A stretch of DNA of 64,000 nucleotides from positions 3,534,001-3,598,000 of the forward strand of contig NC_089450.1 of the NCBI RefSeq assembly GCF_026210795.1, given 5' to 3'. Position numbers and translations under genes: made by a program. Under the pieces are notes generated by a model. That model ran no database searches and was not told where the DNA came from. It saw only the letters and a program-made list of their open reading frames with translations. This document shows, piece after piece, positions 1-64,000 of this stretch. The DNA comes from Rhizophagus irregularis. Lineage: Eukaryota > Glomeromycota > Glomeromycetes > Glomerales > Glomeraceae. Within the stretch, counting starts at the first letter, position 1, and the number at the start of each line of letters is the position of its first letter.

Positions 1-1
1 A

Positions 2-280
2 TTAAGCCGAGTTAAAACTCCTGATAAAGCGATTTCTCAGACGAGTGTATATCCCAATGGTATTCTGTTGAAATTTGGAGAAGATTTGAGTTTTATCTAT
101 AGACACGGGAATATACATACTGATGAGCCAGATTATGGATTTGATGATGATATTATATGGCCTCATGTTATTTGTCACATTAAAAGTGATGGACTTTACG
201 AACAACCAACTATATTACCTGAAGGCAGATATGAGATTGATGCATGGGAAATATATAGGGTTACAAGAACAGATAAATAA
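2..280 (+). CDS. 3' end of an unknown protein (partial)
   Basis: The reading frame is open from the left edge of the window to a TAA at 278-280, giving at least 92 residues of the C-terminus of a gene that starts outside the window. The readable part is acidic and aromatic-rich (motifs GFDDDIIWPH and GRYEIDAWEIYRV) with no membrane segment or low-complexity tract. I do not recognise the family. An internal TTG at 68 is not a plausible start because the frame continues upstream without a break. An A/T-rich region with AATAAA-like strings follows. The real gene could contain upstream introns that cannot be seen here. Confidence 0.5.
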   Translation, partial: LSRVKTPDKAISQTSVYPNGILLKFGEDLSFIYRHGNIHTDEPDYGFDDDIIWPHVICHIKSDGLYEQPTILPEGRYEIDAWEIYRVTRTDK

Positions 281-882
281 ATAATATTATAATTAGATTT
301 GAATGTAAAATAAATATGTATATTAGAGTATCACATGATAATAAAGTTATCATGTTGTCTACCATTATCTGTTATAGATCAATATTTATAATTAAATAAA
401 TTATTAATTTTTTCCCCCAAAAAAAGAGAGAGAATCAGGTTCATAACCTGTTCAACCTGTTTTCATTATTCAAATTAATTGGTACGCGATGATTTCACGT
501 GAACTTCTTGTACTAAATAATAATATTACTATATTATTATATCATCCTAATTAAAAATTAAGATACGCCTACCATCTAAGTAAAAGAAGATAAAAAATGA
601 AACTATACCTTTTTAGTAAATGAGAAGATAAATTAAAAATGAAATTTTTCATTTTTAATAGATTTTTGAATTTAGTAAATGAAACTTTGATTTTTAATGA
701 ATGAGACTTTCATGTTGGTTAAATGAATGAATAAAAAAACTTTTATATAAAAGGTAAATGAAATTAATAATATTATGATTAATTCGTACAAATAAAATAA
801 TATATATATATATATAATGAGTAATTCTCATTTTTTTTTATTTTTTTATTATTAAGAAGAATTTCTTAACTTAAAAAAAATA
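281..882. promoter_or_regulatory. intergenic region, 5' flank of the kinase-like gene
   Basis: This non-coding A/T-rich stretch lies between the unknown gene end and the kinase-like gene. It holds several loose ATGAAAxTT-type repeats (about 595-770), a TATATATATATATATA tract near 800-816 and T- and A-rich runs directly before the ATG at 883. The TA tract is in the right place for a core promoter, but no specific factor site can be named. Confidence 0.3.
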
Positions 883-2037
883 ATGGATTCTTCAACGCAA
901 TCTATTATCAATATTATCAAAAAGGATAATTCTTTAAATGATGAGATCCTACTGAAAAAAACTATTATGAAAATAAAAAAATGTGAAAAATGTCAAAATG
1001 AATGTTTTAATTTGAAAACTTGTGAATTTTGTATTAAAAAATATTTGGAAGATAGATTTTTAAAATGGAGTTCCAATAATAAAGAAATTGATGAATGGAT
1101 TCAAAATTTTCAAAAAAATTTTCTTAAACCAGACTTTATTGTGGAATGGATACCTTATAATAATTTACAAGATATTCAATATGTAACTCAAGGAAGTTTT
1201 AATAAAGTAAAAGCAATATGGACGGAAGGAAAATATGAAAAATGGGATTATGAACGACAAGAGTTAAAAAGATTTGGACCACAAGTTGTAACTATTAAAT
1301 ATATAAACATGAATAAAGAACAATGGCTTCAAGAGATTAAAACGCATTTATTATTATCATCAACTAATTCGCCTGTTATACGTAGTTATGGATTAACAAA
1401 AGATTATGGTAATAACAATTATATGATTATTACGGAAATTATGCCATATAATTTTAAAAATTATTTGCAAGATAACATGAATTCACTTAATTGGGTTCAA
1501 AAATTTAAAATACTTCTTGATATAGCGGAATCATTAGGAAGTGTACATAATAATAAATTAATCCATGGAGATTTACATTCAGAGATCATAGGTTATTCCA
1601 CTAGTCGTGAAATTTGGTTGATTGGAGATCTTAGATTTTGTCGACCAATTGACAATCCATTAAATAAAAATTTTGGAACCATGCCATATGTTTCTCCAGA
1701 AATGTTAAAACAAGAACGAATGACCACAAGTTCAGATATTTATAGTTTTGCAATGATCATATGGGAACTATCAACAGGTGTTCAACCATTTGAAGATAAA
1801 CGATCAGAATTATCAGCAGAAATTATAAATGGATTGAGGCCCAATATTATGAAAGGAACTCCAAAATCTTATTCAAGATTAATGGAAAAATGTTGGGACG
1901 ATGATCCGTCAAAACGACCGGATATATTAATTATACAAAATGAAATTAAAAATATTTTAAATAATTATTTTAAAAATAATATGTCACAAGAAGAACAAGC
2001 AGAAATGAAATCAATAAATTATCTTAAAAGGAATTAA
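883..2037 (+). CDS. protein-kinase-like protein (TKL/RTK-like), probably catalytically impaired
   Basis: An intronless 384-residue ORF starts at an ATG that follows an A-rich leader. Residues 31-50 carry a Cys module (C34, C37, C47, C50), followed by the linker EWIPYNNL and a protein kinase domain at about residues 97-358. Visible kinase landmarks are a degraded Gly loop (TQGSFNKVKAIW), the VAIK-type lysine K139, a catalytic loop HGDLHSE with D230, a DFG position reading DLR with D249, a SPE (APE) motif at 271-273 and the late motif KCWDDDPSKRP. Two key positions are changed: the Mg-binding Asn after the catalytic Asp is Ile235, and the Gly of DFG is Arg251. HRD is also HGD. The fold is clear from established kinase motifs. 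That it is a pseudokinase is inference. Glomeromycotan genomes carry hundreds of relatives of this type, probably in signalling. Confidence 0.9.
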   Translation: MDSSTQSIINIIKKDNSLNDEILLKKTIMKIKKCEKCQNECFNLKTCEFCIKKYLEDRFLKWSSNNKEIDEWIQNFQKNFLKPDFIVEWIPYNNLQDIQYVTQGSFNKVKAIWTEGKYEKWDYERQELKRFGPQVVTIKYINMNKEQWLQEIKTHLLLSSTNSPVIRSYGLTKDYGNNNYMIITEIMPYNFKNYLQDNMNSLNWVQKFKILLDIAESLGSVHNNKLIHGDLHSEIIGYSTSREIWLIGDLRFCRPIDNPLNKNFGTMPYVSPEMLKQERMTTSSDIYSFAMIIWELSTGVQPFEDKRSELSAEIINGLRPNIMKGTPKSYSRLMEKCWDDDPSKRPDILIIQNEIKNILNNYFKNNMSQEEQAEMKSINYLKRN

Positions 2038-2428
2038 CATTAGGTCAGGTGATAGAATCAGAAATCTCGGTTATTTTTTAGTTAGTTAAAAACCAAAATT
2101 TCCAAAATTATTCTTTCTTTTGTTTTTTTTTCATTTTTTTCACCAAGGTTGACTAGAGTATGGCTATATTGATTGGTAACATGGCTGTTTTAACTAGGAT
2201 ATAATAAAGCATCATATGCAATAAATGCAATAAATTATTAAATTTTCGGTCGTATTATTATAATCACGTGTTTGATCTCCTCACGAATTTTATTTATAAA
2301 TCTTTTTACAAAAGAAAAATAAAACATTGGTTACTCCTCTCTGAAATAAGAAAAACAAAAGAAAAATAAAAAATATAATAACTTATTAACTGGTAATTCA
2401 AAAATTCTTAATATCATTAATTTTCTAT
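2038..2428. other. convergent intergenic region
   Basis: A/T-rich non-coding DNA separates the kinase-like gene from the 3' end of the minus-strand coiled-coil gene. It contains T-rich and A-rich runs compatible with polyadenylation from both sides. I see no ORF, RNA gene or inverted repeat of note. Confidence 0.35.
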
Positions 2429-3706
2429 TCATTTATCATTTGCCAATCTTTCTTCTAATTCAACTAATTTTTCAACATTTCTTTTTAAATTTTTCTTTAA
2501 TCCGTGAAACATACCACTTTTCCTATACTCGGTATAATTATTATACTTTAAAGGTAATTCTGGAATTAAACCTCTTTTAATATATTCTTCTAAATTTTGT
2601 GATAATATCATATTTTCTTGTTCAAATTCTAGTGTTAAATTTTTATGAATGAAAAGATTTATTAATCTCTGTGAATTATCATTCAAAGAATAAAATTTAT
2701 TTGTTTTTGAATATTGAATAAAATCACCAATTGTAAAATATTTTTCTAAAAGAGCTTTAAAATGCCTTAACCTAACTTTATAACCAAGAATTCCTTTTTG
2801 AACAATAATTTGTTGAATTTGAGAATGAAGAGTTTCAAGTATAGGAATCGTTTCTTGGTAATTATTATCGTGAATATTAATATTATCGTCGTGATTATTA
2901 TCGGGATTATTATTGTGATTATTGTCACGATTATTGTCATGATTATTATCGTGAATATCTTGAATATTATCGTGAATATTATCGTGAATATTATCTTTGT
3001 CGTGATTATTGTCGTGATTATTGTCGTGAATATTATCTTTGTCGTGAATATTATCGTGAATATTATCATGAATATTAGCGTGATTATTGCCCCGATTCGA
3101 ATTTACATCTTCAACATTTTTCGCATTATCTCCCAAATTCGAACTTGCATCTTCATTATCTTCCCAAATCGAATTTTTATCCTTCAAATTCGTCAACTCA
3201 TCTTGTAACATTTTATTTATAAGATTATTAATAATTCTTTTAATATCATTATTTAAAGTAATAAAATTTTCAGATTTTGTATATTGAATTAATTCATCAC
3301 GAGTGAAATTATATGATAAAACTTTAAAATTTCTTTTTTTAATAATTTTACCTAAACTTTCTCTTCTAATAATAATATTTTGAATTTTAAAATGAATTCG
3401 ATCAAGTTTAGAAGAAATATTTTCTTGTGATTCTTGTGATTCAACTTTTAAAGATTTTATAAATTTTGGATTATTATTTAAAATAATCTCTTTATCATCA
3501 TCATCATCATCTATAACATTATTAAATCGATTATTTGATTTAAATAAATAATAAAATTCTTGTTTAAATTTTTTAATATCTTGATCATTTTTATTAAAAT
3601 GGATTTCTAAATTTTCAACACGAGTTGATAAATCATTTATTAATTCTCTTTGATTTTTAATTTCTTTTTGATAATTTTCATAAAATTTCAAACAATTTTT
3701 TAACAT
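2429..3706 (-). CDS. coiled-coil protein with duplicated C-terminal module and His-Asp-Asn linker
   Basis: Intronless ORF of about 425 residues. The first ATG lies at 3706. The frame opens four codons earlier with TTG, so ATG 3706 is preferred. Residues 1-60 form a charged coiled coil with the motif RVENLE...NDQDIKKFKQEF. Two copies of a helical module follow, the first at about residues 105-190 (FTRDELIQYTKSENF) and the second at about 290-425 (FTIGDFIQYSKTNKF). They are separated by a long tract of IHDN/NHDN repeats. The second copy continues into YTEYRKSGMFHGL, a sub-repeat of the same pattern. The module also occurs in the gene at 8151-9137, and the coil motif also in the gene at 4106-5245. 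No known domain is recognised. A scaffold or oligomerising role is only inference from the coil. Confidence 0.8.
   Translation of the reverse strand: MLKNCLKFYENYQKEIKNQRELINDLSTRVENLEIHFNKNDQDIKKFKQEFYYLFKSNNRFNNVIDDDDDDKEIILNNNPKFIKSLKVESQESQENISSKLDRIHFKIQNIIIRRESLGKIIKKRNFKVLSYNFTRDELIQYTKSENFITLNNDIKRIINNLINKMLQDELTNLKDKNSIWEDNEDASSNLGDNAKNVEDVNSNRGNNHANIHDNIHDNIHDKDNIHDNNHDNNHDKDNIHDNIHDNIQDIHDNNHDNNRDNNHNNNPDNNHDDNINIHDNNYQETIPILETLHSQIQQIIVQKGILGYKVRLRHFKALLEKYFTIGDFIQYSKTNKFYSLNDNSQRLINLFIHKNLTLEFEQENMILSQNLEEYIKRGLIPELPLKYNNYTEYRKSGMFHGLKKNLKRNVEKLVELEERLANDK
2855..3085 (-). repeat. coding minisatellite, 12-bp IHDN units
   Basis: The minus strand encodes a run of four-residue units IHDN, NHDN and DKDN built from 12-bp repeats (plus-strand pattern ATTATTGTCGTG). 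All indels visible keep the frame, since unit lengths are multiples of three. The tract links the two copies of the C-terminal module and shadows into long false ORFs in the other frames on both strands. Confidence 0.9.
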
Positions 3707-4105
3707 TTCACTTCTCAAATTTTTTGGGATTAAAGAATTTATGAGAATTTAAAGGAATAAAATCAAAAATATTTACCCACACTTTCTTTTAATGAATCAG
3801 ATTTGTGACACCAACAAACAGGATTTCCGGAAAAACCTAAGCCACTGCGATCGTTAAAATTATTGTATATACATACTATATATGTATTATGTGTATCGAC
3901 TTTATTAATAAAATCTTTACATACATCGTGTATTTATATTAATAAAAATAAATATAAATATAAAAAAATAAAAATAAAATAAATAATACAAAATTTTTTT
4001 TACAAAGTCTTGAATGTTTTACAATGTTCCTCTTATTATTATTATTATTATCAAATAACGTTCCTTCACATAACTCCGCCCAAAATTTTTTACCTCCTAT
4101 CCTAC
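3707..4105. other. intergenic region between two minus-strand coiled-coil genes
   Basis: About 400 bases of A/T-rich sequence lie upstream of the coiled-coil gene at 2429-3706 and downstream of the one at 4106-5245. It holds a TATATATGTAT-type tract near 3865-3890 and TAAATATAAA runs that could serve as promoter or polyadenylation signals. No gene is seen. Confidence 0.3.
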
Positions 4106-5245
4106 TTACTTATATTGAGAAAGTAATTGTTGAGATTTACTATAATTAATAGTATTATTTTTATGATGTTCTACTAAATCATAAGGATGTAAAGAATTTT
4201 TGGTTAAAGAAGTAGTATAAATGTCAGATATAGAAGTACTAACAGAACTCTTTAAAGATATAGGAGCAGAAAGTTCTTTTGAATCTTTTTGTTTTGATTT
4301 ACTATCATCAGTAGTAGTATTGAAAGCATATTTAGTAAAATTAAAAGAAGAAATTCTAAACTTTTCATCTTGATTCTTTTGTTTCTGTTTACTTTCATAA
4401 GTTTTTAACCAAATAGCAGATGTACTATGTCTTTTCCTATGAGTTTGAATCTTTTTTTCTTTTTCTTCATCAACTTTTCCAACTAATTTAATCGGTAATA
4501 ATCCGTTATTTGCCATTTTAGAATTCCACCGATCCAAATTCTTTTTATCAATTTTATAACGTTGTTTCAATGTAGAAGAAACGTCAAGCCATTCTGAAGG
4601 TCGATCATATTTACTATTACCAAAATTAGAATCTTCATAATTATCCGTTTTAATTGAATCTCCAGTAGTTGATGAATCATCATCAGTAAATAAATCTATA
4701 GCAGAATCTGAATAACTATCTTTAATGTCATCATAATAATGAACATTTTCAATTGATAATCTATCTTTTTCAATTTCTATTTTATGATCTTTTAATTCTA
4801 TATTAACTTGTTTGGTACTTTCATTATCATAAATTTCTTCCCCAATTTCTGTTGTAATGGTAATTTTAGTTGGCATAGTAATATCAATTTCTTCAACATT
4901 TGCTATACCTTTCTTTACAATAATATTAAAGAGTGATTGAACATTTTTTTGAAGATTTTTAATATCTTGATTTTTATTATAAGATTCTTTTTCTAATTCT
5001 TCAATACGTGATTTTAATGATTGAATTATATTCTCCTTTTCTTTACATTGACAAGTTTCAATTTCAGGATATAATTTTTGTTCATTTTGTTTTTTAATAT
5101 ATTCTTGATATGATGTTTGAAATTCTAAACTCATCCGTTTACTAAAATCTTCAATTTCTTTTGCTTGTTTTTCTAAAATATGTGTTAAAGGATCTTGGTT
5201 TTCTATATTTTGTTTTGTTTCTTCAAAAGTTTTAGTAGAATTCAT
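4106..5245 (-). CDS. coiled-coil protein, related N-terminal coil
   Basis: Intronless 379-residue ORF with ATG at 5245 and TAA at 4106. Residues about 15-125 are predicted coiled coil, with two cysteines in CQCKEKE and then the motif SRIEELE...KNQDIKNLQKN. This matches the coils of the genes at 2429-3706 and 8151-9137 in order and spacing. A Ser/Asp/Thr-rich acidic stretch follows (about 175-215, DSAIDLFTDDDSSTTGDS), then a basic region with EWLDVSSTLKQRYKIDKKN and KRHSTSAIWLKTYE, and a Ser-rich tail. The shared C-terminal module of its two neighbours is not seen here. I do not recognise the family. It may be a nuclear or scaffold protein, which is inference from charge pattern only. Confidence 0.8.
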   Translation of the reverse strand: MNSTKTFEETKQNIENQDPLTHILEKQAKEIEDFSKRMSLEFQTSYQEYIKKQNEQKLYPEIETCQCKEKENIIQSLKSRIEELEKESYNKNQDIKNLQKNVQSLFNIIVKKGIANVEEIDITMPTKITITTEIGEEIYDNESTKQVNIELKDHKIEIEKDRLSIENVHYYDDIKDSYSDSAIDLFTDDDSSTTGDSIKTDNYEDSNFGNSKYDRPSEWLDVSSTLKQRYKIDKKNLDRWNSKMANNGLLPIKLVGKVDEEKEKKIQTHRKRHSTSAIWLKTYESKQKQKNQDEKFRISSFNFTKYAFNTTTDDSKSKQKDSKELSAPISLKSSVSTSISDIYTTSLTKNSLHPYDLVEHHKNNTINYSKSQQLLSQYK

Positions 5246-7273
5246 TTTTTTTTCAATTTGAGATTATTTCAATTATTATATTTTAATTATATTTTAATAT
5301 ATTTAATTCTGTTTTTAATTTTGTTTTGTTATTGGTTTTTTCTTTTTCTTTTTTTTTTTCTTCAAGAAAAAAAAAATCTGAGACGCCGAGAAAGGGATTT
5401 TTATATTATATCATACAGTTATATAATATTTATGCTTATTTAAGTAAATATGGGGCGTTTTTTTTTTCGGGCGTTACTGAATATGCATGGTAATGATCAT
5501 CAGGTAATATTCTGATTGGATAATATTTTACCAGAAATGTATTAACGCTTAATAAGGGTTAACTGTTAATATTACTTATATATATATTATATATATACGC
5601 CTTAAAAACCATTAACGTCAATCAATCATGAACTAAATTTGAATAATAATAAATAATAAATAATTCAACTCATATACCTAATATATGGTACCGTTATATT
5701 GTTTTATATTAAATGTTTAATATGTAAAAATAATTTCATTGTTTGGGGGAAATTTCCATACATAATTTGCGTCACTTTTCGCGCACGAAAAAACTGAGTG
5801 AATCATGTGCAACAGAAAAAAATCATGCAAATATGCATATATCACGTTATACATATGTCATAAACAAACAATCGAAACAAGGGGTTCATCATATTATCAT
5901 TTTTGATAACCAGTTATGATGTGAATAAAAGAGATGTGCTTTTAACGAGCAACATTGTAACATTCTTTGTGTTTCCATCCTTTATTTTAACCTACGTAAC
6001 ACAGACTTATTTTAACTTCTTTTTAAACAAAATTCCCCGAAAAAACTCACGTGAATCAATTAACGGGCCGGCTATTCCCGATATCCGAGAACAATGAGAG
6101 TACAAAGGCATTCTAAAAATATAAGAGTACAAAGGTATACATTTTATAATATTATATTTTTTTATAAATTTACGGCCGAGCCAAGGAAGAGCCAAGGAAT
6201 TTTCAATTTTTCATAATTTCGCCGTATCAAGTTTTCGAAAATTCTTCATAGCATATACAGTATAAATTTTTGCATAAAAAAAGTTTCCTGTGTAAAAAAG
6301 AAACAATTTTGGTCCGTTTGCCGAGGTAACTAATATATATATATATAAAGGTTTTTTTTAAGAATCTAAAAATTTATTTCTCTTGGCATTTATGTTCAGT
6401 CTAGAAATGTCATTTTGTGATTAGGGTAAGCGGAGTCGTACAAACTATTCTATATTAAGGTTGATAAAATTGACAGTTTTAGCTTGGTTTCACCAAACCT
6501 TTTATGACTTTATAAAGGAAGTTAAAAGAGGCGCTTTAAAATTAAAGTAAAATTTTAGATACTCTTAATTCTTAATACGCTTAAAGAAAATAAGTAAAAA
6601 TCCTTAAAAGTTATTCAGAGAGGTTTGTATATTAATTTGTGAAATGAATTTTTTTTAATAACACTAGAACGCGTTCTTTTAATAAAAGATTTCAGTGTTA
6701 GTAATATACAATATAGCATTTAATAACATCTAATAGAACCGTCATTTGATTTTGGCATTAATTCAAATAACTATTACATAATAAAGTTTTGTTATATAAT
6801 GATAAAAATTTTATTATAGTTTATTAAAATCTTAAATTGTCTATATTATTAATATATACAAAAGTACATCATAATTCAGCTTAAAGGTAAAGTCGTAAAA
6901 AATTTTTTGACGAGCGAAAAAGAAGCCCAATATTTTTCTAAGACATGTTACACGAAATGTGTGGCTGTCTGGCTTTGATGAAGATTATTTTTGAACCAAT
7001 CATGTTTAAGATCCGGGTCTTACTCTACTATGACGTGCGGTGACTAATAGAATTAGTACCAATTTCAACATGTTTAATGGTGGAACCGAAGATTCGAAGT
7101 CTCGAAGATCGTCCAATAACTGAGTTATTGTTCGGTCATTAAAAAACCTAATCGATTGAACAATAATAGATATTTATATCAACATTACATAATTGTTTAT
7201 CCATCTCGATCATTATATTACTATGATATTCAGAAGATTTAAATTACTGTACATATAATAAATATTAAAAATA
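5246..7273. other. intergenic region, no gene supported
   Basis: About 2 kb of A/T-rich DNA between divergently oriented coiled-coil genes (4106-5245 minus and 8151-9137 plus). It contains a TTTTTCTTTTT tract at 5340-5360, a TATATATATATTATATATATA tract near 5578-5597 and a TATATATATATATA tract near 6335. Short ORFs at 5903-6097 and 6007-6195 overlap on opposite strands and look random. Around 7080-7135 are small hairpins such as CCAATAACTGAGTTATTG. Nothing here is recognised. Confidence 0.35.
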
Positions 7274-7482
7274 TAATCCCCTATCGCACTATTAAAGTGT
7301 CACTCATGATCACCTTCATACTAATTTTTGAAAATTGCGAGTGATTAGCTGAGTTTATAAATGACCGGGAATCTTCGTTTAGTTATTTCCCGGTCTCATA
7401 TAGATAGCCGGGAAATTACTAATTTTAGTTTAAAATAGTTAAAATAGTTAATATTTAATGAGTGACACGCTCCAGGGGATTA
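7274..7482. mobile_element. MITE-like element, TA target site, TAATCCCCT ends
   Basis: Ends TAATCCCCT at 7274 and AGGGGATTA at 7482 are perfect inverted copies. A second inverted block, GTGTCACTCAT (about 7305-7315) against ATGAGTGACAC (about 7457-7467), lies inside. The outer TA on each side fits a TA target duplication, as known for Tc1/mariner-type elements. The centre holds a third inverted pair, GACCGGGAA against TTTCCCGGTC. There is no ORF, so it would be non-autonomous. Confidence 0.65.
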
Positions 7483-7485
7483 CCC

Positions 7486-7570
7486 ATTTATTTCTTGGGA
7501 AGGAAAACAATAGGGCTTTTTTCCCTTCGGGAAAAAAACCCTATTATTTCCAACTCCCCATGAAATAAAT
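7486..7570. repeat. 85-bp near-perfect palindrome
   Basis: The two arms of about 41 bases are inverted copies with a few mismatches around a TTC loop; the core reads AATAGGGCTTTTTTCCC, loop, GGGAAAAAAACCCTATT. Outer arms ATTTATTTC and GAAATAAAT also pair. It lies directly beside the MITE-like element ending at 7482. It may be a tiny foldback element or a strong RNA hairpin. Confidence 0.75.
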
Positions 7571-8150
7571 AATACAAATCCTGCTCCGTGTCATTTTGTC
7601 CGACCTTATTAACAAAAAGATTTAATGAAACAAATAATAACATTCTAATAATAATAATCAGGTAATAATACGCGAGCGCAGCATAAAATCAGATTTGATT
7701 GGTCTGATGAAGAACTGAATTTACAATTACTGAATGACATCATGAATATTCATCAGGCAATCATTTCTGATGTTTTTATATTACATAAAAAAATGAATAA
7801 CATGTACAATATAATATATAAAATGATAACAAAAACGTCTAAATATATCAACAAAAGCAAAATAAATAACAATAAATAAACGTTGTTATATTCATATGAA
7901 AAAAAAAAAAAACATTTAACAAAAGCTAATAGTACTTTTACACATATTCTGGTTTTTTTTTGGAATTCATATGATCAGCGGCTAAAAATTATCCAGAAAA
8001 ACCAACATTCACAAGTTTAATAAATCCTTATATAGAATTGGGAAGCTTTGATCTACAATATAACATTTTACGTATAAATAAACTGTGTAATTGAACGGAT
8101 TGTAAAAATCTCTCTTTTTTTTTTTTCTATTTTAAAATAAATAAATAATA
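7571..8150. promoter_or_regulatory. 5' flank of the coiled-coil gene at 8151
   Basis: Non-coding A/T-rich sequence. The last 60 bases before the ATG are a long T run, then TATTTTAAAATAAATAAATAATA. No specific motif is recognised. Confidence 0.3.
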
Positions 8151-9137
8151 ATGGAAACGCAAGAAATTGAACCTTCCGCAACACCTTCTATTCAAAATAA
8201 GGATGTTATTCAAACTGAGACAGTAATAAATGTAAATGATGATACTTCGAATACTTCGAATGATACAATAAATAATAAAATTTATAATTTATACGAGCAA
8301 CATGTAAAAAAATTTGGAGAATTTAGAAAACAAATTAATTTACTTTTGAAAAATCTTTTTGACGATTGTTTTAATAATCTAAATAAGAATATTAAAGTAG
8401 AAACAGAATCTATTGATTCCAATAATGTTATTGATGTGGAAGATTTTCGTAAGAATCTTGAAGAAACGTTTATTTCTCAATCAAAAGAAATTAAAAGTTT
8501 GGATGCTCGTATAGAAGAATTGAAATCCGATTCTATCGTTAGAGATCAAGATATTGAAAAATTTAAACAAGAATTTGATACTTTCAAAAAAAAAAGTCGA
8601 TCATTACTTAAAACTACACCAACGCAAAATAATAGGGAAAATAGTTCTTTGATTATGAATGAAAAAGAACATAACGAAAAAGAAAATTCTATTGGCGGAT
8701 CTTCAACATCTCAACAATCTGATAAATCAAAGAATAAAAAAAGATCAAATAAACAAGTTCACAGAGAAATTTGCCAATATGTCAATAAACATAAGAACAA
8801 ACCTAAGAAATATAAAGATAATACTTTTAAATATTTAAGAAGTGATTTTACTATCGAAGATCTTTTAAAATACGAAAAATCGGTATCATTCCATTCATTA
8901 GACGATAACGTTAAAGAAAGTGTTAGATTATCAATTAATGGATTGCTAAAGGAAGAATTGACTTTTAGGAAAAGGGAGTTATCACAACCTATTAATGTTT
9001 ACATAGATAGAAATTTAGTTCCTTCATTACCATCAGGTGTTAAAAGTTATAATGAATTTCAAAAAACTAGAGAATTTGATTCATTATCCGACAAGATCAA
9101 AATAGGAATTGGGAAATTGATTTTAATAGAAAAATGA
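8151..9137 (+). CDS. coiled-coil protein sharing the repeated C-terminal module
   Basis: Intronless 328-residue ORF with ATG at 8151 and TGA at 9135. It has an acidic, Thr/Asn-rich N-terminus. A coiled coil at about residues 90-155 contains ARIEELKSD...RDQDIEKFKQEF, matching the coils of the two minus-strand genes to its left. A polar, basic linker follows (QQSDKSKNKKRSNKQ), then at about residues 210-328 a module with FTIEDLLKYEKSVSFHSLDD and YNEFQKTREFDSLSDKIK. Those two stretches follow one pattern (short helix, KSxxFxSL, K/R-rich helix) and match the module found twice in the gene at 2429-3706. It is clearly a divergent paralogue of that gene. Function unknown; no catalytic motif is seen. 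Confidence 0.85.
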   Translation: METQEIEPSATPSIQNKDVIQTETVINVNDDTSNTSNDTINNKIYNLYEQHVKKFGEFRKQINLLLKNLFDDCFNNLNKNIKVETESIDSNNVIDVEDFRKNLEETFISQSKEIKSLDARIEELKSDSIVRDQDIEKFKQEFDTFKKKSRSLLKTTPTQNNRENSSLIMNEKEHNEKENSIGGSSTSQQSDKSKNKKRSNKQVHREICQYVNKHKNKPKKYKDNTFKYLRSDFTIEDLLKYEKSVSFHSLDDNVKESVRLSINGLLKEELTFRKRELSQPINVYIDRNLVPSLPSGVKSYNEFQKTREFDSLSDKIKIGIGKLILIEK

Positions 9138-11404
9138 TGTAATATATTATATATGCTGTAATCTGCAGTATCTGAAGTATTGGTAGTATCTATATTTTGT
9201 AGTATCATATAAATTATTAATCAATTCAATAAATTATATACTGTAAATTTTCAATTTATTTGTGAAATTTTTATATGGGAATCCACGGCGGGTTTCGAGT
9301 CCGACCTATCATATCAAAGTTATTAAAATACGCGTAATAAGCTAGGATATCCGTGATACGCGTTTTGGAATTTTTTTTTTCTAATTTCTAAAGTCACGCT
9401 TAATTCCCCCCATGTATAGATCGTTTTATTTAGTAATTTAAACTATAATAAAATGGGAATGTTATTATGATACAAGTTACTAACAAAAATATAAAAAACT
9501 TGACAGAAATATGATACTATTCCCAACCCTGATGATGAGCTAATTGTTTTAAGTGGAATATAGCCAAGATTATCTTGTAACACACACATATTTTGAATTT
9601 ATATTGAATAAAAAATTTTTTTTTTTTGTTTTGGCTTGTTTCCACGATTTCAATTAAAACTAATACTGCAAATTATATAAGGCGACTAAAAATTCTGTAA
9701 GATTAAATTTTACGTATATTATAAATCTCTAACAATTCGTAGCGTTCCTTGTAATACTATTAGTAATTTGGACAACAAAAGTAATATGCTATAATTACCT
9801 CATTTAGTTCATAAAGGGTAATTGAATTTGAATTGTCAATCCTATCTTGGATTGGGTCGGATCAAACCGTGTTCACAACTGTAGATACTGTAGATGATGT
9901 AATACAGTGTAGTAATACCGAACCAAATACAATCAATTTTTATCCAATTAAATTTGCGAACGCACCCATATGGTTATTATTTATTTGTTACTTCTAAAAA
10001 TATGCATACTTTACAATATATACAATACATTTACACTTCATAATGTATTTTTCCTTATTAATTTTGACCGAATTTATACTATAGTATTTACCTTTTATCT
10101 CCCAAAATATCACATCATAGTTTGCAGGAGAGTTTTGTAACAATCGATTTCATGTAAATTCCAAATTATTAGAATAATTCATGAAATTTCCGCATTTAAA
10201 TTTACAGATTTATAAAGAAATTTATTTCACAGTTATCAGACATTAACAAAAAGAACTTGGGAATTGTTAATTGATTCCGAACAAGATATACACTTACACC
10301 TTCTTTAACCTTCTTTAATATTCCCACGTACATTATTACATTACGAGTGTAAATTTAAACTAGAGGATTTTCACAACGCATAAATTTAAACTTTAAAATT
10401 AATATGACAAGATCTGCGTGTTTCAATATTTGTTACATAACGCCTTAAGGATTACAAATGCAGGGTTTTGTCATTGTGCAACAAAATTGATATACCGTAT
10501 TATGTAAAGACGTTCATTTTAGAATTGAATCTAGAGCCAATTTTCCATTTTAATTCATTTAATTCATTATTCATTATGTTAACAAATGAAACGTTAGATT
10601 TAATAAAGTTCGTAGATTGATATGTTTTTGTCAAATAATATTAATTTTTAGGTAGTTAATAGATTTACTATTGTAATGGGAGAAAGATTGATTGTTTAAC
10701 TTTCGTGATTTTGTCAGTTCCGAAAACGGTAGTCTATGATCGGTTGTAACCGAAACTGTCGGGAATATCGGACATTATTTTTTGATAGGCTGTATCACAT
10801 TAAACACATTTACTTGACATATTATCCTTGGACATTGCTTTTAAAATCAGGAGAATTACGTTAGATACTAAAACTATTATACTTATATACTTACATTAAG
10901 TACAATAGAAATTCGACGTATGAAAAGACCATGGTAATTTTTATTATATATAACGAATTTTAATTAATGACCTGGACTTTTTCATTTCCTCATTAGTTAT
11001 AACAAACAAATATTACTGCATAAATATAAAAGGATTGCGTTTTAATAAATAAATATTGCTCTATGCATTGTGACATAAATAATTTACTAATTTGATATTA
11101 TTAAATTTTAATTAGATCTTATCAGATTTTGATAAAAAAAAAAGATCTTATTTTAATATAGTCATATTTTACTAACAGTTTCAATTTTTTAATAATATGC
11201 AATACAACGTTTTACAAGTTTTTTTTTTCAACTTTGATATTTAATAAATAAAATATGAATTCTTGAATTCCTTCAATCTTATTCTTAAGAACATACCTTC
11301 ACATATTATTACATTTTTATTCCAATTTGTTCTTACACCTTTTACATATATTATTACATTTCTTATCCGTATTCATTTATTTATTACATTCTTTTTACTT
11401 TACT
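9138..11404. other. long intergenic region, no gene supported
   Basis: About 2.3 kb of A/T-rich DNA with no credible ORF on either strand. A slightly GC-richer spot at 9280-9360 (GGCGGGTTTCGAGTCCGACC) resembles a tRNA T-arm but has no fitting partner arms. The final 200 bases are T-rich and would be the 5' flank of the receptor gene. Confidence 0.35.
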
Positions 11405-13024
11405 ATGATTCTGGATAAGTTTTCTATGAATTTTCCTTTTTTGTTAATCCTTCCATTATTATTCATCAATGTTGAGGCGGATGGTGACCGATTAGATACT
11501 CCAGAAAATATAAAAAATTTTCATTTAATAGTAGGTTTTTCACTGACATTGATTATATTAGGATGGTTTGGATGTATTTATGTTTTTTATAGAATTTATA
11601 AACAGTGGTTATTAAGTAAAAAAAGATTAGCAATGATCTATAGATTACCATTTTATTCCGCATGTTCAGGTAAAACTTGGATTTATTCTGATATTACAAA
11701 TTATTTCTTGTATTAATTATTATTATTATTATTATAGATTTTTTAATAAATTTTAATTTTTTTACAAATATGGTAAGTTTTTACGTACGTTCTAAACTAA
11801 ACTTATTGGAATTTTTCTCTGATTTTTTTATTACGATCTTTTTTAAATAGATACATACCGCTATATATGCACGAGTATGGGATGATGCACCCTGTAAAGT
11901 AATTGGTGCGCTTAATTGGGCTTTTCTTACAATCAATTTATGTTTTTATGCTGTAATAGCGTAAGTATTATTATTAAGTAAATTTGATTTATTAGTTGTT
12001 TTTATTTCAATTTTTTTTCATGAAAATTTTTTATAGTGTAATAACCTATCTTCGAGTTTGTCGTGAAATATATTTTCATTATGGTAAATATGATTATAAA
12101 CTTTGGGTATATGTACTTACAGGAAGTGCCGCACTTCAAGTATTGAATTTACAAAATAATGGTAAACGTGACTATTGGTAAGTTCTCATGTTTTATAATT
12201 TATACATTAATCATTGTTTATTCTTATTAAAATATTTCATTTTTTTTTTATATTAGGTGTGCTGCAAAATCAGGTCAAATTAACTCTGCAATAATATTAT
12301 TTTCAACTATAGGAATTGTATTAATAGTAATTTTATTCTGTTACTTAAGTATATTAAGAAAAATTCGTATTCACATAAATGATTCTTCAACATCATCATC
12401 AAGTAATCATAATAATGATAATAATGTTAGAAGTGCTGTAATAGACAACCATACTGAAATTGAAAGAAGAGCTGCAAAAAAAATTTTAAGTTATACAGCT
12501 ATGTTTATGTTACAATGGATTCCTATGTTAATTTCTCAAGGTGCCAGACTTGTAAAGGTAACTTATTTTAATAAATTATAATAATTTATTTTTATTTTAT
12601 TTATTTTTTTAAAAATTTTTTTTTTTTTTTAGAATGAAGAACCCTGGGTTTATATCATGGGAACTATAGGTAAGCAATTCATGAATTAAAATAATATTGA
12701 CCAAAGTAAATCTTATAATTATTAATAATTTGAGAAAATCATGTAACAAAAATTTATAAAAAAAAAAATGATTGTAAAAATCTAAAAACTGACATAATTA
12801 TTTTTTTCTTTTTAATAGGACGTTCATTTGGAGGAGTTGGTAATGTAGTCCAATTTATAATAAATGAAGGTTTTATTGTAAAAACTAACATTAATATTAG
12901 TGATGATAATAATGATAATAATAATATACTACTTAAAAGTAATAATAATAGTGATGTTCATTTAGAATCTCATATAAATAATAGTAATGATAATAAGATT
13001 ATTATAATAAGTGAAAATAATTAA
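11405..13024 (+). CDS. seven-transmembrane receptor (G-protein-coupled receptor-like), seven exons
   Basis: Spliced from the sequence, the exons are 11405-11669, 11738-11772, 11851-11960, 12037-12177, 12257-12557, 12633-12669 and 12819-13024. All six introns are short (66-149 bases) with GT(A/G)A donors and AG acceptors. The exons sum to 1095 bases, 364 residues plus stop, with phases that fit throughout. The product has a probable signal peptide (FPFLLILPLLFINVEA) and seven hydrophobic segments, starting with TM1 LIVGFSLTLIILGWFGCIYV. Two cysteines (DDAPC and RDYWC) could make the usual extracellular disulfide. The third intracellular loop is long and Ser/Asn-rich, followed by RRAAKKILSYTAMFMLQWIP entering TM6. 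The Asn/Asp-rich tail is cytoplasmic. The layout fits fungal cAMP-receptor-like/Git3-type GPCRs. Ligand unknown. The start at 11405 was chosen because it yields the signal peptide. Confidence 0.85.
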
Positions 13025-13210
13025 TTAAACATAATAATATATATATATATACTAATAGTCTAATACACATACAAAAAACAAATAGTATACTAAGAAAATA
13101 CTAATTATAGTATTTAAATAAAATTAAGATGTAAAATAATATTTAAATAATAAATTATTTTGTAATATTAATTATTTATTATGATTTATAAATAATTGTT
13201 ATGGATTTTG

Positions 13211-14336
13211 TTTTTTATCACACCTGTGTTATGTCACATCCTATAATATATTACATATAAAAGTTAAAAATGACAATCTAAATTTCCTTTGATATTTAGT
13301 TAAGAAAACTTGTAGAGTAGTCAAAAATATGTATAGTATAAGGTTTCTTATAGTATATAGTAAGTGCATAAGGTCTCACGCAGCATAGCGGACATCCCTA
13401 TTTTATCACAATTTTGCTGATCATTTGCCAATCATTTATCGATCATTTATTCAATTATATCATAATAAATGCCGTTATTAAAAATTTTACATAATAATAT
13501 ATGCTCAAAATTTACAAAAAACTTAAGTTTGGTTATAATCATTTGTTGCATATTAAATTTTGTTTGAATTGGATTGTTATTGAGTGACTTTTATTAGTAG
13601 CAACTTTTTAACTTTTATTATTGTTTTAAATTTTAATAAAAATAATTAGTTAGTAGCATATGTTTTATGGTATTATTTATTAAATTTTGTGATTTATTTA
13701 GTTTCATGGCATCAATTTACTTAATTTTGTGACATTAATTTATGTAATTTCATGGTATTTACTTAATTTTGTGACACTGATTTATTTGATATTTATTTAT
13801 TCATTTTGCAAAATTATTTGTTAAATACCTTACTAATAAAAATCTGTTTAATGGATCGTATCACTGTTTTATTTTTACTATATATTATATATAAGATAAA
13901 GAATATTTGTGCGAAAGTTTCAAGTTTCGCCCATGCGTATTCACCTTCATCCATCAATTTTTGTTTGATGATCGCAAAAATGACTGAATTATCGCATACG
14001 AAAAATGTGTTATTGTAATATAAAAAATTATACTAATAATTACATAATTAAAATTATATAATAATTTAGTACTTATCTTGGATTTCCATTATTTTTTTGC
14101 CATATTATTTTAAAATTATTTATGGCTTTTCAACAAGTTTTTAAAATCCGGAATTATGTGATCGGCAAATGATCGGCAAGGTGATATAAGCATGTCCGCT
14201 ATGCTGTCTCACGCCAGGATTTTTTAAAAAAATGGGAAATCTTAATGAAGTCACGTGATCAAAATGATTGACATAATTAATATATAAAAATTACTAAAAA
14301 AAGGAAGATGCGACATATTGCAGGTGTAAAAAAAAA
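13211..14336 (+). mobile_element. MITE copy A (CACCTGC ends), split by another element
   Basis: The terminal inverted repeats are TTTTTTATCACACCTG at 13211 and CAGGTGTAAAAAA ending near 14336, each followed inward by TATGTC(A/G)CA. Without the 826-base insertion and its 7-base duplication the element is about 293 bases. Copy B lies inverted at 21759-22035 and shows the uninterrupted arrangement. No ORF. Confidence 0.8.
13381..14206. mobile_element. 826-bp non-autonomous element, CAGCATAGCGGACAT ends, inserted in MITE copy A
   Basis: The left end CAGCATAGCGGACAT and right end ATGTCCGCTATGCTG are perfect 15-base inverted repeats. TCTCACG is duplicated on both sides (13374-13380 and 14207-14213). 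MITE copy B, which lacks the insert, shows a single TCTCACG-like site, confirming the junctions. Subterminal copies of TGATCATTTGCC and its complement are present. CAG ends suggest a hAT-like element, although 7 rather than 8 duplicated bases are visible. The 13806-14018 ORF inside is not credible. Confidence 0.8.
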
Positions 14337-15230
14337 TATATTCCAATTGTTATTTATTATTTATAATAAATAAATTATAAAAATCAATATTTTAATATAA
14401 TTTTAAAAATATAATTATTATATAAATATTTTTGGAATGAATTAATTTTCTTTATATAAAATAGATTTTTAGTATTAATATATTAAAATAAAAATTGCTA
14501 AAGCTCATCAGCGGTGATTATCACTATACTAGCATTAAGATGCACTTTTGGTCTGAATTAAAATTTAATAAAATACTGACTGGCATTACATCATAAATCC
14601 ACCACTGGTAACCATTACTACTGGTGATATTTAGCAATACCCTATTAAAATTATAAAATTTTTATTTTAATTATATAATTAAACATTAAATTTTTTTATT
14701 ATTTGTTATAATGATATATATAATCTTGCTTATTTATAAAATATCATCACTTACAAAAGTAAAATAAAGTAAAATATATAAAATAAAAAGCATCATAAAT
14801 TTACTAATTTTTTTTGAAAAGAATGGATTAACTAGTAACATTAAAAGTATTTTAAAATTTGTAAAACAAATTAATTTTATAATTTCTATTTAGCATTTAC
14901 AATTTTATAAACTTTCTTATTCAAAAATAATTTCACAATTTTTTTTTAATTTAAAATTAAATTTCAGTATTTATCAGTTTTTTTACAAATTCTGCAAATA
15001 TGCTTAAACTTTAAAAAATATAGCAAATAATAGTAATAAACAGTAATGTAAATTAAATTTGCACACTAGATGACTAGGTGTAATATACAATACTTTTATT
15101 TCCCATATATTTCATTGTAAATATTAGGCAGCATTTTTTTTAATAATGCTTATTATTATTTTAATCTAATATATAAAATATATATAAAATTAGTAGGTTA
15201 TATTTACTTATATATGTGAATTTTATTAAT
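14337..15230. other. A/T-rich gene-free stretch
   Basis: No ORF, RNA gene or clear inverted repeat. A partly GC-richer patch at 14500-14640 (GCTCATCAGCGGTGATTATC ... ACTACTGGTGATATTTAGC) may be the eroded remnant of a small element. Confidence 0.3.
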
Positions 15231-15402
15231 AATATATGGGGACCTGTCTAGCAAAACAAGGGGTTGGGACCAAAAAAATTTTTTTTGAGATTTTATTATA
15301 ATTGTAATTTTTAGTGAAATTGACATATAATTATCATATAAACAAAAAATTTTTTTTTTGAGACCAAATCCCTTGTTTTGCTAGATCAGTCCCCATATAT
15401 AC
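15231..15402. mobile_element. 172-bp MITE with ATATATGGGGAC ends
   Basis: The ends are inverted repeats of about 45 bases: left ATATATGGGGACCTGTCTAG, right complement ATATATGGGGACTGATCTAG, then the shared block CAAAACAAGGG. The flanking TATA-rich sequence fits a TA target site. There is no coding capacity. The long arms would fold into one hairpin. Confidence 0.8.
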
Positions 15403-15499
15403 ATTTTACATATATAAAAATTTTTTGAATTTATAATACTGGTATTAAATCATTAGAAGTAAATAATATCTTATATGCTGAATTTTAATTTTTTATGAT

Positions 15500-15743
15500 T
15501 AAGATTACTTGCCTAAACCTTTTCAAAATCCTATAATTAGTTTCCCTAAAATCTTACTATAGTTTTATTATAATTTTAGCAAGGTTTTAGCAATTTTAAC
15601 ATTTATAATAAATTTAATTAGATTTTATTTTTCTTCAAAGTTTTACCAATTTTTTAATAAAACTTTTATATAGTTTTAATAAAGTTTTGCTATTTTGATA
15701 TTTTACAATTTGCTAAAACCATTTAGTTTCTCTAATAACCTTA
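15500..15743. mobile_element. MITE of the AGRTTACTTG family, copy 1
   Basis: It begins TA-AGATTACTTGCCTAAACC and ends AATAACCT-TA. The interior (CTATAGTTTTATTATAATTTT, AACTTTTATATAGTTTT) is shared with copies at 17158-17347 and 42547-42790. All three are bounded by TA, the known target of Tc1/mariner-type elements. No ORF. Confidence 0.65.
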
Positions 15744-15854
15744 TTTATAATAGAAGATAACTATTGGATCATACTAATATTATTTGCATTATTATCACTA
15801 TCTGTTATTTTTATTTTATTAATAAATATTATATAATAATTTGAATCAAATACC

Positions 15855-16110
15855 AATGGGTTAAAGTGATCGCGAGACATTGAAGATAGGGCCTTTATGG
15901 CTAAGATGACCCATTACTAAACGAAGTCTACCTACGGAGTCGAACGATCGCTCGACAGTGCACGTGGGGTACTACTGGTATGACGAGTGGTTTGTAGTTT
16001 AATTATATTAGAGTAGTTATTAGGGAATTTTACTTTGTATATATTTTCTTTATTTTTTTACTTTAATAAAACTGCAAATGCGCTGCGTTTTTAAAAAAAA
16101 AAAAAAAAAA
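15855..16110 (+). other. retrocopied transcript end or SINE-like insert with poly(A)
   Basis: A GC-richer block (15860-15990) stands out from its A/T-rich surroundings and ends in AATAAA at 16065-16070. This is followed 22 bases later by an uninterrupted run of 18 A at 16093-16110, the classical spacing of a polyadenylated RNA end. A short direct repeat GAATCA flanks it (about 15843 and 16111), compatible with a reverse-transcription target duplication. AATGGGT and ACCCATT near the 5' part could pair. No protein is encoded. The source transcript is unknown. Confidence 0.45.
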
Positions 16111-17157
16111 GAATCATCTACCAAAGATTCAGATATTGGAACTTTATATAAAACTAGCTAATTAGTTATTTAGCAATTTTTACAAATTAAAATTTGTCAA
16201 ATATAAAAAACTGATTTATAATTTTTTTTTTTTAAAGTTTTACATATTTATTTAGTTAATTTAAAAAATTTAATATATTATTATTTAGTTCATTTAGATT
16301 TTTTTTTGCTATAAATAAATAATTTTTTATTGTATTTGTTATATTATTATAACAACTAATTTATTTTTTTATTATATTTGTAATATTTGGCATAATATTT
16401 TTCTTTAAATCCTCTTTTTTGACTTCCTTTTGAACTCAAAATCGATTGTCAATAATACAAAAGGTATTTCTGAATTGCAAAAGTTAATATAGTTAAAGTA
16501 GTTTTAATTTTAATATTAAAAAATAAAATAAAATTCTGCTTACTTATAATAAAGGTCAATGTAGAAAATTGGCCAATTACTAATGATTTTTACTTTATTT
16601 TTTTCTTAAATTCTATTGATTAATTAACTAAAAAAAAAATCATAATAATGTAATATAAAATTTCCTTTATAGTAGGATCTGCAAAGAATTTTATATATAA
16701 TTTTTACCTTAAATCTAAAGGTAACTTATCTTATAAGTAAGCGAGATTCTGATAAAATAACTAGTAGAAACTTTTTTAATTATAGAGTATTTTGTATTTT
16801 TTATAATTCTCTTTTTAATTATTTGAATAAAAAAAAAATTAAAATAATTTCTTTTTTTTAATTAATAACTAAATAATATAAAATTATATGCAATTTAATA
16901 AACAATCATTTAATCAATTTAATTATAAATAAATTTATATTTGATGATTAGAATTTCTTATAATTTTTTTTCTTTATTACTTTTTTCTTTATTTTTTTTT
17001 CAAATACAAATTTTTTTTTAAACATAATATCTTTTTTTATATAATCTTACTTTTTTATTTAAAATATAAATAATATGAAACTAAGATAAACTAGAGCTGA
17101 TTAATAAGAATATCATAATTTTAATTTCTATTTGTGTAAAATTTAAACAATTATATA
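16111..17157. other. A/T-rich gene-free stretch
   Basis: About 1 kb of very A/T-rich DNA with long T runs. No ORF, RNA gene or defined repeat end is supported. Confidence 0.3.
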
Positions 17158-17347
17158 TAAGATTGCTAAAGAAACTAGAGGATTTTAGCAAATTGATAAA
17201 ATGCCAAAATAGTAAAATTTTATCAAAACTATATAAAAGTCTTATTAAAAAGAGGTAAATTAAATTAAAAAAAGCAAAATCTAACAAAACTTATTATAAA
17301 TACTTAAACTATTAAAACTTTATCAAAACTATAGACAAGTAACCTTA
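17158..17347. mobile_element. MITE of the AGRTTACTTG family, copy 2 (inverted)
   Basis: It reads TA-AGATTGCTAAAGAAAC at the left and CAAGTAACCT-TA at the right. Reverse-complemented, it aligns with the copies at 15500-15743 and 42547-42790, including ATAGTTTTGATAAAGTTTT. It is shorter than the others by an internal loss. An unsupported ORF at 17081-17287 is its shadow. Confidence 0.55.
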
Positions 17348-17650
17348 ATTATATATGAAAAATTTAAGTTTAAGTATATTCTGTTATATAAGATTAAGTA
17401 ATGTAATAATTTTTACAAATGCTGGTAATTTAATTTTAAATTCTTTAAATATATAAAAGTATATTCAAAAAGATTATAGTATCTTATCATTATAACTACA
17501 ACTAAATGAAAACTTTTATTATAATGATAATAATAATATTAATATTAATAATTTTAATAATTTCAGTAATACTAAAAGTAAGTTTAATAAACAAGAAAAA
17601 TATAATAGCAATAAGATAAAATAACACTTCTCTAAAAGTATAGGATTATT

Positions 17651-17826
17651 TATATATGCTACTCAAATTATTTTAGAATGTCATAATTATAATTTAGGAT
17701 GCTATAATTCATTCAGTTTATATGTAATTTACTATATAAAGTGCCAAAATAATTTGGGATGCCATAATTTAATTTGGAATTTTACTTATAATTATGGCAG
17801 CCTCAAATAATTTGAATAATATGTAT
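17651..17826. mobile_element. MITE of the GGATGCCATAATT family, copy 1
   Basis: It aligns along its length with 42255-42431: both contain CATAATTATAATTT, then ATAATTCATTCAGTTTATAT, TTTACTATATAAAGTGC and TTACTTATAATTA in the same order. The ends are inverted repeats around TCAAATTATTT. This copy is more diverged than copy 2. Confidence 0.65.
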
Positions 17827-18279
17827 AGATTATATTTTACAAATTTTACTATATTTGTTATTTTTATAGATTACAAAGTATCAAATAAGTAAATATTTAA
17901 TATAATATTTATTTTTTTAATATTATTGATAATAAAATTTATATTAAGAAATATATAAAGATTTTGCAAATATTGTTAAATATTCTGAATTTAATCTAAA
18001 AAATATATATGCTATTATTACTTTTAATAACTGTTAAAAAATCATAATAGCCTACTACTTCTTCTATTTAAAGGACATACTGTTATCATTAACAATTTTA
18101 ATATACTATTAATATTTAATTCTACTCATCAAGTTTTAATTTTTTTTTAAAAAAAATATTCTTTATTATATATTATCAAATCTATAGCTACATTATTAGA
18201 TTAAGAAATATGATGCAGTAATTTTATATAAATTATTTTATAATCTCTTAATTTTTTGGATTTTTTTAATTTATTTGAT
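17827..18279. other. A/T-rich gene-free stretch
   Basis: No ORF or structured repeat is supported between the MITE copy and the low-complexity tract. Confidence 0.3.
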
Positions 18280-18372
18280 ATTTATTTTATTTATTATAAT
18301 TATTTTATTTATTTTATTTATTATAATTATTTTATTTATTATATTTATTTTATTTATTTTATCTTTTTTTTA
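18280..18372. repeat. low-complexity TTTATTTATTATAATTA tract
   Basis: Irregular tandem units of TTTATTTTATTTAT and TATTATAATTATT make a simple-sequence tract. It ends in TTTTTTTTAAAAAAAAG, itself a small palindrome. Confidence 0.7.
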
Positions 18373-20088
18373 AAAAAAAGTATGTTTAGTCAAAATTTTA
18401 TTAAAATTAAATTATACAAAATTACAAATATATGAAAATTTTTTCATTCCCATTGTACAATAGAAATATCTAGACATATTTACATCAAGGTAATACATCA
18501 TATAAAAAAATAAAATGAAAACAAAAATAAAAATAAAAGAAAATATTTATTTTATTAATTATTTTATTTTTAAATTTTATTATAAATAGTATTAGAATTT
18601 TACTTAGTTAAAGAAAAATAGTATGGTAGTTAAGAATTGTATTATAGTATTCAAATTATACAAAAAAAGCATTATTTTTAGTAGTATAATTTAAGATAGT
18701 TAATTTCATGAACAAAAGATTATCTATATTTTTTGTTATATTTAAAATCTTACATTATTTAATAAAAACCTATTTTTTTTAATTAAACATTTAATATTAT
18801 TTTACATAATTATTTGTGATCAACTTAAAACTTTCCTATTACTAATGTCATTTTACATGATTATTTGTAATCAACTTAAGACTCCTATTAAATTAAACTC
18901 TAGTTAACTTATTAAAGTGTTAAAGTTTTTCAGTTACTTTAATCATTAATAGAATAATAATATAAATATATATACCGGCTTCAGTTCAGATATATATTGT
19001 AAAAACAAATATAAGTATAGCATAAAGTAATGCTTTGAATAAATTAAATAAATCAGGTCTAATTACAAGTTGAGTCAAATTAAGTTCAATTTAATAATTT
19101 TCCTGAATTGATATAAATGAGTCAAATAATAAGTTAATCATAAATTGAGTTAATTTTGATTTCAAATCAAAATTGACTCAATTTATATGACTTGAATTGA
19201 AATCAATATTATTTATTACAATTAACATAATACATAAATCTTTTATTTAATAATTATTTATGATTATCTATATTTTTTAAAGGCGATAGTTATTTGTATT
19301 CCAATTTTGTTATTTGTACCCTTCCTTTAGCCAATATTATGTACTGATACATGATATTGCTTGGCCAAATTTTCCTTAATTCGGCTATAGGGTATATTGA
19401 ATAACAAAATCGTGGGAAAGTATAAATAATAATGGCCTTTTTAAATTATTCATACCAATTTTTTTTATATTGATTATATCAATTTTTTTTCTTTAAATAT
19501 TACAACTTTCCAATTTATATATTAATTAGTTTAAGATACCAAAAATTTAAATTCTAGTAGTTCTTTACAAAAAACTAGTACAGTTTAATCTCACTTTATA
19601 TTAGTTAAAAAATCAATAAAAGTATAATATAGTAAGTAAGTATATTGTTTGTAATAAATTTTTTAATAATTTTGTATATAAAATTATGTCAATTTAAATA
19701 ATTAAGCACTAAATATAAGTGAATTAGTGGAAATATAACAAATCTTTACAAATACTTACAAAAGAAACATTTCAGTAAAGTTGAATATAAAGTAAAAAAT
19801 ACTGGTAAAATAAATAAGTTTATTACAAAAGAAAAATTTGTATTATATATATAAAATAAACAATTTTAAAAAGTATTTTAATTAATATTAAAACTATATT
19901 AGTAGATACAGTTAGTATACAGCTTGCAATAATATTCAAAATATTTTACAAGTATTTTTAGTATCTTTATTTTTCATTTAATAATTCTCATAAATATTAA
20001 CACATTAGAATATTAATAAAATGCTCTGGGTTATTTTGCATTTATACTTAGTAATGTATGGACTTCTTTGAATTTCCTTGGGGGTGAC
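18373..20088. other. A/T-rich stretch with small palindromes
   Basis: No gene is supported. A 45-base near-perfect palindrome lies at 19141-19185 (TAAATTGAGTTAATTTTGAT against its complement). A weaker inverted pair, TTATTTGTATTCCAATTTTG at 19288 against the complement of 19390-19432, may mark a decayed foldback element. Confidence 0.4.
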
Positions 20089-20270
20089 GAAAACAAGTAC
20101 AGTATGGAATCCTATGTATGTATGTATGGTGACCTATGTATGGATGTATGGTGGCCTATGTATAGTATATTACTATTGTGATAACTATACCGTATGAAAA
20201 TTAACACCATACATACCATACATTGACCACCATACATACATACATAGGATTCCATACTGTACTTGTTTTC
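20089..20270. mobile_element. 182-bp MITE with perfect 43-bp inverted repeats
   Basis: GAAAACAAGTACAGTATGGA at 20089 onward is mirrored without mismatch over about 43 bases at 20228-20270. TA-CAGTATGG ... CCATACTG-TA inside the arms resembles the TA plus CAG start of Tc1/mariner ends. The centre carries TATGTATG repeats. Perfect arms indicate recent activity or strong hairpin conversion. Confidence 0.85.
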
Positions 20271-20350
20271 TATATAATCAATTTCCTTCTATTTCTTGAA
20301 ATTACAGTGCATTGGATTTCTCAAAACTGGAAATTAAAAGAAATTTTAAT

Positions 20351-20949
20351 AGGACCCTGGATATCTCCAAAACAGGTCATAAGTCACACTTTCGGCAGAT
20401 TGGCCCATTTTAGGACCCCGGATATCTCCAAAACAGGTCATAAGTCACACTTTCGGCAAATTGGCCCATTTTTCGAGTCGAAAAAATCGTATTTTGTAAA
20501 TATCTCGGCATCCAGTGGTCCAATTTTGATGAACTTTTTTTTAAATTGTAGAGCTAAATGAGGGCTACAAAATAAAAAAAAGTTCATTAAAATTGAATTA
20601 CTGGATGCTGAGATATTTACAAAAAACGATTTTTTGAGTTTCAGCAAAAAGGGGTGTTTTTGGCCAAAAGTCCATTATGACCTTTATATTAGATATCCGG
20701 GGTCCTCCCATTTTTCAGGGTTCAAAAAATCGTTTTTTGTAAATATCTTGGCATTTAGTAGTCCAATTTTGATGAACATTTTTTTAAATTGTAGAAAGTA
20801 AATGAAATTTCTAAAATAAAAAAAGTTCATTAAAATTGAATTACTGGATGCCGAGATATTTACAAAAAACAATTTTTTGAGTTTCAGCAAAAAGGGGTGT
20901 TTTTGGCTAAAAGTCCATTATGACTTTTATATTAGATATCCAGGGTCCT
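20351..20949. mobile_element. 599-bp foldback element with 8-bp target duplication
   Basis: The ends AGGACCCTGGATATCT and its exact complement (16 bases) are flanked on both sides by ATTTTAAT (20343-20350 and 20950-20957), a perfect 8-base duplication. Near the left end a segment of about 60 bases is tandemly doubled (GGATATCTCCAAAACAGGTC twice). The remainder is two long inverted palindromes around AAATATCTCGGCATCCAG. The motif GGACCC(C/T)GGATATC occurs four times, on both strands. Small ORFs here are palindrome shadows. No transposase. Confidence 0.85.
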
Positions 20950-20957
20950 ATTTTAAT

Positions 20958-21493
20958 TGATTTTTGTAAATTATCTGATTTACATTTTAAAGAAAATCTA
21001 TTTTAATAATATGATAAAAATTCTTGCTAAAATAAGTATATTGATATAATTATTTTTATTTATTTAATACAAATTTATTTTTATTAAAAATAATAGGTTA
21101 TAGCATATACAATAGACAATTCTTCTAACAACGATACTTTAATGAAGTCACTAGAATCAGTTTGTTAAGAGAGGAGTATAGATTTATTACAAAAAACAAT
21201 CATGTTTAATGTCTGGCTTATATTATTAGCTTTGCTATATTACCTATATAAGCAGCTCTTTCTGATATAGAAAATGAAAATATACTTTTAAATGATATAT
21301 AGTACTAATGAAATAACTGAAGTAATTCTAAAGGTTAGGCTAAATTGTTAAAATAATAATACTTTAATAATTTATATCATTATATGATTTATATTTATGG
21401 TTTTATATTTTTATTTATAGCTTTACAAACTTTATTATTAAAATTAAAATTGTTGTGAAATTCAATTTAAAAAATACAATACAATAATAATCA
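20958..21493. other. A/T-rich gene-free stretch
   Basis: No supported feature was found here. Confidence 0.3.
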
Positions 21494-21602
21494 TATATTT
21501 TTCCTAAAAAAATTTCCTAATTTTTAGGAATTTTACATAAAATCATGTATTTTTCTTAAATTTTTAAAAATTAGGAAATTTTTTTTAGGAAAAAAATACA
21601 TT
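21494..21602. repeat. 109-bp palindromic element
   Basis: TGTATTTTTCCTAAAAAAA-type arms face each other: ATTTTTCCTAAAAAAATTTC on the left and GAAATTTTTTTTAGGAAAAA on the right. Inner arms pair AATTTTTAGGAATTTT-like sequence. It could be a very short MITE. Confidence 0.6.
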
Positions 21603-21758
21603 ATAATATAATACTAAGCAAATCTTAAAATCATGAACTGGCATTCTAAACATACAGTAGATAAAAAATCTTTGGAATAATTTTTCAATGTCAACATTTA
21701 ACCAATAAATAACCTATAACATATTAATACACAATTTCTTAAAATTTTATGGAATGTG

Positions 21759-22035
21759 TTTTTTTAGTGCCTGCGATATGTAATTTTTATATATTAATTA
21801 TGTCGATCATTTTGATAATTCGATCACATGACTTCGTTAAGATTTCCCATTTTTTAAAAAATCCTGACGTGAGACCTTATGCACTTACTATGTACTATAA
21901 GAAACCTTATACTATGCGTATTTTTGACCGCTCTACAAGTTTTCTTATTATATCAAAAAGGATTTAGAATGTCATTTTTGACTTTTATATGTAACATATT
22001 ATAGGGGTGCGACATAACGCAGGTGCGATGAAAAA
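21759..22035 (-). mobile_element. MITE copy B (CACCTGC ends), uninterrupted
   Basis: Reverse-complemented, this 277-base segment matches copy A on both sides of its insertion: AAGGTTTCTTATAGTA, AGTGCATAAGGTCTCACG and then directly GGATTTTTTAAAAAATGGG. Its ends are TTTTTTTAGTGCCTGC and CAGGTGCGATGAAAAA. The ORF at 21749-21967 lies within it and is not credible. Confidence 0.8.
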
Positions 22036-22993
22036 CAGAACCCAAATTTTATATTCCATTAAATTGAAATTTTTTATTTTTTAAAAGTTTAATTTTATTA
22101 ATTTCATTATCAATGTATTATATAAATTTTGTCAATATGATTTGACGGGTGTAATATTTTTTCTAATGATTGTTCGACTTGTTCGTCCACTGTATATCTA
22201 GCTTTTCGAATAGAACCACCCGAGGTTGGTGATCTTCATCCGGTTGCATAATAGTGCATAATTTTGTAAGCTACTGACTTTCAAACTCCCGTCTATTGTA
22301 AGCCACAATGATTATCACTCAAAATTAGCATACGTTAAAAAAGTTCTCCTTAATTGATCAAAGTCATATGAAGAGGGGGGACATTGCATCTCCTTAATTC
22401 CAATTTTCCTATTTTGGGAGCTAGGATTGGGCGCGTTTGTAGATCATGACATCAAAGTGATCAAACCCCCTTCTTCTAAAGGTTCGTTCCCCTTAGATTA
22501 GCAATCGGGAAATAAGATGGAAAAGGAAAGAACTTCTATTTTAGTTAACTGGTACGATTAATTGATTCGGGTCCTTGATTTATTACATCATAGCTTTATT
22601 TACAAATATGGAGGCTTAGTAGAAAAACAAGATATTACTTGAATTTCTCGTTAGATAGATCGCAATATTTATAATATTAGGTTTCAATCGGGTAATTCCA
22701 AAATTGTTAAGAATTTTCGCAAATCTGGGAATCATGACACGAACTCTTCATAACGTAAAACGCGTAAGAATTTGAACCGAGAGAGAAAGTAAAATATATA
22801 TAAAAAACAAATTTTATTTATTTTTTTTTTTTAAAAAAAATATATATATACATATAATTTTATTCTATACAATATATACATATATATATATATTTTAATA
22901 AAAATGGTTTTAAATGTTCATAAAAAAAATTCATTCTTCCTTCCCTTCCCTTCCCGTTCCCGTTCCCGTTCCCGTCCCATCCCAATCACTTTT
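22036..22993. other. gene-free stretch, 3' flank of F-box gene 1
   Basis: Somewhat less A/T-rich at 22140-22560, which may be old decayed coding or transposon sequence, but no frame is convincing. A (GTTCCC)n-type microsatellite (CCCTTCCCGTTCCCGTTCCC) lies at 22940-22975, just beyond the stop of the F-box gene. Confidence 0.35.
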
Positions 22994-24445
22994 TTATACC
23001 TTTGACGTATAATTAATAGTACCACCATTAATAACACCTTGTTTATAATATTCTTCACAAATTTTAACAATATAATAAGAATAAAATTCGTTATCAAAAT
23101 GAAAAGTTAAATATCTTCTTCCCTTCCACATTTCAAAAAATTCTTGAAGATCAATATGATTAAAACTCCATCTTCCTCTTAAATAAATTTTCTTTAATTC
23201 ATGATTAGCTCTAGTAGCCAATAATTCAAAAATAGGTTTCGCTAATACAGTTTCTCTATTAATAGTATTATCATTAGGTTCTTTTAATTCAATTTGAATT
23301 ATTTTTAATTCATTAGAAGAAACCAAAAAATTATCAAAATTATCTAAAGATTGACGTCTGGCCAACCAAATTGGTACAACCTCAATTCTAGGACAATAAG
23401 TTATTAAAGTTTGTAAATAAAGTTCTATATTAGAAGTAGGAGGATGAGATTTTGTTTCAATTTTAATAATTCTAAGAAAACCATGAGTATTTGAAATTAA
23501 TTTTGAATAAGTATCAAAATTAACACCAACAGCATTTGATAAATCTAAAACTTCTAATTGAGGGATAATAATATCTTTTAAACAATATAAACCACAATAA
23601 TCAAAATTTTTAAGATTTATATGTAATTCAGTTAAATTAGTAAAAGAAGAAAAGATTTGGGAAGAAAGACAAACCTTATTTTCAAATTCTATTGATTTTA
23701 AAGAATTTGAAAGAAATTCTATAGTTTTACTATTTTTAAATTTAAATTTTTTATCTTCAATAGCTCTAAATTTTAATTCTCTAAGATTATTTTGAGTAAG
23801 AATAAGAGATTCAATTCCTTCATTAAAATTATTAAAATTCATAAAAATTTCAATTCGTCTTACTGAATTACAATATTTTGGAATTTCTAAAAAATATTCA
23901 GAAGGAAGTGAAGTGTCACATTCTAATGTTGTAATATTTGATAAACGACCTCTTGAATCTGGGAGATCAAAAATTTTAAATGAAGGAAGTTTAAGAATTT
24001 TAATATTAAAACTTTGTCTTAAAAATAACTTCCAAAATTCTTCTTGAATTATTGATTTATAATCATAATGATCACAATTATAACCATCGAGTATATTATC
24101 AACTAATTTTTGTATAATTTTATCTGAAAGTGATTGACAATATGAAACATAATTAAATAATGGTAATTCAGTAATTGATGGATTTAATCTTAACCCTTTC
24201 TTATAAAGATTTTCTTTAGATTCTTTTGGAAGACATTTAAGAATAGTCTTTCCAATTAATTTCCAAAATATTGTATCATCATAATAATTTGATGAATTAA
24301 TCCAAGGATTTCTCCATAATATTGGTACCACGTTTTTACAAAATGCCCTATTAGCTTTTAAACATGAATATAAAGTAATCTTATCATCCGAAGTAAATTC
24401 AAAAATTCCTTTAAGACAATCTTCACCAAGTTGTTTAACCTTCAT
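22994..24445 (-). CDS. F-box protein, Glomeromycotina-type, gene 1
   Basis: Intronless, 483 residues from ATG 24445. The frame opens upstream with TTG at 24499, but that extension is tandem-repeat DNA. Residues 5-48 are an F-box (LGEDCLKGIFEF ... NRAFCKNVVPILWRNPW), the segment known to bind Skp1 in SCF ubiquitin ligases. The rest is a long array of irregular leucine-rich segments (LRELKFRAIE, LTELHINLKNF, LEVLDLSNAV) that in this class recognises substrates. It shares fixed landmarks with the two other F-box genes in this window: PLFNYVSYCQSLSDKIIQKL near residue 95 and GRWSFNHIDLQEFFEMWKGR near the C-terminus. It is divergent to the gene at 25100 with a shared 650-base spacer. Substrate unknown. 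Confidence 0.88.
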   Translation of the reverse strand: MKVKQLGEDCLKGIFEFTSDDKITLYSCLKANRAFCKNVVPILWRNPWINSSNYYDDTIFWKLIGKTILKCLPKESKENLYKKGLRLNPSITELPLFNYVSYCQSLSDKIIQKLVDNILDGYNCDHYDYKSIIQEEFWKLFLRQSFNIKILKLPSFKIFDLPDSRGRLSNITTLECDTSLPSEYFLEIPKYCNSVRRIEIFMNFNNFNEGIESLILTQNNLRELKFRAIEDKKFKFKNSKTIEFLSNSLKSIEFENKVCLSSQIFSSFTNLTELHINLKNFDYCGLYCLKDIIIPQLEVLDLSNAVGVNFDTYSKLISNTHGFLRIIKIETKSHPPTSNIELYLQTLITYCPRIEVVPIWLARRQSLDNFDNFLVSSNELKIIQIELKEPNDNTINRETVLAKPIFELLATRANHELKKIYLRGRWSFNHIDLQEFFEMWKGRRYLTFHFDNEFYSYYIVKICEEYYKQGVINGGTINYTSKV

Positions 24446-25099
24446 TATTAGGATGATGAGGATATATTCGAGAGGAAATATTCGAGAGAATTTACCCAAG
24501 AGGATTTACTCGAGAGGATTTATTCGAGGATATATTCGAGGATTTATTTTAGGATTTATTTGAAGATTTATTTGAAGATTTATTTTTATTCGAGGATTTA
24601 TTTGATGAAAAGGAAAAAAAAAAAAAATTTTTTTTTCGCCTCGATAAAAATAGATGTAAACTATTATATATATGCAAAACATTTACAGCCACTTTGCAAT
24701 GAGTACCGATCAACTGCCAATTTTATTTTAAATAAATAAAACTTTAATTTTTAAAGAAATACATTGTGTAATACGGTAGTATTAAGTGACACGGACGGTT
24801 CAGTCGGTTCACTGACCATTACTTTTGTACGACGTTACAACGGCTACAAACATGAAACAAGATGTTTATTCATGATAAGCCTTTTTTTTTCGTGTAATTC
24901 CGAATTTGTTTAAGATTGATTTGATTCTCGAATTTTTTATTACCCCCCTTTGTTTTATATATCAGTTTAATAGTTGCCTTTTCAAGATATTTAAATAAAT
25001 ATAAAGTTATTATATATATATAGAAAGAATATCCCTATTTCTTAAATATAAATTTGTTTTTTTTTCTTTTTTCCTCCCTTCTCCCAATTAAAAAAAAAA
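24446..25099. promoter_or_regulatory. divergent spacer between two F-box genes, with short tandem repeats
   Basis: The first 160 bases (about 24450-24607) are irregular tandem units of ATTCGAGGATTTATT and TTTGAAGATTTATT, forming the 5' flank of gene 1. A CCTCGATAAAAATAG stretch and TATATATATA near 24665 follow. On the gene 2 side are TATATATATATA at 25011-25022 and a pyrimidine-rich leader (TTTCTTTTTTCCTCCCTTCT) running into the A-run before ATG 25100. Both promoters must lie here. Confidence 0.5.
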
Positions 25100-26722
25100 A
25101 TGGCGCCGCTTCAAATACCTGATGATTGCATTTTAAATATTTTAAAATTTTTATATAAAGATCATAAAACTTTATTTTCATGTTTATTAATTAATAAACA
25201 ATGGTGTGAAATTACAGTTCCCATATTATGGAGAAAACCTTGGAAACTTGGTATTTCGACAGAATTTTGGGAATTTATAACAGATTCTCTCATATTATGC
25301 CTTTCAGATTATTCTAAACAAGTTTTACATATTAATGGTATCATTCCTTCAAATATTTTATCACAAAAACCTAAATTCAATTATATTTCATATATTAAAT
25401 ATATATCCCAAGATATAATTACAAAATTTGTTAATAATTATATTACTTTAAATTTTGAAGAAGAAACTTTTAGTTTAATGCATAAAAATTTATTATTTGA
25501 AGAAATTTGGAAAATGTTTTTAAATCAATGTAATTCTTTAAAATCTATTACTTTACCAAATATTAAAATAATTAATTATTTACAAGATGAAGGAAATTGT
25601 TTAAAAAATATTAAAAAATTAATATGTTCAACTGAAATAGATTCTTCTTTATTTTTGGATTTATCTAAAATTTGTCAAAACATTACAAAATTTATTATTA
25701 TACAAAATAAAAATCTTGAAAATAATGAAATAGGTTTAAATACTTTAATAGAATCTCAAAATAATATTGAACATATTAAGATTGAATCTTTTATGAATAT
25801 AGAAAATGATACTTTAGCAAAATCTTTAAGATTACATATTAATTCACTTAAATCAATTACATTAAAGAATTTTAATTCTTTACCTTATTCATTATTTTAT
25901 AATTCTGAATTTCCAAATTTAAAAATTTTAAAAATTAAATTAATTAATAATTTAAAAATTTTAGATACAATTAAATTACCAAATCTTGAAATACTTGAAA
26001 TATTAAATAATAGTAATTTAATTGATCAAACAATTGATTTATATTCAAAATTAATTTCTACTACAACAAATGGTAATTTAAAAAAAATTAATTTAGAAGT
26101 TTCAAATGATCAATGTTTTGATGATTTAAAAGATTTTATTGAAATTATTACAAATCATTGTATTAAAATTGAATATCTTACCCTTTGGATTAATGATAAA
26201 TTATTTAATAATTTGGAAATTTTATTAATTACTTGTAAAAATTTAAACCATATTACTATTAATAAGGCAATAGATTTAGATTGGGAATTAATTGATGATG
26301 ATTTTAATAATTTAAATGATGATGATGATATTGATAGTAGTGCTAGTATTGAAAGTAATTCAAGTAACTTAAGTGAAAATGGTAGATGTAATATGGGAAA
26401 AAATGATAATTCTTGGTTGGATTTTTTAACAAAAAGTGTTGGTATTGGTGTTCAATCAAATGAATTTAAATTTTTAAATATTTTGGCTACTCATTCTTCT
26501 ATTAATTTGTCTGAATTAATCATTCGTGGTGATTGGAATTTTACTAGAAAAGATTTGGTGAAATTTTTTGAAATTTGGAAAGAAAAAAATTCTTCTATTC
26601 CATTAAAATTACAAATAGTTAATAATAAAACTTCTATAGAAACTATTAATGATGTTTGTAGAAAATATGCTGATGAAGGTATTTTAAAGGATTGGTTAGC
26701 ATATAAATACAATCGTATTTAA
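25100..26722 (+). CDS. F-box protein, Glomeromycotina-type, gene 2
   Basis: Intronless 540-residue ORF with ATG at 25100 after an A-run and TAA at 26720. The F-box at residues 5-48 reads IPDDCILNILKF ... NKQWCEITVPILWRKPW. Leucine-rich segments follow, with PKFNYISYIKYISQDIITKF near residue 93 and GDWNFTRKDLVKFFEIWKEK near residue 477, matching the other two F-box genes of the window. An extra acidic, Asn/Asp-rich loop (NNLNDDDDIDSSASIESNSS) sits at about residues 405-425, and the gene at 37211 has an acidic loop in the same place. Codons are strongly A/T-ending. Probably an SCF substrate receptor by family; target unknown. Confidence 0.88.
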   Translation: MAPLQIPDDCILNILKFLYKDHKTLFSCLLINKQWCEITVPILWRKPWKLGISTEFWEFITDSLILCLSDYSKQVLHINGIIPSNILSQKPKFNYISYIKYISQDIITKFVNNYITLNFEEETFSLMHKNLLFEEIWKMFLNQCNSLKSITLPNIKIINYLQDEGNCLKNIKKLICSTEIDSSLFLDLSKICQNITKFIIIQNKNLENNEIGLNTLIESQNNIEHIKIESFMNIENDTLAKSLRLHINSLKSITLKNFNSLPYSLFYNSEFPNLKILKIKLINNLKILDTIKLPNLEILEILNNSNLIDQTIDLYSKLISTTTNGNLKKINLEVSNDQCFDDLKDFIEIITNHCIKIEYLTLWINDKLFNNLEILLITCKNLNHITINKAIDLDWELIDDDFNNLNDDDDIDSSASIESNSSNLSENGRCNMGKNDNSWLDFLTKSVGIGVQSNEFKFLNILATHSSINLSELIIRGDWNFTRKDLVKFFEIWKEKNSSIPLKLQIVNNKTSIETINDVCRKYADEGILKDWLAYKYNRI

Positions 26723-26738
26723 ATTTTGTAAATAATTT

Positions 26739-26856
26739 AAGAATATAGATTTTTTTCATTTTTTTTTGTATTTAAGAATATAGATTTTTCATTTTTTTTT
26801 TGTATTTAAGAATATAGATTTTTTTTCATTTTTTTTTCATTTGTATTTTCTTTTTT
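26739..26856 (+). repeat. tandem repeat in the 3' flank of F-box gene 2
   Basis: Three units of about 36 bases beginning AAGAATATAGATTTTT and ending CATTTTTTTTTGTATTT follow the stop codon within 20 bases, so they would lie in the 3' untranslated region. Confidence 0.85.
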
Positions 26857-29049
26857 AATAAAATACACTTTTAGACTTATAAACTATTGTATTGCGTAAA
26901 TATGACATAAATGATACGAAAAAAAACAAGTGGTCTCACAAGATTTAAGATCGTTGACATCAATTTTGTCACCTTATTCCACACCTATTATGTCACCTCG
27001 AGCACGACAGTTAATACGACGAAAGACGTTCGCTTATCAGTTTTTATTTTCGACATTCCCAAAAGAGAATTTGGAAGAATCACGCGCGAAATAAGAAACG
27101 TGCACCAAAATTTTGCATCAACTAAAGGACCGACGCTAATTAAGTTTACCAGTAGTCAAAGAATCAAAGAATAAGCTTTGTTTTGTTAAAATAAAATCTT
27201 TTAATTTAAATCTAGCTTTTTCTTATAAGAGCAAATTAAAGTATGGAGATTCCGGTTTATTTATAAGTTAAATTCCAAGTATAGTTAGCATCATAGTGAC
27301 TGAGTTTAATAATGCATCAATAACGTATCTTTGCATCACTTTTGTAATATTATATTAACCATTGTTTAAATTTAAGGAAAAAACCTTAATAGAATATCAA
27401 TAGTTCATCATAAAAGAATCATATCGGGCTTTTGTAACTGTATATTGGAAAATAAGTTTTTTTAGTGGAAACATGTTAATGTTGTTATTTAGTACATAAA
27501 ATCGCAAATCACATCCTCAAATATACAGAATCTCAAAAAAAATTTCCAAAAAAATTAAAGATAAAAGATCACATAATAATGATAATAACCAACCGGAACC
27601 AACTTCGGAGAATATGGACTTCGATTCAAAAAAAGGTATCTGTCGTTCTTTTGCCTGATTCCCTGTCTTTCCAATCGGTGGCTGTAACTGATGCACCAAA
27701 TGCAAGGTTGATAATATTTTCCTGGTTTGCTTTCCAGGAAACGTTGACTGTGTGTGGTTGCTTGTTGCGATTGTGTTCCATTACTAGCTCTATTTTGATA
27801 ACATAAATCTTTCATGCCAAACCAATGGACTCCTCTACTAAGAACGCAATGGACACTAGACGAGGTAATTTTTAGCTGTTTATAAGAAACAGGAAAAAAA
27901 ATTCTTAAGTAATTCTCACCCTAGATCTGGGGGTGTATCGAAAAAATGGCGGAGAGGAGCAGAAAGGGAAGGAGAGTATATAACAAAATACTACTTCTGT
28001 ACAGAAGAAACAGACGTATTTCCGACGATCCAATGGACGTCCAAAACCAATAATATTGAGGGTGATGGGGCCAGATCTCCATAGCAACCCCATCGGATGC
28101 TCTCTGCTACCTGTACAAGTTTCCCAAGGAAGAAAAGAACAAGGAAAAATCGCAAGAGACAGCGGGAAATTACTTTTTCAGCACCAAGACCAAATAAAGA
28201 TAAAGAAGAGAATAAAGAAGAGAACAAAGGAAAATCGCAAGAAATATCTTAGGCAGGTAGAATTACTTTATCCGCATCAAGACCAAATCTGCCGATGGAT
28301 AACTATAGAGACAAAGTTAACGTTATCCCATGTGTTTATCCATTGTTACGCAATAAAAATTTACTGAATATTGTGCTACACTGTATCCCGTGAGTGTCGA
28401 CCCGAGCTTTTTTAATTAATTAATAAAGCGCAGTAACACTCCGTGATGTACTTTTTTCTTACCCACGCTAGAAAGAAACGACCTATCGCAGTTTGAAAGA
28501 AGTGTTGACGAAAAAATTATTGAAGTCCGGACGAGACTCTTCGCAATTAAGGTATGAATGAACCAATTTTTTCGGCTGTGGCTGTGTATTTGCAAGGAAG
28601 CGACTCAGAGCTTGCAAAGCTAGTATCTATTTTTTTTTGTTCAGAAATTTCGAGGACCTTATTTAGCGGAGAACATAAACTTTCGGTGATTTTTACTAAG
28701 GTCAATACTGTTAATTTATTTCTGACTCTGCATGTTCTATGCATAACTGACGACCATTTTATTCTATCCAGAATATCGACGTTGGGACAAATGAAATCGG
28801 ATTAGAGTTAGTTGAAATATTATGTTAGTATAGATAGCTTAGATGAACGAAACACTACAGGCATTAGTAATTTCACTTTGTAAAACAAAGTTTATGTATT
28901 ATCGAAACTTGTAATTTATTTTACATCAATAAATCAGTAATTCCGATGAGGATATTACCTCGTTTTTTTTATCTATGCTAACGAACTTTTGAATTATTCC
29001 ATTTTATATAAAAAATTATTATCGAACATACAATCCAAGGGAATTAAAT
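26857..29049. other. unresolved region, possible decayed coding DNA
   Basis: Base composition is less A/T-rich than the surroundings, and short overlapping ORFs occur on both strands (26911-27174, 27555-27815, 28056-28367, 28554-28805), none with a recognisable domain. At 28140-28290 a segment of about 70 bases is imperfectly doubled (AAAATCGCAAGA ... CAAGACCAAAT twice). At 28389-28445 GTGAGTGT and ACACTCCGTG form a small foldback. I cannot say whether this is an eroded gene, a spliced gene or several old insertions. Confidence 0.3.
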
Positions 29050-29598
29050 GCCAAGCTCTTGACTTAGATAGCCAAACTTAGGAAGGAGAATACTGAGATT
29101 CCTGAACTTAGAGAGAAGCTACTAAGATTTGCTGAGGTTGAGACTGAGAATGCGAGGTTGAAGCAAATTATTGAGGAGAATGCGTGATGCTGAGAATGCT
29201 GAACTCACGGAGCTTGAGGCTAGACTTGCATTATTAGAACAGGGGTTCAGCAGTAGATGGAATGGCGTTGTCATTTGGTCAGACACAAAATGATGAAGAA
29301 GCGGTGCTAGTGGTGACGGTACCAACTGTTAATGTACCCGATACCAACTCAATAATGAAGTAGAACGAGCATCTAGTGACTTTGATGGTAATGATGAGGA
29401 AATGGTCGATTTTTTGGATGAGGCGTATAAGAAAAGCATTAGCAATAAGATTAGAGAGAGGAGGCAGAAAAAGAAGCAGAGAGATCAAGAGGCACTTGTA
29501 ATCAGGACGTGACTAAAATTCCTGAGGTCACAGACATGTTAACTTCAGAGCAAGTCAAGCAGGACTTATCACAATCTTATGAGGCTAGTTCTGAGTAG
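29050..29598 (+). pseudogene. broken coiled-coil protein gene (Rhizophagus-type)
   Basis: Reading all three frames gives a chain of meaningful segments. First comes a heptad-rich coil (LRKENTEIPELREKL, then VETENARLKQIIEENA), ending in TGA near 29185. A second frame resumes with RDAENAELTELEARLALLE. A third has VVTVPTVNVPDTNS, then DFLDEAYKKSISNKIRER, and the last PEVTDMLTSEQVKQDLSQSY, ending at TAG 29596-29598. At least three frameshifts break it. The GC content is clearly higher than the flanks. The coil plus DEAYKKSISN and TSEQVKQDL pattern is, from general knowledge, common in predicted Rhizophagus proteins of unknown function. Confidence 0.65.
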
Positions 29599-29599
29599 T

Positions 29600-29715
29600 G
29601 TTTCGATCCGTTGCCGGATAAACCCAGATAAATTTTTTTTTTAGATATCCGGTTTTTACCCGGATAAATATCCGGATAAAAAATGGTAAGATTGACCGGA
29701 ATCCGGTTAAAAAAT
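29600..29715. repeat. CCGGATAAA motif cluster
   Basis: Several direct and inverted copies of CCGGATAAA and ATCCGG (TGCCGGATAAACCCAGATAA, ATATCCGGTTTTTACCCGGA, ATCCGGATAAAAAATGG, GGAATCCGGTT) are crowded here. They look like the subterminal part of a degraded transposon end. Confidence 0.5.
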
Positions 29716-30502
29716 TAATTTCATAACATTTCATATATTTTTAAATAAGTTAAATATTATGGCTTAATTTGGTAAATTCATAATTATAGGTTTTACTTTA
29801 AAGACAATATTTTTTTTTATTATTTTTAACAAAAGATTTGTCACATAAATTGAATATAAATAAAATATTAAATTCGCGGCATTTATTATTAAATTTTTAT
29901 AGTTTGGCGTTTATTTTATATAATATAATATGATAAATATTATGCAATTTGAACAGAATTATTTAACAAAAATTATCACTTTATTTATAAAAAATAAATT
30001 TAATATTATTCATTTATCACTTCATTACATTCATACTCAGTCTTAGAAAATAAACTAATTGATTGGTATATAAGAAAAGATATTTGTAAACAATGTGGTA
30101 TACTAAATGATAATATTAAGAAAAGAGAAAATAATTAGAATACTTTAAAATTATGCATCTTATATTATAAATAAGAAAAAAAATTACATTAAACTGTTTT
30201 TAATCTCCAAATTGATGAAAATAAATAGAAAAAAATTACTAAAGTAAAATGATTACAAGATAAAAAATATATGATATCTGTAAAAATTGTAATAAGATAG
30301 TTATTGCTCTTTAATTAAAGAAAAATGTCATAATCTTTTTGACCTTTATACATATAATATATTTGCAAGAAATGTTTAAAAAAAAAAGAATCAATAAGAT
30401 GAAAAGAAATCTAATCATTTAAGAAAAAAATAACAAAGACAAGACAAATTTTTACATAATATTAAGATGTATAATTATAAAAAATTAGAAAATTTCTAAG
30501 TT
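29716..30502. other. A/T-rich gene-free stretch
   Basis: No ORF above background, no inverted repeat and no RNA gene is supported. Confidence 0.3.
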
Positions 30503-30739
30503 TACACGGGGTGTTTGTACACAGGTCATATAAATATAATTTTTAATAGACTAATTTTTTGTTTTTTAATTTGAAATTGAATGCTACTGACATTATACTC
30601 TTTTACTTTTTATTCTTATTATATTACAGATAAATATATGTATTTTCACCTGCTCTGCAAGTTTACTTAAGGCATTAAAGAAGGGTTTGAATGCCGTTTT
30701 TAATCTACTAATATGACCCGTATTTAAACACCCTGTATA
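30503..30739. mobile_element. 237-bp MITE with TACACGGGGTGTTT ends
   Basis: The left end TACACGGGGTGTTTGTACAC pairs with the complement of the right end, TATACAGGGTGTTTAAATAC. Both continue inward with (A/G)GGTCATAT. Flanking TA on both sides fits a Tc1/mariner-type target. There is no coding capacity. Confidence 0.75.
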
Positions 30740-31673
30740 CAAATAGAAATTGCCAAAAAATTAAATGCAAAAATTGAAAATTTCATTATTAAAAAATATT
30801 TCATTATTTTGTTTCAAGATAAATTAAATAATGAAAGATATTCAGCATACAAGAATTTTTGTAAAAATTATAAAGGATTCTTAAATAGTAAAAGTAGAAA
30901 TTTCTTATTTTTCTTATGCAACTATCAGCAAAAAGATATTTTAACATATTCCTTAAACTGTTTTGTAACATTTGTCTGCAATTTTGTTTTTTAATTAAAG
31001 ACACTTTTAAATACCTTAAAATATTTTATTACATAAACCAATATTTTTGTAATAAATTTTATAGTATTTTCTAAGTAGAAATTGAAAAAAAAAGTTCAAT
31101 TTTTTTAATTAATAATTTTTTAAAATTAAATGATCAACAAATTATAACAAATAGTAACCAAATTTTTTAAATTGAAATATCTTTTTATCCATTAACCCTA
31201 GAAATATAAAATTACCACCATTTGATGCGTCTTAATGAGAAGAATCTAATAGAAATAAAATTGTCCTTCTACAAATATTATATTATAGGATAACTTATAA
31301 AATCTAAAAATTGATAAATTAATATAACTTTTTATTTATCAATTTTAGAGTTATGATTTTATTACCATTAAATACACCTTAATAAGAGAAATCTAACAAA
31401 TATAATTTCATCTTTCTATAATTACTAGATTTTAAGATATTTTAAAAATTCAAAAATTTTTAAAATTAATTTTAGCCCCTATAGTTTAAGGGATAAAATT
31501 TATTTTTTCTTTTTAGTAGAAGAATATTTTTCAAATCTTACCTAGCAAACTAAAAAAATTATAAAATGAAAAAAAAAACTTTGAATTTACCAATATTATT
31601 GAATACATATAGTAGTTAAAGATGAGAGCATAGTAAACATGTAGTGTATGGTTGGCTATATATGTAGGGTATG
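30740..31673. other. A/T-rich stretch with a weak copy of a dispersed palindrome motif
   Basis: No gene. At 31210-31240 the sequence ACCACCATTTGATGCGTCTT is a diverged form of the ACCATTTGATTCGTCTCGAT motif that recurs at 40250-40600, 48400-48750 and 60838. A second weak copy follows at about 31365-31390. Confidence 0.4.
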
Positions 31674-34501
31674 TAGGGATGTTGAAGGTTCCAGGTTCAT
31701 GAACTTAAACCGAAAATTCTAAACCTGGTTTGAAGGAAACTCAGTTCCATTTTTGGAACTATATGTAAACTAAGTTTGTAATTAGTTCAACCAATCATAA
31801 ATGCAGATTTACATATAAAAATAGATTATATAAATATATTATATGATAATCAAGTGATAATTGATAATCAGTCATCTGATTATTTAAAAGTTGATCTAAC
31901 GCGTTTAAAAAAAATTTTATGTGTTATTACGACTATTAAAGATGGAGTTAACCATAGCAGAAACTAGCCAGTTACAACAATTAAGAGCTGAGATACTAGG
32001 CGAACTTGATAAAGATGAAAATAATTTATATAGTGAAGAGGAAGAAGAAAATATTAATGAAGACGAAAACTTAAATAACAAAAAGAGTTCTGCTTGGAAC
32101 TATTTTAAATTACAAATTTCTGGGAAAAAAATATGTAAAAATTGTTCTCGAGAATATGGTGAAAAGACGGGAATATCAACTTTAAAGAAACACCTTTATT
32201 ATAAACATAATATTATTATAGATAAAATTAAAAATACTCAAACAACTTTGAATTTTCTTAGAGTTGATCCATGACCAATTACCGAACAGCAGGTGTAAAA
32301 TATAGCTTTTGTAGATTGAATAATCTCTGACCTACAACCATTTAAAATTGTTGAAAATCCCCATTTTGTTTATATGTTTAAAATATTTGATCCAAGATAT
32401 CAAGTTCCTACTTCGGCAGAATTTAAAGGAAATGGTTGTAAATAAATTTAATACAATCAGAAAAAATATTGGTGCATTTATGGCTCAAATTCCAGGAAAA
32501 ATCGCGCTTACAGCTGACATGTGGACGAGTAAATTTACAAATGATGCATTTCTTGGCCTCACTGTCCATTATATTGATCAGAAATGGAAGTTGCAGAATT
32601 TCCTATTAGATATCATATCTTTTACTAAACGGCATACTGGAATCAATATTGCAACATCAATTAATAATGTTTTAAATGATTTTAATCTTCAAGAAAAAAC
32701 TTTGGCTCTTACAACTGATAATGAATCGGCTATGATTGTGTGTGGAAGAACGCTTAGACAACAATTGATTCTTCGAACTGATTCTCGAAAATTTTAGACA
32801 TTACCGTTGTGCCGCCCATATTCTTAATCTTGCTGCACAACAAGGACTTGAAATGATATCAGATGAAGTTATTAAAGTACGAGAATTAATGAATAAAATT
32901 AAGCATTCAATAGTAATTAGCGATCAGTTAAAAAATTTGTGTTCATACGCAAAAATTACATATTTGAGACCAGAATTGGATTGTAAGACGAGATGGAATT
33001 CAACTTTTAATATGTTAAGAAAATTGGAAAAAATGTGGCGTGGATTGCAATTATTGGCAGTTGAAAATAAGGAAATTCAAAATTTAATGCCTACCAATAA
33101 TGAATGGAAAATAATTAAAGTCAGTATTGAATAATTGAATGAATATTAGTATTAATTTATATTCATTATAATTAATACAATTTCTTTGATTTTTTTTATC
33201 ATAGGATACACTTACTGTTTTGGAGCCTTTGGAAAAAGCTACAGTCTATCTTTCTGCTGCTAGATATCCGACAATTGCAGATGTTCGGTTTGTTTTTTTA
33301 GGAATTTTGGATTATTTGAATGATTTGATTGGATCGGAAGAATTTAGTCAAAATGAATTAGCATCATCTATAAATCAAAAGATTGATGACTATTGGAAAT
33401 ATATTGATGAACAAACTTTAGTAGCTGCAATTTTAGATCCTCGGACAAAACTTACTTTATTTGAATCAGGAACACCAACCGCTAACGCAATATCCACTGT
33501 TACAGCTTTATTACGTAGTTATCATGTTGTGACAAGTGAAAATTGCAAAAAAACCCAAGATGAAAATGATTATAGTAGTACACGGGAATATTTTGCACAA
33601 AAACAGTGTCGTTTATCTGAAAGTGATTCATACCGATCATCTATTTCTTCTATTCAAGTAGCTCTTATATCATTAAAGAAATTTTTTCGAATTAGACCGA
33701 TATTTAGCTTTACCTTGTGATGAAAAAGCAGATCCGTTATTGTGGCGGCAGGCACATCAATAAGAATTTCCAAAATTATCGTTAATGGCGAGAAGATACC
33801 TTTGTATTCAAGCAACTAAGCTTGCATGTGAACAACTTTTTTCTGTTGCAGCCAATACTATTACTAAAACCCGAAATAGACTTGACCCGCAGAAACAGTC
33901 AGGGCTACTTTGTGCACTAAATCCTGGTTGGAAAAAGAAGGTATAAGTAAAAATCATTAATACTAGTATCTGTAAATATAATTACTTACACAATTTACGT
34001 ATTTGAACATTATATGTGAAATGTATATACAGTATAAATACAACAATAAAGATAATTTTTGGCGAAAATTTAAGTGTATAAGGGTACGGTTGGTGGAGCA
34101 CTGGTGGAGCCATGGTTTTTTTATAAAAATTTTTTAAAATTAAACTAAACTTGGAGGTTAATCAATTAAACGATTAAAAATAAATTTACATGTACTCCAC
34201 ATAGTGTTTAATATTTTAAATATTTAACAACTTGCCGTAAAAATTGGAAGAAAAAAAAATACATATGTACTACGTATAATATCGTAAATCCCTCCATTAT
34301 TTGTTGAATATCACATGATATTTGAATTGCAACCGCTAATTAAATCGATTTTTATATTTAAATAAAGAGTTCGAACCTTATTTGAACCCCAGTTTCAAAC
34401 AAGTTCAAAACTTATTATAAAAACTCAGTTCCCGAGTTCTACCTATTGGAAATTTAAGGAACTGAACCTAAACCAAACCTAAACGGACCTTAACATCCCT
34501 A
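31674..34501 (+). mobile_element. hAT transposon 1 (about 2.8 kb, inactive)
   Basis: The terminal inverted repeats begin TAGGGATGTTGAAGGTTCC on the left and, complemented, TAGGGATGTTAAGGTCCG on the right. These are hAT-type ends with the internal motif GGTTCA(G/T). It encloses one degraded transposase gene (31942-33946). I could not find a clean 8-base target duplication, so the exact end may be off by a few bases. Confidence 0.75.
31942..33946 (+). pseudogene. hAT transposase 1 with BED zinc finger, inactivated
   Basis: ATG at 31942 begins MELTIAETSQLQQLRAEILG. Next comes an acidic stretch and a BED zinc finger with C-x2-C (KICKNCSREYG) and HLYYKH. The catalytic region follows: KIALTADMWTSKFTNDAFLG (32500s), LALTTDNESAMIVCGR and CAAHILNLAAQ. 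Then come DCKTRWNSTFNML, a probable intron at 33119-33203 (GTCAGT...ATAG), and LEPLEKATVYLSAARYPTIAD. The C-terminal dimerisation segment reads KLACEQLFSVAANTITKTRN. Damage: in-frame TGA at 32272 and 32317, TAA at 32296, a frameshift near 32430, another near 32790, one near 33700 and a TAA at about 33761. This is a dead copy of a cut-and-paste transposase. Confidence 0.85.
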
Positions 34502-34680
34502 GATTAGATGCGCCTCAATTAGACGAATCCAATGAATCATAAATCATTAAATTCTGATCACTGGACGTCGAAATAATGTGATTTAATGGTCATTTTTTAG
34601 AGGTGTCTGGATACTTTTGGCAGGTGGGTGTATATGAAACATGGTGGCGTTCTTCTACAGTATGTACTATATATATATTT

Positions 34681-35040
34681 ATGATTATTTTATTTATTTT
34701 ATTTATTAATAGTAATTATTTATTAAAACTTCAGCGTTCATTATATGATCAGATTGATTCGAACATTGAAAAACTGAGGAAAAAACCTCGAATTCTAAAA
34801 ATTAAAAGAGTTCAAAGATGTAAAACAACAACAAGCATGCCTCCAGTGAATATACCAAATTGGTGTTTGACTGATGAGGCTCTTAAAAGATTTAATTGTT
34901 CAACAAATAAAATTCCAACATATGATTATAATACTGATCAATATGAAGAAAGTGACAAATATCATAATGATGAATATGAAAATAAAAAAATAAAAAATAA
35001 AAAAAACAAAAAAAGCAAAAAAAAGGGTAAAAAAACATAA
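34681..35040 (+). CDS. unrecognised lysine-rich ORF, possibly the last exon of a gene
   Basis: The ORF is open from 34603 (GTG), directly after TTTTTTAG, a possible splice acceptor. The first ATG is 34681. The readable product has a hydrophobic stretch (IFMIILFILFIN), then IEKLRKKPRILKIKRVQRCK, MPPVNIPNWCLTDEALKRFN and a tail of nearly pure Lys/Asn. An alternative is an intron from the GTATGT at about 34660 to TTATTAATAG near 34710, which would remove the hydrophobic part. It begins just outside the hAT element ending at 34501. Function unknown. It could be a real exon or chance. Confidence 0.35.
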   Translation: MIILFILFINSNYLLKLQRSLYDQIDSNIEKLRKKPRILKIKRVQRCKTTTSMPPVNIPNWCLTDEALKRFNCSTNKIPTYDYNTDQYEESDKYHNDEYENKKIKNKKNKKSKKKGKKT

Positions 35041-35348
35041 AAATAATTAAATATTATGATTAAATACTTTTATTAGGTTATTTTTATCAATTGACATTTA
35101 TACGAATTGATTAAAATAAAGTTGTATATAAGATTAATTTGAACATTCAATCCAATTAATTTTAAAATAAAATATGTATATTTTTAATATTTTCATCAGT
35201 TATTCGTGATATCAGAAAAAATAAAAAAAAATTGAAAATAAGGGGTTTTATATGAATAAACGATTATCTTTAATATTAAAATACTTTTTTTAGTAATAAT
35301 TTTAATATACCTCTTTGGATTATATAATACAAATAAATAAATATTTTG

Positions 35349-36013
35349 CATATCAGTACTAGAGATGGGAAAACTTCGAGAAAGGAGCAGCTCGAGTATG
35401 GTTTTGGAGCGCATGTCCCACTTAGCGTTCAAACCGACTCAAACCGACTTGAACAAATTTGAACCGACTTGAACCGACTTGACCGACTTGAACCATTTTA
35501 TCACGTGACATTACACAAATTTCCAAAAAAGGAAAATGTCACCTGCGAAAAATTTGAAAAATCATGTTTAAGGATTTATTAAAGCCGGTTAGTGTTACAA
35601 AAAACTTAGTTTGAGTCACTTTAAGTCAGTTTGAGTCGCTTGAGTCAGTTTGAGCTGCTTGAACCGCTCAAGTTGGTTTGAGTCAGTTTGAGCTGCTTGA
35701 ACCGCTCAAGTCGGTTTGAGTCGGTTTGAGCAGTTCAAGTTAGTTTAAGTCGGTTTAGACTGAGCCGCTCCAAGTCAGTTTAACGGCTCTATTGGGCGAA
35801 GTTGAACCGACGAGCTACTTCCTATCTCTAATCAGTACCCGATATGTGTAAGATTGATTCAGTGTTATATATCAGTGACTAATCGTTTAAATATCGGGAA
35901 TCTGATTTTTAGGCATATTTGATATGTTACATATCGGGTATCTGATATGTAATAAATGTCCAATATGTATCTGATTAGTCACTGATATATAGGTACCCGA
36001 TATGTACCTGATG
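35349..36013. repeat. foldback element interrupted by a hAT-like insert
   Basis: Without the insert at 35360-35830 the sequence reads CATATCAGTACCCGATATGT and continues to a mirrored end near 36013 (CCCGATATGTACCTGATGGC). Inner arms ATATATCAGTGACTAATC (about 35870) and GATTAGTCACTGATATAT (about 35980) are exact complements. A third pair, ATATCGGGTATCTGATATG, lies between. It looks like an old palindromic element. Confidence 0.6.
35360..35830. mobile_element. 471-bp non-autonomous hAT-like element with perfect 8-bp duplication
   Basis: The ends are TAGAGATGGGAA and, complemented, TAGAGATAGGAA. ATCAGTAC is duplicated exactly on both sides (35352-35359 and 35831-35838), the 8-base signature of hAT elements. 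The interior is crowded with direct and inverted copies of GAACCGACTT and AAGTCGGTTTGAG, which look like transposase-binding subterminal repeats. It carries a 41-base box (35495-35535) also found in the element at 43977-44563. Confidence 0.9.
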
Positions 36014-36093
36014 GCATTAATTTTGACCAGTGGTTGTGCTTTATTATAATGGTCTAACAGTGAGAAGAGACTTACCAGTTCGTTTTCTGATGT

Positions 36094-36300
36094 TCATCCA
36101 CCAGGTTTCCAGTTTTCATAGGGGAGCAGGATCTGAAATTTATGAGTTGGGTATCGGGATTGGAGTTGCTGTTCAAGTCTGGCAATAGCTCGTCTAGAAA
36201 ATCTTGCGCCTGAATACTGTAGTTCTTTAATGTCTGGTCTTGTAAGTAAAGACTGAACAATCTCTGAATAAACCATTTGATGTATTTATGAATTGTGTTC
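36094..36300 (-). pseudogene. coding fragment of unknown family ending at a TGA, with a donor-like site beyond
   Basis: The frame from about 36276 to 36094 gives MVYSEIVQSLLTRPDIKELQ, ARFSRRAIARLEQQLQSRYP and FQILLPYENWKPGG, then TGA. Reading through the TGA as a former Trp gives TSENEL directly before GTAAGT, a good splice donor at about 36076. That suggests a former exon. The overlapping frame 36072-36302 is less convincing. Family unknown. Confidence 0.4.
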
Positions 36301-36354
36301 AATTGTAATATAGGTTTTTTATATAAAAAATATAAGATAGCTAAGAGGTGCTTA

Positions 36355-36775
36355 TCTTATTAAAAGGAGTCAATCTTGCTACACATGTGATCAAGATCCT
36401 CTTCATCCCAGTCTACATATCCATTGGCAGCTTTCCACTGGCATTCCATATCAGTCTTTGGATGCTCCTTTGGAATCTCTTGCGCTTTTTCCTTATCTAA
36501 CCTCATAGTTTCATACCCAGAGGGGTAGGGATAATCTCAGCATTGCGATCCTCCTTATATACTCTTATTATATCCGCAAGTTCTTTATTGCTAACTGCTT
36601 TAGGTAAGTCCCCATTATATTCGATCCAGTCCTTGAAGCAGTTTACTACTTCCCTAAGGTAGTACGTACTTGTTCTCAACATGTGTTGTGGGACATTCCT
36701 CTACTTTGAACGCAAGTATATCCCAATCATACTCATCTGATTCGTCTTGATACTTAGCCCATAGATAGGACCCCG
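36355..36775 (-). pseudogene. broken gene fragment with VDWDEEDLD motif
   Basis: Three successive frames give coherent protein. First YLWAKYQDESDEYDWDILAF and FKVEECPTTHVENKYV (from 36775), then YYLREVVNCFKDWIEYNGDL and SNKELADIIRVYKED, and last SGYETMRLDKEKAQEIPKEH, ECQWKAANGYVDWDEEDLDH and MCSKIDSF, ending at TAA near 36359. Two frameshifts separate them. GC content is higher than the flanks. From general knowledge the last part resembles predicted Rhizophagus proteins of unknown function. It is probably a decayed gene copy. Confidence 0.5.
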
Positions 36776-37210
36776 GAAAATACTTATATAGGTAAGGTCC
36801 CAAAAATTTTTTTTGTTAGTAGCTCTAAGCAATATCAGCTGCTTGAAAATTAGTTTTATTTTATATGTATATGTTTGATGACGCACTCCAGTTACACTAG
36901 ATTTTACATTTTTTGATTTCATCTTATAAATGTTATAAATGTTATAAATGTAAACCATTCCACAATGACGGGAACTATAGCTCTATAAAAATATAACCAT
37001 GCAAGCGGTGGGCTAAATAATCATATTTAAATGTAAAAAGAATCATAAAATCTGAATTCCTGATAAAGTTAGATTGCGAAACTTTAAATGAATGTATTTT
37101 ATTTATTATATCAACAAATGATGTTATTGTAAAGTATAAAATATGAGTTCTCAGAAAAAAATTTACAATTTCTTCGTAAAGATCTATAAAAGAAATATCA
37201 CATTATTTAT
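36776..37210. other. intergenic region, 3' flank of F-box gene 3
   Basis: A/T-rich sequence with a small TGTTATAAA triplet repeat (ATCTTATAAATGTTATAAAT) near 36925-36950. No gene is supported. Confidence 0.3.
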
Positions 37211-38743
37211 TTATATGTTATCAATATTACACCAACCTTTTAAAGTACCATTAGATTGAAAATCGTTCAAAATATTAGAATATTCATCGCCCATATCAAA
37301 ATCACAAAATAATGATAAATATAAAGGGTTTCTACCTTTCCATGATTTCAGGAAAGTTTCTAATTCTAAAGCACTAAATCTCCAACTACCACTTAAAGTA
37401 AGTTGAACTAAGTTACAAGGAAATTTTTTGATAAATAAATCAAAAATAGATGCGCCATCACAAGCTAAATTATAATCAATATCAACATTTTCTTGATTAT
37501 CATCGTAGTCATCATCATCATCATTATCATCCCACCAAGATTCTTCAAGATTAGAAAAAGTTGATAAAGCTTCCAGACCTAAGTATTTAATATTTCTACA
37601 GGATGATAACAATTGTTCTAAATCATCATAAATTTCTTCAATATACCAAAGTATAATATCTTCAATGTTTGGACAGAAATTGATGATTGAATTAATATAT
37701 GGTTTTAATTCTCCTTCTGACGGATGTGGAGCAGTTCCAAAATGAATTTTTCTTAAAAATCCGTGAGTAGTTTGAATAAGAGAAGTATAAAGATCCAGAG
37801 GTTGATAAGCTGAATTTATAATTTCTAATATTTCCAATTTTGGTAGTTCCGCACAAATTAAATCTTCTAAATCTGTATCAATATCTTTAACTAAAATCTT
37901 TAAAGATTTTAACTCAGTTAAGTTACAAAGAGTTGTAACAGGTACGCAAATACAAAATTCAAAAGTTATACTTATTAAAGATTTTGACTGAGTTTCTAAT
38001 GCTTTACCGATTTTTTCACATGAATCACCTTCAATTGAACATAATTTCACTTGTTGCAAATTATTTTGTAAAGAAATTAATGCTTCTAACCCTTCATTAT
38101 CATCTCCGCATGGATTAATAACCATTTTTTTAATATTTCTACAAACTTGCGCTAAATCCAAAAATAATTTTGATGGACTATAAGTTGAACATATAAATTC
38201 ATGTAAAGATGTTAAACATTGATCGGCTCCCAGGAAATGCAAAATGGACGTACTTGGTAGTTCAAGATATTTCACACAGGAACATTTACTCATGAATAAT
38301 TTCCATAATTCATTTTCAATAATATTTGCATTATAATTCCATAATATAGCCGAAAAATTATTCTCGTTTGTAAGAGTCTCAACAATCTTTACAATATGTT
38401 CATTTGAAAGATATTGTATATATGATATGTAATTAAATAAGGGTTGTTGTTTTGTTATTGATGATTTATAATTGATACAATCTTTTTTAATGACATCTTT
38501 TTGTTCTTCAGAAAAACATAAAAATATTGTCCTTGATAATGATATCCAATAACTTTCATCTGTGTAAAAATTCCCTAATCTCCATGGATTTCGCCATAAT
38601 ATTTCTATAGTTGTTTCACACCATAGTCTATTAACCAGTAAACATGATAACAATGATTCTCTTTCTTCCTTTTGTGATCCTGATATCCCTTGCATTTGTT
38701 CAAATATCTCTCGGAGACAATCAGACGGTAGAAATGGTGTCAT
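37211..38743 (-). CDS. F-box protein, Glomeromycotina-type, gene 3
   Basis: Intronless 510-residue ORF, ATG at 38743, TAA at 37211. The F-box at residues 4-53 reads LPSDCLREIFEQ ... NRLWCETTIEILWRNPW. The spacer between the two helices is longer than in genes 1 and 2 (QGISGSQKEERE). Leucine-rich segments follow, with PLFNYISYIQYLSNEHIVKI near residue 100 and GSWRFSALELETFLKSWKGR near residue 467. An acidic loop (WWDDNDDDDDYDDNQENVD) lies at about residues 413-432, the same place as in gene 2. Base composition is slightly less A/T-rich than gene 2. Probably an SCF substrate receptor; target unknown. Confidence 0.88.
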   Translation of the reverse strand: MTPFLPSDCLREIFEQMQGISGSQKEERESLLSCLLVNRLWCETTIEILWRNPWRLGNFYTDESYWISLSRTIFLCFSEEQKDVIKKDCINYKSSITKQQPLFNYISYIQYLSNEHIVKIVETLTNENNFSAILWNYNANIIENELWKLFMSKCSCVKYLELPSTSILHFLGADQCLTSLHEFICSTYSPSKLFLDLAQVCRNIKKMVINPCGDDNEGLEALISLQNNLQQVKLCSIEGDSCEKIGKALETQSKSLISITFEFCICVPVTTLCNLTELKSLKILVKDIDTDLEDLICAELPKLEILEIINSAYQPLDLYTSLIQTTHGFLRKIHFGTAPHPSEGELKPYINSIINFCPNIEDIILWYIEEIYDDLEQLLSSCRNIKYLGLEALSTFSNLEESWWDDNDDDDDYDDNQENVDIDYNLACDGASIFDLFIKKFPCNLVQLTLSGSWRFSALELETFLKSWKGRNPLYLSLFCDFDMGDEYSNILNDFQSNGTLKGWCNIDNI

Positions 38744-39631
38744 TTTTTTGTATAGATACGTTCAAAGTTCTTTTATTGATTGAAACTCTTTTGTTGTAAT
38801 AAAATCGTAAATAAAGACAGTAAGTTAGTTGGAAGGATATTGCTGTTGTGTTATTTCCTTTGTTGACTTGGAAATAAATAAAAAAAGAACTTTTTTGCGA
38901 GTTAATAATTAGTATAAATGTTAATAATACGACTATGTTCGACGCGAATTTTTTTTTATTTGCAATAAAATAAAATAAAAAAAAAACTTTACCTACTTAA
39001 AAACTAACAATAAAAAAGGAGAAAAATTTTTTTTGTAAATAAAAAGCCACGAAGTTGTATAAATAGTATACGTTGAGGGCAATATCGGAGAATTTTCATT
39101 GGTTCGAATTTATTTAATAATGGAAACTAATTATTGGTACTAATAACCGGCATCTGCAATTAATAAAGTTGCATTTGTACACGTTTATTTATTTTCTCTC
39201 CCTAAACAAAACATAATCATGTTTAATTTCCTGTTTAAAATTTTGTATCATAATTTTTCACATCATCTAAATATCTATTTTTTAAAAAAAGTATTTCGTC
39301 CTTCTATATAACGAATTTGTAATACAAAATTCGGTGACACAATAACAAAAGTAAATCTAAATCTCGCCCCCATATGTGATGCTTAAATCTCGCCTTTATT
39401 CCAAAAAAGGATATTTTTGTGCCGATCATTTAATTCTGGCCAGAATTAAACACGTCACGTTGGGGTGGTCAGTCAACTAAGTAAATCAAAACTATTATGT
39501 GGTTAACCAACTATAAGCTTATTTAAATTTTTTGATCAACATAATATTTATATAAATTCATAAATAAACGTAAAGCTTATTTTTTTAGATGCCCAGATTG
39601 AATAACAACTTCTTTCTCGGTTATTTTGGTA
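38744..39631. promoter_or_regulatory. 5' flank of F-box gene 3 and gene-free DNA
   Basis: The gene 3 promoter must lie in the first few hundred bases, but no specific site can be named. At 39405-39460 the sequence GCCGATCATTTAATTCTGGC and GGCCAGAATTA resembles part of the interior of the element at 43977-44563 (about 44260-44285), so a transposon remnant is likely. Confidence 0.35.
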
Positions 39632-39910
39632 TAGTGTTTGGAATCATGTAACAGTTATTCGAATAACTCGAGTATATTCGAGTATTCGAATAAGTATAGT
39701 GGTTATTCGAGTATTCATTTAGCCAGATATAGTATAGTTAAAATTCTAATTGGGCATTAAATCCTTAAATTTAACTGAGTTAAAAGGCTAAAAATCATGT
39801 AAATCATTACTATAAAAGGAAATTTAACTTATTCGAATATTATTCGAATACACTTTATAAATTTAAATGAATACTCGAGTGTATTCGAATATATTCGATT
39901 CCAAACACTA
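39632..39910. mobile_element. 279-bp hAT-like MITE with 8-bp duplication
   Basis: The ends TAGTGTTTGGAATC and its complement are followed inward by several ATTCGAATA and ACTCGAGTA blocks. TTTTGGTA is duplicated exactly at 39624-39631 and 39911-39918. An 8-base duplication with a TAG start fits hAT-type transposition. No ORF. Confidence 0.88.
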
Positions 39911-40025
39911 TTTTGGTATTAATTAATTTTTATGAACTATGACCATAAAGTTACGAAGCATTTTTTTTACATTAGCCATTAAATTTTCTAGTATTATAGA
40001 CTAAAAATCATCTATATATCAAAGT

Positions 40026-40638
40026 TATACTTGTGTCCAAAATTATTTTAGTATTACGGAAATACGTAATTACGTAATTCTGTAATTATTAAGTAATTCA
40101 TTAGAAAAACTCTGTATTCCATAATTGATTTCGGACTCCGTAATTAATTTCGTATTACGAAAATATTTGGCCAGAATTAGCCTTAATTTTGGCCGATTTA
40201 TATATAAAAACTTTAACAAATAATAACTTGGCACCCAGTGATCCGCTTTGGATGATCTTACTACCATTTGATTCGTCTTGATAAGACGATTCTAATGGTA
40301 GTAAGATCATTTAAATCAAATCACTAGATCGCGATCTGATACCAATAACTTTTAAATATTTATAGCGTAATAGCTCCGCCAATTTCAATGCTAGAAAGAT
40401 GATCTTACCGCCATTAGAATCGTCTCGTCATGACGAATCGAATGGTGGTAAATTCATTCAAATCTAATCACTAGATCGTGCTCCGACACCAAAATTCATT
40501 AAATGTTTATAGTAATTTTACTCTATCAATATCGGTGCTATAGAAATGAAACACATATCATTAGATTCGCCTCGATGAGACGAATCGAATGGTAGTAAGA
40601 TCATCGAAATCTGATCACTAGATCCCGAGATATAAAGG
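40026..40638. mobile_element. hAT-like element of the TATACTTGTGTCC family, copy 1 (right end missing)
   Basis: Nearly identical base for base to 48174-48787, starting TATACTTGTGTCC. It contains GGAAATACGTAATTACGTAA, and three separate stretches of ACCATT(C/T)GATTCGTCT-type palindromes. After GAGATAT it stops matching and is replaced by another element end (40640-40776), so about 140 bases of the right end are missing here. Confidence 0.85.
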
Positions 40639-40639
40639 T

Positions 40640-40776
40640 GGCATATTTTATTTTTTTTATTATTTAGGCATTTACTTTGCCATGCACTTTTTTATAATTT
40701 AATAATTTTTAATAAAATGAAATTTGTGATCGGCAAATGATCATCAAGTGATATAAAGCATGTTCGCTATGCTTGT
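40640..40776. mobile_element. right-end fragment of the CAGCATAGCGG family
   Basis: The last 50 bases (GTGATCGGCAAATGATCATC, then AAGTGATATAAAGCATGTTCGCTATGC) match the right end of the 826-base element at 13381-14206 with few changes. The left end is missing. It abuts the truncated copy at 40026-40638. Confidence 0.7.
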
Positions 40777-42254
40777 GCAACACATAATGTGGATAGACAT
40801 CTCTACTGTACTAATATTACAGCATTGCAGGATCCCAAAAAATACATAAAAAGGTCATATTTGAGTTTGCTTAAAAAGAACCTAAATTTTCATGAAAATC
40901 TTGCCTTTTTTAGATAGTGCTGGCCTAAATTTTATTGTCCGTTTTGATACTGGCTAGTATTATCTTAATTCTGGCCCTGAAAAGTTGCTTATTTTAGGCC
41001 AAAATCTTGCTGATCATTTATGACTTCCATATGTATTTTTCGGGTCCTAGCATCATCCAATCAGTTACAGCTAACATCTTTAATTTATTTTTGTTTAACT
41101 TACTGCAATATAAAAAAGTCTCTCTTTCTCTATTTATTTTATTTTTGATATCACTAACTTTTAACTTTCTTTTAGTTTTCTTGATTTTGGACTTTCTTCA
41201 ATTCCACATTTCCACTCACTTTAAAATTTATAAAGTTAAGTTAACTTACTGTTATTTTGATGATTGCGAAAATTTTATTTTACTCATAAGCTTTCATTAC
41301 TATTATTTTTTTAGCTTCAACCTTTTCCATCTCTAATTTTAACAAACAAAAGCTAAGTAATTTATATATTTTTAATTAATTTCATTTATTTACAAAATTC
41401 AGAAACTAAATAATTTTTTTTTTAAAATGACTAGTAGTAATTTAATAATTACCTTTTTGTTTAGTATTAAGTCCTCAACCCTGGTACATCTGAAATAATC
41501 CGATAGACATAATTCTTTTTTTCTGTAGGATTTTATTCTGAAATGATACTATCTAGAGAAAAAAATAGTTGAAACTGTTTAGCTTTCCCAATAACAGTTC
41601 AACTTTATTGCGGTATGAAGAAGCACTCTTGAGTTGTTAAACTACAGTTTGGTTCAAAAAGAAAGCGTTATTATTTTTTGACAATTGCGAAGAAGTAAAC
41701 TTTACCCTTTCATCTCTCTCCTTTTGTATTGTACAAAATAAACGATTTCTTATAACTTTTCTATATATAGTTGTGATATTTTTTATCATAAACTGCGGTG
41801 TAAAAATTTGGTCTAACGATTGATGGAAAGAGTTTTCTTCTCAATATAAAGTTAAAATTTTCTATAGTAACATTTAAATTATAAGCAGAATTCTTTTAAA
41901 ACTGTAAATTTTAGTCCAGATTTAAAAAGAATTCTTTACATTTTATAATTACTTAGATGAAAAAAGAAAAAGCTTTTTTTTTAGCAACCTTTGCTAGAAA
42001 AATTGTTAAAAAATTAGTAGATGAAAAATATAGTTAATTTTAGATATTAACTTTATTTTATTATACAAATAAAATTAATTACTAAGAAATGGAGCAATAA
42101 AATTTTGTATTATACCATTTATTTTTAATTTGTTATTTATTAATGTAGCATAAATTTCAGTGACATAATGTATATAAATAAACTAAATCCTTCACTTCAC
42201 TTTGAACAATAATTTATTAATAATATTATTTTATTTAGTAATTTTATTTTCAAA
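40777..42254. other. gene-free stretch
   Basis: Mostly A/T-rich. The 41007-41336 frame is hydrophobic because of T-rich DNA and has no start context or homology that I recognise. No repeat ends are seen. Confidence 0.3.
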
Positions 42255-42431
42255 TATACATGCTGCCCAAATTATTTTGGGATGCCATAATTATAATTTG
42301 GGATGCCATAATTCATTCAGTTTATATATAATTTACTATATAAAGTGCTAAAATAATTTGGGATGCCATAATTGAATTTGGGATTTTACTTATAATTACG
42401 GCAGTCCAAAATAATTTGGGTGGCATGTATA
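42255..42431. mobile_element. MITE of the GGATGCCATAATT family, copy 2, with 8-bp duplication
   Basis: The ends TATACATGCTGCCCAAATT and, complemented, TATACATGCCACCCAAATT are inverted repeats. TTTTCAAA is duplicated at 42247-42254 and 42432-42439. The right flank happens to continue with TATAC, so a 14-base direct repeat is visible in all. It aligns with the copy at 17651-17826. Confidence 0.8.
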
Positions 42432-42546
42432 TTTTCAAATATACAAAATGTGATAATTTCAGTAAGTCTAATAATTTGATAGTTATTTAATTTCTTATTA
42501 AAGTAAATAAACCTAGTTTACTTAATTATTCGTCAAATCACGTGAC

Positions 42547-42790
42547 TAAGGTTACTTGTCTAAACCTCTTCAAAATTCTACGATTAGTTTCGTCAAAATT
42601 TTACTATAGATTTATTATAGTTTTGACAGAGTTTTGGCAGTTTCAGCATTTATAATAAGTTTCAGCAGTTTCACCTTTCTCCAAAGTTTCGCCAGTTTTT
42701 TAATATAACTTTAATATAGTTTCAACAGGATTTCACTTTTCGGTGAAACGCCATCTTGCCTAAACCCCTAGGTTTCGGCAAGCAACTTTA
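42547..42790. mobile_element. MITE of the AGRTTACTTG family, copy 3
   Basis: TA-AGGTTACTTGTCTAAACC at the left and GGTTTCGGCAAGCAACTT-TA at the right are inverted repeats. It is less A/T-rich than copies 1 and 2 and probably closest to the original sequence. It lies just downstream of the hAT 2 gene end. Confidence 0.75.
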
Positions 42791-42887
42791 GTTAACATCA
42801 AAAATAAAATCTTTCACTTAAAATTTAAACCTATTCATTTGTTTTATTTTCTTTCTCACCATCATCACCATCATCATCACTATCAGG

Positions 42888-45437
42888 TTAATCATCCTTA
42901 TTATTATCTTCACCAATTTTTTCAGTAATCCAACTTTTTAAACATAATAAGGCATAAGCTATTTCTGGATTTAACCGATTTCGCACCTTGGAAATAGTTA
43001 AACCAGCAATAGAAAATACTTGTTCATAGGATACTGAAGTTGCTTGAATAGCAAGATGATTTTTAGCCATGGTTGAAAGAATTGGAAAATTTTTTTTATA
43101 AGAATTCCACTATATTAAAGGATCACAATTATCATCTTGAGGCAAAGATAAATATCTTTTTAGTTCATTACTTGAAATGGATTGTGTTGTTGGACAAAAT
43201 TTATCTACTAGACTTTTAAGTGAACACGGGTATCAAGTCTATTAAACGTTTGTGATTGAGACAATCTACATTGTTATGCTACATTTACAATATTATCATT
43301 ATTATTTTGAGCATAATTATTCATTTTTCTTTTAATAATTTCAATCGCTCTTGTATTTTCTTTTAATGTAAAAGTGAAGCATTTAGTACGTGGATCTAAT
43401 ATTGTTGCTATGATTGTTGTATTATCAATAATCTCTCAATATTCATTTAATTTTTGAAGTATAGAATCTGCTAATAAATATTGTATCTGATTAACCAAAA
43501 TTTCATATTGTAAATGTTGGATTAAAGTCCAAAAAGTCAGGCAGAGATCTCCAATTATTGAATATATAGATGAAGAAAGTGTCAAAGTAGCAGAGTAAAA
43601 AGGTGACAAAACAGATACAAGTTTCTAGGAATAAAAAAAAAATTTTAAATAATTAATATTTATTTATTAATAATTACATTTAATCCAACTTACGTTTAAA
43701 TTTTTCCAATCATTATCATCAAAATGAATATTTGTAAATTCATTTGAATGTTGTGTTATAAGCATATTTGCTTGAACTTTTATTTGAATCATTTTATTAA
43801 TCATTAAAAATGTTGAATTCCAGCGTGTGCTAATATCAAGCTGTGGTGATAGAAATTCAATAGATTGAGACTCAAATATGCGCTGTAAATCTTCTAAAAG
43901 TTTATTAGAATTGCGAACCTTAATCATAAATTTTCTAAGACGCATCATGTACCTGCAACCCATGTTGCACAGCAAGTAAAGATGCTGCCCGAAACTATTT
44001 TTCAGTTTCCGAAACTGAAACCGAAACTGAAACTAAACCCGAAACTATTCTGAAACTCCCGAAACTAGCCGAAATTCCCGAAATTAGCCCGAAACTCCCA
44101 AAACTAGTTTTTGGCCAAAATTAAAATTTGGCCGAAATTATGACATTTTATCACGTGACATTACACCAATTTCCTAAAAAGGAAATTATGTTTCCCAGTA
44201 AAATTGGAAAAATTAGGTACACAATAGTTACACAAAATTCCAAAAAAAGGAAATTTTAATGTCGATCATTTTTTTGGCCAGAATTACGTCCTAAAAATGG
44301 CCAGGATTATATCAATAATTTCGGCCAAATTTTGAACTTTCAGTAATAATTTTGGCATTATAAATTTTGGATTAATTTTACCAGTTTCAGATTAGTTTTA
44401 CCAGTTTCGGGTTAGTTATACCAGTTTCGGGTTAGTTTTACCAGTTTCAGATTAGTTTTACCAGTTTTACCAGTTTTGGAAAATGAGAAAATTTCAGAAA
44501 TAGTTTTACCAAGTTTCGGTTTTGACAGTTTCGGAAACTACTAAATTTCGGGCAGCATCTTTAACAGCAAGATTGAGAATATGTGCACCACACCTAAAAT
44601 GAGAAAAATTAATATTATTAAATGTATTTTTCAATTCATTTTTTATTTCTCTTCCACACACAAGCATTGCTGCAGCATTATCTGTTGTAATTGCAAATAC
44701 TTTAGAGAATAGATTTAATTCTAATAATAAATTTGTTAAAGTTTGTACCATATTTTTACCAGTGTGTGATTCGTGAAATGGTATAATATCAAGTAAAAAA
44801 TGTCTAAGTGTCCAATTATCATCAATGTAATAACAGGTACTTCAAGAAATGCAGTATGATTATTGTCAGACGTCCACATGTCAGTAGTTAAAGATATTCC
44901 ACTTTTAATTTTTTCAATGTCATACTTTAATATTTTACGCCAATTTTCAAATCTATTAATTACATGCTTTTTAATATATTTACGATTTGGTACACGATAA
45001 CGTGGATCAAATTTTTTGATTATTTCAATCAAATAATCCTCCTCTACTATGGAAAATGGCTGCAAACTTGTTACTATCCAATCAATTAAATTTTTACTTT
45101 TTTTGAAATTTTCTTTACGACTATATGGATGTTTACGTTGAAAATTTAAGGTTGTTTGAGTAAATTTACATTGGTATTCAATTGGATGCTTCTTTTCTAA
45201 ATGTTTCTTTAAAGTTCCAGTTGAAGTAGAATTACTATATATAGTTGCACATATTTGACATTTTTGAGAGTCTTTTATCCTGATAAAAAATTTATTTATC
45301 TCGGATAAAGATGAAGTTTTATTATTTCTAATTGGCCCTCCATTAGATTTTTGATTTCTGTCGTCAGTAATGTCTATAACTGATTGATCACTAATATCAC
45401 TAATAGCTGTATCATCAAAAGTATATTCACTAGACAT
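42888..45437 (-). pseudogene. hAT transposase 2 with BED zinc finger, split by another element
   Basis: ATG at 45437 begins MSSEYTFDDTAISDISDQSV. A BED finger follows (KCQICATIYSN ... HLEKKH), then VTSLQPFSIVEEDYLIEIIK, FDPRYRVPNRKYIKKHVINR and ISLTTDMWTSDNNHTAFLEV. After a frameshift near 44840 come TDNAAAMLVCGREIKNELKN and CGAHILNLAV. There the gene is cut by the element at 43977-44563. It resumes with LRKFMIKVRNSNKLLEDLQ and DISTRWNSTFLMINKM. An intron at 43625-43693 (GTAAGT...CTAG) sits at the same place as in hAT transposase 1. The C-terminal dimerisation segment reads AIQATSVSYEQVFSIAGLTI. Further frameshifts and stops occur at about 43935, 43435 and 43245. The terminal inverted repeats of this element were not identified. 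Confidence 0.85.
43977..44563. mobile_element. 587-bp non-autonomous hAT-like element inside hAT transposase 2
   Basis: The perfect ends are TAAAGATGCTGCCCGAAA and its complement. ACAGCAAG is duplicated at 43969-43976 and 44564-44571. The interior is packed with CCCGAAACT/AGTTTCGGG and TTTTACCAGTTTC repeats. Removing the element and one duplication rejoins the transposase sequence HILNLAV with QHGLQV. It carries a 41-base box (44145-44185) shared with the element at 35360-35830. Confidence 0.92.
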
Positions 45438-46629
45438 TTTTGCAATTTTCAAAAAAAAGTAAGGGGTCAGGAAGAACGAAAATTGGAAAGTAGAAATTTA
45501 ATTATTATTAACTCCTTGATCAACATGCCTTATATAGTTATATTGTAATTAAAAAAGTAAAAATTAAAAATTCTCTAATTATAAACTTATAAAAATTCAA
45601 AGAATCCATCAGAAAGTTAGATAAAAAATAGGAAAGAAAGATTTATTATAGAGCTCCGAACTGACCCAAAATTTTTTTGTATAAAAAAACGCTGAAACAT
45701 TTTTTTTATTAAAAAAACAGTTCAGAGTTTTACTTTATTCAGTTAGGCTTTAATCATTTTTGATATCAATCATATATCATATACCATCTATTAAAAAAAA
45801 AATTATTTTTTTTTGATTTTTTTTAACAAAACATTCCTTCAAATTGTTATTTTATTTTATTTTATTAAAAAAACGCATTTTATCATTTTTTTTTTTTAAA
45901 AAACTAGTCCTTAAATTCAACTAAAAAGGAATTTGATTATTATTATTTTTTTTTAAGGAACCAAATAATTACAAGCAAGGAAGACAACGTAATTAATTTA
46001 TTGATTTTACAATATTATGGATTCTGCAATCATGTAATATATATATTGTGATCCACTCCTACAAGAAATTATTCCTTAAAAGGTTCTATTTTGAAATTTA
46101 CGAAAACTTATATAAAAAAAAAACCTTCACCCCTTTAGAACACTTAATTATCTTCAAAATTAAAAGTTAAAGAACGTTAATAAACATTCTTACATATAAA
46201 GAGCAAACACTATTTTCTCTCCCTACTTACCCGTCTCTAATTTCAGGTTTCAGTCCGAAATCTACATAAAAAAGTTAAAGAATATTAGTAAACGTTCTTA
46301 TATATATAAAAAGTAAACCCCTGTTGGCTGTTCCCTCTTCCTACCTTTGAAGTTCGTACTTACAAAAATAAAAAAGAACGATTTTTTTTTAAATAATAAA
46401 AAAGATTAAATAATAGAAAGAACGATTTTTTAAAAGTAATAAAAAATAAAAGTTTCGGCAATAAAACTGAAAATAACTATTTTTAAAGTGATAAGAAATA
46501 AATGTTTCGGTAATAAAACTGAAATAACTTTTTTTAAAAAAAAAATAAAAAAATTCTATAAAAAAAACTGTACAAAAAAGGATTTTTTTTTTTTTTAAAA
46601 AAAAATTAGATTATCAATTTATCATCTCA
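45438..46629. other. gene-free stretch including the probable LINE 5' region
   Basis: A/T-rich DNA with poly-A and poly-T runs. At 46160-46345 a unit of about 110 bases is imperfectly doubled (AAAGTTAAAGAA(C/T)(A/G)TTA ... TTCTCTCCCTAC / TTCCCTCTTCCTAC). At 46430-46540 TTTCGG(C/T)AATAAAACTGAA is doubled too. Tandem repeats in a LINE 5' leader often act as promoter units, so this is probably the LINE 5' leader. Its start is not defined. Confidence 0.4.
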
Positions 46630-47408
46630 ATGAAACGATTGGTAAATCAGTCACATATCCTTTCCGCCCATAGTCTAGCAATGATAAATTGCGTGAATTA
46701 TATAACAAACATTTACCTCTTTCCCATCCTGCTAAACGTCATAATCGTTTTGCGCGTTCTGCTAATTCTCAACAAAGATCTTATGCTGATGCTGCTAGTA
46801 GAAGAGTTTCTTCCCGATCACAGTCTCGCCCTAGATCTTCATGTTCATGCTCTCGACCTAACAATCGTCGTCGTCCTCATCGCCCTTCTTAATCTGAATT
46901 GGATCATGACATTGCTGCTATGGATGTTCCGCCTTTGATGGATTGGCAACATATTACTGAACAAATTACTATTATACTTGAAGAGATTGCTCACCTCACC
47001 ACAGAATTTGCCCAACTTCAACATTGTGTCAAATGGTTGGAAGATCAATATTCTTCTCCTCCTCCTTCTATCCCCAGATCCCCGCAACCTCAGGCTCCCC
47101 TTATTTTTGTACCTGAGCCTATGAATTAAGGATGGGATAATAATGAATCCTCTAGTCCTAGACGTTTCAGTGACAATTTTATGGATTTTAGTTCTCCAGC
47201 TTCGCCACCAAATGGCTCCAATTTCACTGCTCAATCACACATTCCTCTCCCTTCCCGTATGAGTCTGATCCCTGATCCTGCTACTTTACCACAAGATTGC
47301 CTTTCCTCTCTCACTGCTACAGTTACTGAACTTACAAAAACGGTCAAACAAGGCATGGCTCAACAACAACAATTCTTGGCTGCTCGCGATAATGCGAACT
47401 CCCAATAA
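46630..47408 (+). pseudogene. LINE ORF1 (RNA-binding/coiled-coil-like), broken
   Basis: ATG 46630 starts MKRLVNQSHILSAHSLA. A one-base shift near 46680 leads to KLRELYNKHLPLSHPAKRHN, RFARSANSQQRSYADAASRR and an Arg/Ser-rich basic stretch. In-frame TAA codons at 46890 and 47127 interrupt it. Between them lies a short coil with TTEFAQLQHCVKWLEDQYSS. The end is polar and Pro-rich, with SSLTATVTELTKTVKQGMAQ before TAA 47406. Basic, disordered ORF1 proteins usually bind the element RNA; no CCHC knuckle is seen here. The 46845-47234 frame on the other strand is a shadow. Confidence 0.6.
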
Positions 47409-47464
47409 TTATTGATTACCAATCATCTTCTTTTACTACTTACGCTCTTTATCATAGTGTAGTA

Positions 47465-49510
47465 ATGATGGACAACAAAAAACATAATTTTTCTCCTCAC
47501 CCTTCTCCCCTTATTAAATTTGGTCAAATTAATGTTAATGGTTTATGTTCTCCAGTTTGACAACAACATTTGCTTAATTTCTTTCTTCACTCTTCTTTTG
47601 GTGCCTTGTCTCTAAATGATACCCGCCTTTCCCCTTCAAATGCTAAATTTATTTTCAATAATGAACATTCCCAGCATCATTTTAGATCCTATTGGGCCTG
47701 TTCGACTTCTTCTCGTCCCCATGATGGTGTTGGCATTTTGCTTTGTAATCCCCTTTATAAACATGTTCAAACAATTGAGTTTTGGAACGGTCATCTTCTT
47801 AAATTAGATCTTTTTTTTCATCAAACAAAAATTTCTATTATTTCTTTATATTATCCTCCTTTTGGTTCCGTTCATCAATCTATTTGTAATGATCTTATTG
47901 CCAAACTTCTTTCTTGACTCGATCATGCCCGTGCTAATAATTATTTTGTAGTTATCGTTGGCGACTTCAATGTTGATGAAATCGCTCATTCCAACTATTC
48001 ACCCAATCATTTTAAACTTTTTCGTTTACTTTCCTCTCAGTTTTTTACTGATCATCAAGCTCATTCCACTACCGAGGGTCCTGATCCCACCTTTTATTAT
48101 GCCAATGGATCTTCTAAACTGGATTATATCTGGTCTTCACCTGGTTTTCCTGCTCCTGGTCTCTTCTCACACGTATACTTGTGTCCGAAATTATTTTAGT
48201 ATTACGGAAATACGTAATTACGTAATTCTGTAATTATTAAGTAATTCATTAGAAAAACTCCGTATTCCGTAATTAATTTCGGACTCCGTAATTAATTTCG
48301 TATTACGAAAATATTTGGCCAGAATTAGCCTTAATTTTTGCCGATTTATATATATAAACTTTAATAAATAATAACTCGGCACCCAGTGATCCGTTTTGGA
48401 TGATCTTACTACCATTTGATTCGTCTCGATAAGGCGATTCTAATGGTAGTAAGATCATTTAAATCCAATCACTAGATCGCGCTCCGATACCAATAACTTT
48501 TAAATATTTATAGCATAATAGCTCCGTCAATTTCAATGCTAGAAAGATGATCATACCGCCATTAGAATCGTCTCGTCATGACGAATCGAATGGTGGTAAA
48601 TTCATTCAAATCTAATCACTAGATCGTGCTCCGACACAAAAATTCATTAAATGTTTATAGTAAATCAACTCCATCAATATCGGTGCTATAGAAATGAAAC
48701 ACATATCATTAGATTCGTCTCGATGAGACAAATCGAATGGTAGTAAGATCATCGAAATCTGATCACTATATCCCGAGATATTCGCAATTTCGCACTATTA
48801 TACAAATTTCGGAATTTTGGAATACGTAATTAATTTCGTAACACGTAATTAATTACGTAATTACATAATTAATTACGATTTCGTAATTTCGGATTTCGGA
48901 TTTGCCAATTGAATTTCAGAAACAACTATACTCACACGTGGTTGCTTGCCCCAATCTTTTTGATCGTCCTTTCACAGATCACAAAGTTCTTACAACTGTT
49001 TTTGACTTTAGCTCTTGCTTGGCTATTTTGGCCAAATCTCGACTCAAACAGAAAAAAGAAATGCGTACTATTTTCTCTTATACTTTCACTTCAACTGAAC
49101 AATGGAATACTTTTACTGCTGAAGTGGATGATTTTCTTGGAGTATATTTAGATAAACAATATAGTTCTTGTCTTGATTTCTCTTCTCTTTCTTTTGATCG
49201 TATGTGGCATGCTTTGAAAGTCGCCATACTTAGTGCTGCAATTGACACATTACCCTTTCATAAGGTTTCCAACACACACCGACATTCATATTCTCCTGAA
49301 TTAACTAAACTTATTGCTATCAACAAGTTTTTAAATCGATTTTTATATCGCCTTACTACTCGTCGTTCTAATCGGCCTACTCAAATTGCGCAAATGACTG
49401 CTGCTTTACCTTCCCATCTTGAGAATCTTGCATCCTTGCTTCCTGATTATTTAGTTCCTACCTATTCTACAACTCCTGTATCTGTATTTAAATCATTTTT
49501 ACAATCATAG
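47465..49510 (+). pseudogene. LINE ORF2, APE-type endonuclease part
   Basis: ATG 47465 begins MMDNKKHNFSPHPSP. Landmarks of the apurinic-like endonuclease are IKFGQINVNGL near the start, RPHDGVGILLCNPLYKH, ISIISLYYPPFGS, VVIVGDFNVDE (catalytic GDFN), GSSKLDYIWSSPG and, after the insert at 48174-48930, FTDHKVLTT (catalytic DH). Joining 48173 to 48939 keeps the frame. In-frame stops are TGA at 47558 and 47915 and TAG at 49508. A linker with the KSRLKQKKEMRTIF and TFTSTEQWNTFTAEVDDFLG segments leads toward the reverse transcriptase. In life this enzyme would nick target DNA. Confidence 0.8.
48174..48930. mobile_element. 757-bp hAT-like element of the TATACTTGTGTCC family, copy 2, inside the LINE
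   Basis: The ends TATACTTGTGTCCGAAATT and, complemented, TATAGTTGTTTCTGAAATT are inverted repeats. CTCACACG is duplicated at 48166-48173 and 48931-48938. Removing 765 bases restores the endonuclease frame. The interior contains the palindromic GATTCGTCTCGATGAGAC motifs, and near its right end GTAATTAATTACG repeats. It is nearly identical to 40026-40638, so transposition was recent. Confidence 0.92.
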
Positions 49511-51520
49511 AAGAATTTAGTCTCTGCCTTTTTATCTACTAAATTCGCCCAACATCTTACAGACTCTGTGGAATACTACACCGCATTACGTGATAATCAT
49601 TTTTCGAACTCGCTTGGCACCTTTATAGACTCTGCCTTATCAGTTGAAAAATGTTCGATTATTCTTGACCGCGTCCTAGTTGTCTTGGACTCTACTCCTA
49701 CTTTATTAACGGATTTTTCGGATATTAAGCAAGCTGCTATTACTCATTTTCAATCAATTGTTTCTCCTCCGTTGGTCCGATATTCTTCTATTGCTTCATT
49801 CCCTGCTCGATGGCAACAAGCTTACACCCTCTTCCCAGCGTGTCTGCTTCATTATATGATCCGGTTTTGGCGCCTATTTCCTTACAAGAATGGTCTGATG
49901 TGATCTCTTCCATGCCTAATAACAAAGCTTCCGGCCCTTCAAAAATTTCCTATGAGATGATCAAACATTTGTCCGGTGAAGCCTTGGATTTCTCTCTTTT
50001 ACTTGCCAATACCTGCCTTTCTTGTGGCGATATTCCAGCTGATTGGCGTGAAGCCATGATTTATCCTATTCCTAAACCCCATGATTTTGATGCCCAACTC
50101 AAGAACACTCGACCTATTACTCTTTTGGAAACAGTTCAAAAATGTGTAGTTAAGGTCGTCACTAATCGTCTTTCTAACATCCTTGCTGATAATAATATTC
50201 TTCAAGGAAGCAACTTTGCGGGTCTACCTGGTGGTTCTACTAATGTCCCTATTAAAATGCTTGATGCGATTATTCATCAATAAAAACATGACTCTACAGA
50301 TGATCAGGAATTATGGATCGTTTCTCAAGATATCTCTAAAGCTTTTGATTCTATGGATTTGAATATGCTCAAATTAGCTTTAGATAGATTACATATTCCT
50401 GCACTTTTAGTGCAATTTATTTTGAACCTCTTTACACGATGTAATAATAGGATTATTACCTGTCATAGTGATACTACTGCTTATCGTATACGTGTTGGTA
50501 TCGATCAAGGAGAAATCATTTCCCCTTACTTTGGGTTATTTACTTGGATCCCCTTCTTACTGTTTTGAATTGAAAAGCACGAGATCCTTTTATTTTAAAA
50601 TCTTCAGCTCTTCTAAATTATTCTCCACTTGAATTTGAACAACATTCCTTACCTATTTCGCATTTGACGTTTATGGATGATTCTACACTTATTGCTTCTT
50701 CGAAGTCCGGCATCGAAGATCGCCTTTCTATTACTGCTGAATTTTATACTTTGAATAATGTTCAAGCCAATTCGGCTAAATATGTCCTTCTTTCATCTTT
50801 TTCCCCTTCTTCGCAGATTATTTTTGATCTTTCTCCTTCGTCCTTGGTTACTGAATTTTCTCTTTTTCTTTCCTCATTAGCTCTTAATACTTCATTCCGA
50901 TTTTTAGAAGTTTGGTTTTCCTTATCTGCTTCACCTCAATTTGTGCTTAAACAAGCGCGTTCCATGGTTAAAGATATGGCTGCTCTTCTTGGTCCTAAAA
51001 AGTTATTGGCGCAACATGTAGCCTATCTGTACAATGTTGCCCTCCTTCTGAGATTGGAATTTCGTTTTCAAACCGCTCTCTTTTCAGAAAACACTGTTCA
51101 ATCAATTATTACACCTATGTTTTCAGTTCTTAGAAGAAAAGCTGGCCTTGCCGCTACTACTCCATTAGTTTTGCTCTTCTTGAAACTTCCTTTCTCTATT
51201 CAAAATGCCTTTTACCGATTTCTCTCTTCTCCAAAAGATTTTCACTCATCCAGATTTTCGTGTGTTTGCCAACTATGCTATTTCATATTTTCAAGGGTTT
51301 TTGGGCGCGGAGAGTTGCCCGACTACTATCAACTTAGAGCCGTGGTCACAAGTTGTCTCTTTACGGACTCATACTTTATTTAACACTCTTTTGTTTTCTT
51401 CATAACTTAATATCACGTGGTCTCTCTCTTTCTGACCTCTGAGGCGTGATCTACAACCAGCTATGCCGCTCCGATCCATTCTGCCACATTCTATTTTTCA
51501 ATCGAGTTGGAAACTTTGGC
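49511..51520 (+). pseudogene. LINE ORF2, reverse transcriptase part
   Basis: Read across frameshifts near 49820 and 50530, the domain shows MPNNKASGPSKISYEMIKHL, IPADWREAMIYPIPKP and TRPITLLETVQKCVVKVVTN. Motif A is SQDISKAFDSM, the motif B region GIDQGEIISP, then LLWVIYLDPLLTVLN and motif C LTFMDDSTL, where the usual Y/F-A-D-D reads F-M-D-D. The thumb follows (FRFLEVWFSLS, ARSMVKDMAALLGPKKLLA, QHVAYLYNVALLLRLEFR). A TAA at 50281 and a TGA near 50570 interrupt it. Another shift near 51200 leads to FTDFSLLQKIFTHPDFRVFA, and one more to LPHSIFQSSWKLWHM just before the insert at 51524. The polymerase is dead in this copy. Confidence 0.85.
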
Positions 51521-51523
51521 ATA

Positions 51524-52993
51524 TGTGCCGATTTTTGGAATTAGTCTAAATTAAGATTTTTATAAAAATTTAATATTTTAGTAAGATTAACATTACACAA
51601 ATCTAAATTAAATATGTGTTACATATTTACGTAACTCAGATTTAATAAAAAATAAAAAAAATTTTTTTAATCAATATTCAAAAATAACGGTAATAACCAC
51701 TTCTTTTTCCCCATCACTCCCATCACTTTTCCATCATTTTTCTATTCACTTTTATTAAATATGACAAAAAAGTTTATAAGCAAATATAGCAGTTATTTTT
51801 AAGTGGTAAGTAAAAGAAAAAACTTAATATTTTATATATATAGATAAGACATATTTTTTCATAATTTTTAGCTTTAATTTATTGTTTTTTCTTTGTAAAA
51901 AATACATGCAAATAAAAAATAATTATGATGTAAAATAGTTGTAAAATGAATAATAAGATATTCTTTTTTTTTCAAAATAACTAATTATATATTTGTTTTT
52001 TATCTTTTAAAATTATTTTATTAGATTTATTCTACTAAAATCCTTAAATGGCAAATAAAATCTTTTAAATAAAGTAAAAGAATTTGGGATTCTCTTATGA
52101 AAGCATTTTTTGGTAAGAAATAAAATTTTCAGATCGGACTTTATGCAGGTGACAAAATCGTGCATTATTATTCCTGGAGATATGCTAACGTCATCATTTT
52201 ACATTCATTTGAAAGCTGAGAATTTGCTCTATCGTAAGAATCAAAGATCAGGAAAATTGGATCACTGGATGAGGCGTAATTAACGATCAAAGTCAAATCA
52301 AATTTAAAAATTAAAAATAAATATATTAGACGTAATTATTCACAATCTAGTGATTCAATTCATTCGATTTTAGGCTTATTAGATAGACCTCAATTTTCTC
52401 TTTCAAATGAATATAATTTCATTCGTGTAGCTTGCATCTACAGGTATTTAATAAATTTTTTTATATAGATTTTATCAAATTTATAAAATTTTATATTAAT
52501 AATATAATTGATGATTCCTAAACATCTACATATATTAAACGAATTATTTTAAATTTATTTTAAAGATAAAAGTTGGCATCACCTTAGGGAGCAAAGATCA
52601 TTCAAATTGAATCACTATATGTGAAGTAATTAATGATCAAATTTAGATAAAATTCAATAATATACTGAACGTGATTACTGAACAACTAGTGATTCAATTC
52701 ACTTGATTTTAGATTCATTAGATAGATCTCGATTTTCTCTTTCAAATGAATGTAAATTTATTTGTATAGCTTATTTCTACGAAGAATTATCAATGATTTT
52801 GTCATGAGAGTTATATTTGATCTTTTAAATTTTAATGATATCTTATATTAAAAAAAAATTAAAAATTATATAATTAATTAGTTTTTTTTGCATTATCTGG
52901 TATAAATTTATTGTTCTTATATAAATGATAATTTATATTTGCTTTAATAAAATTATTTTTGTATAAAAAAATTAGATTCCAAGGATCGGCCCA
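51524..52993. mobile_element. 1.47-kb non-autonomous element, TA target, inside the LINE
   Basis: The ends TA-TGTGCCGATTTTTGG and, complemented, TA-TGGGCCGATCCTTGG are inverted repeats at an apparent TA target (51522-51523 and 52994-52995). The inner sequence TGTAACACATA and the ends are shared with the element at 56392-57486. Two internal units (about 52160-52450 and 52580-52800) are direct repeats built around CTAGTGATTCAATTCA(C/T)T and TAGATAGA(C/T)CTC. No ORF. Confidence 0.75.
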
Positions 52994-53004
52994 TATGGAA
53001 AAAT

Positions 53005-54788
53005 TTGAATATATTTATGCTCGCTCAATTGGTTTCTCCTTGTGGACGTTATCTCATGAATTGGCCTGATCTTCGGTACCTTGGTATCGTTGGTCGTAAA
53101 GGTCGAATTCCTACTTGGTTTAATTTTATTGAAAATAATTTTCTTTCTTCCTTTTCTTCTTCTTTACTTTTGCCTTTGTATTTTATTAATTCTTCTTTTA
53201 CTTTAGCTTCTCCTTGTTTATTAGATCATACTGTTAAAGATTATCATTTTTATCCTCAATGGGCTATTAATCTTGATTCTGCTACTCAAACTTCATCTGT
53301 TGGCCGTGTGTGTATCACCTACAAGAAACAAAACTCGGCTATTATGTCTCATTGGCTTCCTGTATCTACCTCAGCTGATGAACGAACCTATAACCCTTGT
53401 CCTGGTTGTGCTCTTAATATTCCAGCTTTATCCAGGAAATTTGCCATTAAACAACGCTGTAATAGCGAAAAGTGCTTTTTTAATGTAATCCTATCGGAAA
53501 CTGTGGGCTATCCTACCAGAAATGCCAAAGTATTTGCGGCTTACCTTCCCATAACTTTATCTACTTCATGGAGTTATGCTACTTCTTTGGCTCTTGTTCA
53601 TTTGACAAACTCGCTCTTATCCGCTTCTCCCTCCCTTTCTCCTTTCTTTAAGGACAGAATAGAAGATGATGTCTTGCCGCCTTCTGTGCAATCCTTGTAT
53701 ACCGATGGTTCTTTCCATCCTGCCAAAGAATCGTTACCTTCTTCTATGACTTCTGCTTGGATTGCTCTTGATAATGATGGACTTATCCTTGAATCTTCAT
53801 CCATGCATCTCTCTTCTTGTTTTCCCTCAGCTTTGCGTTCTGAAATTTTTGCTGTTTTATTAGGATTAAGCGCCCTTTCCCATGACTTTTCAATCTCTAT
53901 TTATACTGATTGTAGTCAAGTAATTTCACTATGGACACGTTTAGTTATTACTCCCTTCTCACTGAAGTTGCTACAAGAACCTAATCATCTTCTTTGGCTT
54001 TCTATTCGACAACTTATTATGGATCGTAATCTTAAAGTCGATTTGATTAAAGTTCCTGCTCATGGCGATGACATCTACAATATACAAGCAGATTCTCTAG
54101 CAAAAGATGCTCATTCGTTTTTACAACCTACTGTTTTACCTTCAGCATTTTGTTATGCTCCATGCTTGTTGACTTTTAATTCTTTGCCTATTGACGTGAA
54201 TATTCATCATTTCCTCCGCTCTATAGCAGACGCTCGTGCTCTTTTATCTTTCTGTTCAATGGCACGTTTTACTGCTCTTGGTTCTCCTTCACTTTTTGAT
54301 TGGGCTGGTATATATTTTTGCCTTTCACAAATTAAAGGTTTTGCTTCGCATAAGAATGGTCGTCCTGAATTTTGGATCTTCTGTATCAAACTCCTTTTGG
54401 ATATGTGCCTACCTTAACTACTCTTCAACAACGCAAACCTTATTTATATTCTCCAGATTGGCTTTGTCCACAATGCAACTCAGCTCCTGAAGATTTGAAT
54501 CATCTTTGGACTTGTCCTTATATTCTCCCAGATCTTAATCCATGTTTAACACATCATTCTGAAATTGTTAAATTTAGAGATTCCTGCTTATCTTCGTTCT
54601 TATCTCTGAAGCCTTTGGATATTACCTTCCAAACTGGATTCTCTGCTTTAGATTGTTGGAACTATGAAACTCCTTCTCCATCCTATCTTTGGCTTACTAG
54701 AGGATTGTTACCTGCGCATTTAACGGCCTTTTTGAATCAACATTTTCCTCTCTCTGTTATATACAAGACTATTTCTCCTCTTCTTAAT
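53005..54788 (+). pseudogene. LINE ORF2, RNase H and zinc-knuckle part
   Basis: One long frame runs from 53005 to 54417 (470 residues) and a second from 54372 onward after one frameshift. The first starts LAQLVSPCGRYLMNWPDLRY. A Cys cluster (CPGC ... CNSEKC, residues 132-157) precedes RNase H. Its catalytic residues are all present: D234 in LYTDGSF, E280 in RSEIFAVL, D302 in IYTDCSQ, and H353 and D363 in KVPAHGDD...QADSLAKDA. The second frame holds TLTTLQQRKPYLYSPDWL, a zinc knuckle CPQCNSAPEDLNHLWTC and TAFLNQHFPLSVIYKTISPL. It stops at the insertion of the 54789-60277 element and continues at 60281. RNase H would remove RNA from the RNA-DNA hybrid. Confidence 0.88.
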
Positions 54789-55311
54789 CCCTATAAAAAA
54801 TATATATACAGTTAGTATACTGTATTTTCGTATTTTGCGAACAGTATATTTATAGTATTATTACCGTATAATTACAGTATTTTCACATACTGTATATATT
54901 CAGTATTCTGCACACCGTATCATATATATGGTTTGCATACAGTATATTTTTCCAGTTTCACCCGTATGTTTTATACTTGTAAACAGTAGAAAAACCGTAT
55001 GTTTTATACTAATAAACAGTATATTGTTTTATATTTTATATTGCAAACAGTATACTTTTCCAGGATAAACCGTATATTTTATACTGATAAACAGTACTTT
55101 TTTCCAGTTTAAACTGCATATTTTGTACTGATAAATAGTATATATTATTCAATTAAATCGTATATTTTATATTTGCAAACAGAATTTAAAATGCATTTAT
55201 AATCAATAAAATTTTTATTAAATAATATTAAATATACAAATATTTTTTTATAAATAATATAAATCAAAAACTAGTATAAAATAATATACTATTTGTAAAA
55301 AAAATAATATT

Positions 55312-55535
55312 AGCAAAAAAAAAAGAAATTTAATTAGTAATATTACCATTATTTTAAATATAAAAAAGGAATAATAAAAGGTTAGTAAAAAAAAAGAAAT
55401 TTAATTAGTAATATTATCATTAATTTAAATATAAAAAAGGAATAATAAAAGGTTAGTAAAAAAAAGAAATTTAATTAGTAATATTATCATTATTTTAAAT
55501 ATAAAAAAGAAATAATAAAAAGTTAGTAATATTAT
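55312..55535 (+). repeat. tandem array of about 70-bp units
   Basis: Three to four copies of a unit reading AAAGAAATTTAATTAGTAAT, ATTATCATTATTTTAAATAT and AAAAAAGGAATAATAAAAGG lie head to tail inside the 5.49-kb element, with one- to five-base length differences. Confidence 0.88.
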
Positions 55536-56159
55536 TAATATATTAGTTAGATATAAAAAAGTAATAAAACGATAGTAGTAATGTTAGTAATATATTAAAA
55601 AAATTAAATAAAATACATAAAAGTAAAAAAAAATATAATTAATATATGTTAACATATAATATTAATATAAAAATAAAAACATAAAACGGTGTACATATAG
55701 TTGTTTAATTAATATTGTTAAAATTCACCATTACAATTCCAGAGAGATATTAGTGAAAGTAATTGTTAATTGATATACGTGCATATCACTTTTTGTATAA
55801 TTAGTAGTTTGGTACAAATATATATATTATATATTATCAAAATAAGTTTTTTATTTGATTTTTATTATTATATGTTAAAATAATTTTGGTATTCATTTTT
55901 ATTGTCTTTTTTTTTCTAAAAAAAAGAAGAGAAAAGAATATTTTTGAAAAAATAAACAAAAAATAAACAATAACGTGTTATTAATGCATGTGATCGGCGA
56001 TCAGCTGAATTTTAATTGGTTAAATATAGAAATGCGAAAATTAAAAAGTAGAAGTATTTTTTTTAAAATTTAAATCATACAGATTGTTTTTAAAGTTTAA
56101 TTAGTAATTTAAAAGTTCTTTTTTTTAATAAGAAAATTTGTAAAAATTTTTCTAAATAC

Positions 56160-57900
56160 TGCTTAATTTTTAAATTAAAGCCTTAATACTAAATTAGCTA
56201 AATTAGAATTAAGAAAATTTTGTGAGAATTTTCTTTGATACTGCTTAATTTTTAAATTAAAGCCTTAATATTAAATTAGTTAAATTAGAATTAAGCAGTA
56301 TTAAGAAAAATTCGCAAGAATTTTCCTTGATACTGCTTAATTTTTAAATTAAAGCCTTAATACTACTAAATTAGTTAAATTAGAATTAACATATAGGCTG
56401 ATTTATGGAATTAAGTTTTTATATTCAAAAAACTAACTTTATTAAGAAAATGCAAATACAAGTTACATGAAAATGATAGATTCACACCGCTGATATAAAT
56501 AAAATTGATTTGATTATATTATTTTTTGATTTTTTTTAATAATATCATTAAAATTAAAAAATTTAAATATAATTGTCATGACAAAATGTTAAATAACTTA
56601 ACGTGTATGTGTGCTAGACGAATGAATTTATATTCATTAGAAAGAGGTAATCAAGAGCTATCCATAAACCAAATATCACATGAATTGGATCACAAGTTGC
56701 TGAATAATTACGTTCAATATATTTATTTTTAACCTTTGACATTGATCGTTAATATCTTCACATCTAGTAATTCGATTTGAATAATCTTTTTTCGTTCAGG
56801 TAGAGTAGATTCTGGGCTTTCATATGAATATAAATATATGTGTTTAGCATACATGTACGCCGAGATATTAACGATTTTGTTAATTGAATAAAACTTTGAC
56901 ACAAAAATTCTTAAAATTATAATTCTTACCAAAAGATGATCTTTACAGGTATTATTGGACTCTTTTTACTTTACTTAACAAGTTTTTATTTGCCATTTCT
57001 GTTTTAAATTGAATAAATTAATAAAATTAATTTTAAAAAGTAATTAACAAGTAGAATAAAATTAGTATAGTAAAAAACAAAAAAAAACATCTCAAAAACT
57101 CTAAATCATAACTCACATTTTTATTTTGTATATATTTTTACTAAAAAAAAGAAGGAAATAAGGTTAAAAATAAATGAAAAAAGATTTTTCTTATTAATAA
57201 AAATTATTAATATTTGTTTTCTTACTTACTGATTAAAAAAAACGTGCTATATATGCCTATAAACTTTTCTAAGTCACCTAACAAAAATCTGATTGAAAAG
57301 TGATTGAAAAGTGATTGAAAAAGAAAGTAGTTTCCATTGTTATTTTTGAATAAACGTTAAAAAATTTTTTTTTTATTTTTTGATAGATTTAGATCATCTG
57401 ATTATGTAACACATACAATTTAAGCTTGTGAAACATAATTCTGTGCAAATCTTTATGTTTGGCTAATTTCACGAATTGGCAGATATAAGCAGTATTAAGA
57501 AAAATTCGCAAGAATTTTCCTTAATTTTTAAATTAAAGCCTTAATACTAAATTAGTTAAATTAGAATTAAGCAGTATTAAGAAAAATTCGCAAGAATTTT
57601 CCTTGATACTGCTTAATTTTTAAATTAAAGCCTTAATACTAAATTAGTTAAATTAGAATTAAGCAGTATTAAGAAAAATTCTCAAGAATTTTCCTTGATA
57701 CTGCTTAATTTTTAAATTAAAACCTTAATACTAAATTAATTAAATTAGAATTAAGTAGTATTAAGAAAAATTCATGAGAATTTTCTTTAATACTGCTTAA
57801 TTTTTAAATTATAATTTATAAAAATGATTTATAATTGAGTTTTGAATTTAGTATTATCAATCGGACTTTGAACTTAAAAATTAAACAGTATTAACAAAAA
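56160..57900. repeat. tandem array of about 105-bp units, split by a nested element
   Basis: Units of ACTGCTTAATTTTTAAATTA, AAGCCTTAATACTAAATTAG and AAGAAAAATTCGCAAGAATT occur two to three times at 56160-56390 and about four times at 57486-57900. The array is interrupted in phase by the element at 56392-57486. GAATTAAGCAGTATTAAG joins unit to unit. Each unit also contains internal inverted repeats (GCAGTATTAAG and CTTGATACTGC). Confidence 0.85.
56392..57486. mobile_element. 1.1-kb non-autonomous element inside the 105-bp array
   Basis: The ends TATAGGCTGATTTATGGAATT and, complemented, TATCTGCCAATTCGTGAAATT match the ends of the 51524-52993 element (pattern TAT..GCCGATT..TGGAATT). The interior shares TGTAACACATA, TTCATATGAATATAAAT-like and CATCTAGTAATTCGATTTGA segments with it, in the opposite orientation. 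The unsupported ORFs at 56526-56732 and 56729-56932 lie inside. A TA target is likely but repeated TAs make the exact end uncertain. Confidence 0.65.
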
Positions 57901-58319
57901 TTCTTGTGAATTTTTTAATAATTGTGATTTTATATCAGTGAGTTTTAGGGTAGTACATATTAGCAAATACTAGTATTGTTTGATGCTTTAAAGTGTAGAA
58001 AAACTTACCCTATCACACGTCAAATAAATAAAAATTGGCTGATTTTAGCTATATTTGTCCGATTTGTGACTTTTTACAGCCGTATTACCAATTCTTAACC
58101 ACATTTTTCAGTTTTTTCACTATACAAAAAAATTGTATATACATTATGAAATATATATTTTTATAAAAAATTATATTGTAATATTGAATTAAAATTTAAA
58201 AAATATTTTATTAAGCAATATTAAATAAAAAACTAATCTTAAATAATTAAATTTTAAACAAAATACATTAAGAATATAAATTTACTTATAATTCAATGTA
58301 ATACGCACAATTATAAAAA

Positions 58320-59440
58320 ATTAATAACTCCACAAATATTAACTGTGCCTTCATTAAAATAAATATTCAAGTAAATTCTAAGCTGCTGAACAATTTTTAA
58401 TTAATAAAAGAAGTCAATTTACTTTGGCTAAAGTGCTCAAAATACGCTCTGAAGTAATAAAATGGAAAAAATAAAATTCGTAAATGAGTACCGTTGTGAA
58501 AATCGTGAATAACTCATCAAGTATTAACTGTACCCTTGTAAAAATTAATACCCAAGTAGATTTTGACCTGCTGAACAACTTTCAATTAATAAAAAAAGTC
58601 GATTTACTTTGACTAGTAAATTGCTCAAAATACGCTCTGAAGTGACAAAACGGAAAAAAATAAAATTCGTAAATGAGTACCATTTTGAAAATCGTGAATA
58701 ACTCATCAAGTATTAACTATACCTTCGTAAAAATTAATATCCAAGTAGATTTTGACCTGCTGAACAACTTTCAATTAATAAAAGAAGTCGATTTACTTTG
58801 ACTAAAGTGCTCTAAATACGCTCTGAAGTGACAAAACGGAAAAAAATAAAATTCGTAAATGAGTACCATTGTGAAAATCGTGAATAACTCATCAAGTATT
58901 AACTGTACCTTCGTGAAAATTAATATTCAAGTAGATTTTGACATTCCAAACAACTTTCAATTAATAAAAGAAGTCGATTTACTTTGACTAAAGTGCTCAA
59001 AATACGCTCTGAAGTGACAAAACGGAAAAAAATAAAATTCGTAAATGAGTACTATTGTGAAAATCGTGAATAACTCATCAAGTATTAACTGTACCTTCGT
59101 GAAAATTAATATTCAAGTAGATTTTGACATGCTAAACAACTTTCAATTAATATACGAAGTTGGTTTACTTTGGATAAAGTGCTCAAAATACACTCTGAAG
59201 TAACAAAATGAAAAAAATAAAATTCGTGAATGAGTACTGTTGTGAAAATTGTAAATAACTCATCAAGTATTAACTGTACCTTCGTGAAAATTAATATTCA
59301 AGTAGATTTTAACCTGCCGAACAACTTACAATTAATATAAGAAGTTGATTTACTTTGGCTAAAGATCTTAAAATACGCTCTGAAGGTAAAAAAATTTGTA
59401 ACTTAATACTACTGTATAATATAAAAAATGTAAATAATTC
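58320..59440 (+). repeat. satellite-like array, six units of about 186 bp
   Basis: The marker AACTCATCAAGTATTAACTG recurs at 58511, 58700, 58886, 59072 and 59258, with degenerate first and last copies at 58324 and 59436. Spacing is 186 bases in the centre and 178-189 at the edges. Other unit parts are AAATACGCTCTGAAGTGACA and ATTCGTAAATGAGTACCATT. The central copies are the most alike, as expected for unequal exchange. Confidence 0.92.
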
Positions 59441-60277
59441 CAAAAATATTAACTGTACTTTTATGATCTTAACAGTTTTAAACTTACTAAACTACTTTTA
59501 ATTAAAAGAATAAGATTTACTTCAGCCAAAATGCTCAAACCATACTTTGAAATATATGTAAAAAAAATATAATATTTGTTTATATTTTAAATTATGAGTT
59601 ATTTAATTTAAATGTATTTATATTTAAGAAAAAAATATTTTAATTCTACTTTATAAAGTATTTAAAAAGTATTTTAGTAAAGTTTTTGAGGCAAAAAAAT
59701 AATTATAACTGAAATAAAAAAAAATCTAAGTTAATAAATAAATATTAAACCGTAATACATAATCACATGTTATATATTAAAATCGAAAAATCCTATTACA
59801 AATAACCAAAAATCGGCAATTTCATGTTAAAAATCAGAAATATTATATTAAAATCAGAAATATTTATTAAAATCGGAAATATTATATTAAAATTGCCAAA
59901 AAAATCAGACAGCCATATTAAAAAAGGCAAAAATCTGATTTTTATTTATTTGACCTGTGTATATCTGTAGAAAATACGTTATAAACGTATGAATTTTAAT
60001 ATACTGTAGAATAATACGTATACCGTATCCTTTATTTACAATATTTTTGTGAACCGTATACAAAATACTGATATACAGTAGAAATGATATACGTTATAGA
60101 CGTATGAATTTAATATACCGTATCACACAGTATGTTTACCGTATACTTTATTGTATTTTTTACTAAGCACATTTTGCGAACAGTATACATTATACTGATA
60201 TGCCGTATATAAAAATGCAAACTGTATCAAAAATACGTATATACAGTGTAAAAACCGTATACATATTTTTTATAGGG

Positions 60278-60571
60278 AATGACTTTCAAGTCGAACTTTA
60301 TGGCGAAATTTGGTTGTGTCGGAATGTTCTTTTCCATGCTTGGGAAGAGTCGCAGGGTATCTCGGCTGCTTCCAAACTCCGTGACCCATCTACAAATTCT
60401 CCTTCTATTGCTACTTCTTCACAAAAACACAACTCTTCTTTGGCGTCAGTTTCTCAGGATTTCTGGATTTCTTGGATATCCTCTTCTATAATTTGGGGTG
60501 GATCATGGATCTCGCACTTGGATTTTCTGTGCCGCTTAACAGTTCAACCTCTTAGGATTTCTTTCTGGTAA
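60278..60571 (+). pseudogene. LINE ORF2, extreme C-terminus
   Basis: After the insertion the frame continues DFQVELYGEIWLCRNVLFHA, WEESQGISAASKLRD and a Ser-rich stretch, ending in TAA at 60569. GEIWLCRN is the counterpart of IWEPRNE and IWNPRSYEK in the two minus-strand LINE remnants further right. The part between 60278 and the stop has no internal stop codon, so this end of the element is better preserved than the front. Confidence 0.75.
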
Positions 60572-61620
60572 CGGACTGGATTTTTGGATGTTGGATAGTT
60601 GACTCACACTGGCCTTCGGGTAAAGTTGGGGTATGCGATTCTGTAATAGTTTAGTTTTTCTTTGCTTTAATTTTATTTTAGTTTAGATTTCTTTACTTGT
60701 ATGAGTCGTGAAGCTACTCTTTTTATTTTTTATTAGTTTATTTTCTTATTTTTGTAATATTGTTCGATTATATTTTCGAAGTTTAAAATATTAATAAAAG
60801 ATATAGTCATAAGACTGTTTGCAAGGATAAAACTACCACCATTCGATTCGTCTCAGTGAGACGATTCTAACAAGCTATGATACATCTTTGTACGATTATT
60901 AGATGCCAAGTTATTTAATATATTCTTTATATCACTGTGATTATAAACAGTTCTTTTTAATATAAGATTTTTGAGGATAGGTGTGATAGTGACTATAGAT
61001 AGATTGTGATTATATAGGATAGATTTTAATAATAAAGTGGTTTGAACATTCAACTGGTATAACTATATAGTAGAATGTGACTATAACGGGAGTAACTATA
61101 GAGGGAGTTGACTGTATATAGACATATATTCCACAAACTTTCATAGTTATTTACACAAAATTTTACGCCTTATAAATTAATTATCATTTATTTAGTTTTA
61201 ATGAAAGAAGTAAAAATTACTAGTTAATCGATTATTATTTTTTTTTTTTTAATAGTTTATTATAGATGCGATCATATCCTATTATAATCACGCTTACTTA
61301 TATATATAAACTTACAAATATAAGATAAACAAATACATATAAAAATTAAGCATTATGAAACAAAACTACTTTTCATAAAAAACAAGTCGATCTGTCACTT
61401 AAACGATCACATCATTGTTAAAAACCATGATGTGACCTTAAATTCAAAGGTGACTGTCATGATCTACCTAAAAATTTGCCCAGTGGCCACCTCGATGGAA
61501 TGCCAAATCATTCCATTTATTCCAATTACTTTCTAACATATTACAGTCAACATCTTTAACATCCACTTCAGTGCGTTTACTATGTGACTTAGTTTTTTTA
61601 TCTTTACTGCTAATACCGCA
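60572..61620. other. LINE 3' tail and gene-free spacer
   Basis: The LINE untranslated tail runs to about 60805. At 60838-60870 lies ACCATTCGATTCGTCTCAGT with GAGACGATTCTAA, another copy of the dispersed palindromic motif. The rest is A/T-rich with no supported gene. Confidence 0.4.
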
Positions 61621-62700
61621 TCACTTTTCTTCCTTTATTTGTAACTCGTTCCTTGGTTCCCAAATAAGCACTTTGAATTCTAATAAAACTCTCCCAGTTA
61701 TTTGTTTCAGTACCTTATACAACAATTTTTCTTCAGTTATTTTATAACACTTTAATAATTCTATTAACTGACAACTAACTTGATTCTTCATTAAAAATGT
61801 AAAATCATATAAACATCCAATATCCCACATACCAAGCTCATTAATTTTACCTTTTAATTCTTGTGTATCTATATTATCTCTTGAATACTTCTGTATAATT
61901 TTAGCTAAAAAAATTTTTAATCGTTTGAGTATATCTTGCACAACATTTTGAATCTTACTACATTTCCAAAAATGATTAAAGGTTTCTTCTTCTATTTTAC
62001 AAAAATTACATCTCCAATCTTCATCATATAGATCTGGTTTACGCTTTTTTAAATTAACACAAGTTGGTAATTCATTACAACAAATTTTAATCCTAAATAA
62101 TTGTAAATAATGATCCTCAAACAATGTATCATATTGATTTATGTTATTTAACTTTAAAGATATTTTCCAATCTATCAACCTTAATAGATTTGATTGTCTA
62201 TAAACTTTATTACGGTGTAGCATTAGAAATTCTTCTATAAATTAAGCGTCCTTTATTCCCTTTATCATAAGAATGAGGTTACGTTCTATAGGCATATCTC
62301 TTCAACAAATCGTACTATTGTGTAATAACAATTTATCCTCTATTATTAATACATTTTTCTCAGCACCAGATTTAGCGAGCTTATCTGCTTCCTTATTATA
62401 ATCACAATCACTATGCGTTTAACTTTAATTATCTTTACTTTGAGACTATAAATCCTAATTATCTTGAATAAACATAACCATAAAATCTTATAATTAACTT
62501 TTGATCTTTCTATATCTTTAATCGTTAAAAAGTTTAAATCATCAAATGTATTAACTACCCATTGAGAATCACTATATATTTCAATATTTGCAACTTTAAG
62601 ACAGATCATTAAACTTAATATCACTGCCATTAATTCAGCCTTATTAGAAGAAGAATTCACTGGTCAAAAACCAGGCAAACGTGGCATAGTAGCCTTTATC
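61621..62700 (-). pseudogene. LINE 2 remnant: RNase H end and zinc-knuckle C-terminus
   Basis: On the minus strand from about 62700 are RNase H pieces: PVNSSSNKAELMAVILSLMI (Glu motif) and IEIYSDSQWVV (Asp motif). After a one-base shift near 62420 comes HSDCDYNKEADKLAKSGAE (last Asp motif). A TGA at 62666-62664 stands where Trp is expected (FxPVNSSSN). Next, 62223-61621 is one open frame with YLQLFRIKICCNELPTCVNL, RKPDLYDEDWRCNFC, ETFNHFWKC and VLIWEPRNELQIKEE. The layout matches the LINE at 46630-60805, but the sequence is strongly diverged and more A/T-rich, so it is a different lineage. Confidence 0.8.
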
Positions 62701-62930
62701 TTTATTAAATTTATTCGAACTTTACAATTTACAAAAAATTAAAAAGAAAAATATAAAAATAAAACTAACTAAAAACAAAGCTATATAGTCTCCTAAGAAA
62801 AAATAAAGTAAAAAATTAATCTAAAAAAGAAAAATCGCATTACACTAAATTTCCCCAGATCCCCCTTCCCCGATATATTCCAACCAAAGTAGAAGCAACT
62901 ATGCTAACAAAATAACGAATAGCGCGCCCA

Positions 62931-64000
62931 CTATAAAAATCGACACTCCATCCTGCGAAAGCTGTTATTAAGTAGCACCGTTAGACGACCCATAAAACCC
63001 GAAAAGTGATTAAACCAAGGCAAACCATATTTCATCGAGTTCTTCAACCAATCGGTTCCGGAGTCACGTGAATCATGTAGGGTCGGAGGTGGTAAAGATG
63101 AGTAAGGTATGTACGTTGACAATGGCAGATTAGATGGCTTTGGAGTAGTTTTCAACTTATAAGTAATGTTCATCGCATTTTCCCATCTACTTTTCTCATA
63201 AGAACGCGGATTCCAAATTCGTTTTCTGAATTTCTGAATAAAATTGTTGTGAATAGCAGCGATAACCTTTATCGCAAAGATTCTTGGAATGGATAAATCG
63301 ACAAATAAGTCAATAAAGAGTTTAGGTAAACAACCACGGACAAGGGCGTAGGAGGACCAATTTGTAGAAGAAAAGGACCAACATGAAAGAGAAGTGAGTT
63401 TAGCTATAAACGGAGTAGGATCAATGTCAGCCAATTTTCCAGCTTCTTGAATTTTAGAAATCAAATGGTTTTGATAAGATTGGAGAATTTGTTGCATAGG
63501 TAGACGACGTCTTTTGCACATAAAAAGGTGCATCAGGTCTTCCATGCGGTCGATACAAGAACGGCAAGTTAATTCGTCCATGTATAAGTCAGGTCGAGTC
63601 CGCTTAAGTTTTTCCAATGTGGGTAAATCATCCAAGAAAAGTTTGAATTTAAATTAGGGGTCTTGCATCTTCAAAAGTAAAAGATCATCGTAGAAGGCAA
63701 GAATTCAAAGTAAACAAAGTAAGTTCCCAGTCGACAATATAATCTATATTAGATAATAATAAAGAGATAAAGTGGAATCGCGTTAAATTTAACAAATCAC
63801 GCATTAACTGCGTTTGATAATATTGTTTGAGAAGGTGTCGCGGATTAGATTCACAAATGACGTCATTGTCATAAATCAAGACAAAATCATGGGCAGAAGT
63901 GAGGTCCATGTCAGAAATCAAAATACTGGATGACGCAGTGTGAGCAGTGTTGGCCAAGGAATCAGCAAAATCGTTTAAATAATTGCCAGAGTGAGCTTTA
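62931..64000 (-). pseudogene. LINE 3 remnant: RNase H end and zinc-knuckle C-terminus, runs off the window
   Basis: From the right edge the minus strand reads KAHSGNYLNDFADSLANTAH, the last RNase H motif, then LTSAHDFVLIYDNDVICESN and LTRFHFISLLLSNIDYIVDW. Frameshifts lie between about 63690 and 63640. The next frame has LPTLEKLKRTRPDLYMDE, a zinc knuckle CRSCIDRMEDLMHLFMC, SALVRGC-like segments and RKRIWNPRSYEKSRWEN, ending at 62931 after LTVLLNNSFRRM. The upstream domains would lie beyond position 64000. It is GC-richer than LINE 2 and distinct from both others. Confidence 0.8.

Follow-up and report, generated by a model that had tools for sequence, protein, structure and literature searches.

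The 5.49-kb segment at 54789-60277 of the window, a 64,000-nucleotide stretch of Rhizophagus irregularis contig NC_089450.1, is very likely a non-autonomous member of the EnSpm/CMC (tnp2) superfamily of cut-and-paste DNA transposons. It inserted into a LINE reading frame, duplicating AAT, and is presumably moved in trans by a tnp2 protein. We favor this placement because a tnp2-encoding relative with similar ends is present in the R. irregularis genome. Judged from the sequence comparisons described below, the element no longer has a transposase of its own, and its mobility probably depends on a relative of much greater length.

Boundaries, termini and insertion site

The boundaries of the element are exact to the base. 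When the 300 bases on either side are joined through a single AAT and compared with the LINE copy L007, 597 of 597 positions align gap-free at 90.6% identity, and the LINE reading frame is still open over the flank-flank join once the element is removed. The single AAT of this empty site is found twice round the element, at 54786-54788 and 60278-60280. No stop-to-stop frame of at least 120 amino acids is present anywhere within 54789-60277. The left terminal inverted repeat is CCCTATAAAAAATATATATACAG (54789-54811, plus strand) and the right end is the reverse complement of CCCTATAAAAAATATGTATACGG (60255-60277, minus strand, read inward), as established by inverted-arm comparison and terminus search. 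The inverted arms span 58 nt and are 81% complementary, with one flanking base per arm counted in. A genome search for the termini at up to 3 mismatches gave 405 matches, a second family counted in, compared to 17 for the reversed pattern, which excludes a chance origin. The subterminal motif C[AC]GTATA/TATAC[TG]G occurs 15 times in the element, in every case within 450 bases of an end, whereas 200 first-order Markov sequences averaged 1.2 occurrences and never exceeded 5. The earlier note on this DNA had deduced exact ends from the interrupted LINE frame and had pointed to a 3-base AAT duplication, dense CAGTATA/CCGTATA subterminal repeats and the absence of a transposase, and each of these readings is borne out here.

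A family of copies

The same inverted termini recur with 3-bp duplications elsewhere in the genome, as that note had proposed to check. Among the matches listed, 34 end pairs were formed on many contigs, and 29 of these have identical 3-base flanks, compared to a mean of 1.8 and a maximum of 7 in 2000 shuffles of the flanks. The duplications fall at varied triplets; five pairs have no 3-base duplication, and a 4-base match was seen in 2 of the 34. These pairs were built from two sets of terminus matches, about 100 out of 131 in one and about 100 out of 281 in the other, leaving aside the CCCTATAAGAAAT family and the single ends C1:27471, C1:2110766 and C2:89862. In the best 40 of 150 first-look candidates, the left 200 bases of the element are conserved at 97-100% identity. 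Five of five short copies are collinear with the element end to end (L003 as two overlapping pieces), and eight long copies have this same body with added insertions (C18 compared over 10 kb; the C8 stretch ends before its left end).

Long relatives encoding tnp2

The search for a long transposase-coding copy, also suggested earlier, led to long relatives with tnp2 genes. The element at C32:2482600-2504068 is 21.5 kb long and is flanked by a TAT duplication, and that on C7 is about 22.4 kb long and has a CTA duplication, each with a tnp2 gene inside; 3-base duplications are thus found in both of the long tnp2 copies having both ends covered. Identification of these genes is based on L025, which matches Pfam Transposase_21 (1.5e-10, 41.1 bits, cut-off 28.6) and contains a second match slightly below the cut-off (3.1e-6, 27 bits). 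The C32 and C7 proteins are 100% and 98% identical to the 247-aa L025 piece. No Pfam match above cut-off was obtained for a 310-aa ORF of the long element.

Both ends of the C32 element resemble those of the window element (about 80-82% identity). The left subterminal region (54789-55190, plus strand), with its CAGTATA/CCGTATA repeats, is about 80% identical to the C32:2482600 left end over its first 164 bases, an end that the C7 copy shares (80%). The right subterminal region (59959-60277, minus strand) is 82-83% identical over 319 bases to the right end common to the C1, C32, C7 and C14 tnp2 copies (L025, L027, L040, L042). Beyond the ends and arrays resembling the 92-bp array described below, no convincing similarity was found between the C32 and window elements, and the strict subterminal motif is weakly enriched in the former (10 occurrences, 5 of which are close to an end, against an average of 3.8 and at most 10 in Markov sequences). 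The tnp2 copy on C1 is missing its left part, with the boundary at L025:1976, and that on C5 has no right end within the stretch examined; the stretches examined exclude the C14 left end and the C8 right end.

The shared ends suggest how the short element could be mobilized. The tnp2 protein of the long relatives may bind the CCCTATA termini together with the CAGTATA/CCGTATA subterminal repeats, thereby moving the short element in trans. The internal arrays would be copied along as part of the body, with middle units gained or lost.

Internal arrays

Three tandem arrays, of about 70, 105 and 186 bp, had been described within the element, together with a nested element. The 70/71-bp array (55316-55529, 3.0 units), which varies most from copy to copy, and the 186-bp array (58323-59385, 5.7 units) were recovered, but the '105'-bp unit is really 92 bp, as found by measuring the period and comparing copies. 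It contains a 26-bp palindrome and forms two blocks, the first of 82/92-bp palindromic units (56129-56389) and the second at 57520-57811 (palindrome AAGAAAAATTCNCNNGAATTTT(T/C)CTT); related units adjoin tnp2 genes elsewhere. The nested element is supported in part: an inverted-repeat insert at 56581-56880, probably an old nested element, has arms that are 73% complementary and relatives within the window at 52181-52802 (74-82% identical), and the segment is present in 13 of 13 other copies compared.

The earlier note regarded the arrays as satellite cargo, taken up by an element that would seed satellites at new chromosomal sites. The number of near-full 186-bp units differs between the copies examined (4 to 10), which is consistent with such seeding, as are palindrome clusters without a close tnp2 match (for example, C1:3506290-3517087 and C1:6587085-6598653). 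We nevertheless consider it very unlikely, and the idea of satellite cargo is not borne out by the comparison of copies. Each of the 14 copies examined, window copy counted, has both the 92- and the 186-bp array, and the 186-bp units are position-specific: first units match first units at 96.8% and last units match last units at 95.9%, compared to 81.6% for first against last. Of 81 186-bp units, 13 have their nearest neighbor in their own copy, as do 8 of 89 92-bp units. For each kind, 40 arrays were scored, out of 550 first-look candidates for one kind and 263 for the other, and all of them adjoin inward-facing family ends. No 186-bp match was detected in L021-L024, in L028, in the tnp2 element on C32 or elsewhere in the window. 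Given the first-to-first and last-to-last matching of the 186-bp units, the arrays appear to travel as body and not as acquired cargo. On these sequence comparisons, the internal tandem repeats look like element body rather than captured satellite DNA, and the presence of several tandem arrays inside the members of a family does not by itself make them satellite carriers.

Class assignment and comparison with known systems

Several features place the family in EnSpm/CMC. Transposase_21 (tnp2) is encoded in like-ended elements (Pfam match in L025; ends and duplications of C32 and C7), the target-site duplications are within the 2-3 bases of this superfamily (3 bases in 29 of 34 end pairs, AAT in the window), and short terminal inverted repeats are followed by close direct and inverted subterminal repeats, with all 15 motifs close to the ends. 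The ends are not the CACTA or CAC..GTG of canonical CACTA elements; both the window element and the tnp2 element have CCCTA..TAGGG, and the family is therefore filed at the superfamily level only. The superfamily consensus CMCWR would admit CCCTA. A literature search for CMCWR found no paper. EnSpm ends are reported as CAC..GTG (PMC12730594). The window element further differs from described EnSpm/CACTA elements in being gene-less, with a probable partner of 21-22 kb.

Ends without a CAC motif could also indicate a different group with 3-base duplications, in which case the element would resemble tnp2 elements at its tips only. Such duplications occur beyond EnSpm, in PIF/Harbinger, Academ and Zator, and are reported for Harbinger (PMC12730594). 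However, the likeness extends beyond the tips to 164 left bases (80%), 319 right bases (82%) and 92-bp-like units, and the long elements with both ends in common carry tnp2 genes, making this assignment highly improbable. An assembly artefact or chance joining of repeats, which arrays that are difficult to assemble might produce, is scarcely credible against a base-exact empty site, 34 end pairs spread over many contigs (duplications in 29, among the matches listed) and five of five collinear short copies; the concerns that no other copies exist or that contigs were misjoined are answered by these same observations.

The Arabidopsis element Atenspm, with ENSAT1, is one system to which an EnSpm/CMC element with internal arrays can be likened. 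It is tabulated as an En/Spm-like satellite source (PMC9659126), and the likeness is one of description. Another is Jozin, a CACTA-like element of Chenopodium reported as a 16.5-kb tnp2 element with an internal 5,550-bp array of a 171-bp monomer (PMC8978399); satellite monomers derived from tnp2 fragments are described for Jozin-type elements (PMC7320549). Jozin is a plant element with CACTA ends, and a similar monomer is arrayed without CACTA connection in another species (PMC8978399), whereas the scored fungal arrays all lie by family ends. CACTA elements with internal satellite arrays are thus already known (PMC8978399), and the earlier statement that no described family shows this combination is unsupported as worded, given also the like-ended tnp2 relative in this genome. 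Cg_HINE of Crassostrea (PMC7492417) and Tetris of Drosophila virilis (PMC4079207) are non-autonomous elements described as dispersing satellite-like repeats, but they are Helentron and foldback elements rather than tnp2 elements, and the Tetris repeats sit inside its terminal inverted repeats. Plavaka (PlavakaA/B, CMCT) is likewise fungal, has 2-3-base duplications and is reported to be prevalent across R. irregularis strains (PMC11075540). Its published end motifs, TGT..ACA or CATCA..TGATG (PMC12730594), set it apart from the CCC..GGG element.

About two-thirds of the transposable elements of R. irregularis, a soil fungus living with plant roots, are reported to be unclassified (PMC11075540). 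With the present assignment, one unexplained repeat becomes a transposon of an established type, with ends that can be tested and an enzyme that is its probable partner.

The palindromic unit

The long relatives contain units akin to the 92-bp unit, which is, on sequence grounds, probably an inherited feature of the group. All 8 tnp2 loci of at least 77% identity have its palindrome within 6 kb, six of them on both sides; being related copies, these loci are not independent. The palindrome was not found within 6 kb of any of 20 less similar tnp2 loci tested, a hand-picked subset from C1-C6; the range used was C1 to C7:99155, and zero-mismatch palindromes were those among the matches listed for it. 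We tentatively raise the doubtful possibility that the unit is a working cis-part of the tnp2 group, with a palindrome every ~70-90 bases in blocks that flank the transposase gene on either side and are retained in the gene-less 5.5-kb derivative. The array could offer many docking sites to a protein encoded by the element, and the subterminal binding sites of Spm are a suggested counterpart. If so, a satellite-looking array would be a transposition or regulatory signal. Palindromic arrays next to tnp2 genes offer a concrete, testable candidate cis-signal. Palindrome clusters also occur with no tnp2 match close by, as at the two C1 loci given above.

Other candidate partners

Transposase-like ORFs in the long copies C13 and C8 were rejected as partners and belong to a separate 12.5-13-kb unit with its own ends, CTTTGCTGAAACTTGGA and CTTTACAGAAACCTTGA. 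This unit has 2-base duplications (TA, AA) and has entered the element at two distinct positions; no Pfam match above cut-off was obtained for seven pieces of its ORFs or for three other ORFs in that stretch. A family of 1.3-1.6-kb elements ending in CCCTATAAGAAATATGTATACGGAAAGG (284 such ends at up to 1 mismatch) was also set aside, its shared part containing no transposase. Simple 3-base duplications flank this family at three of four loci (CGG, CAG, CTG), and the fourth is a compound copy.

Boundaries of the window element and its family

The transposon-like element at 54789-60277 is 5489 bases long, with AAT on either side. When we joined its flanks with a single AAT and compared them with another copy of the same LINE, they aligned gap-free over 597 bases (90.6% identity), and the LINE reading frame ran uninterrupted over the junction. 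The ends read CCCTATAAAAAATATATATACAG and, inward from the other side, CCCTATAAAAAATATGTATACGG, and the 58-base arms show 81% complementarity. The element holds tandem arrays with periods of 70/71, 82/92 and 186 bp, and contains no stop-to-stop frame of 120 amino acids or more. An inverted-repeat piece at 56581-56880 is probably an old nested element, given its 74-82% identical relatives at 52181-52802 of the window. Elsewhere in the window, a 147-bp unit forms two arrays (40251-40628 and 48399-48772) whose closely similar consensus includes the palindrome GATTCGTCTCGTCAGACGAATC.

The genome searched comprises 146,748,485 bases in 32 contigs, with the window at C22:3534001-3598000. Allowing up to three mismatches, the left terminus gave 405 matches genome-wide, a second, shorter family among them, versus 17 for the reversed pattern. 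For the first 200 bases of the element, the best 40 of 150 first-look candidates were scored, all at 97-100%. From 123 ends among the matches listed, 34 pairs of unlike ends facing inward could be formed. Identical 3-base flanks occur in 29 pairs and not in the other five; shuffled flanks gave a mean of 1.8 and a maximum of 7 (2000 shuffles). Because the duplicated triplets vary (AAT four times, ATA three times, 19 others once or twice each), the family has no fixed target triplet. End-to-end spacing is 5.3-7.3 kb in 23 of the 34 pairs. All five short copies compared are collinear with the whole window element (L003 as two overlapping pieces), and eight long copies, two of them fetched incompletely, consist of its body plus other inserted elements. 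Outside the arrays, identity to the window copy is about 94-99%, apart from a few less similar pieces (minimum 85.7%), each in single copies. Nesting is mutual: a copy on C3 (L006-L007, C3:2118244-2135350) contains the LINE family that the window copy interrupted.

Internal arrays, probably part of the element body

The earlier note had proposed that the satellite arrays are cargo, which the element would seed at new chromosomal sites. The 186-bp array, with 4 to 10 near-full units each time, and the 92-bp blocks occur in all 14 copies, the window's counted; in 11 of these 14 the 70-bp unit scores high enough to be counted, by a threshold that undercounts (two units in the window, versus three by TRF). 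Between copies, 186-bp units agree by position, first with first at 96.8% and last with last at 95.9%, versus 81.6% for first with last; inside one copy the mean identity is 90.3%. Of the 186-bp units, 13 of 81 have their nearest neighbour within their own copy, as do 8 of 89 92-bp units (two blocks pooled). Given the position matching and the few same-copy neighbours, amplification of the arrays most likely preceded the spread of the copies, with turnover mainly in the middle units. When the genome was queried with the 186-bp unit and two 92-bp units, an inward-facing family end lay within 8 kb of 40/40 and 40/40 places scored (0.7% expected by chance), these being the best of 550 and 263 candidates in searches biased to the closest relatives, so that distant stand-alone arrays might be missed. 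Presence in every copy examined, conserved unit order and proximity to family ends of the places scored point to the arrays being body of the element, not cargo.

Long tnp2 relatives and a possible mechanism

A search with Pfam Transposase_21, the tnp2 transposase of the EnSpm/CMC (CACTA) superfamily, gave at least 155 genome matches. One of these, on C1 (a piece at 1.5e-10, which passes the cut-off, and one at 3.1e-6, which narrowly misses it), adjoins an end matching the window element, with 82% identity between the terminal stretch and the element's last 319 bases. The tnp2 copies on C32, C7 and C14 stop at the same base as the C1 copy. Walking outward, we found left ends at C32:2482600 and C7:949325; over 164 bases, each shares 80% identity with the left end of the window element. 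Both ends are in hand for these two long copies only: the C32 element (21,469 bases) has TAT on either side and the C7 element (926895 to 949325) has CTA. The former is rich in tandem arrays of its own, such as a 155-bp one at element bases 2103-2732 and 19673-20128. A long tnp2 element of this kind is the probable partner of the window element. The C1 stretch also carries a 200-bp MITE-like insert (L025:3854-4053; ends CCCTGTAAAAAAT / CCCTATAAAAAAT, ATA flanks), which L026 and L030-L033 have in their tnp2 copies as well.

In the mechanism we propose, tnp2 protein from a long relative would cut at CCC..GGG, guided by the TIRs and the subterminal CAGTATA/CCGTATA repeats, and insertion would follow with a stagger of 3 bases; DNA sites would be all that the short element contributes, with tnp2 putatively acting in trans. 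What the sequences establish is the ends, the duplications, the linkage to a transposase and the inheritance of the arrays; action in trans is what we infer. Weak enrichment of the strict subterminal motif in the long element counts against this mechanism, as do the five end pairs without a 3-base duplication.

PMC8978399 characterises CACTA elements by duplications of three bases, repeats in the subterminal regions and a transposase whose acidic triad is conserved. The window element is placed at superfamily level only, because the eponymous CACTA motif is missing from it. Satellite tandem arrays within CACTA elements are already reported in that paper, and others describe further non-autonomous elements carrying arrays (PMC7492417, PMC4079207) and the CMC and Plavaka families of R. 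irregularis (PMC11075540). Our family is a new example of an already known transposon type and may already be listed in the published R. irregularis repeat library by a different name.

Palindromic arrays

The palindromic arrays are a lead of some interest, the rest being a known kind of element. As single-stranded DNA, the 92-bp unit of the window folds far better than its shuffled versions (z -3.75; 1 of 200 equally good). At up to three mismatches, counts of its palindrome core are five for the window element, 28 for the C32 element and 23 for L028 (one of the tnp2 copies in the 87% group); the second short family, the remainder of the window and L008 have none. Genome-wide, AAGAAAAATTCNCNNGAATTTTTCTT with at most one mismatch was matched 632 times on one strand and 620 times on the other (true palindromes being scored on both), whereas its reversed pattern had 0 matches on either. 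Among the palindrome matches listed, all eight tnp2 loci sharing 77% identity or more with C1 tnp2 have the palindrome within 6 kb, on both sides in six, these being related copies and hence not eight independent events; none of 20 less similar tnp2 hits has it within that distance. The 26-bp palindrome also forms clusters away from the listed tnp2 hits, at C1:3506290-3517087, C1:6587085-6598653, C2:831073-834554 and C5:2999685-3026018, some of them with repeated spacing; these may be relatives of another kind or stand-alone arrays.

Other transposons

Two window-element copies contain a different DNA transposon, about 12.5-13 kb long (L008-L009, C13:about 4520895-4534100; L011-L012, C8:about 5258650-5271200), with ends CTTTGCTGAAACTTGGA / CTTTACAGAAACCTTGA and 2-base duplications TA and AA. 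Seven of its ORF pieces tested gave no Pfam family over the cut-off, and one piece has 152 genome matches. The second non-autonomous family (1.3-1.6 kb; L021, L022, L023 and L024, from about base 30) has ends CCCTATAAGAAATATGTATACGGAAAGG and TATAGGG, with 3-base duplications CGG, CAG and CTG at three of the four loci.
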